Part shown: piece by piece, positions 1 to 64,000 of the stretch
Layout of the letters: every line of letters starts with the position of its first letter
How positions within the stretch are numbered: the stretch's first letter is position 1
Assembly (NCBI GenBank): GCA_950295325.1
Contig: OX485807.1
Coordinates: forward strand, 1,862,501-1,926,500
DNA: 64,000 nucleotides
Origin: Polytrichum commune
Lineage: Eukaryota; Streptophyta; Polytrichopsida; Polytrichales; Polytrichaceae
Reading direction: 5' to 3'
Notes under the pieces: model-generated
What the model was told of the DNA's origin: nothing
Seen by the model: the letters and a program-made list of their open reading frames with translations, nothing else
Databases searched by the model: none
Translations under genes and position numbers: made by a program

Positions 1-420
1 TTACCAATTCAAGAAGCAGCTGGTTCCAACAACAGGAACTTCCGAACCCTTCCTAACCAACGATTTCTAGTTCCTCCCATTTCATCTTTTGACATCTCTG
101 AGTAGGACTTGGTATTTTAACCCTGGCCTTAAATTGCAACCCAAACATAAAGACATGTGATTGACACCCTCACCTGGGACTCATTAACGGCAGAAACATT
201 AGGAACTTCCGTCACACACTCACGAGGGTTTCCAAGGCCCCCTAGTTATGGTACCTACCAAAATATAGGTTAAATCCTCCCTCCATCTTTGTTTCTTCGA
301 ACTAGTACATTTCACTACGAAAGAATCAAAACTCATCAGAATAGTCAGCTAGGTTGCAAATCATTTCAGCCAATATGGGTCTGGCTACTGCAATAATCAA
401 GCGGGTAGGAAACTTCCAAC

Positions 421-474
421 CTTCATGCCATTGGGTGTGGCTAGGCTGTAGAGCTGAATCCTCTCGGACGCCAT
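421..474 (-). pseudogene. Isolated copy of GST exon 1
   Basis: This 54-base segment encodes 18 residues that match exon 1 of the intact GST gene at 23156-23209 except for one Lys-to-Arg change (start MASERIQLYSL, end TPNGMK). It begins with ATG and ends at a proper donor (ATGAAG|GTTGG). The 5' flank (475 to about 510) also resembles the intact gene's leader, so the copy arose at DNA level. In the intact gene exon 2 lies 365 bases further on, but no exon 2 is visible in 1-420. It is either an exon fragment or the start of a tandem GST paralogue whose remaining exons lie left of the window. Confidence 0.85.
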
Positions 475-1853
475 GATTCTTCCCTGACCTTCTTCACCAG
501 CTGCTGATCATAAGCTCTGAAATATTTCCCACAACATAAGCTAATTCAGAGTATATATACTGACGTCGAAGAGTTTCTTCAACTTAGCAGATCAAGAAGA
601 CTCTAAGCTAGAATTTTTTTTTGTAAAGAATGAAATCCTCCACAAAGAAATAGACTCTGTCCAGTAGAACCACAACTATATAGGGCATCCAACATCGTCA
701 ACTCGAGCAACACCAGATCAACCAACTGTTGTTGTCCAGAAACAACACTGACAACACAACATTATGGAACGCCAAAATTACCACCTTCAGGAGAGAATTG
801 AGAGTGTTGTGGAGAGATCAATGGGAGTAGGGAGTTTATAAGGAGGAGCACCTGATTTTGTTGTTTATTTTATAGGTCACCTAGCTAAGGGAGCTTGAAG
901 TCAATTCCTTGGTGTCAAGTCAGCAGTTTCTTTGTGCAAAGTTTCACATTGTCCAAAGATCTTCGGGAAGCTACAGAACTGATGACGATGACTTCGATGG
1001 TCCAGGTGGCCTTCCGTGGTGCTATAAATGTTTTTAAAATTTAGCAGTATTAAAAAGTGCGATAAAAAAATCAACTGTACGTATGTAAACCTAAGTATTA
1101 GATGTATATACTGCCAGAAATTGGGAGCATTCTGACCACATTTGCTATGTGAGATTGCTATGTCCGAGCCCTCGAACTGTGCTTGAAAGTTTCACAGAGC
1201 ATGTTTAACACTAAAGTGGCACGAAAGGCATTAGGCCATGGCTCATGAATGACCATGATTCCTGTTAAGACAGGATGAATGTCATCCATTCACTCTCCGG
1301 TTCCATCCATGGCTTAGTAAGCATAGGAAGTAAAAGGATGTTAACTCTATTTACACTATATCTTAACTTGAGTTAACCAACTATATTTCATCACTATATA
1401 ACCATAATGGAATAGAGCTCCGGCTCATTCTTTTTGATGCTCATAATGCTTGTCTCTCAACAATTCCTTACGTTTTGGATGAGAGCATAGAGAAGTTTAT
1501 GGACTATAACCCAAAGTCTTTCGGAGGTCACAAGCCCTTAGTGTGAACCCAAAGTGGATCATGAAAAAGATCTCATAATACTTTAACTAGATTTGAGAAT
1601 GCATCATGGAGGAGAAACGAAAGAAAGTGTTTAATTGTAGCTTTGTTTATGTATTGGTGTTTGTATATATATGTTGATACATCCCCAGGATCAGGCACCA
1701 TGATTGCAATAGATCCCCCACTACCAGAACAATATACCTTATCAAAACAACAGGTGGAGCCCACCTCATAAGTAAGATAGAAAATTTCCTCTTAAAAGCC
1801 ACACCACTTGAAAGAGAATGGCATAAGTTATCCACTACACCCCCCCCCCCTCA
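475..1853. other. Intergenic, no recognised gene
   Basis: Apart from the short stretch after 475 that resembles the GST leader, I see no coding exon or structured repeat. The segment ends in an 11-base C run (1840-1850) just before homology to the outer LINE begins. Confidence 0.6.
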
Positions 1854-1857
1854 GAAA

Positions 1858-3990
1858 TTGTCTTCCCGAGAGTTAAAATATATACACAAATTACTTATGG
1901 AAAACATATATGACATAAAACAACTCACCCTTCCAAACGGCACACACTTAATGTCATACATCGAATACTCAAAATACTATAAAAAACCCACCCACCCGAT
2001 AAACACAAGCTTTGAAAATAATAGAAAAATTATTTTGTTACCCATGTTGTAATGAAGAATGCCTAGAAACATGCCAAGAACATTACCCACCACGTACACT
2101 AAAAAGAGCATACGTCATAAGGGAACATAATATAACAAATAACGAAACCCGTATACACCCACTAACCCCACCACACCCAACACACCCGACCACTCCAGTA
2201 CACATAAAAAACAACCCAATAAAATACCCTATACAGTCAATAATAGACCACTACATAAAATCAACTACAGATAAATACAAAAATATAAAAAAACCAACAC
2301 ACATACCTATGCCAATGGATATTATCCAATGGAACGATATACACCAAAAACCTCCCACAAAGAGAATTATTCCCCTACAATCTCCCAAGAGTCATACAAC
2401 ATAACACAAACTTAATACTCACATACTACACCAAAATACAGCATAAAAAATATGAAAATATCATAAAAGAAAATGACATGTTTGCACAAAACAAAGATCC
2501 CAAACACATTTCCCCTCCCCTGAACACCCCACTCGTGAAAATCTCAATACAAGAATGCAACCCTGAAAAAAACATTAACACTAACACAAACAAAATACAA
2601 ATACAAAATGACTCCGCCTATATCTATGATGAAACAGGCAAACACATTATCACCATTCCATACAATAGGATGACTTGGTTATGGAACCAATACAACTGCA
2701 CACTACATCAACCACATGACTTAATACCCCCTACTCAACCATTTGAAATCGAAATAGCGTGGCTTTACCAAAGGTACAAACACAGAATACCGAAAAATGA
2801 CCCACTTAAAAACGCACATCATTCCCTGCCCAAAACACTATTAGATTATATCACGACATCCTTTGAAATCACACATTCTTATTTCTCATCACCAGTCACA
2901 TGCTCAACCCATCTAACCAAATTCTTTTCACCATTTCCTAGAGATAAAATCTTTGGATCCATCGGTAACGCATTCTCACATAAGTGGCAAGGAATAGGAT
3001 ACGCCCACCCACACAATTTAGGCCCCTTCCCAGACACACATGTAATCACGCAAATACCAGCAGACACCACCAAATATGAAGAGCATACAAGACCACAAGA
3101 ATCCAATGAAACACGCATAGAACCACTCACCATAAGAATCCTATGCGTCCATCACCAAAATAATAGTATCGGTACTACAGAACAAATGAACACAATAAGA
3201 AATATATGCAACAACCTGAACATAACCCGTATAACCACCCAAATTGCTCCCCCTACCCCACAAAATCTAGAAGTCAACAAATGTAAAACATGGAACACCC
3301 TCACCTACCCCACTCCAAACACGCAACTACACAATACAATTCCACAAATCCCCAACTATGAAAAAGAAACACCACTCAAATTCCCCCCCAAGTATTGCTT
3401 CTACACAGATGGATCCTTTAACCCCCCAAAAAAATGGGAGACATTTGGCGGAGAGAAGAAGCTGGATATGGTATATATAACCAAGAAAAAAATATCAAAC
3501 TCGCACTACGACTACCAGGCCTACAAAACATATTTCGAGCAAAACTAATGGCCATCCACCACACCCTCACAATAATAAAAAACGACTTCCCAAATGAACC
3601 AGCACATATTTTCACAGACTGTCTTAACGGCCTATATGTAATCAAAAACCAAATCAAACACCCCACACTACACAATAATCACCCCGATAAAACAATATTA
3701 GAAGAAATAGTGAACTTTCTTACACAAAGAACCCAACCCACAACATTATACAAAGTAAGAGCACATGCAAACATTAATGGTAACGAAGAAGCCGACGCAC
3801 TTGCCAAAGAAGGGACATCAAAAGAACACTACAACGCCTCTCAACCACACGAATTTGCCCACTCAACGCCATACTACTACCAAAGAGACACATGGCCATC
3901 AATGGAAACAACCCCGGACAAAGGGCCCATCAGATTCCTAGAAAAACACCTAGTGACGTACAACAAGAACATAAATTTAGAATTAATCCC
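1858..3990 (+). pseudogene. Outer LINE ORF2 remnant: post-RT region and RNase H
   Basis: Decayed coding sequence read in several frames. 1858-2052 and 2012-2404 hold the post-RT region with a Cys/His cluster (FCYPCCNEECLETC) followed by YPPRTL, matching 7170-7224 of the inner element. 2478-3548 holds a linker domain (WLYQRYKHRIPKNDPL, YFSSPVTCST, KWQGIGYAHPHN) and the RNase H start YTDGSF. 3434-3990 continues RNase H with the motifs FTDCLN and VRAHANINGNEEADALAKEG. Frameshifts occur near 2030, between 2404 and 2478, and near 3440-3548. Relative to the inner element, about 40 residues after YAHPHN are missing. The usual catalytic Glu of RNase H is Lys here (RAKLMAI). Confidence 0.85.
3980..3990. 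repeat. Target-site duplication of inner LINE, left copy
   Basis: The 11 bases GAATTAATCCC are repeated exactly at 16812-16822. Removing one copy and everything between rejoins the outer LINE reading frame without a gap, which is strong evidence that this is the insertion target duplication. Confidence 0.93.
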
Positions 3991-4270
3991 TAAGAAGAAG
4001 AAAAACTTCGGTCTCCGGAGGAGACCGACGTGAATGAAGTGTCTGTTCGATCCTCCTCCAATCCGATGCCCACAGGACAAAGGTATGGAGGTAAAGATCT
4101 ACTCCTCCCTTTCGAGAGTAGACACTATAGTCACCAGTTACTAGTAATCAAGAACCAAAATGGTTAGTTTTTAGGGGGGATTGTTAGTATGGTTTGGGTC
4201 GCCAAGTCGCTAGTGCATTTGTTAGTGGATGGAGTAGAGTGGCTTAGTTACTAAAGTTTTATGGCTTTAT
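3991..4270 (-). other. Inner LINE 3' UTR and 3' tail
   Basis: Non-coding sequence between the ORF2 stop (4271) and the left target-site duplication. It ends, in element orientation, in a T/C-rich TTC-type tail instead of a long poly-A. It also holds a short inverted repeat (GGTCTCCGGAGGAGACC, + strand 4010-4026). The tail type fits LINE clades that end in short simple repeats. Confidence 0.7.
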
Positions 4271-4960
4271 CTATGGGGGGTCTAGTGTTTGGGGCAGGGG
4301 TTGGTGATTTTTTATTCTTCTTTTGTGTAGGAGGATAGACATGGCATACTTAATAGCGATAGTATTGATGTTTTTAAAAGTATTTTTAATGATAGGCATA
4401 GGTATTTTGAATTTATTTTCGAGTGATTTCATTGAAGGAATGTGTGTAGTGGCTCTAGCGCCTGCGGTGATTATAATAAGGGGATCAACTTTCCATCCTC
4501 TAGCAACGATACTATCAATTAATGGTTTATATTTGTTATTTTTTGCTTCAAGTGTTTCTGGAGAGAATCTATCATTACAGTATGTGAATTCGATGAATTG
4601 TATGGTGATGTTGGGGTCCATGTCTGTGGGGGGGTCATGTTGGTACGGTAATCCTCTAACACAAAGGATGTCAGGTCTAAATCTGGAGTTACAATGGCAT
4701 CTTTGTGTACCGCATGTGCAAGGGAGTAGCCAATTGGGAACGGTGTTTTCCTGGGATGTATTATTGAAGGTGCCAGTGTTCATGAGAATATAACATCGAG
4801 ATTTTTCAGATGAGATTAGTAATTTCCTAATTTCCCATACAGCTTTATTGTGTCTTTTGACGTGAAGTGAGTGTATATGTTGTTGTTTACACGTAAGTAG
4901 TACATGTAACCACGTGTCCGGTTCGTATGAGTTGCAAATGGGGCATGTAATAGAGGGATA
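4271..4960 (-). pseudogene. CCHC and restriction-like endonuclease (RLE), inner LINE
   Basis: A frameshift near 4960 separates FFGR from this part. A CPIC...TWLHVLLxC zinc motif lies at about 4950-4895. After it come RFRPDILCVRG, IQFIEFTYCNDRF and NNKYKPLID (main frame 4783-4271). R2-type LINEs carry the same series: CX2CX7-9HX4C, then an RHN-type triplet, KPD, a hydrophobic-Asp/Glu strand, and KxxKY. That places a PD-(D/E)XK nuclease here. The intact version is in the outer LINE at 16823-17693. A second nuclease after APE-RT-RNase H is the dual-endonuclease arrangement. Confidence 0.8.
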
Positions 4961-5309
4961 TGATGTCTACCGAAGAACAATTGTTTTTTAGCATTGCCCA
5001 TATAGGTTCCTGTTCGGAATTTGATGAGGCATGATTTTTGTTTATCTGTGATTTCCGGGTTTTCCCATAATTCGTTAGAAAGTTCTTTGTCTATATCTGC
5101 ATTTCCTGTCCATTTATAAGTGTTGGGGGTTTGTGTGGCCATGTTTTCCAAGTTGTTTTCCCTATCGTATTTAATAATTTGTTTTTCTAGGAATCTAACG
5201 GGGCCTTTATCAGGAACGTCCGTCATTGAGGCCCAAACGTCCTTTTGGTAGTAGTATGGGGTGGCATGGGCATGTTCATATGGGTGAATGGCAATTCTGT
5301 GCTCTAGTT

Positions 5310-5730
5310 CTAGCCCTTCTTTTGCCAATTTGTCTGCTTGTTCGTTGCCGTTAATGTTGATGTGTGCTCTGACTTTGTATAGTGTGATTGGTTGTGTTCG
5401 GTTTTGAAGTAGTTGTACCATGGTGGCGAGGGTGATTTGGTCAGGGTGGCTATTGTGAAGTGTGGGGTGTTTAATTTGTATATTGAGTAAGTATAATACA
5501 TTGAGACTGTCGGTAAATATGTATGCGGGTTCGTTTGGATATAGTGTATTAATGATTGTTAGTGTTTCATGTATGGCTATCATTTATGCTCATAATATGT
5601 TTTGGAGTCCATGTAGTCTTTTGGAGATGTTAAGGCCCTTCGGGCTATAGATTCCATATCCAACTCTTTCTCTTCTCCATACTTCAGGGTTAATTTCTTT
5701 GGGTTTCATAAAAGAACCGTCTGTATAGTA
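5310..5730 (-). pseudogene. RNase H domain of inner LINE ORF2
   Basis: RNase H motifs: YYTDGSF (first Asp, about 5727-5707), YIFTDSLNVLYLL (catalytic Asp), and VRAHININGNEQADKLAKEG (His and last Asp). Two stops, TGA at 5590-5592 and TAA at 5584-5586, fall between LQNIL and MIAIHETL. The TAA occupies the codon where the catalytic Glu of the AELxAI-type motif would normally be. In the outer LINE that codon is AAA (Lys). Confidence 0.88.
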
Positions 5731-7169
5731 GCTGAATTGTGGATGGAATTTTAATGGTAAGTTGGTTTGGTAATTAGGGAATTGTGGAATAAGTATGTTA
5801 TTATTATTGGGTGTGTTTGGATAGTTAGATTTAGCCCATTTTTTGCTAGGATTAACGGCAGTATTTAAGGGGGTGGGTTGTGCAATTTGTGTGTGAATTT
5901 GTAATATTTGGAGGTTATTTGCTATGTTGGTGAGTTGATTCATTTGTTCGTAGGTACCGATGTAATTGTTTTGGTGGTGGATACAAAATATTTGTAGTGT
6001 TGATAATTCTTTTCTCGTGATATTGAGTTCAGGGGGAATTGTGGGTTCTTCGTATATGATGGTGTCTGCTGCAAAGTGGGCAATGATGTGTGTGTCTAAG
6101 AATGGGCCAGTGTATGGGTTAAAGTTATGGTACCAATCCATATCTTTTGAGATAAGTATAGTGATTGTATTTGGGTCGTTTTTGGCCGCAATGCGGGCCC
6201 AATGGATGGTTTGTTGTAAGTCTGTTGCGTTATGGGGGTGGGCGTAACCAATTCCCTTTCATTTTTGGTCAAATGTTTTTCCTAGGGATCCAAATATTCT
6301 ATCCCTAGAGAATGGTGAGTGGAATTGGGTGAATTGTGTGGAACAAATAACTGGGGATGAGAAGTATGAATGGTTGATATTAAATGTTGTTATTAGGAAA
6401 TCTAGTATTGGAGTTGGTATAGTATATTGGGCACGTTTAAGTGGGTCATTTTTAGGAATACGGTATTTATACCTTTGATATAGCCACACGATTTCAGTTT
6501 CAAATGATTGGGTAGGTGATTCTAGACTATGTGGGGTATCTTTAGCTTGATGGTATTGTTTCCATAGCCATAGTAGTCTAGTTTTTGGGATGGTAATGAG
6601 GTGCCGGCCGTTGTCTTCATATATGTGAGCGACGTCTAATTGTGTTTGGATAGTGTTAGTATTTGTTTCGATGTTATTCTCTGGGTTGCATTCATTAATG
6701 GAGATATGTGCTAATGGAATTATTGTGGCAGGGATAACGTATCTAGTATCTCTTAGTTGTTCCGTGGAGAAGTATGCGTTGACGATATTTGTGAAGTGTT
6801 TGTGTTGCCTTTTCGTATAATATTGGGTAAGTAGTTCGGTGTTGTGACAACTAGTATAGGCATCACAATAGGGAAATAATTCTCTTTGGGTGCGTCATTT
6901 GTTGTATCTGGTATTATTTGTTGTAGTCCATTGGCATAGGTATGATGTGTCATTTCTTGTAATCCCGTTAGAATCTATGAGTTGTCGTTGTTTGTGATCT
7001 AGTATTGTGTGTATAGGAAATTGACGGGGGTTGTTAAGCATATTGTTGGGAGGCGGGGATAGGTGGGGGATAGGGGGGTTTGGGGGGTGTATAGGAGGGG
7101 TTGGGTGTTGGGGGAGGATGGTATGATTTATTATTGTGTAATTATTCTTTAAGGTTCGTGGGGGGTAAT

Positions 7170-7224
7170 GGTGTAGGCATGGTAGGTGGCATTCTTGGTG
7201 GCAGGAAGGATGGCAAAATAGTTG
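7170..7224 (-). other. Cys/His cluster after the RT domain
   Basis: The frame reads FCHPSCHQECHLPCLHH, four Cys at four-residue spacing followed by His, then YPPRTL. The outer LINE keeps the Cys pattern (FCYPCCNEECLETC) at about 2038-2080. Conservation between two diverged copies suggests a metal-binding element. I do not recognise the family. Confidence 0.6.
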
Positions 7225-7979
7225 ATTCGCAATGTTTAATGCACTCTTGATGAGTTTTGTAGGATTGGAGTGGTATATTTTAAAGTCGTCTGGGTTCATT
7301 AAGGTTGTGCCATTGGGCATGATTATTTGTTCTAATTTTATTATATTGTGCAATAGAAGTTTTTGTAATAATTTAAGTGAAGTGTTGGGGTTTAGGCCCT
7401 GTAAGTTTTGAGCTTCTTTCAACCATGCGGTTTCAAGTGTGAATGGGTTTAATAAGAAGCTATTTATTGTACTTTTTAGGTGGACTCCGGCTTCATGTTT
7501 AAGTAGGAATAGCGTTCTAGTGATAGGTGATGTAACACAATGATGGTATTTAATGCGGGTTATTTCTTTGGAACCTCCAAATTTTGCAAGTATAAATTGT
7601 GTTAAGCCATGATAGATTTTACCGAGTCTACCTTTGTCATTGAGGGCATTTTGTAGTTGTTCTCCGATACAACGCAAGTAGGCATTTTGTAGAGAGAATG
7701 CTTCAATTCCGAATAGATCGTGCGGGAGTTGTGTAGCGATATTAGATGTGTTTTTTGGTAATCCGCATATTATTTTATGAAGTGCTATAATCTTCTTATC
7801 GAGTTTTTTGATAGCCGGAATAGAGTATGGTATTGCGTAAAAGCTGTAGGCTATACCAACACGTATGATTGTATCTGCCATGTTGATTTTCTGTTTCATG
7901 TTGGCTGGGCATGCTACAAGGGCTTGACATTGTTTAATAACTTTAGCTGTAGTGGTATTAATTTGTGTTTTCCATTTAA

Positions 7980-8980
7980 GAGATGGTGCGAGGTTGATTC
8001 CCAGATAGGTGTATGGTTCGTGTTGATCTAAGACTGGTAATGGTTGGTTTCCATAGTTTATATTAGTGGATTGAATCAGGGCTTTGAATGTTATGGGGTT
8101 CATTTTAGATTTGTTAGGGCATCCGGTCACTTCACACTTGGGTATTCCAAGGTCCATTTCCGCCCATTCGTAGAATTTGTCTAATTTGTTTAGTTGTGTT
8201 TGTAATGATTTTAATTTGTTGGCAATCGCTGTTAGATCATCGGCATATGCTGCGGATGTGATTTTAATTTTGGAAGTTCCAAAGGTATATCCATTGTCAC
8301 CTTGTTGTAACCATCTAAAGAGGGGTTCTAAGAATATTAAAAATAAGTAAGGGCTGAGAATGTCTCCTTGCATTCTACCTCTTTGAATGAGGATGGGTAG
8401 GGTTTTGCCGAAGTATTCTCCAAAATATATAGTAGTGCATTGTGTGTATATATTTCCAATGAGGTTTATTGCATCTATTGGATATCCAAGGTCTTTCATT
8501 ATGGCTAAGAGTCTTGCATGATCAATGGAACCGAAAGCGTTTTTGAAATCAATGTAGAGGATATATATATCTTGGTTCGTAAATCTTGCGTCTTCTAATG
8601 CTGCAATGAGGAGTTGAAGTTGTCTGGATGTTCCTCGTTCTGCTCTGAATCATTCTTGGCTATCATGCAGTATTTGGTGTCTTTCACCATAAGTTGAGAG
8701 AATAGAGGTTAATGTGCTTGTGTATAGTTTGTATATGGTGCTAGCTAGTGCAATAGGTCTATGGTTAGTAAGTAGTGATGGATCACCTTTCTTGTATAGT
8801 AAAACCATTAAACTAGTTTTCCAGGATGCGGGGATTTGTTTTTGTTTGTAGCAGTGTTTAAAGAATAGAAAGAGTAGCTTGTGGAAACGTAGAGGCATAT
8901 TCTTTAGGATTGAATTAGGAATTTTGTCTGGTCCTGGGCTTTATTATTTCCTAGGTTTTTGAGGCAGAAGTCGTATGTTT
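7980..8980 (-). pseudogene. Reverse transcriptase domain of inner LINE ORF2
   Basis: RT motifs appear in order: a NNKAxGPDKIPNS block near 8950 (visible only across a frameshift), VLLYKKGDPSLLTNHRPIAL, LYIDFKNAFGSIDH with the first catalytic Asp, RGRMQGDILSPYLFLIFLEP, AAYADDLTAIA (YADD at 8247-8236), KCEVTG, and YTYLGINL. This is a classic LINE RT. One frameshift (about 8940) and one TGA (8650-8652, before FRAERGTSRQL) break it. Confidence 0.93.
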
Positions 8981-9879
8981 CTTGGTCAAAGTATGTGTGT
9001 AGGGGGGTTTGGGGTTCTCCCCGTTGTTCAATCGTGAATCCTTCTAAGTCATGCCATGGATATTGCCTAACACCACATGTGCAATGTGGTGGGTGAATGT
9101 TATGATAGTAGCATATGGATGTTGTTGGCCGATTACTGATGGATTGTTGAATGTATATTTCTTTTGCAATATCTTCAGGATTGGTTAATATGTTATTTTG
9201 TCTATCCGTGATGGAGTCGAGGGGTGAGGTTTCGGAGTGCTTAAAGACTTTCCTATTTATCTTTTTGGGACTTTTTTCATACATTTGGCGGTATTTTGAT
9301 ACGGCTTTTAGAATACAGTGTTTGATGTATTTTGTGGTGATTTTTCTGGCTTCTTTATTGGAGGTTTTTGCGATAGCGGCTATGGTGTCAATCCATTCAT
9401 TTGGGAGAGTGATTGTTGTAGGTGAATGTGGAATTTGCACATGTTGGTGGTTACGGATTTCATTTAAAATGGGATGAGTTTGTCAGTGTGGATTGTTTCT
9501 TGCAATATATATTGTTTTTCTAATAAGATGGTATGTGTCGAGGTGTCGTTTCCATTCTTTGGATAGTTTTCGTGGTAGGAAGTCACCTTGCTGAGCTGTT
9601 CTATTTGTAAGGGTTGGTATTGGGGCTGCTTTGCAGGTTTTTTCAATGGTAACTGAAATTTTTTCTACAATGTTGTCTAATGCTGTACAAGCTTCTTGCC
9701 ATTGGTCAGGGGTGAGGTTGTTGTGGTTTTCTAGTATGATGGTTAGTTCGTTTACTTGCATGGTATTTGCTTCAAAAAATTCTATATTAAATTTTTCTAA
9801 GTTTTCCGGCGGGATTGGATTTAGTATTCTAGTTGGTGTAATATTTGCGGGGGATGGTGGTCTAGCTATAAGTAAGTTT

Positions 9880-10649
9880 TGGGGTATGTGTAAGGTGACT
9901 GGATAGTGGTATGAATTTAGATTTATGTTTGTGATTGTTGTAGAGGCGAATCTGTTGTTATCTGGTGAGTGGATATAGAAACCGTCTATAAGGCTGGTTG
10001 ACGTGTAATTATAACCTCCTTGTCTTGAAATATTAGTGGTTGTTGGAATATATTCTAGATTTAGGGTTGTAGTGAAGTTTTTCCATTGGATGTCGTCCTC
10101 TTGTGGTGCTGTGTGATTATTGTTATTTTGTCTTCCGGTGAGTGCAATATCTTTATTAAAATCTCCACATAAAATGTTTGTGTGGTTTGGGTGCGCAATT
10201 ATTTGGTTGGTGATTGTGGTTTTGAGGTAGGGAATGAGGTGGGTGTCATCTACGTGTGTGGGCATATACATATGTATGATTAGCCATGGCAGGAGTGGAT
10301 GGTTGTGTATTTTTATTATTTGTAGATAAGGGGAGATATTTGCTGGTGTGGGTATCTTGGTAACATTTCCAGAAAATGCGTATTTGTTATGAATAAATGT
10401 GAGAAGACCACCTCTACCGGGGGTGTAAGGCATTCTTTGTTGTATGCATCTTGTGAGGACGTGTGTGTTGTTAAAAATAAGTTTGTATTCAGGGAATTGA
10501 TTTTGAATGTATTTAGTGGATTTAGTTGCTGTGAGTTTGGTTTCTTGGATATTTATAATCGCTATGTTGCTAAAGGAATGGTTTATTAAGCTTTGTAGGT
10601 TTGGTAAGGCTGTGTTAAGTGACGAGGCATTCCATGTTATTATATTTGT
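9880..10649 (-). pseudogene. APE endonuclease domain of inner LINE ORF2
   Basis: The canonical APE motifs appear in order: TWNASSL near the start, IINIQETKL with the catalytic Glu, GRGGLLTFI, IIHMYMPTH, ILCGDFNKDI (10169-10140), LIDGFYIHSP, and a final NSYHYPVTLH in place of the usual SDH. This domain nicks target DNA in APE-type LINEs. The domain itself is uninterrupted. The frame enters it cleanly from about 11050 and runs to a TGA at 9483-9485. Confidence 0.88.
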
Positions 10650-11293
10650 TTCGTGGTTAGAGTTTGTAATTGTTCTTGGGGCTGGTGTGGGGATGTTTGG
10701 AAGTGGAGGTGGGTGTGAGTATTCATCTATGTTTTCTAAGCCCCGGAGTGACTCGGTAATCAGTTTTACAGTGAGAAAGGTTAATTTCCTTTGGAGTGTG
10801 GTTAGTGTAGGTGGAGTCTTTTGGTTGTGGATAAATTTATATAACTCGGTATGTATAGAGTTTTTGGGGTGTATTATATCTTGGTTATTTTCAACAAATG
10901 TTGTGTATGGGTGTTGTGTTAGAATGTGTCGCTCGGGAGGGTTGTTAAGGTTGGCTAGTCTAATGATTAGTGTGTTGGTCCATATGTCGTTAAAGTGGTA
11001 AATGCGGGGTTGGGCTAATATGTTGTTACATGTGTCTATTGAGGGGTTTATCGAAATTCTAAAACATATAGTATATGAGTTGATTGGGAATGACTTTGTG
11101 TTAGGATGTATTGATGTAGGTGTGGATATATGATGGTTGTTTGGTGATGTAGTGGGTGATTCCGTTTTAGTATGGGAGCGAACGTATTTGCTATGTGTTG
11201 GTACTCTGGATGTAATTTTATTGTGTTTGGGATAAAATATGTTTTGGCTCTCTTTTTATGTGTAGCGGGGTGTGTGCGTAGGATATCAGGCAT

Positions 11294-11332
11294 TGGTCCG
11301 GGGTTAGGTTCCATATCTCCGCATTGTAATAA
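11294..11332 (-). other. 2A-like ribosome-skipping motif
   Basis: The frame reads LLQCGDMEPNPGP, fitting the 2A consensus (hydrophobic run, G-D-x-E-x-N-P-G-P), preceded by YYFINKLT. In known 2A peptides the ribosome skips the last Gly-Pro bond and releases the upstream product. 2A sequences are known near the N-terminus of some APE-type LINEs in trypanosomes and animals. Here it sits about 215 codons before the APE domain. A TAA at 11366-11368, ten codons before YYFIN ends, separates it from further upstream coding sequence (LPNLFTTTKFILKKYQ, near 11425), whose homologue at about 11930-11840 is uninterrupted, so the stop is probably a decay mutation. Activity is not testable from sequence. 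Confidence 0.8.
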
Positions 11333-11344
11333 TGTTAATTTATT

Positions 11345-11960
11345 GATGAAGTAGTATCCGTGGAGTTAAAGTAATTTTGGTTTTTTCTTATGTATTTTTT
11401 GATATTTTTTGAGTATGAACTTAGTTGTAGTAAATAGGTTAGGTAAGGCGGGTATTATGTTTGCTAGTTGTTTAGTTGGAAAGTGTGTACTTGTGTTGCT
11501 TTTAGGTTCGTGATTTGTTATTGTGTTGGGTGTCCAGATGTTTGTGAATTGGTATTTGTTTTTAGTTTTGTGGCGAGGCCGGGAGGCCGGGAGGCCGAGG
11601 CCGTTTTATTATTTGTAAGTGTGAGCAATCCGCCTTTCCCAGGTGTATAAGGCACTTGTTGGTGGTATTTTGTAGGTTTATTACTGGTTGTGTTGTTTGT
11701 TTGGTTATTACTTTTGACGTGTTTGGTAAGTGATTTGGTTTTGGTTTTTGTTTTAGTTGGAGTATTATTGAATATTGTGTTTATGTGTATTTTTTGTATG
11801 GTATTTATTATTATTGTGTAATATTTTATTATAGCGTTGTTGTTGATGAAGTAGTGTTCGTGGTATTGTTTAACTTTTGAGTCGGTCATTTTGTGATTTT
11901 GTATAAGTGTGTATTTGCTTGTGAAAAATAAGTTAGGTAATATTGGATGGTAGTTGTATG
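11345..11960 (-). repeat. Partial internal duplication of the ORF2 start
   Basis: DNA and translated sequence around 11840-11960 (LPNLFFTSKYTL...HYFIN) match 11345-11445 (LPNLFTTTKFIL...YYFIN) at an offset near 497 bases. The distal copy then jumps to IFNNT and PYTPGKGGLLT, which correspond to 10490-10400. It looks like a deletion derivative of the 2A-to-APE segment placed in tandem before the better copy. The 2A residues themselves are missing from it. Confidence 0.65.
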
Positions 11961-12759
11961 TCACAGGGAGTTTTGTTGTTAGTTTTGGGTTTTGGGTTTG
12001 GTGTTGTTTTTTATATTGGTTTTGGTGATGGTTTTGGTGGAGGTTTGGGTGTTGGTGGTGGTTTTGATGCTGGTTTAGTTGTGGGTGTTGGTGGTTGTAT
12101 TGATATCTGGTTGGGTATTGGTTTAGATATTGGTATTGGGTTTGGTATTTAGTTTGGTATATGTTTTGGTGTTGGTACTTGGTTTTGTATTTGATTTGGA
12201 GTAGGTATTTGATTTGGTATTGGTATTTGGTTTGGTATTTGATTTGGTATTCGGTTTGGTTTTGGTGTTTGATTTGGTATTTTATTTGGTGTTGGTATTT
12301 GAAAAGATGTAGGTATTTGGTTTGGTATTTGATTTGTTGTTTGGTTGGATTTTGGTATTTGATTGGGTATTCGGTTTGGTATATAGTTGTTTTGGTATAT
12401 AGTTTTAAGGGATTTTGTTCAAGAGTTGAGATAAATAGTTTAATAAGGTTAGGGGTAAGTATTTTATGTGTTGTGATATGTATTGGTTTTATATATTTAT
12501 GTGTATGATTAGTTTTGTTTCTGTTTTTGGATTTTTTGATAAGTGTTTCTTGTTTGAAGGGGGTATTTATAAATACATTTTTATTTTGTTTTTGTTGGTA
12601 TCTTTTTGGTATTGAAGTGGTGAGCTTATTTAGTTTATCGCCATTAAATCTTCCTTGTCGCTTGATGAATCTTCTTTGTCGAGCATTTCCGAGGAGTCCA
12701 AGGCTGCCATGGTTTTGGTGAGGGCTTGTCGGAGTGTGGCCATCTCTTTTTTGAGTGCC
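11518..12759 (-). other. Stop-free linker frame between ORF1 and 2A, Tyr/Gln/Asn/His-rich
   Basis: One minus-strand frame stays open for about 413 codons. It starts inside the 3' end of ORF1, overlapping the last 43 codons in the -1 frame, and ends at 11518. It has no ATG before about 11889. Much of it (about 12400-11990) is a degenerate repeat of KYQ/QIKYQTKYQ and later NQHQNHHQHP units, from a tandem TTTGGTATT-type DNA repeat. The end contains LPNLFFTSKYTL and HYFINN, matching the residues before the 2A motif, then PYTPGKGGLL, matching the APE region at 10430. It may be the N-terminal linker of ORF2 reached by -1 frameshifting, or simply stop-poor repeat DNA. Confidence 0.5.
11990..12400. 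repeat. Degenerate TTTGGTATT-type tandem repeat
   Basis: Units such as tttggtatttgatttggtat recur with small changes over about 400 bases. The left part degenerates to ggttttggtg/ggtgttggtg units. It lies between ORF1 and ORF2 of the inner LINE. Confidence 0.8.
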
Positions 12760-14243
12760 CTAGCTGCCTTTTCTGCCGCGTGTGTTGCAAAGTTTTTCGC
12801 TTGACTTGTTAAACGAGTCTCCATGGTTTGCATCTCATCTCTCACTATAGCGGTCCCTTCGGCCACAACTTCCTCAACCATGTGGTGTATGTCTTTTTTT
12901 CTTAGTCCATTGGATGGGGCATTTTCCATGGCTTCTACGGTGTTTGCTAACGCGGTGTTCATATCGTTAAAGCCTAGTCGTGTAAGCTCCTCTCCCGAAG
13001 GTTTAGATATTCCATCTAAGCTTTTTGGGTGAGGAGCAAATTCGACATATTTATTACATATTTTATGATTCTTTTTTACAAAAAATTTATAGACTGCCAC
13101 ACTTAAGCATTGCACATTGCATACACCGGTGAGTTTGCCTTTATCATCCGTTTTAAAGAAGATGTTTAAGATGTTTTTCTCACCCATGCATGCCCTTATT
13201 TCGGTTTCAAGGACCTCTTTAGATTTTAATCTATTTAATTTTTTTGCAATGAGGATGAGTGCATTCTTTTTAGCTAAGTCGTCGCCCGAGGGTTTTCCTA
13301 TCGTAACATCAATGCTTTCATGCCCAAATGTTATTTTGTTCTTTCTTATATTTTCTACTTGTTCCGGGCTAGTTGCAACGATCCAAGCAAAGTTGTGACT
13401 TTCCCCTTTTCGCACATGGGTAATTTCAAAATTGTGCCCTCTATGAAATCCTTCATTTATCACTTCATTAAATACTTTGTACCATGTCTCATCTTTGATG
13501 TTGTCAGTGGTAATTTTGACTGATAACATCTCGCTTGAGGCAATGGTGTCGTAAGTCTTACAAATTTTACCTCTGTGCAATTTATTATCCAGGAGCCGGA
13601 TAATAAATGGCCTAAGTCCTTGAAGCATGGGAATACCGTCTTCTTGTATATTTTTTAAATATATTTTAGCGTGTCCCGACCATTGCTTGCCTCCATGTGT
13701 GCACATTATAGCGATTGGGTCACTTATATTATCACCTAGAGGGATTCTCATTTCATTCATCCTCTTGGTGATGCTTATAAGTGCTTCTTCTTTGGGAATA
13801 ATCATCTCATTTAATTCAAAGAATAAAGCTACGTGGTAATCCATTGCAAAGCCATCACAAGTTTCTATCTCTGAAGGAATTTGTGTGTGATGATAGTTTT
13901 GTTTACCTAGGTTGTTCATACTAGGCCATAATTCTTGAGGTACATACAGGTATGAGACAACACTATCCTGGCATTCTAGTGCTTCTCCTTCATACATGCC
14001 CATTTTGACTAGCTCACTAACACTCTTATGGTTTTCTTTTGCTAGTTTGTTGCTTGCATTCAAAACATTCATTGCTTTGAATCCAAGCCACAACGGAAGG
14101 AATTTTCCTTGTGTGCTAGACCGATTTTTAGTTTTATCAACAATAGTTAGGCATGCATTACTTGATGTCCTCTTTTTTGTTTGAGTTACTTCCATATCTT
14201 TTACCCCATCCAATGACTTTTCAAGACTACGAGCATATGCCAT
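12630..14243 (-). CDS. Inner LINE ORF1 protein, RRM-like with coiled coil
   Basis: An uninterrupted 537-codon frame from ATG at 14243 (MAYARSLEKSLDG); an upstream TTG-started extension to 14303 has no support. Residues are mostly hydrophilic. Two stretches look like diverged RRM folds: the first has LSVKITTDN, an amphipathic helix and an RNP1-like NFAWIVATSPEQVENIRK; the second runs from ALILIAKKLNRLK through ILNIFFKTDDKGKLTG to KYVEFAPHP. The last about 100 residues are helical and charged (EEVVAEGTAIVRDEMQTM, AAEKAARALKKEMATL), probably a coiled coil. ORF1 proteins of LINEs bind RNA and trimerise, which fits. Its position 5' of ORF2 on the same strand makes the assignment likely. It is intact while ORF2 is decayed. 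The RRM call is from topology only. Confidence 0.75.
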   Translation of the reverse strand: MAYARSLEKSLDGVKDMEVTQTKKRTSSNACLTIVDKTKNRSSTQGKFLPLWLGFKAMNVLNASNKLAKENHKSVSELVKMGMYEGEALECQDSVVSYLYVPQELWPSMNNLGKQNYHHTQIPSEIETCDGFAMDYHVALFFELNEMIIPKEEALISITKRMNEMRIPLGDNISDPIAIMCTHGGKQWSGHAKIYLKNIQEDGIPMLQGLRPFIIRLLDNKLHRGKICKTYDTIASSEMLSVKITTDNIKDETWYKVFNEVINEGFHRGHNFEITHVRKGESHNFAWIVATSPEQVENIRKNKITFGHESIDVTIGKPSGDDLAKKNALILIAKKLNRLKSKEVLETEIRACMGEKNILNIFFKTDDKGKLTGVCNVQCLSVAVYKFFVKKNHKICNKYVEFAPHPKSLDGISKPSGEELTRLGFNDMNTALANTVEAMENAPSNGLRKKDIHHMVEEVVAEGTAIVRDEMQTMETRLTSQAKNFATHAAEKAARALKKEMATLRQALTKTMAALDSSEMLDKEDSSSDKEDLMAIN

Positions 14244-14299
14244 TCTGCAAAAGTAAAGTATGTTGTTATTGTATGTTTTCGATACATTTTCTTTGCTCC

Positions 14300-14572
14300 T
14301 CAACCCATTCCCTTTCCACTTATAAATAAGTGGGCTTTGTAGGGGGGTATTAGGAAGATGTTATTATTTATGTGTGTGTGTTGCTTACTATCATTTACAA
14401 AATACCATGCAATTCTGGTAGATGTTCCTTTAAATGTAGCTATAGCAGTAAAACATGCTTGTGCATAACATTTCCATAGAGTGTGAGAGAGGACGCTGTG
14501 AGAGTTGTTCCAATATAGTGTGGTAATGAGCAACCACATGAGAACAAGGCATGATGCGGTTGCAACCTTCAT
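14300..14572 (-). CDS. Small ORF in inner LINE 5' leader
   Basis: A 90-codon ATG frame ending 56 bases before the ORF1 ATG. Its N-terminus (MKVATASCLVLMWLLITTLY) is a hydrophobic, signal-anchor-like run; the rest is unremarkable. It may be an upstream ORF that affects ORF1 translation, or chance. A pyrimidine-rich CTTTACTTTTGCAG directly before the ORF1 ATG resembles a 3' splice site, so part of this leader could be removed as an intron. I do not recognise the protein. Confidence 0.3.
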   Translation of the reverse strand: MKVATASCLVLMWLLITTLYWNNSHSVLSHTLWKCYAQACFTAIATFKGTSTRIAWYFVNDSKQHTHINNNIFLIPPYKAHLFISGKGMG

Positions 14573-14929
14573 TTTTAATCTAACCTAACAATAACTAACA
14601 ATTCTATGTGCCTATTACTAGGTGCAACTACTACTACTTCTAATAAATTACAAGTGTTGTGTGCTTAACTAGTCTTATGTGTGTGCTTCTAAGTGCCTAT
14701 GTGTGTGTCAACTATGAAATCAAGAGAGTTTGTTTGTTAATTAAGTGTGTGCTCTAAGTGTCTAATTGTGTGCTTAAGAGGAGGGTTGAGAAGTCTTACC
14801 TGGTAGCGAAGGAGGTGGCAGGCAGCTCCGCAACTCTACTTAACTTCGCAGCTTCGCAGCTCCTCAGCTCTAATCTGAAATCCCTTAACAGTCACAGATT
14901 CGTTAGTTTATCGGAAGCAGGGATTAGGC

Positions 14930-16080
14930 TAATCTGTAACCTAAGGTAAGAGCTAATCCAACAGGGGTCACTTCACGAATATGGACACCTTTATTGTTGA
15001 TAACAGAAGTTCTGTTAACAAGGATTAAAGTTGATTAAGTCTCTAGTTGCTGGATTGTCTCTTCTAGATTCGTTAGATTGCTGAAATCGTAGATTTAGCT
15101 AATATTCAAGCAGCTAGTGAGTACTGATCGAAGTTAAGGTTTGAACTAAGGTCACCAAACAATTCTGGAAGCCGATATCAAGCAAGTTTGTAAGAAATTT
15201 TTTGAGCTAAGGTTGTAAACTAATCTAGGATTGGTTTTGGGCACACGTATTGTTGGTAACAGGGATGATACTAATATTTCAGAGACTTTAGAGGTTAGAG
15301 TGGATTTGATCTAATCACGGGTTGATATGAGGTCTCCTTATCGATACTATCTTTTGAAGCGATTTCTTCCTTTTATGTAGCTGTGTAGTTATTTCGGCCA
15401 ACAACAATCATGTGGTTTCTGTCAACTAATAGGAAGAGCAAGGTTTTATTAAGTTTTAGTCCTAAGTCCTGGTAAGAATTGATTCGGCAGGAGTCACCTC
15501 ACAAATCTGAGTACGTTTTATCAAGAAGAGAAGTTATGCTAACAAATCTCTATTTGCTGGATTATTTGTACTAGGTTCGTTAAATTGTCGAGGTTTTGAG
15601 CTAATCTTCAATCACTAGTTAGATCTGATCGAAACAGAGATTAGCTAAAGTCACCTAACAACTCTGGTAGCAAGAAATTAAGCTAGTCTGTATGAAATTT
15701 TTGAGCTAAGGTTGTGATCTAATCTGGGTTTTTTGTGAGGAACAGGGGTTAAGCTAAACTCCCGATTCTTTGAAGCATGAACTAAGGTAAGGTCTGTTCT
15801 ATCAGAGGGTTGCTTTTGGGCATATCGGACTCATATATGCGTATTGTTGATAACAAGGATTAAGCTAAACTTTCAGAGATTTTTGAGTTATTGTGAATCT
15901 AATCTGAGTGGGGGTTGATCTGAGGTCACCTAAGCAATACTATCTTTTGAAGCGATTTCTTCCTTTTCAGAAGCTTTTTTAGTTTCTGTAGCTATCTATG
16001 TACTCCGGCCAACAACAATCATGCGGTTCCTGTCAGCTAATCAAAGAGAGCAAGGTTTTGCTAAGTTTTAATCCTTTGAG
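14930..16080 (-). repeat. Tandem 500-600 bp repeat in LINE 5' leader
   Basis: Two long diverged units follow each other. Paired landmarks on the + strand include cggccaacaacaatcatg (15395 and 16007), gagctaaggttgt (15205 and 15700), attgttggtaacaggg (15248) with attgttgataacaagg (15845), and gcgatttcttcctttt (15359 and 15951). Unit length shifts from about 500 to about 600 because of internal indels. Repeated monomers in LINE leaders can act as promoters; here that role is inference. Confidence 0.75.
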
Positions 16081-16811
16081 CATAATGTTAGATCTAAGTC
16101 ATGATCTGGTATAGTATGACGTTTCCAATCTTTGAACTTTAGAGAGTAGGGTTAGATCTCATTTGGGCAGTGCTTTGTTGAGTTCCTTCGCTCGGTTCAC
16201 ACAACACACAGCTCCACAGTAGCTCGTTGTCTGCAGCTCTAACTTGCAGAGCCTTCGCCAATGTCTTGTTTATGCAGCAGCGCGGCTCTTGGTGCAATAA
16301 CAGCTCCTTCGTTTTAGATCTCAAGTTTGTTGATGTATCAGCACCACTCCTGTTGTAGTAGTTCCTCCTTGTAGCACATCCCAAGTTCGTGAGTGCAGCA
16401 ACACAGTTCCTAGTGTCAGAGCAGCTCCTCGTAGTAGATCTCAAGTCCTTCTCCGTGCAACTCTATGGTGTATCTCTCCGGTGTCGCTCTTGGGCAGCAA
16501 CAGATCCGTAGTAGCTCCCACCGTTGTCGACAACACTGTCTCAACTATGTCTCTGTCTTAACCAAAATCACAAGAAGATGAGTTGTGGGGATGGGTTGGG
16601 AGGTTTTTATACTCTTTGTGTGGCTACGTTAGCTGGGTGACCCTTCGGGCATCGAAAGGGTGGGTGGCTGGGGGAGGGAAGCTTGGGGAGCAACAGACTG
16701 TTGCCGCTTCGACCCTTTCCTCCCTCCTCCCTACCTCCGGCAACCTTCTGACCAAATCTCACCGCCCCGAATACCAGTCAAAGGTAAGCGGTTGTTCTTC
16801 TAAACATGCCC
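16081..16811 (-). other. 5' end of inner LINE leader
   Basis: A more GC-rich segment with repeated agctcc/gcagc motifs (16190-16460) and a terminal stretch ending at the right target-site duplication. No coding frame is convincing; the 101-codon frame at 16139-16444 is low complexity. As the start of a full-length LINE this is where an internal promoter would be expected. Confidence 0.5.
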
Positions 16812-16822
16812 GAATTAATCCC
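16812..16822. repeat. Target-site duplication of inner LINE, right copy
   Basis: Exact second copy of GAATTAATCCC (see 3980-3990). The outer LINE frame resumes here in phase (ELIP then ILYPNIDEW). Confidence 0.93.
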
Positions 16823-17693
16823 CATATTATACCCCAACATAGATGAATGGATAGCCAACGACAAAATAGACAATGAGTTATCCAATAAATTTTGGACAAA
16901 CAAAAACATAACTGACTCCCAAAAAACATGCCTTCTAAAACTGCGACACGGTCAATACATGGGAAATGCCAGGAAACAACTATTCTTTGGCAGAGAAGCT
17001 TTTCCATCAATTACATGCCCCATATGTGACTCAACAGACCCGGATACATGGCTACATGTACTTCTAAAATGCAAACAACACCACATACATGCCCTCCGCA
17101 CCAAAAGACACAATAAAGCAGTATGGGAATTAAGAAAACTTTTGGTGTCATCAAAAAAATCAAGATGTTTTATTCTCATGAATGCAGGAACATTCAATAA
17201 TGACCCCCCAAAAAACACGGTCCCCTCATGGTTATTACCGTGTGAATGTGGTCAACAAAGGTGCCATTGTAACGCCAGATTCAAACCAGACCTTCTATGT
17301 GTGAAAGGACTACCATACCAGTCCCCGCCCCCACTAGAACCCAACGACAACCTAACAATACAATTCATTGAATTTACATACTGCAACGATAGAATACCGG
17401 ATGAAACTATAAACCGAAAAATAGAAAAATATAAACCTTTAATAGACAATATTGCCAACAAAGGCTGGAAGATAGACCCACTAATTGTCATCACTGCAGG
17501 CGCTAGGGCTGCCACACACATCCCCTCTATGGACAACATTGAAACAACATTTAAAACCCCTAAGCAGAGCATCAAAAACACATTTGAGGCAATCAATGTC
17601 ATTGCCATACAATACGCTATGTCCATAATTCTGCACAAAAGAAGGATAGAAAATAATGAGCCAATACCACTAGACACACAACTAGATAGATAA
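16812..17693 (+). pseudogene. Outer LINE ORF2 C-terminus: CCHC and RLE, intact stretch
   Basis: About 293 codons are open to TAG at 17693 (the first ATG-started frame begins at 16806, inside the inner element's last bases, and is not a true start). Order of motifs: YMGNARKQLFFGR; zinc motif CPICDSTDPDTWLHVLLKC (CX2CX9HX4C); RTKRHN; a Cys/His patch CECGQQRCHC; FKPDLLCVKG; LTIQFIEFTYCNDR; IEKYKPLID; ITAGARAATH. The zinc motif, RHN, PD, the E strand and KxxKY follow the R2-type restriction-like endonuclease pattern, with Glu instead of Asp in the second acidic position. It is the best-preserved RLE in the window, part of a broken element with no RT left, so not functional. Confidence 0.82.
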
Positions 17694-17790
17694 AAAATAA
17701 AAAATAAAATACTTACCCACTTTGAGAATAGACACTCAAATAACCATAAACATGTAATCAATAGACCAATAACCATTAGTGAATAGCAAG
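16823..17790 (+). mobile_element. Outer LINE, right half (3' end)
   Basis: Continuation of the element at 1854-3990. It carries the end of ORF2 and an A-rich 3' region (taaaaaataaaaaataaaat at about 17691-17711). The exact 3' end and its duplication are unclear. Confidence 0.8.
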
Positions 17791-17825
17791 CGCCTTGGTT
17801 GAAGTATAAGTGTGGTCAATTCTGT

Positions 17826-17935
17826 AAATGGTCGCCAAGTCATGGTCCCACGGTTGGTTGGGTAAGATGGATTGTGTTACACTAATACAGTCCGGGTTCG
17901 ATTCACGGTGAACCCGTCTGAGCGCTTAATGTGAT
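17826..17935 (+). repeat. Possible tRNA-derived SINE head
   Basis: A B-box-like GGGTTCGATTC (17894-17904) sits in a T-arm-like context (CCGGGTTCGATTCACGG), with a weak A-box-like TGGTCCCACGG about 50 bases upstream. No complete cloverleaf forms. It lies next to the outer LINE's 3' end. Confidence 0.3.
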
Positions 17936-18284
17936 ACACTATGACTTGGTACTGCAAGTGAGGCCCTTCCCACACGAGAGGCACCGGAAGTTTCACAACT
18001 TCCTCCAACGTGGCACCTTGCCCAAGAAAAGTCTCCTTTTCCTCATTTTTCTCCTTATATTGTGGGACTTCCGGGCACTTGTCCCCGGTAGTTGCGAACT
18101 ACATTTATTATGCCATGTCACTCTACTTTATTGCCAAGTAGATCCCGAAGCAAGATCCAAAGCAAAATCCGAAGCTAAAAAGTCATTGTTGCCACTCCCC
18201 ATACTTCCTCTCATGTGGCAACCACTTGCTCATTTGAACCAATGCTATTCATCCAACTCATTGCCGTTCCTCCCGTGTGGTTTG

Positions 18285-18362
18285 GGCCTGAGTTAAAACA
18301 CGGGCAGGAAAATTGTACCCACCAACCAGGTGCTACCCGTCTCCTGAGCTACCGGTGACATC
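18285..18362 (-). repeat. Possible tRNA-related sequence
   Basis: On the minus strand GGTAGCTCAGGAGACGGGTA matches a tRNA A-box region closely, followed about 45 bases later by a degenerate B-box-like GTTTTAACTC. It may be the head of a SINE pointing left. There is no full tRNA fold. Confidence 0.3.
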
Positions 18363-18463
18363 TTAAATAACTAGTGGACTTACCACTACCCCTCTTTTAC
18401 TCTACTCACACTAACTGGTTGTTTCTATCCATCTCGACATACAAACTAAAAGAAAGTACTCCC

Positions 18464-18494
<31 letters not shown>

Positions 18495-18502
18495 CACACA
18501 CA
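18464..18502. repeat. Poly-A then (CA)n microsatellite
   Basis: About 17 A residues are followed directly by about 11 CA units. Confidence 0.95.
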
Positions 18503-18690
18503 CCTGCCAAACAATAAATAAAAGGCACCACAATCAACCAATGGGAGACCACTCAACATCCACTCCACAAAGTTATAACCTTTGCCCCTACAAACACCCA
18601 CACATGGCCAACTTGGCCACCCCAGCTCCTATAGTGCCCACCCCGAGAGGGGTTAGTAGTCTTGCACCACTGATATTATGCCCACTAGAC

Positions 18691-18763
18691 ATAATATCAA
18701 GGGTGGGTCGAACGGGCATTTCAATCACGCTGATCCTATCAAGGGTCAGCGTTTCTTCTCTCC
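18691..18763 (+). repeat. Dispersed repeat, copy 1
   Basis: Shares gggtgggtcg, acgggcatt, aatcacgctgatc and gtttcttctc in the same order and spacing with 25329-25400. Probably pieces of one transposon family. Confidence 0.75.
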
Positions 18764-19545
18764 TTCTCTCCTCTGTTGATACATCAAGTTTTGAGCATTC
18801 GAACTCTATTTATAAGGTATGAATAAAAAAACATCAACTTTGTTTACTGTATGGTAGGTGCATAGGAAGCAACCTCTTATAGTAGCTCCCAAGAATCAAA
18901 TGAACATGAACAATATTATAAAATGTTATTATAATGAGTTGTCATGGGTTGTCCCTTGGGATTTGCCACACATTATGCTTGGCCTACCTTCAAGAATCCC
19001 GAAAAATTCCCCTACAATCCCGGCCAACATCATCTACATTTGCCATGTGGGACTCAATGTAGTTTTTTCATCCATTGATATGGGTTGTGGTCCAAACTTG
19101 TCCTCATGTAAACCAAATCCGCATATCCACAACACTCTCCGCCATTGAGAATTCAAGAATTCTCAAGAACCATGGCATAATGGCTTTGGTATAAACTTGC
19201 CCTTAATATGCATAAACATATTTTTAATTATTTTCTAAAGATACGTAGACTATACGTGCCATAATAACATGGTGCACTAAGACAAGTTATAATGCACCTG
19301 CTAACCCATAGTGCCCTTCACTGGTCTCAACATTACGCTCTATAAGAAACATAAAATTACAAAGAGAAGATATCCATACTTATCAATGGATGATTCTCTT
19401 GTCCATTTTTATACTTTTGAAATTGTGTTAAGAGGGAGTCTCAATTACATGACAAATGAGTTGTATGGGGGTAGTAGGATTGGAGGACAAGAAGTTACGG
19501 AGAGACTTAGAAAACATTATGTTGAAAATGCATCATTCCATATCC
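18764..19545. other. Intergenic, no recognised gene
   Basis: No exon or strong repeat is visible in this stretch. Short frames here have no recognisable motif. Confidence 0.5.
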
Positions 19546-19690
19546 ATAATATTATTCAAATCCATAAAGTGTTTTGTGAGCTTGACAATATTCCACATAA
19601 TACTCTCCACATTCAGTCTGAATGTGAGGAATATTCTATGAAATATTGTCAGTCTCATAGAACATTGTTATGGATGTGAATAATGTTATG
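19546..19690. repeat. Palindromic MITE family A, copy 1
   Basis: Ends are diverged inverted copies of ATAACATTATTCATATCCAT. The interior also pairs (GACAATATTCCACATAATAC with the downstream ATATTCTATGAAATATTGTC). Related copies lie at 25941-26093, 34804-34918 and 47472-47509. Small size, lack of coding and foldback structure fit a MITE. Confidence 0.75.
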
Positions 19691-19939
19691 TCAACTTTAT
19701 TTCTACCAAACCTTAAGAAATTTTCGATGTTGGCATCAAAATAGTTCAATGTAAGCTGACTCCATATCCAATGGCAAAGGTCAGGCTTAAGATTGAGTCT
19801 CTTTGATCAAACAGTGAATGCAAATGTTTTTGGTTGTTCTATCAAATAGCACTCCCATGACCGAATTTGTCTTTGCACAAGATGATGTACACTCCCTTAT
19901 GGATGGCTCTCTAGTGTCACACATTTACTATAATAATAA

Positions 19940-20344
19940 AGTTATTTGTAAAGTCTCACAAAGAGGGATGAAAGCATGGGTTTGATCCTTCTTTGAGAAA
20001 ACTTTCTATTAAGAGCTCGCTAGCTCATTGTGTATTGGAGCCTATTTTGAAAGTTGGGTGAAACTTTGGGGTCTCTTTTTCCCACCTCTCAACCTTTGAG
20101 AAATTTTAGGATTTAAAACATGGGACCCAATGTTCTAAATGTTTGAACGGCAAATGCAAGGCTAGCTTGGCTCATGCATCCTAATAAGACTAGCTAGAAA
20201 GTTGATTTTTAACAGCCCGACGTCACTTTTTTGTGCATGGTGATTTAAGCATTAAGAAAACCTATGTAACTTTGTGTCAATTCTTATAAACTCAAGGTTT
20301 GGGACTAAACCCATGGTTTCATCTTCTTTTCTTTACAAATAACT
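19940..20344 (+). repeat. MITE family C, copy 1 (about 400 bp)
   Basis: Terminal inverted repeats of about 45 bases: AGTTATTTGTAAAG...CATGGGTTTGATCC at the left and its diverged reverse complement at the right (CTTTACAAATAACT). Two further copies are at 24604-25022 and 34402-35189. There is no coding capacity. Confidence 0.8.
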
Positions 20345-21444
20345 CCAATTTCCAAACAATGTATGTCAAACTTATGCACACCTTCACACATGTTTGGTCA
20401 ATGTATATTTTCTTGACCCACGCTAATTTTGAGCCCACAAAAATGTTCAAAATTGTGAATTTTGAATTAATTCTTTTAAACCAAACATGAATTAATGTGG
20501 GTTTAAAATATACTACCAACATTGAATTGCTTCTATACCTAAATATTAATATAATTCTTTAGAATATTAGAATATTATTTTTGAATATAGATATGTTAGT
20601 AATTTACAAGCGACCCTAATTTTCAACCCAAACATTAAAAAAAAACAAAAACAACTGACCACAGTATTTTCTACCCATGCTAACTCTCACTCCACAATGA
20701 TAGGGGCATAAGATGTAGATAGTGAGGTAGCTGTAAAGAATGTACCTTGTATTCCATTGCGTAACTAGTCACAACAATCTTAAAAAGATTCGAATCGTAG
20801 AAAACTTCAGCAATGAAATTGTGAGATAAGCAAAATATAGAACTTGTTTCTGCTCGGTCTCATTCTGTGCGGCCTTTTTCCTTTCAAGAGTTCGATGTAA
20901 AAAGAGGGATAACTTATGTACACGAAACACTAATATGGTATAACTCACAATAACAAAAGATCCTACAAGTGTTGGAACTCCAAAAATTGAAGCCTCGGAA
21001 GATAAAGAAAATTACAAACAATATGCAGATTCATCATTTACCCAAACAAAGACAGAACTTTCGTTCGGCCAGTGCAAGCTGGACTTCGTTCGGCCAGTGC
21101 AGTGTGGTGAGCGCTAGTATGTGAAAACTTAAAACACATTCACTCCACATTCAACAATGTTGCAAGAATTGAGAGTCTTTTTTCTACTTTCAAAGATCAA
21201 AGTTTGTTTGCGGTATAGTGAAATCTCTTGTTAAATTACAAAGGACCCTTGCATGTGTCGGCAACACGACACTTGATTCTAAAGTTCTCTGCACAAGCAG
21301 CGTCTCACTCTCTACAAGCATATTATACACAGTCCCTATACAGTAAAAAGACATCTTAAACACATTTCGTAGAAGAACTCCTGCCAGAATGCTGCTACTA
21401 CACTGGACCATTGTAGCCCTTAATTACAACCGAGAATTTCCAGT
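20345..21444. other. Intergenic; contains the 3' flank of the GST gene
   Basis: AT-rich with no recognised exon. A short direct repeat, ttcgttcggccagtgcag/c, occurs at about 21060-21100. The GST transcript's 3' UTR must lie at the right end. Confidence 0.5.
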
Positions 21445-23209
21445 TCACTTAAGTTTGCAAACTGTCATGCCTTTCGCGGTTGCCGGTCGCGCCTTGCATC
21501 GCTCCAAATATGCCATGCATTTTGGGAAGCTGCTGAGCTCCAGCTTCTCACCGCCATTATATTTATCCTTATCCTTGGCACAGTGGATCCAAGGGAAAAT
21601 GGCCATGTCGGCAATGGAGTAGCCGCTATCGATGATGAAATCCCGCCCTTCCAGCCGTGTCTCCAACACTCCCAACAACCTCTTCGCCTCCGTCGTGTAC
21701 CGCTCCACTGGATACGGGTCCTTGCATTTCTCCTTGGCGTACTTGAAGAAATGGCCGAACTGATGCACATCATTCCAAGAATTTGGGAAGTTTATTTAAT
21801 ATCACACCCTTCTGTGAGAAAACTAATTTCAGCTCTTTGCAAGGTCATCTCTTCTAACGCCTGTGATCATGGATATCTAGGATTCAGATCTAAGTCTTAA
21901 GTACGATAGCCACTACGAGGAGCCCTACAATTGGTTAATAGCTAGTTGCCCTCACAAGCATCGGATATAACGCATAGTTGGTCGACATGTGTCGCTTAAC
22001 ATACATATATAAAATGGTTTAAGTAGGAGCTGCTAATGTGACGCGGAGAAGCAAGACTTCATATCATATTTTGATTTCAGAAACATCAATCATGAGGGAA
22101 TCTCAAAACCATGGGTTATAACCCATAACTATCTCTTCATAGCCACTAGAAGTAGGCCACATGAAGGACTCAGCTTCCTCTTCACGACGGTGATGGAGCA
22201 GATTCAGGAAAAACAATGGAGTAAAATTTGATGCATTGATGTGGTACCTGACCGAACATGGGTCCAACTCCTCCCATCTGGAAAAACAGCCACTGGATTG
22301 TCTCCCACTTGAGCCTAGGGTCATTCGAAAGGAATTTGCCATCCCCTTTCTTCTCAGCAAGGTACATAAGGATTGCACCACTTTCCATAATATTGATTGG
22401 CTTTCCGTCTGCAATCAACATGTCTCACATGTCGTCCTTTCAGTTTCCCAACATTCCCATCCTGAGAACTTGGTTTAAGAGGTGGGAGTACAACAGCTGC
22501 TCGACGACGACGACGCTTTACTCGCACTATAATCAAGCAAAAGAGCAAACTGAATGATATAAACACGAAATGAAACACAGAACGGTCTCCATCTTCCCTG
22601 TGGGATAGGTAGAGAATTCAAATCAAATGTGGGAAAGTTATCGCCGACCTGGGCCGTTAGGGTCGAGGATGGCAGGGATCTTGGAGTTCGGGTTGACAGC
22701 AATAAACTCTGGAGTGAATTGGTCACCCTTCATAATATCGATCGTGTGTGCGTCGTACTCGAAACCCATTTCCTCCAGAGCAATGCTCACCTGAAACAAC
22801 CACCCACCGTTTTCAATAACCCTGTCCCAACAACACGGGGCTACCATCTAGACTAATCAATAATGGCTACTCCCATTGCAACTGATAACATCCAAATCTG
22901 TACGAATTTGCAATCCAGTGCATTTTGATTGGGAATGACACCATCACCTCCTCATACGGCGGATCCAGCAACTTCCAGAACACATTTACCCCCTGTCTAT
23001 ATGAGTTGCAAAGAAAGAAAGCCGACCTAATTGCTCTCACTTTGAACAGATATTCAAATCGAACTTGTGCATTTCACCGTTTAAAGACCCTAATGCAACA
23101 GAGTAAATCATCGAGGTAGAAACGAAGTCTAATAAATATTCCGGACAATACTAACCTTCATGCCATTGGGTGTGGCCAGGCTGTAGAGCTGAATCTTTTC
23201 GGACGCCAT
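21445..23209 (-). CDS. Glutathione S-transferase, Ure2p/YfcG-like, 4 exons
   Basis: Exons on the minus strand: 23209-23156, 22790-22649, 22408-22248 and 21759-21445. All introns have GT/AG ends, phases agree, and the spliced frame is 223 residues. The N-terminal thioredoxin fold (about 4-88) has TPNGMK (13-18, the Ure2p/YfcG-type TPNG turn), NPNSKIPA (51-58, with the cis-Pro that positions glutathione) and ESGAILMYLA (74-83, the Glu-Ser pair that binds the gamma-glutamyl group). The helical C-terminal half holds RLKWETIQWLFFQMGGVGPM and YSIADMAIFPW, the N-capping and SIAD helix signature. Enzymes of this family conjugate glutathione or act as disulfide-bond reductases in the cytosol. The 223-residue length is normal. 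A duplicate of exon 1 lies at 421-474. The start ATG is fixed by that paralogue. Confidence 0.93.
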
Positions 23210-24603
23210 GTCTGTTACGCTCTTTCTTCACGGCTGATGAGTTATTTTTAATCTGCAGATGCACCTCACAAGCATTAAGCGCCTTCCACTTCTCACGAAA
23301 ATGTTTTAAGCACCTATTGAAGCTTAAGAGCAGACAGCAAACTTGTCACCGTAAAAGTTAGATTTGGAAGAGGAACCTATGCAACAACCATCCCAAGTAG
23401 GCATTTGTGTATGCGACAGACTCAACCAACCCACTGAGGTCTAGCCCTTTTCTAACACGACAAAATCAAATTAGGACCATCCACACGAACAAACTTCATC
23501 TCACAAATCATCCCTCCTCATTTCCCAGAAACAGAATGCAGCAACGCCAATACCCAAGCAGGTGTCCCCGACACAACACTGCGTAATTGAAGGAACCAGA
23601 TGGCCACAGACCTGAAAAGGATGTTATGGCGAAGTGTGGAGAGTAGACTGTAGTTTTGGGGTTGCGGATCGCATATAAATGGACATGGATCTTCAATCTC
23701 CGGATGTTTCTTCTTCACCTTCCTTCTTTTCTAGCTTACTAGTCCTGTGCTTCGTCGTCACCCCAGTGACAGTGTGACGGGCACTTGACGTGGTGCTGGC
23801 TCGTTGCGCCACGCCGGCAGGGATTTGATGTGGGTTTGGATGAAAAGGAGGTTCTATGGATGATAATGTGTGGATGAATGAAACCAATGGATGGATGTCG
23901 TTTGCATGGCTTACCAATTTGCCAAACACTGTCAAAGATGCACTCGTATCATGCGAAAAGCGAAAGGGGCATGGGACTTGCCTCGGATAACTCCGACTTA
24001 TGCCCCCTTCCCACCTGACTTTAGCTTAGCCTAAAAGTTGGTTCTAAAAACACGGCCTTCACACCATCGACACTATCTAGTCCTAAGCCTAGTTGGCAAA
24101 TGATGTGGCATGGTTTTATTTTAGAGTGGAGGTTTTCAGCCTCAAGCACCGACCCTCCCATCCGTACATAGACATGATGCAAGAATGTAGGACCTTTAAT
24201 AGTGTCGGCTCCAACCCTCGCGATTGGTTGTTTTTCGTCTTAGCTATCAGGGCATGAGGAGCTACATTAACAAAATCCAATGGTAAGATAGATGAGTCAC
24301 AAGGCGTTTGGAGATGGAACAAAAACTATCCAACATGTCATCGCATGGTAGATAAAACAATGACGGTGTGTGAAAACTACTTAATTAAAACCTACTCGAG
24401 AATCTCTTGTAGGTGCATCGGAATAGCTGGATGCCTCCGCTATAACCGACATAACTTTCCCCGGTTTTTATGATAGACTTTGGTTATTTGGTAGAGTCAA
24501 GTGGGCAGGGGTCATTACTTATATTGCATGTTGTGTTTCTGGATGAAATCATCAACCTCAAGTTTCCAAACATTAATATTTTGTCAAAGTAATGACTTTT
24601 ATT
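23210..24603. other. GST upstream region and intergenic
   Basis: The first few hundred bases right of 23209 should hold the GST promoter and leader; I see no clear TATA box. No other gene is recognised up to the MITE at 24604. Confidence 0.5.
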
Positions 24604-25022
24604 AGAGTTATTTATAAAGAAAAGCAAATGAAACCATGGAATTAGTCCCACACCTTGAGTTTAAAAGAATTAATACAAAGTCATCCAAGTTTTCTTAATG
24701 CTTAAATTACCATACAAGAAGAGTGGTGTCAGGCTATTAAAACACGGCTTTCTAGCTTGTCCTACTAGGATGGGTGGGCCACGCTAGCCTTGCATAGACC
24801 AATTCAAAATGTAGGGCAACAGGTCCCATGTGCATACCTTATTTTAGATTCTAAATTTTCTCAAAGTTTGAGAGGTAGAAAGAGGAGGTCCCAAAAGTTT
24901 CACCCGACTTTCAAAATAGGTTTTGATACATGACAAGCTAATGAGCTCTTAATAGAAAATTTTCTCAAGAAGGATCCAACCCACAGTTTCATCACTCTTT
25001 GATGGACTTTACAAATAACTCT
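24604..25022 (-). repeat. MITE family C, copy 2
   Basis: Complete copy with near-perfect ends AGAGTTATTTATAAAG and CTTTACAAATAACTCT, in reverse orientation to copies 1 and 3. It is flanked on both sides by ATT (24601-24603, 25023-25025), as is copy 3, which suggests a 3-bp target duplication. Confidence 0.82.
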
Positions 25023-25328
25023 ATTGTTAATTTTCTCAAATTTCAGTTTTGGAACTAGATGAAATTGTCTAAACTTGTTAGTACCAATAAATTTTAGGAT
25101 GAATGTCACATTCTATTAGTAAGTAATTTTATGGAATGTGGATGTTCCTATGATAGTGCTCACCACTTTGGCTACCACAACATCATGAATCAACAAACAT
25201 CGGTGTGGATAATTTGCATGCTTCTAGAGGCTACACTAAACATCTTATTTAGTGTGGCCCACACTATGATTCATCATTGCTTCACAAATTGTCTTGCATT
25301 TGTTGTGTGATCACTAGGGTGGACATAT

Positions 25329-25400
25329 ATAATACCAAGGGTGGGTCGCACGGGCATTTAAATCACGCTGATCACATTAAGGTCAACGTTTCTTCTCCCT
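25329..25400 (+). repeat. Dispersed repeat, copy 2
   Basis: Matches 18691-18763 over about 70 bases with small indels. Confidence 0.75.
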
Positions 25401-25940
25401 CTCTGTAATGACTAGAGAGGCCCTCATATGACATTTGGTGTTAAATGCTCAGTCATGACAATCACTTCGATTAACATGCCACACCAATTTTAACGTCATA
25501 TATATACTAAATCAATGTTCATTGTAGTGAAGCACCACTATTCATGAACTAAAGGACATAGTTTTTTGGTCCGAGGTTTGCAAGATAGTTGTTTATGTCC
25601 CGAGCAAACATGTTAGTTCATCATTTGCCAATAATATGTAAGAAGTTGTGGGCCAACCTTGTTCCATTTGGAATCACTAAGGAAACTCCGTCATTTTTGG
25701 AAATCAAAGGCAACAACCAATGAGAACAAGGAGCAATGAGTGCCAATATGGAACCTAGATAAGGCTAGAAGTTTTGGGGAAGGCACATATAGGGGTCAAT
25801 GTTGGATTGGTATCACGTTCTCTTGATACCACTTGGGTGTGTATAACAAAAACATTACTTTATGTTAAAAACGAATCTCTCATCTTGTGATATGTCCCAA
25901 GTAATGATTATATTATACTCATATTACGAATTTTATATGC

Positions 25941-26093
25941 ATAACATTATTCATATCCATAACAATGTTTTGTGGGATTGACAATATTCCACACAATATT
26001 CCCATATCTAGACCAAATACAAGAATATTTGGGGATATTGTGTAGAATATTGTTAGTCCCACGGAACATTGTTATGGATTTGAATAATGTTAT
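25941..26093. repeat. Palindromic MITE family A, copy 2
   Basis: Best foldback of the family: ATAACATTATTCATATCCATAACAATG at the left (given here only as the family start) pairs with the right end AATGTTATGT, and the middle (gacaatattccacacaatat / atattgtgtagaatattgtt) pairs too, so nearly the whole 153 bases form one hairpin. Confidence 0.85.
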
Positions 26094-28195
26094 GTGGGTC
26101 ATACGACATGTTCTTTCGTATGTTCTTAATATTTGTATAATGATTCCGTCAAAGGGTTTTTTATTTTGTTTTTCAAGATTTCAAGGTAATAACAACAATG
26201 ACAATAATTGGAGTGATAGAGGCACGATGTACGAATGATAAGGTTGAAAGGAAGGGGGAGATGAAGAAGAGGGCCCACATAAGTTACTTTATAGTGTAGC
26301 ATTGTAACACAATTGTTTATTAGGAGGCCTTGTGCTTTGCAAAGTGCTCAATGACCTCATGGGGTTCACTCCCTCTTATATTTTGCATACACGTGCGTTT
26401 GGGACCTATTTATTGGGGGGCACCTTGCATAAAAGATTATAAGGTGATGGTATTTTACATGTAAACATGTTTCATTATTTTAAAATCCCCTATTTTACAT
26501 GTACATTTTTTACAAAATTTATCTACAATGAATATATTGGACCCTACTTTTTATCACACGTTGTTCTACGATTTTCGCCAGTGAACCCCCCAAGTCAATG
26601 ACACTACATATGTTGGGACTAGAGCTCATGCCAACCACATGGGCCTTGCCTCTGCCAAGCCATGACCCCCACGTATGCGATTTTTTTCAAACCCAACTGA
26701 AAATTGTTGCCAACCCCATGCAACTTCAAAAAATAATACCCTTGCATTCTTGAAAGCCGTTTTGTCCACAAAACCCATATCGAGTGCACTTCACCTACAA
26801 GGTCCAAAATCCAATATATATGTTCACTTTCCCTAGTAAATAAGCAATTAACTGGGATTTGGTTCCCCACTAGGAAATACACATTGAGGCGACATAGTAA
26901 TTATGAAAACTAATCTTATGTAACATTCCACCATTCCTTCCTATGGCTTTCCCAATGGCCTAATTTCTTGCCTCCAAGAGCCATTATTCTCTCTCTTGGA
27001 AGTTGTTTGGGCAAAATCCCGAGGTAAGTAATTACCATCTTTCTTGGTGGATTCAACCAATGAACGGGGAGAACTGACTGCTAGTTATAGATGAACCAAT
27101 TGAGTTTGAGAAATAACCAATTGAAATTCAAAAGTTCAAGAAAATTACCGATCATTTTAGAGGAATCTATATGATATAGTTCATATTAATAAAGAAAAAC
27201 CAAAAGATGTCAACACATGACCGGTTGAATTAGAGACACTACACTAAATGTTGTGTTTAATGTCATTGTGATATATTTTCTAATGACACTTCGTATGAAT
27301 AAGTTTACAAGTAGTGTCACGAATGATTGTATTTTGGATGAAATCCATGTCAATTATTGAAACAAAGTTTGGTATATTTTGCATTCTAACAACTTCATAG
27401 TGAAATACTGTCATGGATGATTGAAATTTTGATGAAAAATCTCTGAGTAAGTGACAATATTTGCAACATTGAAAATCTATGATGTCCAGATTTTCTTAGC
27501 AAGGAATGACGAATAACAATAGGTTTACATTTAGTGTTGGTGACACTAAATGGGCAATTTACAATTAGTATTGAGCAAGACAAATAGACTTGGTGAAACT
27601 AAGTACGATATTTAGTTTAGCATTATATAGTTAAGCATTATAACCGATTATGCCCAGAATCTCCCTGAACATTGGCTTCAACCAAAAGGTTGTCAACTAT
27701 TTAGATCAATTTGAAGATTAGGTATGTCATGTAAAGACCATCGTCCACTTATTACTTAACCTTTTTTTTTCCCCTAGAGGGAACCTCATTGGGCCTCTCT
27801 TAGAAAGAGAAGACACCGTGGAGCCACTTCCATGTCTTCATATGGGGGGCCACTTGCCATAGAGATTCTTTAATGTTTCCAAAAATAGATAAGTGAAAGT
27901 CTCAGTTAATTTGGTTATAAATTGAAGAAGCACAATGATCCAATTTACTTATTTTAAAGCTCCTAGAAGGTCACTAAGACTTGAAGGGGGAAACAAACTT
28001 AAAGGCCCAAGGGTGTTGCCCATTGCAAGGATCAACCATCTTTAGTAGTGTGGGCAACACCCCGAATAAAAAATGTTTCAAAATTGGCATTCAAGATTAT
28101 TGTGAGAGACACTCATCATCCAATCAATGAACTTTGGCCACCTTTGGAATAGGCATATGAACTCCAAATTTGGAATTCCCACATATGTTTATTCC

Positions 28196-28200
<5 letters not shown>
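26094..28200. other. Intergenic, no recognised gene
   Basis: AT-rich. A block at about 27233-27610 has repeated actaaatgt/atttagtgt motifs related to the CTACACTAA element ends seen at 33631 and 59335, and is probably a decayed member. No coding exon is recognised. Confidence 0.5.

Positions 28201-28202
<2 letters not shown>

Positions 28203-28237
<35 letters not shown>
28203..28237. repeat. (GT)n microsatellite
   Basis: About 17 GT units after a short TATA stretch. Confidence 0.97.
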
Positions 28238-28241
<4 letters not shown>

Positions 28242-29144
28242 AGAGAAAATACTCTTCCTATTGTATTGAACCTTCTTGTACATATTGTCATCCATTTAAA
28301 AAAAAAAGTCCAAGAATTGCATTAGTCAAGCCCCAACTTGAGAACTTCAACTTTGCAACCGTTTGATATGCTAAAATTTGAGTGAAACGGAGATAATTCT
28401 CTTTGCATGTCTTCATAATGGAGGTGCTTTCCACAAACAAGTGTTTAATCATTAAATATGTTGATGAAAGTGGGATGAATTGCCCTCAACATCAAGGGTG
28501 ATATGAAAGTACCATGTTGACTGAAATGCACCCTCTTGCATATAAAGGGTTGTTACACCCATTGCATTGATTTGAACTAAGCCAATTATTTTATAATAGA
28601 TGAATGTGCAAGTATTGCACATTGCTAACCGAAGAGACTTCAAACACTTGGTTTTCACATATTCAAGATGTGATCAATGCACTTCACACATTTTAACGAT
28701 CATTTTCCCACGTGGATAGCTAATGAATAAGGACTTCATCGCTTTTCCTTTCAAGCGATTGATGGCCATAAGAGAGAACATGGTGTGATCCCTAATATTT
28801 GTCTATACTATATTACCTTTTACTTGTTCATGTGCATAATTGGCAAATTGGCTTCACTCATCTTTTGGTGTGTTTTTGTAGTTTCGGGACGAATTCATAT
28901 AACTTTTAGTCGCTTTGTTTCTTATTTGGTTGATTTGTCCATGTATGCATTTTTTTGAATTTGTAATGAATAGAGGGGGGGGGGGGCATCTTTGGACTAG
29001 GAAGGGCCACTTTAACACTTGGAAGGCTGCTTTATCCCCATGTCAATGACCTAATTACACAACATAAATAAACTCTCAATAATATGTAGAAAATCCCCCT
29101 CAGGTCTCCCCCTAAATAACCCAAAACATCATACTTAGGGCGGA
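28238..29144. other. Intergenic, no recognised gene
   Basis: No exon is recognised. A 12-base G run lies at 28975-28986. Confidence 0.5.
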
Positions 29145-29466
29145 TTTACACTAGGGTCCAAGTCCAAGTCCAAGTCCAAACATGTGGGTGTCCAAAAACA
29201 CCTTTCAAATGAACCTTACTTCGGGACTCAAGATGGGACCCAAACTTGAAAATTGGTTTTCCAAAGTAGAAGGAGTATTTTTTTTGAGTGGAGAGTGCTG
29301 AGATTTGACTGCCCACTGGAAAGTGATGCCACATTAGTGCCACTTCATTTTTACATACCAAGTTAAACCCAAAACCCTTGTGAAATTTTCACGAGTCCAA
29401 AATTTTGCTCTTGACCAATAGATAGCTCGATTTTGGAGTTTCATTGGTCTTGGATCCTAGTATAAA
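29145..29466. repeat. MITE-like element upstream of RRP43
   Basis: Ends are inverted copies, TTTACACTAGGGTCCAAG and the complement of CTTGGATCCTAGTATAAA, enclosing about 320 bases with no coding. The left end holds four GTCCAA units (about 29156-29179). It stops about 280 bases before the RRP43 start codon, so it may contribute promoter sequence. Confidence 0.7.
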
Positions 29467-29530
29467 CTCACAACAATTGTATAACAGGACAATGTGAGGA
29501 TAGGTACTGTGGAATTCATGAGAAGACCAA

Positions 29531-29573
29531 TATTATATACTCCCCTGCAAGAAGATCCCAGGTTTTAGGGTTT
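29531..29573 (+). promoter_or_regulatory. RRP43 core promoter: TATA-like box and telo-box
   Basis: TATTATATAC (29531-29540) is a plausible TATA element. TTAGGGTTT (29565-29573), the reverse of the plant telo-box AAACCCTAA, follows, with a second GGGTTT just after. Telo-boxes are common near start sites of plant genes for ribosome and RNA-processing proteins, which fits an exosome gene. The transcription start is inferred. Confidence 0.5.
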
Positions 29574-29747
29574 AAGGGTTTAAGATTCAAGCTGCGGGGC
29601 TTTCGTTTCAAGTCTCTTGCCGAATCGACTTCAAAGCAGAAACTTCGTTCATCTCTAACCTCAAGGACTTTACTGTTGAAGTGTGGCAGCGATTGGGAGG
29701 CTTTGTAGAAGAGGTTTGTGAAGAATCGAAGATTTTGTTGAGGAAGA

Positions 29748-32700
29748 ATGACAATAGCAGGGGATGCGCCAGAGCCTGGCGCGGGGCCTGCTGTGGACAT
29801 GGAGGTGGAGGCCTTCAAGCGTCTCTACCCTTTGCAATTCTTCGAGCGATATCTCAACTCCAATGTGCGACCTGATGGTCGCCCTCTCATGCGAGCCCGC
29901 CCCACCTCCATCAACCTCGGTAAGCAGTTGATTGGAGCCTGTCTTTTTCTTTTTTGTTCTTTTCTACGGGGATGATTTTGGGACGAGGGTTATTGCTCTT
30001 CATATAATGTCCGTCTGCATTCCGGGTTTGTGAAACTTAGTTGGTTTTCTGGGATTGAGTTGGTGCTTTGTTCCAATTTGTAGGCGCAATTCCTACTGCA
30101 GATGGTTCGGCACTGGTGAAGATTGGCAACACGGTGAGGAGCTTCACCCCCTTTCTCCAATTTTGAATCACAGTCGAATCTCTCCTTTTCCTCCATTGCC
30201 GCCCATGCGTGTAATACTGCACCTGAAGTGGGTGAAATTTTAGAAATTAATTAAGGAATAGTACTCCATGGCTGTACTTGGCACTCAGCCTTCCGGCTGA
30301 CTTTGAGTTGCTTATCAATTTGTAGAATGTCATTAGCAGTTGATTCCTGCATTTGCTTGTAAAATGCGATGCTGATTTTACCAAGTTCTACTCAACTTTC
30401 ACCTAATCTAAAGATCAGCTGTGGAGAAGGTTGTCATAATGTAGCTGTTGAATCTCCAAATAGCTTGCGCTTATTAGACGAAACGTGTGTTACCCTAAAC
30501 CTATGCATGAATTGTAAGAATTTGTATCAAAAGAGATGTTGAATGATAATCGGTCATTGCAGACAATGCTAGCAGGTGTCAAGCTGGAGGTGATGGTCCC
30601 ATCAAGCGAAACGCCAGATCAGGGTCAAATTGGTAGGATTATGTGTTCTCCTCTTGTTTTATGTCGTCATTGATGGGCATTTTGAGTTGAATATTTGATA
30701 CCTCTCAATTTGAATATCTGCTATATGACTGGAACATTTGGGAAGCATGCAGCGGTGGACTTTCAAATGCCGGCCATCTGCTCACCTCTTGTGAGGCCTG
30801 GTAGGCCTGTTGAAGCTGCCTGCATAGTCTCTGAGCAACTATCGAATATTTTGATCAGGTTGATGTCTTGGCCTTCTTCTGTAGACCTCTTATAATTTGA
30901 GATCGTAGATAGGGTTGAGTTGTGGAGAGGAGCAAGTACAAAGATTATCCAGTTACAGGTTATGGAGTGGAAGAAGTAGATTCAAACTTCTTTTTACTCT
31001 TACACTTGCACATTACTTTCATTGGGAGCTTATTTGATTCAGGTTTCCTTCCTCCCCCTGCCCCATTCCCCCTTAATCTAGTTCTTTGCCTATTTGTAAA
31101 CTCGGTTGAGAAAGAAGCATAGTACTGTATTGACTGAAGAAATGTTTCTGTTCTGCAAGGGAACTTAACATTGATCACATGACCGGATAGGTTGTTCTCA
31201 GAGTTTTGGTATCACATTAGCACGAGTTCCAGGAGCTGCCATAGCTGCCATGCTGTACATTTCAACTTCTGGAAGGCTTAATTGTTGTGTTTGCTCTGGC
31301 AGCTCAAATTTTGTCACTCTGGAGGAGCTGTGTATAGCACCCGGCAAGGCTGCCTGGATAGCTTATCTGGTATGGGCCTACTCCACTCCATGCTCACAAA
31401 CATTTGGTCTTGGAGTAGTTTCTTGCTTGCTGCTCTACATTTCAGGAGCATTCTTAAGCTTGTGTAAGGACATTGTTTCTCCATTCTACTTTCAAGAATA
31501 AATCTAAGAATCTAGATACTTGATTACATGCATGAATACTAAGCATTGTCAAGTGGCAAGCTCTCATTAGTGGACATGTCGTTGTTACCTATGTTTGGAC
31601 AAAGCCTTCTCCCATCTACCAGGATTCAACTTAAATACCTTGCCAAAAAGAATCTCACCATGTGTGTACTCACCAAGATCCTTACGCAGGAGGAACACCC
31701 ACTTTACCCCTTAAGAATGCTATGTTCATTATCAATTTGTCAATGTTTTGGCAGGATATTTATTGTCTGGATGCAGATGGATCACTGGTGGACACTGCAC
31801 TGCTTGCTGCAGTTGCTGCATTGGCCCATCGTATGCTCCTGTCACCATTAAAATATTTCCAGCTGTTGAGAGTTTCCTCTTGCTAAATTGTTCAAGCAGT
31901 GTGCTTTCTTCAGTAGCTCTGTATCCTAAGGTCTAGCCAATTATGAAGTTTGTAAAATTTGGATTTTCTCATTTAATGTATGGTATTTTGCTTTTCCTTG
32001 GAAAAGTTGGTCCATTAATTATGTACAGGATATCCGGTTTATGCTAATCATGTCATTTGTGCACGCTGCTTTAATATAGCTCTAGTATGCCTGTTCATAC
32101 TTAATGGAGGATCAATCAGAATTGGCTTAATCTGTTGACTGAATGCATTTTGTTGGAATTGCAGTTCAACTGCCAGCTGTAACAATGTCCGAAGGGGGTC
32201 GGGTGATTCCTCTTAATGATAAAAATGGAGGTACACAGCAGGACAAGGATGATATGAATGAGATTGATGAAGACCGGATTGTGAAGTCTAAGCAGCGATT
32301 GCAGTTCCGACCAGCGCCAATTGCACTCACATGTATGAAACACAAAAAGCATTTGCTTGCAGATCCGTCTGCAGAGGAAGAGAGTCTTCTGCAATCGTCT
32401 ATTACAGTTGCCACTGATTCATCAGAGAGGCTTATTTCATTCTTCAAGCCTGGGGGTTCTGTTAGTGCGACGTCTGCAACTCTCCAGGTTTGTCTTGTGG
32501 TTCATCTCCTTGTGTATACCCCGCACGTGGTGGTTGTGAAAGGTCTATGTTGGAAGGCCTTGGTCATCTAACCACTGTCAGCTCCAGTATACTTTGGTGG
32601 AAATGTCATTAATCAATGTAGAATGGAACTTGATTAGACAAGCATACATGTATCATCTTGTGTTATACTTTTTTCTAAATTTATTAGAGGATAACGGGGA

Positions 32701-32874
32701 AGCGCACACAAAAGTCTTGCATGACTAGCTAAGTAATGAGATTCATCACCATTTTTTTTTTGGATGCAGGATTGCATTACTTTAGCAAAAAGGAGGTCCA
32801 AAGAAGTACAAGAGATACTTGATGATGCTCTTGCAGAGGTCTATGGTGACACAAGTGGGATGCAAGTAGAATAG
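29748..32874 (+). CDS. RRP43: Exosome complex subunit RRP43, 8 exons
   Basis: Exons: 29748-29919, 30084-30133, 30563-30632, 30753-30858, 31303-31369, 31755-31830, 32165-32487 and 32770-32874. All junctions are GT/AG and in phase, giving 322 residues. Family landmarks are present: VRPDGRPL (about 40-47), TADGSALVKIGNTTMLAGVK, ICSPLVRPGRPVEAA, LEELCIAPGKAAWIAYLDIY, ALLAAVAALAH, HKKHLLADPSAEEESLL, and a closing AKRRSKEVQEIL helix. This is an RNase PH-like subunit of the hexameric ring of the RNA exosome, which works in 3'-end trimming and decay of rRNA and other RNAs in nucleus and cytosol. Plant and animal ring subunits of this class are mostly non-catalytic; I make no activity claim here. The start ATG is the first in-frame one; length is normal for the family. 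No lesions are seen. Confidence 0.95.
31556..31640. repeat. Dispersed repeat inside RRP43 intron 5
   Basis: The motif aagctctcattagt, then gacat, then tccatctacca or close variants, recurs in order at 44276-44370. A shared old transposon piece is the simplest explanation. Confidence 0.5.
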
Positions 32875-33630
32875 GAGCCTTTTGGTTAGAATTTCTTATC
32901 AGAAAGTAATTTTCTGTATCTTAATGAAAACTTCCACTGAAATACTTGGGGCCTTTCAGTAGGAATTCTCTTATTTTGCTGGTGTCACAGATTGGAGTCT
33001 TTTCCTTGATATGGAAGAGTACTTTGTAAAGGAGCAAGCAGGTTAGTCTAGAGGGTTACATAGACAACATTGTTTTTGGCATCCCTGAAGTAATGAATGT
33101 AGATCTAAAGACAACCATTCTTAGATGTGAAACTCAGCAAAGGATATCATTCTTTTTAAGAAAAGGATACTCAGTTTGATGAGTAAATTGCAAGTTGGTG
33201 GTGGGCCAAGTGTTTGGGAGTTTCTTTGTATCTACGTTCATTGGGTAGTTTATCTACTGTACACTGCGACCTGTATGCAAGATTGCTGGGCTTTATGGAA
33301 ATTATTGGAACGTCACAGGCCTTTCAGAATGGAATGCATACTTGAGTAAGTTCCACTTTGAAAAGTTCTGCCATCTCAGCTATCGTATAGGAGATGGTGT
33401 TGTGGGTAATTTTCCACACTAAGTTCTAACCGTGCATCAATGAATCACAGTGGGCTGAACCATCTCAGAGACATAGAATGTTGAGGGTATGCATAACCAA
33501 TAGGCCACATTGAATCAACATCTAAATGAACTAGTATGGGCCTGTCCTGTCCCAGCATGTTGCAGCTGTGCATGTGATTTAAGCCCTCTGTAAAGGCTGA
33601 ATTGAAATCTCCCCAAAATTGACTAAATTA
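32875..33630. other. RRP43 3' flank, no further gene
   Basis: Holds the RRP43 3' UTR and intergenic sequence. No other exon is recognised. Confidence 0.5.
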
Positions 33631-33853
33631 CTACACTAAGTATGATATTTTGTGTGACTTACTATTTGGAATTATGCAATGCTTTATCTATTCAGTATAC
33701 ATCCCATATTTTACCAACAAATGTTAAATTTATGGTTTGGACATTATAGAACATTGACAGCTTTACTTGGTAAAAAAATATTCCAATAGTAAAAATATAT
33801 AGCACCATGTAAATCCAAATAGAAAGTCACACTAGATATCATATTTGGTGTAG
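33631..33853. repeat. MITE family B (CTACACTAA ends), copy 1
   Basis: About 40-base inverted ends: left CTACACTAAGTATGATATTT through ACTTACTATTTGGA; right is its complement with few changes, ending GGTGTAG. 223 bases, non-coding. Related element at 59335-59644. Confidence 0.82.
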
Positions 33854-34401
33854 TCCAATTCAGCAACTTATCAAAGAAAATCAGCACCTCTTATGATAGA
33901 TTTGACCATTTGTGAGCATCTTTGTAAAGTTAGAATTGTTCACAAAATTGAGTTGTCCATGTTTCCAAAATTAGAAGATTATAACAGAGGTGTGTACGAT
34001 GGTATGATTGGGTAGCGGTGAGTGTCCAGATATAAACATGCATCTTGACCGTTTGGTGTTAAATGTGCATGGTCAAATCTGCACCGTCTGTCCAACATAT
34101 TGTTGTCAACGGCTGTCCATTTTGGAAAGATTGAATGTCAATGGTGATGATGCCCATGCACCTTTGTCATTCAACCCGTCCAAGATGTATAAAAGATAGT
34201 GTGGATGTTTTTTTTAATAAAAAATATATAGTACTGTGGTCCACAAATAATAATCATATTTATTGTAGATATATGAAAAATATGTTTGTATCCATAAATT
34301 CTAGTTAGTTGATTGAATTTAGCATGTAGCCCTTTTAGAAACCAACTTGAGTATGAAAAATCTGAATGTCAATTTCAATAACATAACTTCAAAGTTAGAT
34401 T

Positions 34402-35189
34402 AGAGTTATCTATAAAGTTCCTTAAAGAGGGATGAACCTGTGGGTTTGATCCTTCTTCAAGAAAACTTTCTATTAAGAGCTCGTTAGCTTGTCATATATT
34501 GGAGCCTATTTTGAAAGTTGGGTGAAACTTTTGAGACCTCCTCTTCTCACCTCTTAAACTTTGAGAGAAAATATGGACCTAAAATAGGGTATGCGCATTG
34601 GATCCAACATCCTAAATCCTCTATTGGTCTATGAAATGAAATTGATTTTAAAGTTTGGGAAGCCAAAAAGGCTAATGGGACTGAAATACATCATGATGGT
34701 TTCAATCAGCTAATTATCTAGAATGACAAAGTGTGGTAGCCTTTATGAGATAGACGCCAGTGTCAACCTGATGGTCCAATTTAAAGAAAGACTTGAAGCT
34801 TCCTACATAACATTATTTGGATTCATAACAATGATATTTGGGACCGAATGTGGGAAATATTCCATGGAATATTGTCAATTCCATAGAACATTATTATGGA
34901 TAGAAATAATGTTATGTAGAACTACATTCTCAAATAATGAGGGAAACTTATCTATAACAGAGTTATATAGGGGACATTCCAACACAAAATGTGCTCATGC
35001 AAGGCTAGCTTGGCCCACCTATCCTAGTAGGACAAACTAGAATAGGATTTTTAATAGCCCAACACCACTATCAATGCATGGTAATTTATGCATTCAAAAA
35101 ACTTGGATCACTTTGTGTTTATTCTCATAAACTCAAGGTTTGGGATTAAACCCATGGTTTGATCTCCTTACAAATTTGCAAACATCTCT
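34402..35189 (+). repeat. MITE family C, copy 3, with MITE A nested in it
   Basis: Left part (34402 to about 34610) and right part (about 34990-35189) match copies 1 and 2; between them is an extra segment of about 375 bases that includes the palindromic MITE at 34804-34918. Flanks are ATT on both sides. Confidence 0.78.
34804..34918. repeat. Palindromic MITE family A, copy 3
   Basis: TACATAACATTATTTGGATT at the left pairs with AATAATGTTATGTA at the right; the interior gaatattgtcaattcc / ggaccgaatgtgggaa is related to copy 2. It sits inside MITE C copy 3, so it inserted later. Confidence 0.82.
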
Positions 35190-36400
35190 ATTATCCAAAC
35201 TTCTTCTCTTGTTTTTTAAACTTTTGAAATGAAGATTTTTTGTGTGTAAGAAAATAAGGGCAAAAAGCGTTGTGTCACTGTCATGTAGGGGATAACTTTA
35301 CCAACGTTACGCAAATATCGATATTAAAATAACAAGTGGGTAAGGGGTAGGTATTGAAACAAAACCAAACACATGATACCCAACATGCCATGTTATTATA
35401 AATATCCATAGAATATCCAAAGATATTTACTAGTACATGACTTTACCATGTTATGGTATATGTGCAACTGTAAAGTGGGCACCAATAACTTATTGGGACT
35501 AAAGGATGTGACATAGCTTGGGGTTTGTGGCATCTATGTGAACTCATCCATCATGGATGAAAGGGCTCTAGTAAAACAAAATCTCCCACATGTCAAGGTC
35601 ACTTCATTTCAATGTACTCCTATTAAACTATTTCACAGTTTTTTATGCTATTTTCAAAGTTATTTATTTATATGTGTTACTATTATTAACATGAATAAAA
35701 TATAATGTGCTTTTAGATAGTGTGTTGTGTTTTCACCTTTTGAATGGATGATTTTACTTAGGCATCAATATTGGTAATATAAGATGTGTCATGGCTTCAA
35801 GTTTGTGGCGTTTATGTGAACTCAACCCTCGTGGATAAAAGGGTTCTAGTTAAAAACAAGTTTCTGAAGCGTCGAGGGCCAATTCAATCCATTTTAATCC
35901 TACTACACCAATTCGCAGTCTCTAATGTCATTTTTGGAGCCTTTAAGAATAAACTAAAACTAATTATGTGCTCTCAAATAGTTTTGCTGCATTTTCACTT
36001 TCCGAATGGATGAGTTTACTTAGACATCACCGATCTGGAATTCAAAAGTAGACTAAATGAGCCTACTAGTGTTGTGTGAAATTAATTAGCACGGGCCATA
36101 CCAATTTTTCAATGAAGGTGGAAATAATGTGGGTTCCATGACCTAGGGTATTTCCCTAAATCTCAGTGAAGAATCCCGATCAACATATTGAATATTAATT
36201 ATAAAACAAAAAAGCACAAATTAAAAGAATCACCCACATTAAAATTCTAGAGAAAAATTAATGTGGCACATGCTAACTTTTTCCTACTAGACCCTTAGCA
36301 TGGTTTGAAAATCAATATGGCCCACATTGATTCTCATTTATGTGTGGGCTCATAGAAATTGCCGTGGTCTATAGTAATAGGAGCATTATTTAGTGTACTG
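35190..36400. other. Intergenic, no recognised gene
   Basis: Two related stretches (about 35500-35740 and 35790-36030) share order of motifs: gcttggggtttgtgg/gcttcaagtttgtgg, ctatgtgaactca, gtggataaaagggttctag. They look like a diverged duplicated non-coding repeat of about 290 bases. Confidence 0.5.
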
Positions 36401-37012
36401 TACCCAATCTCTATAAAGTGACTTTACCACTGGAATTGGAAGACGACGAACAGTTGCATTCATCTCCGACCACGTAGCAAGCGTTGAGTGCGAGGGAACG
36501 ACGACGAGTGGATGAAAAAGGATCGAAGCTTTTCATGCATCCAGCGCGAAGGAGCTGACGTTGTTCGCGGCAGCGTCGAGGTGGGAGCGCTTTAGTAGCT
36601 CGGCTATGGCTATGGCCACGGCGACGATGATGGCCTTGCGATTGGATGCCAATGGGGCTGTTGCGACTATGGTGGCGTAGAGGAGCAACACAGTCTCGGC
36701 TGCAACATGATGTACAGTAAGTAGCCGCGGGCTCTGCCGCGAGCACGAAATCAGAGGATGCCAGGATTGAGAGCTCAGCAGAGCTAGGGTTTCGAGATCC
36801 GAGGTTGGAGCGTTGTTGCGTTGGACAAACCAAGGCAAGGCAAGGCAACGCAAGGCAACGCAAGGCAAGGCAAGACAAGACAAGACAAGACAGCAGGGAT
36901 AGGTTCCGTGAAAATGGTGGAGGATCCTATCTCCGCTGGTGGAGGTTCTTGATTGATCCTCGGTTGGGGTTTGTATAGATCAGGGTTTGGGTTTAATTGA
37001 TTGGAGGTCGCC
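36401..37012 (+). promoter_or_regulatory. Promoter/5' leader region of the DUF300 gene
   Basis: Local GC content rises here compared with the surrounding intergenic DNA, as at the start of an expressed gene. It contains a CAAGG/CAACG/CAAGA pentanucleotide repeat (36831-36891) and gctagggtttcg, a telo-box-like motif (36784-36795). No start site can be fixed. Long antisense frames (36411-36883) are by-products of this composition. Confidence 0.45.
36831..36891. repeat. (CAAGG/CAAGA)n microsatellite
   Basis: About 12 five-base units, first caagg/caacg and then caaga, within the leader region of the DUF300 gene. Confidence 0.93.
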
Positions 37013-40000
37013 ATGGCGGGGTTCTTAGGAGTCGCGCTTGCCTTCTTCTGTACGCTTGGAGCGAGTGGGTTAGCCTTGCGGCATATTTATCATCACTTGT
37101 GCAATTATGCGCAACCTACATACCAGCGTTACACTGTCCGCATCATTCTCATGGTTCCTGTAAGTGCTTTTTTTCTTCTTCTTTCCTACAACAAAAAACA
37201 CCTTCCGTGCGAATTAAGCAGAGCCTGGTGACGATCAGGAGTAGCAACATTTTGTATTGCTGAAATGAAGCATTCTAGATAAAACCGATACTTAAATGTG
37301 TTCGTCAGCGATTACAAGTATTTTCCTTCGGATGCATAAGGAAGCTATCAATGCTGCTCGTGAAGCTCACTCACTAGCTTAAAGTCCAAGAAAGCATGTC
37401 AGAATCTGGAAGGTTATTCGATCAATTTTAATGTGCGCCGAAATTAGGCGATTCCACAATCTGTGGCGACCACCGAAGCCTTAAGCTTCGGACGAGTTCG
37501 AGTGCTTGCAAGCGAACTGTCTGATTGCTACTGTAACTGGCGGTTACCATTACCCTGCTCCAATTCGACCGTAGGCCTGACTTCCAGCAACGTTTCCTCG
37601 GCTTCAGGAATTCGGACAAGCATTACTATTAGTGTTTATGGCGGCCAGTTGAAAGAACAATCAGAAATTGGAGGAGTTATCTTGGGTCATTTCGAACAAA
37701 GACATATTTTCGAGTTTATCACAGTCTTTGAGTCTTCATTGAGAAGCTCATCGTGTAGTGGACTTGATTCGCCCTAGTTTCTCAATTTGGAAAATCACTC
37801 CACGAGATTATTAAGTAAGATTGTGGAAATGGAGTTTTCAGGGGCTTTCCTAAGTTTTGAGCTCAGCTGATCCATTGCACTCTTTTGTGTCCAGGTTTAC
37901 TCATTGATGTCCTTTCTGGCGCTGGTTATGCCACAAAATGCAATTATTTTCAACTCAATCTGTGGAATGTAAGTATATCAGTGCTCTTTACTGTATCAAG
38001 TTCTGGTGATTCCATCCATTTCATCAACAAGGTCGTGAATACTTCATGTAGGAATTTGGTCAGCACAAAACAGCGGGTTCTGTTTTGTTGCCATGAATAT
38101 GGAAAATTTGAGTTACAGCATAATTGTGTAAGGTCAAATCTTTGACACATTTATCCACTCTAAGTACTGGTGGTCATCTTGTTTGAGTTGGTTGTCGTTC
38201 CTTGATAGTGCTTGGTAGGTTGTTGTTCTTCTAGTCATTTTTCAGTATTGAAGCCATCTTATTGAACAATGTGGTGTTTTGGGGCATTCCTGGGAGCATC
38301 TCTTGGCAGTATACACACTTGCTGTGTGGTTTGTTGCTGGATGTGGTACTCAAGTTGTCTCCTCAAAAGATTTTGATGAGTGAGCGCTTTAAGATTGAGA
38401 ATGGCGTAGTCTATTTACGAAATATCATATATTGGTCTCAACTGTGTGGACTTTCTATCATTGGACAACATACAAAGTCAAATTGTAGTTACAGAGGTGC
38501 AATTTCGTTCTGTGCAGATATGAAGCATGGGTTATCTACAACTTTTTATCCTTGTGTCTAGCTTGGGTTGGAGGCCCAGGTGAGGTTGTGACAAATCTCC
38601 AGGGCAGAGTGTTAGAACCCTCTTGGCACCTGATGACTTGCTGTTGTCAGCCCATACCTCTTGACGGGTGAGTATTGTATCTCTCTCCTTTGGATTCTAG
38701 AGCCTGGGGCAAGCAATGAACCTGAAGTTAGGCTTGTTGTTTATTGGTTAAAGAGTTTTGTGCTGAGCATCTGGATTGTGATTAATGGACAGTGGAATGT
38801 AAAACCTCTGTTGTTGTTCATTCCAGGCGTTTCATTCGAAGGTGTAAGCAAGGAGTGCTGCAGTTTGTTATTTTGAAGCCTATCTTGGTGTTGGCAGCAT
38901 TTGTCCTTTACTACTTTCACTTGTACGAAGATGGAAGTTTTTCACCTGGAGGAGGATATCTGTACATCACCTTGATCTACTTTGTGTCTTATTCTGGCGG
39001 TCTTGGTTCACTGGTGCTCTTCTATGTGGCCTGCAAGGATCTGCTGATGCCCTTCAGGGCTTTACCAAAGTTCGTTCTTGTGAAGTCTGTGGTGTTCTTG
39101 ACGTACTGGCAAGTAAGTTGTTCAACTTTACAGTATGTTTCTATTACCACTGTTGGGCAGTAGTGAATTTTAACTTGCACACCACTAGTGTTTTTATATT
39201 CTACTCTATAATCCAGTAGGTGGACATGGTTTTGATGACTGACATCTATAAACAGGAGATGCAGTTGGGATCTTCAGCACACATTGTTCATAAAAAAGGG
39301 TGTCTTCTATTGTCATAACTCTCTCTGCGATTCAAAAGAATCTGGTTGATGTTCTTCCCAGGAAGTCAGGTTTGATGCTGGGGACTGATTACGGGCTTCA
39401 TCTTGTTTGCAGGGGGTTGTGATATTCCTTTTCTCTCTAGGTGGTGCTATAAAGACTCCTGAGGAGGCTGCCGATTATCAAAATGTATTTATCTGTGTGG
39501 AGATGCTCATTGCGGCTTTTGCCCATCTTTATGCCTTTCCATATAAGGAGTACGCAGAGGTCAATGTTGGGAGGCAGACTGCACCATGGAATAGCCTGTT
39601 CCATGCTCTCAATCTCACTGATGTTGTTCATGATACAATGCACCAGGTGGGCATTTTAGTCCACCCTCATATGGGTTTTGGTTACTCACATACTAGTGAT
39701 TCAGTGTTTTTGTTTCTACGGTTCACCATTCTTTATGTTTATAGAGTAGCCAACCTATTTGGCTTGGTAGATTCAAGTGATTGTTATGAACTTGCCAATT
39801 GTGGTGATTGAATGGCTTTGAAATCTGATTGGCTATTTGGGTTGCAGTTTGCTCCTACCTACCATGACTATGTTCTTTATAGCGATGGCGGTGAGGGTGG
39901 CGAGGTTGCTCCCAAGCGCTACAGGGCTCGCACATTTGTTCCAACGAGCCAACAGATGAGCCAAGAGATGGAAAGTGTACCAATGCCCAAGAGTCCTGCA

Positions 40001-40183
40001 GCTGATGCTAGGACAAATGCGCCAAGTAACAGTGGGATTGTGGACTTGATTGGCAATCCTCTCATAAATGAAGGAGATTTCAGGCAGGCTTATGACATGT
40101 CACCTTTGGAGCCAGCTGTGATCCCACATGAAAACATTGTAGATGTAGAATTGGCATCTGGGACTGTCCGTCCAGCTCAATGA
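37013..40183 (+). CDS. DUF300/TMEM184 (LAZ1-type) membrane protein, 6 exons
   Basis: Exons: 37013-37159, 37895-37968, 38518-38667, 38827-39112, 39413-39646 and 39848-40183. Junctions are GT/AG, phases agree, and the product is 408 residues. Family landmarks run in order: an N-terminal membrane segment (GVALAFFCTLGASGLAL), YTVRIILMVPVYSLMSFLAL, YEAWVIYNFLSLCLAWVGGP, PSWHLMTCCCQPIPLDGRFI, RRCKQGVLQFVILKPILV, LVLFYVACKDLL, KSVVFLTYWQGVVIFLFS, ICVEMLIAAFAHLYAFPYKE. About seven membrane spans are expected. The soluble C-terminal tail is polar and acidic. Plant members (LAZ1 and homologues) act at vacuolar or endomembranes, with links to programmed cell death and hormone signalling; animal relatives are TMEM184/OST-alpha. 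The exact role is not readable from sequence. The start is the first ATG of the frame in good context (cgccATGGcg). No lesions are seen. Confidence 0.93.
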
Positions 40184-41500
40184 CCATTTTTGTTTACCCT
40201 ATAGGGCTGTCAGTAGATTGACATGCAATGATGAGACAACAGGGGCAGTTCCATTCAAGCAGCAAGCTGCTCAGCAGAATGATAAGGCAGTATGATCAAA
40301 TGCAAGAGATTGAAGCACAGTGGGGGTTTACAAATTGCTGCTGGCTGTAAACCTTTAAAACAGAATGGCTCCAGGTGTGTAGCTTCACTTTTCATTGTTA
40401 GAATTAGTCACAGTAGAGGGCTACTCAGGTAATCAGTGAGTGACCAAGCGCTCCAAGAGATTAGAAGATTGTAAAATTGCAGTTCTTGCAGAAGAATGTC
40501 AAAATTTGACATCAATACAGATCTAGATTGATATGAGAATCTCCGCTTTGTGTTACATGGGTCCGTAATTCTACTTGATACAAACAGGAAGCATGAAATT
40601 CAGCAGTAGGTCAATTGAATGTAGCAATTTCACTCAGTTGCAATTTGAAAGACATTGAATATCCTCACCATATGGCTCAAGCAAGGGGGTTCTCAGTTTT
40701 TGAAATTACCAATTGGGATGAAAAAGCTGTGAGTTCAATGTCTAAAACCCATGACAAAGTTGAAGCTACCAAGCATTTCTATTAGTAGTGGAACTTACAT
40801 GGATCCTAGATGACAACAACTTGATAATCCTTTGTATTCTTACAACTGGTGATTCACAGCTCTAAATTAAATCCTTCTCATGCTCCAGTTCAATTCACAA
40901 TTGAGTCTTGAGAACAGGCCTGCATTTTGGCGTTTTGGGGAATTGCAAAGGCTCCAACAGGGCCCACCAATATTTCTCAATGTGTACTGGAGATGATCAT
41001 GGATTGTGACTGATCATTGGATCCATGATCAAACCGATAGTTTACTTCATCTTTTTTGTTGTACAAATTCTTTTTGGATATAACCCTCAAGAATCATGGA
41101 TTCATCCCCATTTACAAATGTGCTGAATGTTTGAGAACAGGCAAGGACTTCTGTATCTACAACTTACCTCCTAACTGTCACGAAATCTCCACTGACTTGG
41201 AACGAAAAGATTTTTCACTTGACCCTAAGTACCTGCTGTCCTCAATGTGTAGTCAAACATCGGGTAACAAAGCTCCTGGAGGAAGATTTACATAGTTTTG
41301 AGCTCTTACCTCTTCACACCAGGGGCGCATATTTGCATTCATTGAGGGATCAGAATTCATCGTATTAGCTTGGGGTCTTAAGGTAGGAGCACCTTAAACC
41401 AAGACAGCACCCAAAACCAACACCTCAAAACATTGCACAATAAGTACATGTTGATCTGAGATTGTTCACCATGTGAACATCAAGCCCCCTTAACGGTTTT
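40184..41500. other. DUF300 3' flank and intergenic
   Basis: Contains the 3' UTR of the preceding gene. No further exon is recognised. Confidence 0.5.
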
Positions 41501-41727
41501 GGGTGCCAACACAGTATTCACTTCAATAATTTGTATTTGTTTCAATATTTGGGGTGGGGGCTGAAATTGCAATACACCTGGTCTCCTTTTTCTTCTGCCT
41601 CAGAACACATATTTTGGTTCTTCCGGCTGCCACATGTAAGGTCGATTATATTAACTTACTGTGCATTTGAAGCATCTACATTTTCGAGGAGGAGGCCTAG
41701 AGCCTCCTCCCGAAATGCTGGCTTCTC

Positions 41728-42389
41728 ATGCGGCCACGTCACCAATTCGTTTTAGGGTTAGGGTTCCGGAACGTCTCCTCTTTTAAAGTTCCCCAGAGCG
41801 ATGGAGGTGGCGATGGGTCGCCACTGACATCGCACAAAACATTGCGATGCTGCTGCACCCGAGCACAATCTAACGATTACGTCATTCCAGATAGCTTGCA
41901 AAGGAATTTCACAAAGAAACGGAATTTTCGGACGAAAGGGGACTTTGAATTTGCTCTTTTGAGCGACAGATCGGGTTTCATTGCACGCCTTCTGGTGACA
42001 GGTGATTCCTCCGCTTACAGGAAGATAGTGTTTCTTTTCCCGTTGTGTGTGAACTGGATGTCTTCGAATTCGAGGACTCTTGAATTCGGGATCAGGGGTT
42101 GGAATGGAAAGATGCTGATCGTGGCGTTTTTCAACGATTTTGTAAGCGTATCGAATGAAATGGAATGGAAGATTCGAGAGTCGGCGTAAAGAGAGATTTA
42201 TCGCTGCCTCTTGAATCGTGCAGTGAAGTGTCAAATTTATCGCAAGAGCGCGTTGCAGTGAAGTGTGCTAGCGAGGCAGAACTTATATGTCAAAATGTAA
42301 GGGCACATCCAGCTTTAAGCTTCCTGAGCAAGTTTGTACATGAGAAGCACAGAGTGAAGTGGTTCATTCAAAATTCAGACCATCCTTGA
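41728..42389 (+). other. Open, more GC-rich segment of unknown meaning
   Basis: Two plus-strand frames, 153 codons (41728-42189) and 75 codons (42165-42389), lie just after a telo-box-like TTTTAGGGTTAGGGTT (41752-41767). The second could splice at a good donor (AAAAT|GTAAGGG near 42296). The composition and position, about 0.7 kb before the kinesin exons on the same strand, would suit a 5' leader or first exon of that gene, but the residues do not resemble a kinesin start. Function unknown. Confidence 0.25.
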
Positions 42390-43064
42390 GCTTTCCGCAT
42401 CGATTACTCGACCATAGTAAACTTCTGATGTGGTAGGGGATTATGATAGTGCACATCTAAATTTACTCTTTGTTCAAGTCAAAGGCCTGGATGTCGTTAT
42501 CATGTCGTCTAGTCGAAATCTATCTTCCATTGATTATCAATAATGTCTCTCTATTTCTTGTGCATGCTTGGAGGTCGTGTTTGAATTCAAATGAAGAGCA
42601 ACCTATTTTGGTTCATTGAGGGCCAAAAGTTAGCACCTCTTGGCATGCCAAAATGAGTTTGAGCATTCATGAGCCGATATAGAATGGTTTTCGTGCGAAC
42701 TTCCACACTTCCTCTAAGCATGCACCGTAAGCTTACCGGACATGACAAAACAACCAACTCCGGACTAAACAGTCATGTTGAGTTAGAGGATAACTCTATT
42801 ATTCTGTTCTTGGAGGCCACTTTCCCTTCTCAAGTGGCCATGAATTGTAAGTGGACTAGCATTCGTAGAGCACTCACTCGATTCTTACCTTGAGATTCCT
42901 GTCTCTGATGACCCAACATCTCTTTACATTCTGAAGAGTTTCATAGCTTGGAATTCCCTTTTATGGTGGTGGTACAGGTTTTTGGATCTTCCTTGTTCTC
43001 ACTGTACGCTTGTGGATGGATTTTAACTCTTGTGGGTCACTATACTGCCTTCCCAATTTGAGCA

Positions 43065-43506
43065 GACACGATATTTGGATCAGCAGCAAAGAATATCAAA
43101 TCTATGAAGAGCACGCCAAGGACGTTGTTCTATCTGCTGTGGCTGGTTTTAATGGTACTTGATTTCTGCAAGTATTCAATGTCCTGTCATCTGCATGTGC
43201 TAATGAATAATGATGTCTTCAATATACAGTGGGGCCCTTCTATTGTTTGACTGCAATTCTCACTGGAGGTGGTGACGAGCGTCCTGCTCTCAAAAGCGAT
43301 TCATGACCTTCTGATGGTTTGTTACATGTTTTATAAAAATCTCTGTAGAAAGGACATCTTATTGATGTATGTTGCGAAAACATTCAGGGACTGTATTTGC
43401 CTATGGGCAAACAAGCAGCGGAAAGACGTACACCATGAGGGGTTCAGAAGCCGAGCCAGGAATTACTAGGCTGGCTGTCAGTGAAGTATTTAATCACATC
43501 CGAAAG
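43065..43506 (+). pseudogene. Kinesin-7-type motor domain fragment, two exons
   Basis: Exon one, about 43065-43154, ends EEHAKDVVLSAVAGFN; exon two, 43388-43506, reads GTVFAYGQTSSGKTYTMRG and then EPGITRLAVSEVFNHIRK. GQTSSGKT is the kinesin P-loop for ATP. The intron (43155-43387) has GT/AG ends and keeps phase. The sequence resembles CENP-E/kinesin-7 more than other kinesins. The part before YQIYEEH (DTIFGSAAK) lies in another frame, so a one-base shift near 43080-43090 is likely unless the splice site lies later. No other motor exons (switch I/II, neck, stalk) are found on either side, and DBR1 pieces begin within 330 bases. Most likely a DNA-level gene fragment. Confidence 0.8.
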
Positions 43507-44060
43507 GTAACTCAGTATTCTTTCTAGAAGAGTAAATAGCTCTTAACATACCGTTCCAACAAAATCTAATTTTTCAAGGGACAAGTAATATTCACCATAT
43601 GTGTGTACATCTCATATGATTATCTTCCAATGGCCTCCAAAATCCTCCAAAGAGATGAGATCCAAAAAACTGGAATTAACTTCCCTTTCTTATAAACATC
43701 GTGGCCACACGTTCAACATATAAAATTTGCAAAACAAATACACCACATGTTTGCAAGTGATGTTTCATTCCCTCTCACATAAAATTACATTAAAGACAGC
43801 ATGAAGTTACAGAGATGGTACTCACAGCTCCCAAAGATAATTAGATGCTTCATGGTTCCCACCCACAAAGAGAGTGGGGTAGGGTGCCTTCTCAACACCC
43901 GAATAATACTTCCAGAAGCTATTCATAGCACGAAATTTTTCTGGGCAGTTCAAAGACAGGAGATCTTCTTCATTCCGCACAGCCTGAATTAAAGCATCAA
44001 CAGTATGTTACAAAATGAATTTGTGCACAAAAACCAGAAATGATTGCATGCGAGGTTCTT

Positions 44061-44088
44061 AAACCCTAAACCCTGAACCCTGAACTCC
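44061..44088. repeat. Telomere-like repeat AAACCCTAAA/CCCTGAA
   Basis: AAACCCTAAACCCTGAACCC followed by TGAACT: one plant-type telomere unit pair and two variants, inside the DBR1 fragment's intron. Confidence 0.7.
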
Positions 44089-44275
44089 AACTTGCTAAAC
44101 CCACAATTATTTCAAGGAGTCCTGGTGGAATCGGTTGCCCATGACACTGGGTGAAGATTGCACTACAAAATATGTATAGCATTCTTAATGATGTGTGACG
44201 ACACTCTTTCTATTCTAGGTTCAAGAATCAAGGTCCTTAATCACATCCATGGATGCCAAACATAGTGTAGTGGCA

Positions 44276-44370
44276 TTAAGCTCTCATTAGTCGACATAAC
44301 CTCATTGTTGATGCCTATGATCTTCAGACACAAATCCTTCTTCCATCTACCATTAAAATTGCGCGTGTCC
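44276..44370. repeat. Dispersed repeat inside DBR1 fragment intron
   Basis: Related to 31556-31640 (RRP43 intron 5). Confidence 0.5.
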
Positions 44371-45284
44371 CCGATGAAATCCTTCTCAGGCTATCCAAAT
44401 TACCTACGAAGTATTCCATCTGCAAAGAAACTTAAATAGGCTGGCTACTTGACAATGTCATGTGCACCATAATGATGCTCTCCTTAATTATTATTTTGTG
44501 GCGATTGGAACTCATAAAGGTTTAGGGTTACAACAACCTGGAAGTCGCCACAGCAGATGACCAGATCAATTTTAACATTCTCCACAACCTCCAAATGTTG
44601 CAAAGTGGAATAAATGTTGTCCAGGTCGCCATGTGCACATCCCTCCACAGCAATCTGCATCGCAGTAGAAACGAGCATAGATGAAGAAACTATCAAAATT
44701 TACAAAAAATGATAAGGAAGTTGCATTTACATCACAGCAGCTCCTCTAAAGATTTTTGCAATGTAGCACTTGCTCTTAAAAGATTTAGATTCAGACACAT
44801 GGAAAATAGTAAAATGTAACTCTCATCAGGTGTGTGCGGTTGCAAATTGTGGTTGCTGCACTTAGCATAACGCAAATTACAAGTACTGACAAGGGCGGCT
44901 AGTTATTTTTAGTCAGGGATTACAAAAATCGCATGAAGGTCACAACTTTAATGGCAAAAGAAGTCTTAATTCAAGGATTTCAGTAAAATTATGGGGTCTG
45001 TTGTCAAAGAGCCACAATGGTTGTATGCTCCAAACATGTGTTGTTTCATTAAACCATAATGGCTTGAGAGTTTTTGGTTAATGATCAGGTAGTGCATTTG
45101 CTGTCCAGTTAGATAAATGAAAGCGTAGAATGGAGCACTTTAGTTTTCATATTCTGCCCATTTTCCTCTGAGTTTGTCCGGTTCTCTTTCTGTGGATATT
45201 ATAAACCAAATACCCATCAGTTTTGCATGTCAAAGCTTATGCTTACACTCCTTCCTTTCAATTGTGTTCTACATGGGAAGGAGA

Positions 45285-45560
45285 GCCCTACATTGGGTGC
45301 CCATACCCATGCCCATGCCCATACCCACCCATGCCCATGGGTTTTGGGTGGGCATGGCTGCGATATTATTGTTCATGGGTGGGCATGGGTTTGATATTAT
45401 AATGGGTTGGCATGGGTGGGCATGGGTGGGGCATAATTACACAATCATACAAGACACATTACACAATACACATTACACAATTTTTGAATACATGGGCGCA
45501 ATTTGAATAGCATGGGTGGGCATGGGTCACTGCTGATGGGCATGGTCTGGGTATGGGTGC
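45285..45560. repeat. GGGCATGGGT minisatellite
   Basis: Irregular units of catgggtgggcatgggt. The orientation flips near 45340: first cccatgcccatacccaccc, then gggtgggcatggg, making an inverted repeat. A short block of acacaatacacattacacaat interrupts it. Confidence 0.85.
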
Positions 45561-46155
45561 AATTAAAAAGGAAAATGTTGGGCTCTGATGTGAAGTGCAC
45601 AAAGACATTGCACCTCATCAACAGTTTTCAACACTTTGGATGGAATCCAATACTTTAAATGTCTTGCTCTTGCTGTTCGTGTCAAGCAGCTCAAATTGAA
45701 CGGTGGTGGTATCCAATTCTAAAATGGCCATGGAGATTCTGATCCATGACCTTGCATTCTCCAATTGGAGCGGATTGTCAGCAAGTATGTCTCCTTCAAT
45801 GGCACATGGCTCATCTCAATGAGTGCAAGTAATCCTTATTACCAGCAACTGCGGCTGATGTTCGTGATGGAGTTTCTGTCACCAAAGAAGATTGCAGCAT
45901 CTCTGAGTATCCGTTAGGAGCAGGTCAGATTTCGATCTCTAATTCCCACTTGGTTTTGAATTGTTCTTGCTATTTTTCTTAAACTCCAGTGCTTTTGATT
46001 TGACGGAGGAACCTATAAAGTTGAGTACTACTTGATTGCATAGTCGTTCTTTGATCCTCACCTAACCACACACCAATCAAATACAGGTGTTCTATTGAGA
46101 AAATTAACTGAACAAAACCCGCATATCAAAGGGTCTAAGGTCAGATTTTACATAC

Positions 46156-46339
46156 CTGGTGCGGAGGGAGCATCAACATGTATGGATTCTCGAAACTTGT
46201 AAATGCGTCCTGGAGTGAGCAGATCAGTGTCAGTAAGCTCCGTGGTGTCATCGAGCAAAATGCCATCGTGTCCTAATTTCTTCTTCATGTTTTTGAGAAT
46301 TATTGTATAGAGTGAAATGGACTTGGTCGACAATTTATC
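46156..46339 (-). pseudogene. Isolated exon of an unrecognised protein
   Basis: A 184-base open segment between an acceptor (ACAAGTGCAG|GATAAA) and a donor (GCACCAG|GTATGT). It encodes about 61 residues, including KNMKKKLGHDGILLDD, TELTDTDLLTPGRIYKF and ESIHVDAPSAP. The sequence looks like real protein and codon usage is unlike the surrounding DNA. I do not recognise the family and find no neighbouring exons. It lies with the kinesin and DBR1 fragments and may share their origin. Confidence 0.5.
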
Positions 46340-46536
46340 CTGCACTTGTGATGTTGTGTGCTGTTTGTAAAATGTTTCAGTTCATTATGCTTACTTGACT
46401 GTGCCTATGAAACCTACATGTTTGTGAATAAACCTGGTAATCTACCTGCATACACAAATCCAAACTATTTGGAGAGGGGGAATTATTGCATACAAGCGTA
46501 TATCTCATCCATCCAACATCAAAAATTGACCCTCTA

Positions 46537-46604
46537 TAGGTTTGTTGTTGATTCACCTAACTTGTAAATGTAGGTATAAACGAGGTGAATCAACAACAAA
46601 CCTA
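46537..46604. repeat. Perfect 22-bp inverted repeat (hairpin)
   Basis: TAGGTTTGTTGTTGATTCACCT (arm one, 46537-46558; first 20 bases TAGGTTTGTTGTTGATTCAC) has its exact reverse complement at 46583-46604, with a 24-base loop. The region around it is AT-rich and non-coding. It may be a tiny foldback element. Confidence 0.85.
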
Positions 46605-47287
46605 ATTCACCTTATAGGTAAATTAATCCGGTCTACATTTTTATATAGCGATTACTTAATCCCTTATATGTTTATTGCTGATTCAACTCATCTATAGGTT
46701 CATATCTACATCATTTGAACTAATTTGGGAAACAAACTTAGATAATAAGGAGAAGTGATGTTGGTATGAATAGCATGACTGTTTTGAATAGTTTTGCTAT
46801 GCGTATATTTTTCTAGTAAATAATGTCGGAATGAACAATGCTTCCTAGATCTTATGGTGGCTCTAATTTCATAGCATGAAGAAATTTAATATAACTTTAT
46901 CCCACACGCACTATTATCCCACCCTCACTAAATGAGATAATTAGTGTAGTCAAGTGTTTGAGTTTTATAGCAAGCCTATATTTATTTTTTCACAATGAAA
47001 AATTGCAGAAACACCCTATCACATTGAATAATCTAAGTCAACATGTAATTATACCTTAATGACATTATTCTAAGTTTTTTTTAGTTTTTTTCCCTGTATT
47101 GAGCAGCTCATGATTGACTTCGGCCTTAACTTCACACCCGCATATTCACGTTGCCTTCCAGATGAACCGCCTCTCCTACGAGGGGCCTCCTCCTCCAAAT
47201 TTTGGCTACAACCAGATAACTCAATGCTTGTTCATAGATGCTCCATGGAGTCCAAAAATTCCAGACCTTGGACAACTGCCATAATAG
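46605..47287. other. Intergenic, no recognised gene
   Basis: AT-rich sequence without recognisable exon. Confidence 0.5.
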
Positions 47288-47430
47288 CTATAGTTTACTA
47301 GAGTTTTTTCAAGACATTTTAGGTAAGAACTATAATTAACTAGAAGATTTTCAAACCAGTTTGAAGAACAACTAATAGTCAACTAGAAAATTTTAAGACC
47401 AAATTCAACAACAACTATAGTTAATTAGAA
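47288..47430. repeat. About 41-bp tandem repeat, 3-4 units
   Basis: Units begin with variants of actatagttaactagaa and continue ttttcaagacc. Related single copies with aactatagttaactag occur at about 47690-47830. Confidence 0.65.
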
Positions 47431-47471
47431 AAACTCCACGTCTTAGTATATATTCGAATAAGGTTGCCCCT

Positions 47472-47509
47472 CATAACATTATTCATTCAAATTCATAACA
47501 ATGTTATGT
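47472..47509. repeat. MITE family A, partial copy
   Basis: Only one end is left: cataacattattcattcaaa followed by ttcataacaatgttatg. Confidence 0.65.
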
Positions 47510-48639
47510 TTGATTTGCTTCAGTTGAGGGTCTTTAATAAGCTTGGGTCCTTGAGGATCATCAAGAAACGCTTTTATATCATCACTCATAGTGTTGGACT
47601 TTGGAACAACCTCCATGTACACCACCAACACAAATAAACACACTAGTGACACTACAACACTACAACATAATTCCGTGGATAAGCTGTGCTTAACTATAGT
47701 TAACTAGATACAACCAAAGTTAAGTACATTTTATGGTAGAACGAACTTAAAACAACTAGAGTTAACTACATTTTTTGGCATGGTAAATCGCAAACAACTA
47801 TAGTTACGAAAGGTAATTAGTTAACTAATAGATGAATTAGTTGGTTAGTTGTGCAAGGTCTGAAATATTCTACTATTTAAAAAACTCACAGTAAGTCGGG
47901 CACTCTGGAGTGCTGGCAAGTGGCACAGAACGATTTCAAACAATTGAAGAAAGGGCATTTGGACATTTGTAGTTATTTGAATCTAATTCATGTCTATCTC
48001 CTGAGAACCAAAGACTTAAGTAGGTCAAATAGCAGGTATTTATATCGTGGCAGGCATGTAGCTCAGCTTCAGTAGACACACTGCTATGCACGGTAATGAG
48101 AGATTGGAACAGAACATTTTAATTCATTGGGAGCGCAAAATCTCACTGAATCAGCACCGAGTCCACTTTGATTCTTTTAAAAGTTTGCAGATTGTGTTCA
48201 CAAAGAGATCAGTAAGGTAGATGAGTATTGTTCAGGTAAAATTTTCATTGCAGCACCTACTTGTAGGATATGAACTAGTTGGTCTTCCTAGGTTGGAATT
48301 CCTACAACTAGAATGAAGTCAAGATCTATGGACTGCACTTTTCGGAACCTTTTGACAAGCTATAGACAAACTTGCAGACCTTTAGAAGAAAAAAAATGGA
48401 GATCAACTGTGAAGGCCAATCGCCCCCATGGTGCTGGTGGCCCCACATTACACTCCACCACCCCCCAGAAAGAATGAGATGTGCTTTGCAAGTCAAGCTT
48501 ACATCAAGAGTTGTTAGTTTCGATTAGAAATCGTTCTTGTTCTTATAATTCTCATCACAAATTCAGATGTAAAAGGAAAACTTTGACATATTCCACAACA
48601 CTCCAACATATTGTATTCTCATTCAAGAATTTCCGACCC

Positions 48640-48872
48640 AACTTGGGATATCCAACTCGTGATTAGGGTGTCCGTTCCCATGTCGATGTGATAATAGAAG
48701 TGAACAAGTTTGCACTGCAAACATGTGGGTCGTGGGCAATTGTCTTGTGTCATAGGAATGTAAACAAATCTGTTATAGTGATAGATTTGCACTTGTCTTT
48801 CATTGACACAAAACGATTGCCTAGGACTCATATGTGGGTAGTGCTGCCATCTGCTATTGGGATATCCAACCC
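48640..48872. repeat. Foldback (MITE-like) element
   Basis: The outer ends each hold GGGATATCCAAC-type palindromes (48645 and 48859). The inner arms 48721-48752 and 48804-48835 pair over 32 bases with about seven mismatches. Opposing open frames over it arise from the palindrome. Confidence 0.72.
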
Positions 48873-49949
48873 CCATCTACCTTGACCAAAACATAAATTT
48901 TCCACAACACATGTGCTCTATATATGCAATCTTGCTAATCTTTACAACCATAAAACCGATCACTTAAGAGATTTTGTGCCAAATCTATAGAAGTATAAGG
49001 CGGTGCAATTTTATCCCGTGTAGGAAGATAGAAATAAGGAGGATTTCAAAAAAAATTTGGGTAATTATATTCTTTAAAAGTGAAATTACTGTGAATTTTT
49101 GAAGTCAAAAGTTGGTTAGAACATATTGTTAAATGTCTAGAGTCTGCCATAACTGCTCATCTTAACCGTCATTCCTCCTCACTTTAACAATCAAACCAGG
49201 GACACGTGTCATGACATTATTGGTTCCGGCTTGATCGAAATCTAGTGCCCAGCATGATCGAAATTCAATGCCCAGCCTAATCGAAATTATGGCACACTAA
49301 AGGTTTCCGATGCGGTCCAGATCGGGAATAGGCACCTATACTCTAAGGGATCAAGTCCCTGCCAGAAATTCCCGAGATCCCAACGACATCACCATGGTCA
49401 AGTCTTTTTTGGCATTCCGCAACAAAGAGAATCAATCATACAGAAATCCTTGCAAAGTGCTTTTGGCAATTCTAGCTAGTTTCGTGGATGGTCTGGATCA
49501 GACCTGTGCTTGCATTGGAATCTGTGTCACGTTCGATTGCATTTGACTCGTGTGAGTTTCAAGGCGTTGTTGAGCGATGATCTAAAACCAAGAGCTTCTG
49601 AGCGGCCAAGAACTGATACATAAGTTGCATGTACAGATGTATACACAAGTATCTTGCATCATGTACCTATATGTCTCTGACTGATTCGGATCCCATGTTT
49701 GGGATCCGTTTCAAATTAGATTGAATTTGACTTACCATGAGTCCGTTTCATGGCGATAGTGTTGACAATCTGAAACAATGGGAGTGGTACAGAAATTTCT
49801 TGCCAGTGTTGCAAATTACACATGTGCGTGTATGAGTAGCCTGCATTTAAGTAATCTTAGAATGGATTGACATCATTCAGAGAGTGGAATGCTGACCCTT
49901 TGCAAGAAGAGTAGTGTTTAATGAAGTCATCTCACATTCCATACCGAAC
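48873..49949. other. Intergenic, no recognised gene
   Basis: A 78-codon frame at 49310-49546 has no recognisable motif. Nothing else is supported. Confidence 0.45.
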
Positions 49950-50155
49950 AGTGATCGGGGAGATTTTTGGTCACGATCGGTTGAGATCCTAGTGTTTGCA
50001 AGTCCAACTGGTTACATGCTGACATCCTTTCGTTTCCCTTTATTAAATTGGGGTATATTCTATAAATTCCTCTAAAAATGATCAGTAATTCTCCTGCAAC
50101 CTCGAACTTCAAACAGTTATTCCTCAAACTCAACCGGTTCATCTGTAACTAACTG
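49950..50155 (+). repeat. 200-bp dispersed repeat family R, copy 1
   Basis: Contains cggggagattt, ggtatattctataaattcct, gaacttcaa, tcaaactcaaccggtt and tctgtaacta in the same order as copies at 50473, 59166 and 59755. Confidence 0.8.
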
Positions 50156-50472
50156 CCAGTTCTCCCTGATCATACATATCGAATGCAACCTTAAGAATGG
50201 CCAGGGTGACTCATTGTTCTTGCTCTTGGCAGGGGCGAAAAAAAGGTTATGGATTTCGATGCCAGGTTTAGACGCCGTTTTATTTTTATTTATTTCTATA
50301 ATCAGATTAGATTGGATTTGACTCGCGTGAGTTTGCTGATGGGACGGAGGTGATTTGTGAGTCATGAAAGAGTGGACTGTCGGGAGAAGGAGAGGGTGAG
50401 AGTCAAAAGGCGTCGCCTAAAGGAAGACTTGGAAGTCAAAAGATATCTATTTATGACATATTCCAAGTCTTC

Positions 50473-50675
50473 ACCAGTGTCCGGGGAGATTTCTGGGGCA
50501 TAACCGGTCAAAATCCTAGTTACGTGTTGTGGTCTTCCGGCTGTCCTTCATTTAGTCGAGTCATATTCCATAGATTCCTCTAAAATCACCGCTAATTTCC
50601 CTGAAGTCTTGAACTTCAACCGGTTATTTCTCAAACTCAACCGGTTTATCTGTAACTAGCGGTTACTTCTCCCCA
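50473..50675 (+). repeat. Dispersed repeat family R, copy 2 (uninterrupted)
   Basis: Starts agtgtccggggagatttctg and ends tgtaactagcggttacttct. It supplies the empty-site version of the MITE insertion in copy 3. Confidence 0.85.
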
Positions 50676-52333
50676 TTTGTTGGTGTTCACTCGAGGTAGA
50701 CCCATGCCTAATCTACATAACCTTATCTAAGTAAGGTACATGTGCCTGATTTCAACATAGCAATAATTTGGACACCTATATCTGAGTGGCTTGTGGTTAG
50801 GTGTGGTTTTGAAAACGGAACTAGAAAAGACACGTGTTTAAGAAAGATTAGACTACATGTTCAAAATACGTCAACCATTCTAAGCTCAATAATCTACACT
50901 TATTGGGGGGCCTGTATGATCACTTAATGAACACAACTTCAATAATGAATAAGATATTCATATGAACTTCGAAAATCATGAGGCAAGTGGCTACAGGCAC
51001 GATATTGGATTTGCTATTTATCTCGCACTAATTGTGGGTTTCGTGTCTTACGTGAAGTGGGTGTAGAGAGTAAAGTATCCAAATAGCGTACGTCTACCTT
51101 AAGTTGAGGTGGATCGGCCTCTCTCAAACACACCTCCAACACAAACACAAATCTACTTTTGTGCAGTGAAAGACACAAGCGTGGTCATAATGCGGTCATG
51201 TCTAAAGAGAGAACTTTAGCTCGTCGGAACCAAAAATGTAGCCTTGACGTTTTTCCATATCCAAGTAGCTCGCAACAGATTAGCACACATGTTGTACCTG
51301 CCCACAAAGTGGTAAACACTGAGACTATTTCCATGTTCATCATTTCTGATTGAAGTGAAATTTTCAATTGTCAATATCGAAGGTCTAGGTCTGGATCCTC
51401 AAAAGCCCAAGTAGACAGACAACTCGTTTCTTGCATGTGAAGGTGAGGACAACCTGAAAGAACATCAGAGGCCCATTATGTTCAAAAAGTTTATTGATAT
51501 TCACTATACCGATATGTACGATTAGGTCGCTCTACGCTAATATACCGACAATGCACACTACTTTAAATGTACACCACAAAAGTAACAAAATACACTACCT
51601 ATTCCTCTATCGTGATTGATGTACGGACAAACAGACCAAAGTTAATAGCCTTTGTAATCTGGTTTTGATGTGAGGTAATCTGCTTGGGTAGATAGGCAAC
51701 CGATTCACAAAGGCCACTTAATTAATTGAACACAGCAGAGCAGAAGCGAAACGTGAGCTGGTAACATTAAGATAACCTGGACTTTGGGGGCCCTACAGAA
51801 TGTTTGTGGTACGGTTTCAAACCTTGAGAGCCCTTGATGACGGTGAAAAGTGCCATTGATCGAATCGGATGAGAACAACATTAAAAAAATTGGGCCCATG
51901 CAGATGAATAATGTTGATTGGTTCTTAGAACGATTCGGGACTTGCATGGCACTTGGCTAACTTGTTTGTGGAGCTCCTACATAATCATGAGTAAACTTTG
52001 AAGAGTCTTCAATTTTATAACTCCTACACAAAGTCCAATCGATGATGATGTGATCATCGACTCAGTGCGTTTTGCTAATTGTTTCAACTGAGCACTTGCG
52101 TTGTTCATCTTATGTTAACGACATTAGTTGTTTTCACACATGCATCCTTTCTATCCCTGTCATCATCAATCTAGCACATTATCTTGCAGGTTTTAAATTA
52201 TGTTATCTTTTACCTCCTTTTTTTTCTTTCTTTCTCTACTGATGATTCTTTCAATCAAGCAAGATGCGTTCATATGTAGTAATAAAGTAAGCAATGACAT
52301 TATTAACATAACATCATAACATTGTTAAGCAAT
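50676..52333. other. Intergenic, contains one two-copy repeat
   Basis: 51434-51505 (catgtgaaggtgaggacaac onward) matches 60907-60980. Otherwise nothing is recognised. Confidence 0.5.
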
Positions 52334-52476
52334 GTGTATTCGTTCATGTGGGTCTTGAGAATATAATCATGGGATGTTTCAATCTAATGCAAGGAGACTC
52401 AGATTGAGTATGAATCTGCACTTGGTTGGGGCATCTCATGGTCATATTCTCAGGGCCCACTTGAACGAACGCACAC
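52334..52476. repeat. MITE-like element, about 45-bp inverted ends
   Basis: Left end GTGTATTCGTTCATGTGGGT and on to AATATAATCATGGGATG; the right end is its diverged complement ending GAACGAACGCACAC. 143 bases, non-coding. Confidence 0.82.
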
Positions 52477-55400
52477 TCCTTAATAAATTTTCGCTCACGA
52501 ACTCAACTTAGAGTTGCATATTTTACAATTGGGAGTTACATTTTTTTTTCATCTACTCATGGAGAGATGTTTATTTGGAAACGTCTAGTTAAATGTTAAA
52601 CCATCACTGGGAGTTAAATAAGTGAGGACAATGCAAGAATCATAATGCATTAACGAGTATTTTTTGAGTTGCCGAGACTTGTACATTGCACAATGAATTA
52701 TTCAAGGAAGAAAATTAAAAGTTTATGATGAAAACCCTAATTATACATCCTTTGCAAAATAATGCGGTCAAATAATCACTTCAACATGAAAATCTCACAA
52801 ATAACATAGTATGCATGTAGCTAAATCATGTTTATAACACAAGAACGTGCTCCACATTTAAAACTAGTTTTTCTCATTTCTATCATAGGCATGTCTATCA
52901 ATAGAATTCACATATACAGTTTGTAAGTCTAAATTCACTTAATACCTGGTTCCTCTCATATTTGAGCATGTGTTACTAACCTAGGTGTAGCTAGCACATC
53001 AAATTTTTGGGAAACCCACTACAATATACAAAAACACCACATGCCTGATAATGTCGAGCTTTAGCAATATGCACTTTGTACTATCTTTATACTCTCTTTT
53101 CCATATGGAAGCCCACGTTTTTGTTCACGGCGTCAAGATGGCCCATGCTTTGTTTTGATTTTTCACTTATAATATGTTTTACATAGAGCCCGACACCATG
53201 AGAAAACTTGTTCTTTCCAACTTGCCATTGCATCGATAAAAACATTGCCACCCTCCAATTGGAAGACCCCTTTGGCGAGTGAGCGTGCACAAGGAAATGA
53301 AGTCCTATTGTATGTAGATGGAGGGGGAATAACGAGTACTTATGGCTATGCCGGGCATTATGGTCGATTCTCGAAAATTTGTAGCCAATACCACACGCAC
53401 CGGACTTCGTGGGTGCAATTGTCTTGTTGGCATTTGTCACCGTGTTGGCAAAGAAACCATTCAAGATATGAGAGAAGGGCTTGAGCATGGAAAAGTGAAC
53501 AAGAAAAGTGGAATGTCCTTCAACCATGATATGGTTATTATATATAGTAGGGGAAGTAGGTATATCTAATTCAAAAATCACTCTGACCTAATGGAGCCAT
53601 CCAATGGGTTTAAACCAAATATAAGACATAATTTGTACATCCTTGGTGTTATAGAGGTACCATATTGTAGATCTTATATTGAGTGTAGCTAGAATCTGAT
53701 TCATCTTTAAATCTAAAATTTCTTATGATTTATGTGTATAATTGAAGTATTTGATTATATCATGTTGTGTGTGAGTGTGCCATAGTTGTTGATGTAAAAT
53801 ACATATCCTGAGGTATATTTTAATCTTACTCTCTGGAATCCGACAATCGTGGAAGTAGATTCTACACACTCTAGTGTCTACTTCTATGGATGTAGAGCAT
53901 GCTTGGGGTGCATTTTATTTTCGTACTTGTATCACGTGGGTGAACAATGGGAATATCGATTATGACTATGGTGTACAAAATATGCATAGGGCTAGGGTAT
54001 TATGGGTAAAGTATGCATTGTGAGCATAGGTGCCATATGTAAATCTACAACAAGGGAATTCATATACAAAAGGTTATATTGGGCTTAAGCTGGAGATGAT
54101 CATCCAACGTCTTCATATCTCATCCAGTATATGAATGGTTTATTCATAGTCATCGCTTGACACCAACCCCACATCCTAGGTTCGGGGCTTTGATTTTGAG
54201 GTGGTGGGGCTCTAGAGTAATTGTCAATCATGGTAGACTTGGTTTGACTCTAATTGTGTTGGTTACAATGTCATGATAAGAACCAATTTGTACAAGTTAC
54301 GGTTGGGTTACAACCAATAAATGTAAGAGTATTCGACGACTTCATTAAGCAAAAATGAGGTCTTTATGCCTACAAATATTGATGGTCTATTTTGGCAAAG
54401 TCCCCCCCCCCTTGTATAGGTCAATTGCTACAGTCCACTAGCTAGTTGATTGTTCCAAATTGATTGTTGCAATTGACTAGGAGTTGTGAACTAGCTTACC
54501 GATTGTTACTAGCAATTGACTTCTAGGAAAACCACAAATAAATAAATAAAATCCCAAAATAACTATGGACGGTTAGATTTTGCATTCAAAAAGATCTAGA
54601 GGTCCAGAAACAATTTAAATTATTTGGATTTTTTGAAATTGTTCTTGAAAATCAACTGCTACTAGCAGTTGAATAGACCAGTTGACCCAAAAAGTGATGT
54701 TTTAACAAAAACATTGTCGCAATAAATAAAAATTTCCACGTCAATGGGTGTAATGTCCCAATGTGATGGCCAAGGGCCGCGTCATGTCCATGTGTGCATC
54801 CCTACTAACATGCATAATTGGGCATCCTCCCAACAAATATGCCAATCATAGTCTAGGATATGTTTGCAATCTATACGATTGTGCAAAGACACTAATTATT
54901 TGTGGACATTAGACATACATTTGTACCGTAATATATGTGTTGATTATGCCCAGAGGGTGGACGCTTTATACCACGTACAGATTCACATGACTATAAGAAG
55001 GGGTATTATGTGAGGTATTAGTGTACATACTATACATAAGGGAGTGAAGTTATTTTCTCTATTGTGTACAATTAAAAAAAGAGGCTATAAAGAATGTTGA
55101 AGTGAAGATAGATGTACAAAAGGGTGCTTTAGGTTTAGAAAAAGAATTGGCAATAGATGTATTATTTCCCTCCAATTCATGTTTTCATCTATTATTAACA
55201 TATGATAATAATTCTTAATGACTACCTTGTCCATTCTTCTTACAACTGACATTTAAGTATATTTGGAAAAACCACTTGTCCCAAAAAGTAGGGGATGTGC
55301 ACTTGTGAGGACAAAAATATCATACAACAACAAAAATAACAACACACCAACCACAACTTTGAATGTTTGTAATCCACTGTTTGTCAACCACCATATATGT

Positions 55401-58400
55401 GGAGTTTTGTGATCTAGTGTATGTCGTACTGGTGGTTGGAATTTTCAAAATTCATGCATACATCCAAATTTACTTAAATCTTAGTTTTGGGGTTTGCATT
55501 TGGGTTCTAGGTTTTTACAAAACGGAGTGCTCATGGGCTCCCTTGAGTATTTCTCTTTAAATTTTGGCTAAGTTATTATGCTCTTTTCTTTGTTTGCTTA
55601 ATGCAATCATTTAGTAACATGCTATGGATGAAACAAACGTTCAATGACTTCCCCATTGGAAAGTGAAAGTGGATTTTATATGTCACAATTGCTTATTTAA
55701 TTTGAGATTTATATTCTATATATGTACTAGTGGAGGCATGTATTATAATACATTGTAAAGCTTGGTATAAATACATGAGTCCATTTTTCAGCATGCCGTT
55801 AGTACGTATACATTTGTTTTTCTCCATAAACTTCTTGTATATAGGGGGTTCAATTTCATAGTTGTCCACGCACGTCATTTAGGTTTCCAATGAAGAGTCC
55901 AACCCCATGTGATTATGCAAGTATGTTATGCTCATGAAGGTAGAAGTTGAGGTCCACATTTGTGTTCATAAGTAAAGTTTTGTTCTTTCTTTAATTTACA
56001 GCAATTGTGGTTGAAACACGGAGAACGTTGGGGGGGGGGGGGGACCCCTAAGAAATTCAATGCTCAAGAGAATCTGCTTCCTAGTGTTGCTTATCAAGCT
56101 TTTTAGGGACAATTATAATGAACACTTTGCTACACATTAAGATAGAAATATCCAACCTTAGTGAACGGGGAGTTTATGGGTTGACTCAAATTTTTACCCC
56201 TCTTTCCACATATCATTCGGTGGTTGTCTATGCTCATGCGGTTGATGCCTAAGCTTATTAACTCAATTCGGTGGAAAAACTAAGGTTTTCTTGGCTTCCC
56301 AGTCATTTTCCCTAAGTTCCTATAAACTATCGGTTACAAAATTGACAAATAAAACAAGAACTCGGTTCACATACTAAATATAAGGCAATTTGCACACTAA
56401 TTCAAATTTGATTACTACGTATGATAAAAGATCATTTCAAATCATATTTTGAAAGAAATCAAAATTATTCAAGTATGAAAACATGAAACACCCTCAATAA
56501 TACATGAAAACAACAACCAAAGACATCAAGTAGGCACTCAAAAATATGAAATTAGCACCCTTAAACATCAAATAAACGTTGCAAAACATTTAAACAACAC
56601 TTAACAAAGGGATGGCAATGATAGCTTTGGTGAAGTCTCGCCGCGGCACCGTACATGTAAACCCTTAAAGATAGAAAGAGACAGATGGAGGATTCAAGGT
56701 AAGGTGTGGGAGAACCAGTTATAACCGGAGATGCCCTTGGGCAACCCAGCTAAGATCCAGTGGGAGATGGTGTGGGGCAGCTAATATCCACCCATTTTTG
56801 AATGGGAACGGATGAAAAACCATCATCAACTTTACATAATCGGTTGATTTCCTATACACTTAATTTTTCCTTCGGGTTTACGGCCTTCAATAGTGAAATT
56901 AAACCAGTAATTTATCAATTTCACTCGGCTGATTTTACATTAAATTTCAAATCTCCCCATTCACTGTCCAAACCAGGTAATCACCCTCTACCCGTGCACT
57001 AGACCGCCGTCATAATAGTGAAGTGCCAAAACTAAAACCGATCATGGCGAGGAGGAAACTTCAATGCGTGTACACTTCGTGTAGCCAATGGGAGTCAAGT
57101 TTAATGTACTCACGAGTTGACCAGTTTAGGTGATATTCTGTATGGAAATGTGGATTACCGTGTTTGGTGTAGGGAGAATCTAGTGAACGGGTAGGGGGTT
57201 TGACAACTTTCCACTTTGAAAAATTGTAGAATGTTTTTGTACATGGCATAAATATATGAAACAACTTGCATTCTTCATGAATCCTTCTCGTCTATCTTGG
57301 AAAAATATCTCATGATTGTAAGACCATATTTTCAATGTGAATCACCTTATTTTCACGGGTTGTGGTCTCGGGGGGGGGAGGTAGTCATTGGTTGGAGTAG
57401 CAATATACGTGCGAACAAATGATAGGGTATTTTAAAAACATGGGGGCAAAAAATTATAAATGGACTTAAGAGTAATATAGGGTATCAAAAATGGCACTAG
57501 ACATCTTTAAAGTACTATAGGGTATGGAATAATAGGTAATTTGGAATTATAAGTAATGCAAGCCATTTTTCTATTAACCCAAAGTAGAAATTTACATAAT
57601 GATAGCATGTGAAAAAAAAAAGAATTGAAAGTAATACCCCCCTATAAAATAGTGGTTGTTCACACCTTTATCCTTAACTTTTTAACACACTCCCCCCCCC
57701 CCCCCCCCCGCCGAGGTTATGGTATTTCTACCTTACATTAGCTCTAATTCAAGTGAGATATTTTCTCAAAGATTGGTGCATGCCCGGATCCCTACTAATG
57801 ATTAGGTAGAGATTGCACTCGAAGAGGGCTTAAAGCAAGCGCAAGCCTTACTAGGAGTTCCAAACATGGCTCCCAAGTCCCTCTACCGTAGTAAAAGAAT
57901 AGCATGGTTCACTACCATGGTTCATTGAAATAGTTTAGTGAACCATGGATATTGGAGGCCAAAGATCCCAAAAACGTAATGGCTTATGAGTAAGGTAGCA
58001 AACAAGTGCAAGGCGTAGATGGCAATGGCAAAGTCATGCAATAAACTATGGTGTCAATGGCAAAGAGTGTAGTGGAAAATAGCAATGCCATATCCACATG
58101 CCATGAAGAGGCAAATCTATTATCTAGTTGATTATGGCATGGATGACCTCTCGGTTGTTTTGTTTTGTGAATGTTTCCAAAATCAAGCATGCAACTCACA
58201 TTTTATACATGAACTTGAACCACCTTCAAAATGCAAACTAATGTTCACCTAAATAGGGGAAAGGACTCTAGGTTCATCATTGTTTACATTTTTTCTTAAA
58301 GACTATTTCACATGGCAACATCATATTAGTTGTGACCTCTAAAAGAATTACCATGTGACATGAGAATGTTTCATTATCTTGAATTGGACAAGTGAACAAA

Positions 58401-59165
58401 ACTATCCTCGTGGGACAAAAATAGTCTCTTCCACCTAACTTGGTAGAAGTGCCTATATTGAACATGGTTTGAACACTTAATACCCTCAATATGGTTGAAA
58501 ACTTTTGCAAAATGAAACACTTAGCAAATCAATTTGAAGAGTCAATGCAATTGAGTTCATGCAATTTTGACACCACGTACTTCACATATGGTTAATAAAA
58601 GTCAAGAATTATTTGCTTTCTAGTTTGATGGCCACCCCCATCACCCCCCCCCCTCTAAAGTAGTGTTGACCATTTATATTCCATTCTCAATGAAAATTTT
58701 GCACTTTTTGTCCTCAAATATTACTCGTTGTTTTTTGTTTTAGTTTGAAATACGTAGGTTCTTACTTTAAGACAATAAAATTGATGTCACAATTGGGTTT
58801 GTGACTGTATTGGGAGGTTTTTTGTTGCCTTCAACGAGCAAGCTTTTCTTGTAGGGAGGAGGTATACCAAATCCATAAGACACCTTTTACAAAGTTTAAA
58901 GTTACATGACAAAGACAAAGACAAAGAAACATCAATGTTCGTTTTATGTTGACATGCGATGTTTGTTCACCAACCTAGTCCATGTCTGCAAGTCTAAGTT
59001 ACATTCTAAGTAGGACACAACAACTCACAATGATACCTAGGCCTTATACTTGACTTGACTTGACCACACCCACCAATTTTTTCTCAAAAAGAGGGAGTGA
59101 CCACAAAGAATTATATGGCTATTCTTTTGACCCTACCCCGAACGTGAGGCTTGCACTTCCCCCTA
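52477..59165. other. Long intergenic stretch, no supported gene
   Basis: Nearly 6.7 kb with only short, unmatched frames. The pair of opposing frames at 53087-53581 has no recognisable motif. Homopolymer runs occur at 54402 (C), 56030-56043 (G) and 57692-57709 (18 C). Content is AT-rich and otherwise featureless to my reading. Confidence 0.5.
57692..57709. repeat. 18-base poly-C tract
   Basis: Eighteen consecutive C, followed by gccgagg. Confidence 0.97.
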
Positions 59166-59675
59166 GTGTCCGGGGAGATTTTGGGGCATAATCGGTCAAA
59201 ATCCTAGTGTTTCCAAGCCCAAACAGTTATGTGCTTTTCTTAACTAATTTGAGGTATATTCTTTAGTTTCCTTTAAAATGTTCAGTAAATATTCTGAAGT
59301 CTTGAACTTCAACTGATTTTTTTTTCAAACTCAACTACACTAAACAGGATATTTAGTGTTTGATTATATTTAATGTTCTTACCACCCTACCCTGCTCAAC
59401 ACTAATTTTCAATTTTTTGACAATTAGTGTTAGAAGATATGCTGGAATTCTCCTTTTATGACTGTTAAAAAAAATCATATCCTTAATAACACTAAATTGA
59501 AACATGTAACTTCCACATATTATCATAGTTGATATTTAGTGTTTGAGTTTACATTTAATGTTACTTATATTCATAGGGTTATTGATATTTAGTACATGCG
59601 TTCGCATTTAGTGTATCAAACACTAAATATCCTTTTTAGTGTAGTTCAAATGTAACTAGCGGTTGATTCTCCACA
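59166..59675 (+). repeat. Dispersed repeat family R, copy 3, interrupted by a MITE
   Basis: Matches copy 2 on both sides of the MITE at 59335-59644: left part tgtccggggagattttgggg to tcaaactcaa; right part tgtaactagcggttgattct. Confidence 0.85.
59335..59644. repeat. MITE family B, copy 2
   Basis: Inverted ends CTACACTAAACAGGATATTT with AGTGTTTGAT, and ATCAAACACTAAATATCC to TTTAGTGTAG. Flanked by TCAA at the left and TTCAA at the right, and inserted in repeat R copy 3; copy 2 at 50640 shows the empty site. Confidence 0.88.
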
Positions 59676-59682
59676 TTCATTT

Positions 59683-59702
59683 CCCCCCCCCCCCCCCCCC
59701 CC
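59683..59702. repeat. 20-base poly-C tract
   Basis: Longest C run in the window, just after repeat R copy 3. Confidence 0.97.
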
Positions 59703-59754
59703 TAGCTTATAAGCATAAGCTTTGTAATCGTTTTCTAAACAGGCAATTGACTTT

Positions 59755-59925
59755 AGTGGCAAATTTGGGGGCATAAATCGGTCAATGTCCTAGGGTTTCC
59801 AAGTCCAACCGGTGCATGTTGTGGTCTTTGGTTTTCAAAAAACAAATCTAGGGGTATATTCCATAGATTCCTCTCAAAGGATGGGAACTTTTCCTAAAGC
59901 CTTGAACCTCATCCTCCTCATTCAT
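59755..59925 (+). repeat. Dispersed repeat family R, copy 4
   Basis: ggcataaatcggtcaatgtc, ttccaagtccaaccggt, ggtatattccatagattcct and ccttgaacct in family order; the right end is lost. Confidence 0.75.
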
Positions 59926-62900
59926 TGATTTGACTTACCAATAGGGTCTTTCTCCATGGGCTCCTTTATTATGTGCTCCTTTAAGTGAGGGGGTGACTAT
60001 GCAATTTTGTTTCATGCATCATCCGTGACAATATTGACATGTGTGATTTTAATTTTTTGACGTATTTAAATAAATCTAGACATTTGTTCAAGATCTAGAC
60101 TTTTTTGGTGGTTTCAATTCTATCGGCGGATCCATCAGTACAATTTAAGAGAGATTGAAATCTTATGGAAGATATGTGAATCCTTAGTGATGACTTGAAT
60201 ATTAATCTATTAAGATATGACTAAAAGAAATACAACATCTATTCTTATGTTAAATCTACATAAACAAATGATAAAGAGTGAGAATATTTTCAAAACAACT
60301 TGCTATCATAATGAACTTTGCATACCCTATCGAAAGATCTTACCATACAACCCTGTTGTAGGATCCTATGATAGGACTCATCATGTTTTAATTTGGGACT
60401 TGGACTTAGTCGAGTTTTACTTGAATATCTGATATTTCAAAACATTTGTAGTTTTTTGTGGGTGGTCAAAGTGCATAGAAACTTACCCTTCAAGTCTTTT
60501 GGTTTCTCCACTAAGCCTACTCCTCAAGCTCACCTTTCTCCCAAGATGGCGACTTAGCATGGTTCATCATATGTAAGGATTGGATTAAAATTTATATTTA
60601 AAAAAAAACAATTTACACCAACACGTTAGGAATTCCAAATAAGGAAAATAAGGGTCGATTGTTACTTTTGAAATCAAGATGAATGTTTTTATGATCTTGC
60701 TCATACACAAGGCTAAAATGGTTTTCGCTTAAACATGTACAAATTTCCATACTTGATTGTATACCTAACACATTGTAAACTTCAAATCATTATAGACAAT
60801 CATTTATTGATATATGACTTGCATTTATCTTATTGAAGTAAAGGTTTCAATTGAGGGTAGTCTTGAACCTTAATAGCCAAAATTGACTCCAAACATGTTG
60901 ACTATCATATGTGAAGGTCATGACAACCTAAAGGAACATCATAGACCTATTGCGTTCAAATAGTGTACTGATATTTGCTAGAGCAAGTTGTAAGTTTGTC
61001 ACCACGAGATGTCTTAGACACAACCCCTACGAATTGTTTGTTGTTACTATGCTTGGAAAAATTTAGACCCCTAGATAAGAAAAGTGCACAACGATTCATC
61101 TTATTAGACAAGGAGATCATAAAGTTGAAGAACTTCCCTCTAACGAATACAACATCACTCAACATTGGCCCGGGGTTGACCACTATTTTGGTATTGAATA
61201 CTACCTACAAATAGCACACTGAAGATACAAAGTCCAATGGAACAAGAGTCGTGGATTTGTCCACCTTTCATGAAGACTTGTCCACGTGTCTCGAAATTGT
61301 TTTGGACTATATCACAGATTTAGACTAATGCAATCAAATGTCTTGAATATTTGCTTATGGTTTGGGCATATATGGTGTCAAATCTTGGGGGCCACAAAAC
61401 AAGGTCACCTTGGTGAGGAATGTTATGGACATCATCTAAATAAAATTAGCATTTCTCAAGGGGATTTTGAAACAGTAATGTCACTAGAATGCTTTCATGA
61501 CAAATGAAGACACACTTTTGAGATATAATGGTATTCATCCACACGGGGAGGGGGAGAAGTATTTTGTTGATCAATTTCCATACAAAATAAACATGGGTGT
61601 GTGTAAAGATAAATAAGCTACTACAAACATTCAAAGAACTCCATTGTCTCTAGGTCTTAGCACTACAAGGTTTGAACAAGATTTATATATTTAAATTAAA
61701 ATGAAATAAAAACATTCAATAACATGCGTAGTGAGTATAATAGACTCATTTGTGAAATGATACACGTAGTTTGATTTGATTTAATGTGAGCGCGGACTTA
61801 CATGAACCTATTCATTAGGCCTATTTATGTATGTATTCCCAATTTGCACCAAACATTTACATAATTAGGGTAAAGAGATTATCATGGCTAAAGCACATTA
61901 GTTTGAGATTCATAGGTAAGTGCTTGCACACCCCGAGAATCTCATGGGTGTAAATTGAAGGTTCTTATTGTCCCAAGAGGTCATGATGATGGTTCCTTTG
62001 TGTACGGATTGTTATCACTTGTGCTTGATAGCACATGACACACCATTATGCATCATGATTGAATGATAAAAATGCTTATGACGAATTTGTCTCATTTGTG
62101 GTTACTAAACTCCATGTGAATTGGCGTATTCATAAGCATGAGGTATGCATCCTAGGTGACTAGCTAGGTACTCTAGCTTCCATCCATTTTCTATCTACCG
62201 ATTCATCCCACTATAGCATGTTTAATCTTTGTTGCTAATATCCAACTAATATTTAAAATAAATATGGATTAAGTTGGAGTCCATAATTATAACATGTTGA
62301 ATTTTATTGGAGGATCCTATGATAGGGTTGTATGAAAGGACCCTCCTATAGAATATCCAAAGTAAAATTTGATAATATTATGATTGTTGTTTTGATTATA
62401 TATTTTTTCTTAGAAAATAATTATGTATATTTAACATTAAATAAAAATATATCTGGATTTTCCATCATATTCTAATAACATAAAATTCAAGTAATCGTTG
62501 AGGGTTCACACGTTTTCTTTAAATTTAGGTTTAATAGAAGTGTATCAATGGATCCGCGTATACCACATAAGCAACTAAAAACTCCAAATTTTGAGAATAT
62601 ATCAAGATTTACATAACTAGAAGTAATCCTTGTTCCAAGCCTTGGGTTTGACTTTATTTCCCTTTATTTTGAGAAAGTCACTCCCCAAGGGCCCCAAGAG
62701 AAGGATTTGACTCTATTTTTTGGGGTACTAATGTCTCGATGATGAGTTTTCTCTAATGATTTGTTACTAGGGTTTAAGAATGGTGCGGTTAGGCCTTTTG
62801 AATTGTCGCACAACTCTAGTGTTTGAGATTTGAAAGAGGTGAAACTTAATCTAGCCCTATTTCTCTCTTAAATTACATTGTGTATGCATACGTTTCAACA

Positions 62901-63304
62901 TCAAAATAGGTATATGTCCACACGAGCGTGTTTGATGTGCCTCAACAATATGAACATGAAGCATATACCCACTAATTCACCTCCAAATTTCTCCACACAA
63001 ATGTGTTCCCAAGGTCCACAAAGTGGTAACCCCTCAATCCCAAAGACATGCACAAAACATGAGCTCACACATTGTACAAGGTATAAAATGTAAACCACGT
63101 ACACATGTTTTGTTATAGGGACACATGAACACAACGAGTGCAAAATGAGACTCTAAATTGTTAACTTCACACAAACGGCTCTAATTCCCCATTCAATTAA
63201 TCACCTACAACATGTTGAGTTTTGAGGCTCAACCTTCAATACCCATAGAGACCAAGATGTGGTTTGCCATCTCATTTCTCCAATTCCCTTAGCACTATAT
63301 CATT
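59926..63304. other. Intergenic, no supported gene
   Basis: Contains copy 2 of the repeat shared with 51434-51505 (60907-60980). Short frames such as 60975-61214 and 61286-61507 have no recognisable motif. Confidence 0.5.
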
Positions 63305-63825
63305 TATGGTATTTAGTGTCACATGCATAATAGTGTCACTTACCTTATTTTGAGGCGTACGCTAGAATACATTAACAATTTCAACATAATTGTCACCTCA
63401 TGACACCTGACGTTCAGTTGTGTTTATTAATAACTTGGTATGAGCAAGTTCAACAGTGTCATGAGGTGCATTCCTATGTTATAGAATGGTCTACAAGTTG
63501 ACTAATGTGTACACAAGTGACACTTGCCATTAATATGCTCAAGAATATTTTCCTCTTGCATACCAATTTGTGAACACATGACACTAGCCATTAGTACACT
63601 CAAAAATATCTTCCCTTGGATACTAAAATGCAAGACTATCATCTAACGTATCCCAATATGCTCCTCTAAATTTCATAATGTAGATATTCTTTTCAATTAA
63701 AGAATTTACTTATGTTGACCAATGGAATCATATCGGCAATTAGCGGGCGTGACACTTTGAAATCTCTAAGCATCTAGTTTAGGCCCTTTGCAAATAGTGT
63801 ACGTAGCACTAAATACCATAAACAA
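63305..63825. repeat. Possible MITE, about 520 bp
   Basis: TTATGGTATTTAGTG at the left end and its exact complement CACTAAATACCATAA at the right end. The interior is non-coding and contains two related sub-blocks (acttgccattaatatgctca / acactagccattagtacact). Confidence 0.6.
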
Positions 63826-63917
63826 TGCAACTTATTCTCGTCATTGAACAAAAACATAACACAAGACGGGAAAGCACACTACCCTGCTAAATAAATTCAC
63901 AATTCAAGGTGAAAGAT

Positions 63918-63935
63918 CCCCCCCCCCCCCCCCCC
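63918..63935. repeat. Poly-C tract
   Basis: About 18 consecutive C near the right edge of the window. Confidence 0.97.
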
Positions 63936-64000
63936 AACCTTTAATCACCTTGATGGCTAGTCAAGAAGGTGGTATCCATCCCCTCAATAGAACCCTCCTC

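Follow-up and report, generated by a model that had tools for sequence, protein, structure and literature searches.

The window (the whole 64,000-nt stretch of DNA analysed here) contains a motif-bearing LINE copy, which we call element B, inserted into an older and related LINE of the plus strand, copy A (Table 1). The ends of element B are flanked by the 11-bp direct repeat GAATTAATCCC. Element B is broken in several places by stops and frame changes, and this copy is a pseudogene from which these proteins are no longer made. Its leader presents a tandem duplication (window 15196-15430 and 15695-16041), perhaps representing promoter repeats, and its 3' end (window 3991-4040, minus strand) presents an inverted repeat followed by a short (TTC)n tail. 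No Pfam match above the cut-off was found for ORF1 of element B. The open run of 413 codons found in this element compares with a longest open run of 199 codons in 500 simulated stretches.

Table 1. Features of the window (positions are those of the whole stretch; a dot marks features without strand).
Feature	Position	Strand	Evidence
Element B, full-length LINE copy of ~12.8 kb, motif-bearing, decayed	3991..16811	-	11-bp direct repeat at both ends, frames
Target-site duplication, left copy	3980..3990	.	sequence read
Target-site duplication, right copy	16812..16822	.	sequence read
5' leader of element B, internal tandem duplication ~500-600 nt apart	14244..16811	-	repeat families D7, D10, D11
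ORF1, first ATG to stop, terminates ATA AAC TAA	12630..14243	-	frame read
ORF2-frame N-terminal extension (remnant) with 413 open codons, -1 relative to ORF1, rich in tandem repeats	11518..12759	-	
2A-like motif LLQCGDMEPNPGP, with skipping expected after G (11299-11297) and before P (11296-11294)	11294..11332	-	
In-frame TAA, twelfth codon upstream of the first Leu of the motif	11366..11368	-	sequence read
ORF2p N-terminal region, 2A to APE; purifying selection in the family	10641..11293	-	
APE-type endonuclease (extent of Pfam match)	10152..10640	-	PF03372, E 3e-4, 21.0 bits, below cut-off of 24.5
Reverse transcriptase (extent of Pfam match)	7990..8646	-	PF00078, E 4.9e-19
PCIF1_WW-like domain	6268..6528	-	PF12237, E 4.7e-10
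RNase H	5311..5577	-	PF00075, E 5.5e-7
C-terminal region, Cys/His cluster and PD...E...K-like pattern, probable RLE	4271..4966	-	69% identity to older copy 16788-17693
Copy A, older related LINE, segment preceding the element B insertion	2289..3979	+	
Copy A, older related LINE, segment following the element B insertion (RLE region)	16823..17693	+	

The APE-type endonuclease of this family is located N-terminal to the reverse transcriptase (RT). It exceeds the Pfam cut-off in the relative L007 (PF14529; 27.7 bits for a cut-off of 27.4); among the other relatives scanned, L003 falls below the cut-off, as does the window copy, and L002 has no match. The best solved relatives of the RT are R2 proteins (E = 8e-18), ahead of L1 (E = 5e-6). 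Between RT and RNase H, we identified a domain similar to PCIF1_WW (PF12237) in both window copies (E = 4.7e-10 at 6268-6528, minus strand; E = 7.9e-10 at 2289-3548, plus strand) and in the long-frame copy L095 (E = 7e-9). The inner piece of L095 is open throughout and contains this domain together with the start of RNase H, which remains below the cut-off because the piece ends there. PCIF1 has the motif NPPF. The LINE domains present AHPHN at the position of NPPF and, given this replacement, they may be catalytically dead. PDB sequence searches with the APE and PCIF1-like regions found nothing, and the structure predicted for the PCIF1-like region was too poor to use (mean pLDDT of 36). The same applies to the RLE-like region (mean pLDDT of 40), for which no Pfam or PDB sequence match was obtained. 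This C-terminal region keeps a Cys/His cluster and a PD...E...K pattern in the two window copies and is probably a restriction-like endonuclease (RLE), and the element itself is probably a dual-endonuclease, Dualen-like LINE. Some copies, L095 among them, present a frame of 2,625 codons, composed of 281 codons of extension and about 2,340 codons starting at NPGP, and the latter about equals the distance in the window between NPGP and the end of the RLE-like region. No relatives were found in the collections of viral contigs and genome contigs.

The motif LLQCGDMEPNPGP, for which the earlier note gave no strand, is the translation of the minus strand from 11332 to 11294; the plus strand of this segment contains a stop codon. 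The reading frame of the window copy changes on both sides of the motif, with one frame change located somewhere between about 11255 and 11110. In a codon-usage scan, which is weak evidence alone, the motif's own frame appeared coding in most scan windows between about 11580 and 11150, and the APE frame took over at about 11110. The earlier note had described the motif as fitting the 2A consensus closely. GDxExNPGP is indeed present, once and on the minus strand, for an expectation of 2e-5 in the window (both strands; first-order Markov model). However, the StopGo core is given in excerpts of the published work as D(V/I)ExNPGP, or in a widened form as (D/G/C/N)(V/I)ExNPGP (PMC12846837), and even the widened core has 0 matches in the window: Met at position 13 lies outside it, so the window motif does not fit. 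Position 13 is Ile in all 67 other copies with standard spacing, which makes Met13 private to the window copy among the copies read.

Conservation of the motif and selection on its codons

The search covered a genome of 407.8 Mb in 64 contigs, C1 to C7 measuring 42-78 Mb. The host is a plant, as had been supposed: the plant telomere repeat CCCTAAA/TTTAGGG was found at three of three contig starts and one of three contig ends read, and a contig of 146,561 nt carries an intact rbcL match. The 309 amino acids of this rbcL share 96% identity (297/309, by visual count) with the best solved Rubisco, the best 15 matches scoring 681-696 bits and the next one 664; these best matches are presumably land-plant enzymes. 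APE copies were scored for 126 of 1,328 first-look candidates. Among the 125 copies outside the window, 80 were read as 3.25-kb stretches going down the E-value list, with four copies passed over (two of which have the query range, the identity and the frame length of a neighbour in the list) and one copy from lower in the list included. Another six copies, more divergent (61-71% APE identity), were read as 351-nt stretches.

We checked whether paralogues conserve NPGP, as the earlier note had advised, and 68 of the 80 copies do: 67 at the standard spacing and one (L072) displaced. Six copies present one altered residue (L010, L043, L055, L062, L073 and L079) and six have no readable motif, the stretch being damaged or missing in L087 and L080 and looked for and not found in L011, L053, L064 and L069. 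The residues preceding NPGP in the 67 standard-spacing copies are GDIEP (30), GDIES (16), GDIEL (13), GDIKP (6), VDIEP (1) and RDIEP (1). Position 14 is therefore Glu in 61 copies and Lys in six; 61/67 match the core (D/G/C/N)(V/I)ExNPGP and the other six deviate by K14. Five of the six Lys copies (GDIKPNPGP; L035, L039, L042, L047 and L048) form one subfamily with short branches and open frames of 1,249-2,924 codons. The six divergent copies read GDIETNPGP, GDIKTNPGP, GDIKTNLGP, GDIEPNPGP, GDIEPHPGP and GDIEPHPAP, i.e., NPGP in three of them and HPGP, HPAP or NLGP in one each. H16 is a reported active variant and E14Q is partly active; excerpts of the same work do not name K14 and M13 among functional variants (PMC12846837). 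The context upstream of the motif is rich in Leu and ends in CG before D12 (TLLQCG, ELLKCG, LLLLCG), and families with only 61-62% APE identity read KLLLLCGDIETNPGP or KLLILLGGDIKTNPGP in this place.

Genome-wide, the pattern GAYNTNGARNNNAAYCCNGGNCC, i.e., D(F/L/I/M/V)ExNPGP, yielded 274 exact matches (143 forward and 131 reverse), compared with none for its reversed control, which agrees with the earlier judgement that a chance match is unlikely. The positions of 100 of these 274 motif places were compared with those of LINEs. Among the matches listed, the exact motif lies 846-886 nt upstream in 36 of the 46 scored APE copies of C1 and part of C2, and at least 71 of the 100 listed places fall within a recognised LINE match or a short distance ahead of one, the other 29 being unassigned. 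Two matches on one strand are 801 nt apart (C2:36080497 and C2:36081298, both plus), and another (C1:66447114, plus) precedes a recognised 2A-region match by 705 nt; two 2As may thus be present in some elements.

We then compared synonymous (S) and amino-acid (N) changes across the motif, a comparison that the earlier note had also called for. The per-codon count of constraint around the 2A was based on the copies with NPG plus the window (n = 68); the fixed-codon count and the first part of the extension and flank count also included the six copies with changed NPGP (n = 74). On the internal branches of the 74-copy tree, the fixed codons G11, D12, I13, E14, N16, P17, G18 and P19 experienced 14 S and 1 N, for a neutral expectation of 73-76% amino-acid changes (P = 3e-8 with kappa of 1; P = 1e-7 with kappa of 4), and the free position x15 experienced 2 S and 7 N. 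The 19 codons from -38 to -20 presented 34 S and 67 N on internal branches, from which the fixed codons differ significantly (P = 1.2e-5; Fisher test). On the tips, the fixed codons presented 12 S and 10 N, the pattern that relaxed constraint on decaying copies would produce. The codons of the APE side resemble the motif (omega of about 0.16 on internal branches). No constraint is visible within the L025 subfamily alone, where codons -38 to +4 presented 1 S and 4 N on internal branches. Constraint on GGACCAATG at the nucleotide level seemed striking but was dropped, because G18 and P19 are no exception in their low synonymous change: among 60 comparable fourfold codons, 13 (G18 and P19 among them) changed synonymously at most once.

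The upstream extension and the probable entry of ribosomes

The motif had been placed near the start of ORF2. It does precede the APE, but in the long-frame copies a further 281 to at least 775 codons upstream of it are open. The NPGP frame is open back into ORF1 over 287 codons in L013, 420 in L018, 281 in L025 and 580 in L039, whereas each of the other two frames contains 19-45 stops over these extensions; the probability of such an open frame by chance is at most 1e-9 from the stop rate of the other frames and at most 2e-7 from base composition. In L026, L034, L052, L056, L057 and L078, the frame is open across all 775-794 codons read, which is a lower bound. The long-frame copies were chosen for their frame length, and many of the 68 NPGP copies have shorter ones. 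A frame open over such lengths suggests that NPGP lies inside a translated polypeptide and, based on open frames and codon-level selection, the motif would be located within a frame with coding sequence on both sides. The upstream region thus does not appear as the untranslated stretch that the earlier note had considered, since it is open far beyond chance in long-frame copies and the motif codons are under amino-acid selection. Its released product would not be a short peptide but rather a long low-complexity extension, which opens within the end of ORF1.

The evolution of the extension differs from that of the motif. In the L026 subfamily, none of the 179 internal changes in codons -200 to -38 made a stop (5.6-7.6 expected), and 3 of 216 did so on the tips (6.8-9.2 expected); in codons -400 to -200, where the alignment is poor, stop gains numbered 14 on internal branches and 15 on the tips. 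Amino-acid constraint on the extension is low, with an internal omega of 0.8-0.9 in the L026 subfamily and of 1.06-1.29 (few changes) in the L025 subfamily, for which tips gave 0.39-0.55. Indels with a length multiple of three are not favoured in the extension (2/6 in the L025 subfamily and 12/65 in the L026 subfamily) or downstream of the 2A (0/10 and 2/10, respectively); this absence of triplet bias on either side is attributable to the many decaying copies and to repeats that align badly. The extension seems to be selected for staying open and not for its sequence, which fits a spacer that would be translated and then dropped.

The extension consists partly of repeats of the module located directly before the 2A, with 36-42% identity in L025 and for the best two in L026. 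One short repeat is present in L018, none was found in L013 or L039, and those of the window (11280-12000, minus strand) are weak (E = 0.02-0.2). The upstream copies of the module are devoid of NPGP. A GC-rich block, GGCCTCGGCCTMCCGGCCTCGCCA, lies within A-rich DNA 288 nt upstream of NPGP in L013, L025 and L026, with a second occurrence farther upstream in L026, and was not found in L039. This block folds as a small hairpin (z of -2.2 and -2.9 in two copies) and encodes ASA(Y/S)RPRH.

The 2A frame is open back into ORF1 in 16 of the 32 copies with a recognisable upstream ORF1. In 14 of these 16 copies, it is -1 relative to ORF1 with an overlap of 19-25 nt; 12 of the 14 represent one subfamily (L025), leaving three independent families (L013, L018 and L025). 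The two others belong to the K14 subfamily and are +1 with an overlap of 80 nt. Among the 16 copies with an interrupted frame, the relation is -1 in three, +1 in seven and 0 in six. ORF1 ends were listed for 31 of the 32 copies, L017 being omitted because its ORF1 match stops early. Outside the K14 subfamily, ORF1 ends with A AAC TAR in 26 of 28 printed copies (16 of the 26 are from the L025 subfamily), and the K14 copies L035, L039 and L048 end with GAC TAG in the start-stop overlap ATGACTAG. No conserved ATG was found in the extension among the 32 copies with ORF1, and, of the ten copies printed, only L013 presents a classical slippery heptamer X XXY YYZ (GGGAAAC) immediately ahead of the ORF1 stop.

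We favour a -1 slip at the ORF1 stop for the majority of copies and start-stop reinitiation for the K14 subfamily; both are possible, and this is the least certain step of our interpretation. One may tentatively envision a recoding relay, in which a -1 shift at the conserved A AAC TAR, a disposable low-complexity extension and then a 2A skip would yield ORF1p and a separate ORF2p from one mRNA. The K14 subfamily, a young one, presents ATGACTAG instead of the -1 site, as if the entry route had changed and the 2A had loosened.

Alternative explanations and known systems

It is highly likely, judging from the sequences of the copies, that a genuine 2A/StopGo separates a fast-evolving extension from ORF2p in this large plant LINE family. 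The motif is present and conserved, its amino acids are under selection, the frame is open on both sides in long-frame copies, and it recurs in several families; the occurrence of skipping, its efficiency and the entry route of ribosomes are what we infer from there. A ribosome in the ORF2 frame would reach ...LL(Q/K)CGDIExNPG, let the upstream chain go after Gly and resume translation at Pro, and ORF2p would begin with Pro-Met-Pro. ORF2p (N-terminal region, APE, RT, PCIF1-like, RNase H and RLE-like) would thus be unfused to the long variable extension, which ribosomes would probably enter from ORF1, inside whose end it opens.

Alternatively, NPGP could be kept as a structural or binding motif in the N-terminal part of ORF2p, with no ribosome skipping. 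The flank GYYFIN..L and 60 downstream codons are also conserved, which places the motif within a conserved stretch, and the K14 and H16 variants persist. However, the positions that are invariant in functional 2As are exactly those that are fixed here while x15 varies freely, and GDIETNPGP persists in a divergent family whose flank is SKLLLLC in place of YFINKLTLLQC, so that we regard this explanation as unlikely. It is more improbable still that ORF2 begins at the ATG located right after NPGP, the upstream sequence being a leader and the motif untranslated. This ATG is found in 67 of 68 copies, the codon preceding it is CCA in 68 of 68, and there is no conserved ATG farther upstream in the frame; yet it lies in a weak start context (C at -3; C or T at +4), the upstream frame of long-frame copies stays open over hundreds of codons while each of the other two frames contains 19-48 stops, the motif evolves at the amino-acid level, and the few synonymous changes at G18 and P19 are ordinary for such sites. 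An ATG start of ORF2 is therefore unsupported. The decay of the window copy and its non-canonical position 13 might evoke a chance match or the relic of a single copy, but this is refuted by NPGP in 68 of 80 copies and by 274 genome matches against none for the control, besides the 2e-5 expected per window, and its probability is negligible.

Under the preferred interpretation of a genuine 2A, the family would also suggest how a long two-ORF LINE makes ORF2p separately from ORF1p. With its hundreds of matches and the variants E14K, N16H and I13M, this plant genome would offer a series of 2A sites mutated in nature. The primary papers on the 2A of non-LTR retrotransposons are reportedly those of Heras 2006 and Odon 2013. 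In APE-type LINEs, 2As are known from L1Tc of Trypanosoma cruzi and from sea urchin and other animal elements, according to excerpts of two articles (PMC4981915, PMC5972666); the earlier statement that protist and animal LINEs possess such motifs is borne out for trypanosomes and animals. The motif described here resembles these in its D(V/I)ExNPGP core within a LINE protein (PMC4981915, PMC5972666). In contrast to L1Tc and the animal 2A LINEs, the host is a plant, the element probably contains both APE and RLE, and the motif sits between a variable extension overlapping ORF1 and an ORF2p of about 2,340 amino acids.

The presence of APE, RT and RNase H in one ORF2, and putatively of an RLE as well, is shared with Dualen/RandI of green algae, as these are defined in excerpts of two sources (PMC3636483, PMC4640811). 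The RT, which is closest to R2 among solved structures, may likewise be comparable. The PCIF1-like domain is an addition of this element. In the parts of a 2013 review at hand, flowering plants contain almost only L1 and some RTE, and the table of plant LINEs has RandI under green algae only (PMC3747384). A probable dual-endonuclease LINE in this plant would therefore widen a group that is listed, among plants, only in green algae (PMC3747384). Among the best matches in the open-licence literature, we found no report of 2As with LINEs in plants or of Dualen/RandI in plants; one 2025 survey of eukaryotic and viral 2As (Rao et al.) was beyond the reach of this search. A 2A LINE in a plant host and in a probably dual-endonuclease (Dualen-like) element appears to be new.

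With the leucine-rich viral StopGo motifs 2 and 6, the family shares a Leu-rich hexapeptide ending in (A/S/C)G and a D at position 12 (PMC12846837). Unlike these, it is found in a plant mobile element and has P, S, L or T at position 15. According to excerpts of that work, StopGo is never or rarely used by cellular organisms, and nearly 10,000 viral StopGo sequences include no convincing plant-virus case (the few candidates were not judged genuine), although StopGo is functional in plant cells (PMC12846837). Finally, our reading is similar to the coupling of ORF1 and ORF2 in SART1 and L1, as far as excerpts describe it, in that ribosomes would arrive at the downstream LINE ORF directly after completing ORF1 (PMC5972666). 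Unlike SART1 and L1, the three unbroken -1 families overlap at A AAC TAR, with no start codon in the overlap and the 2A coming later.
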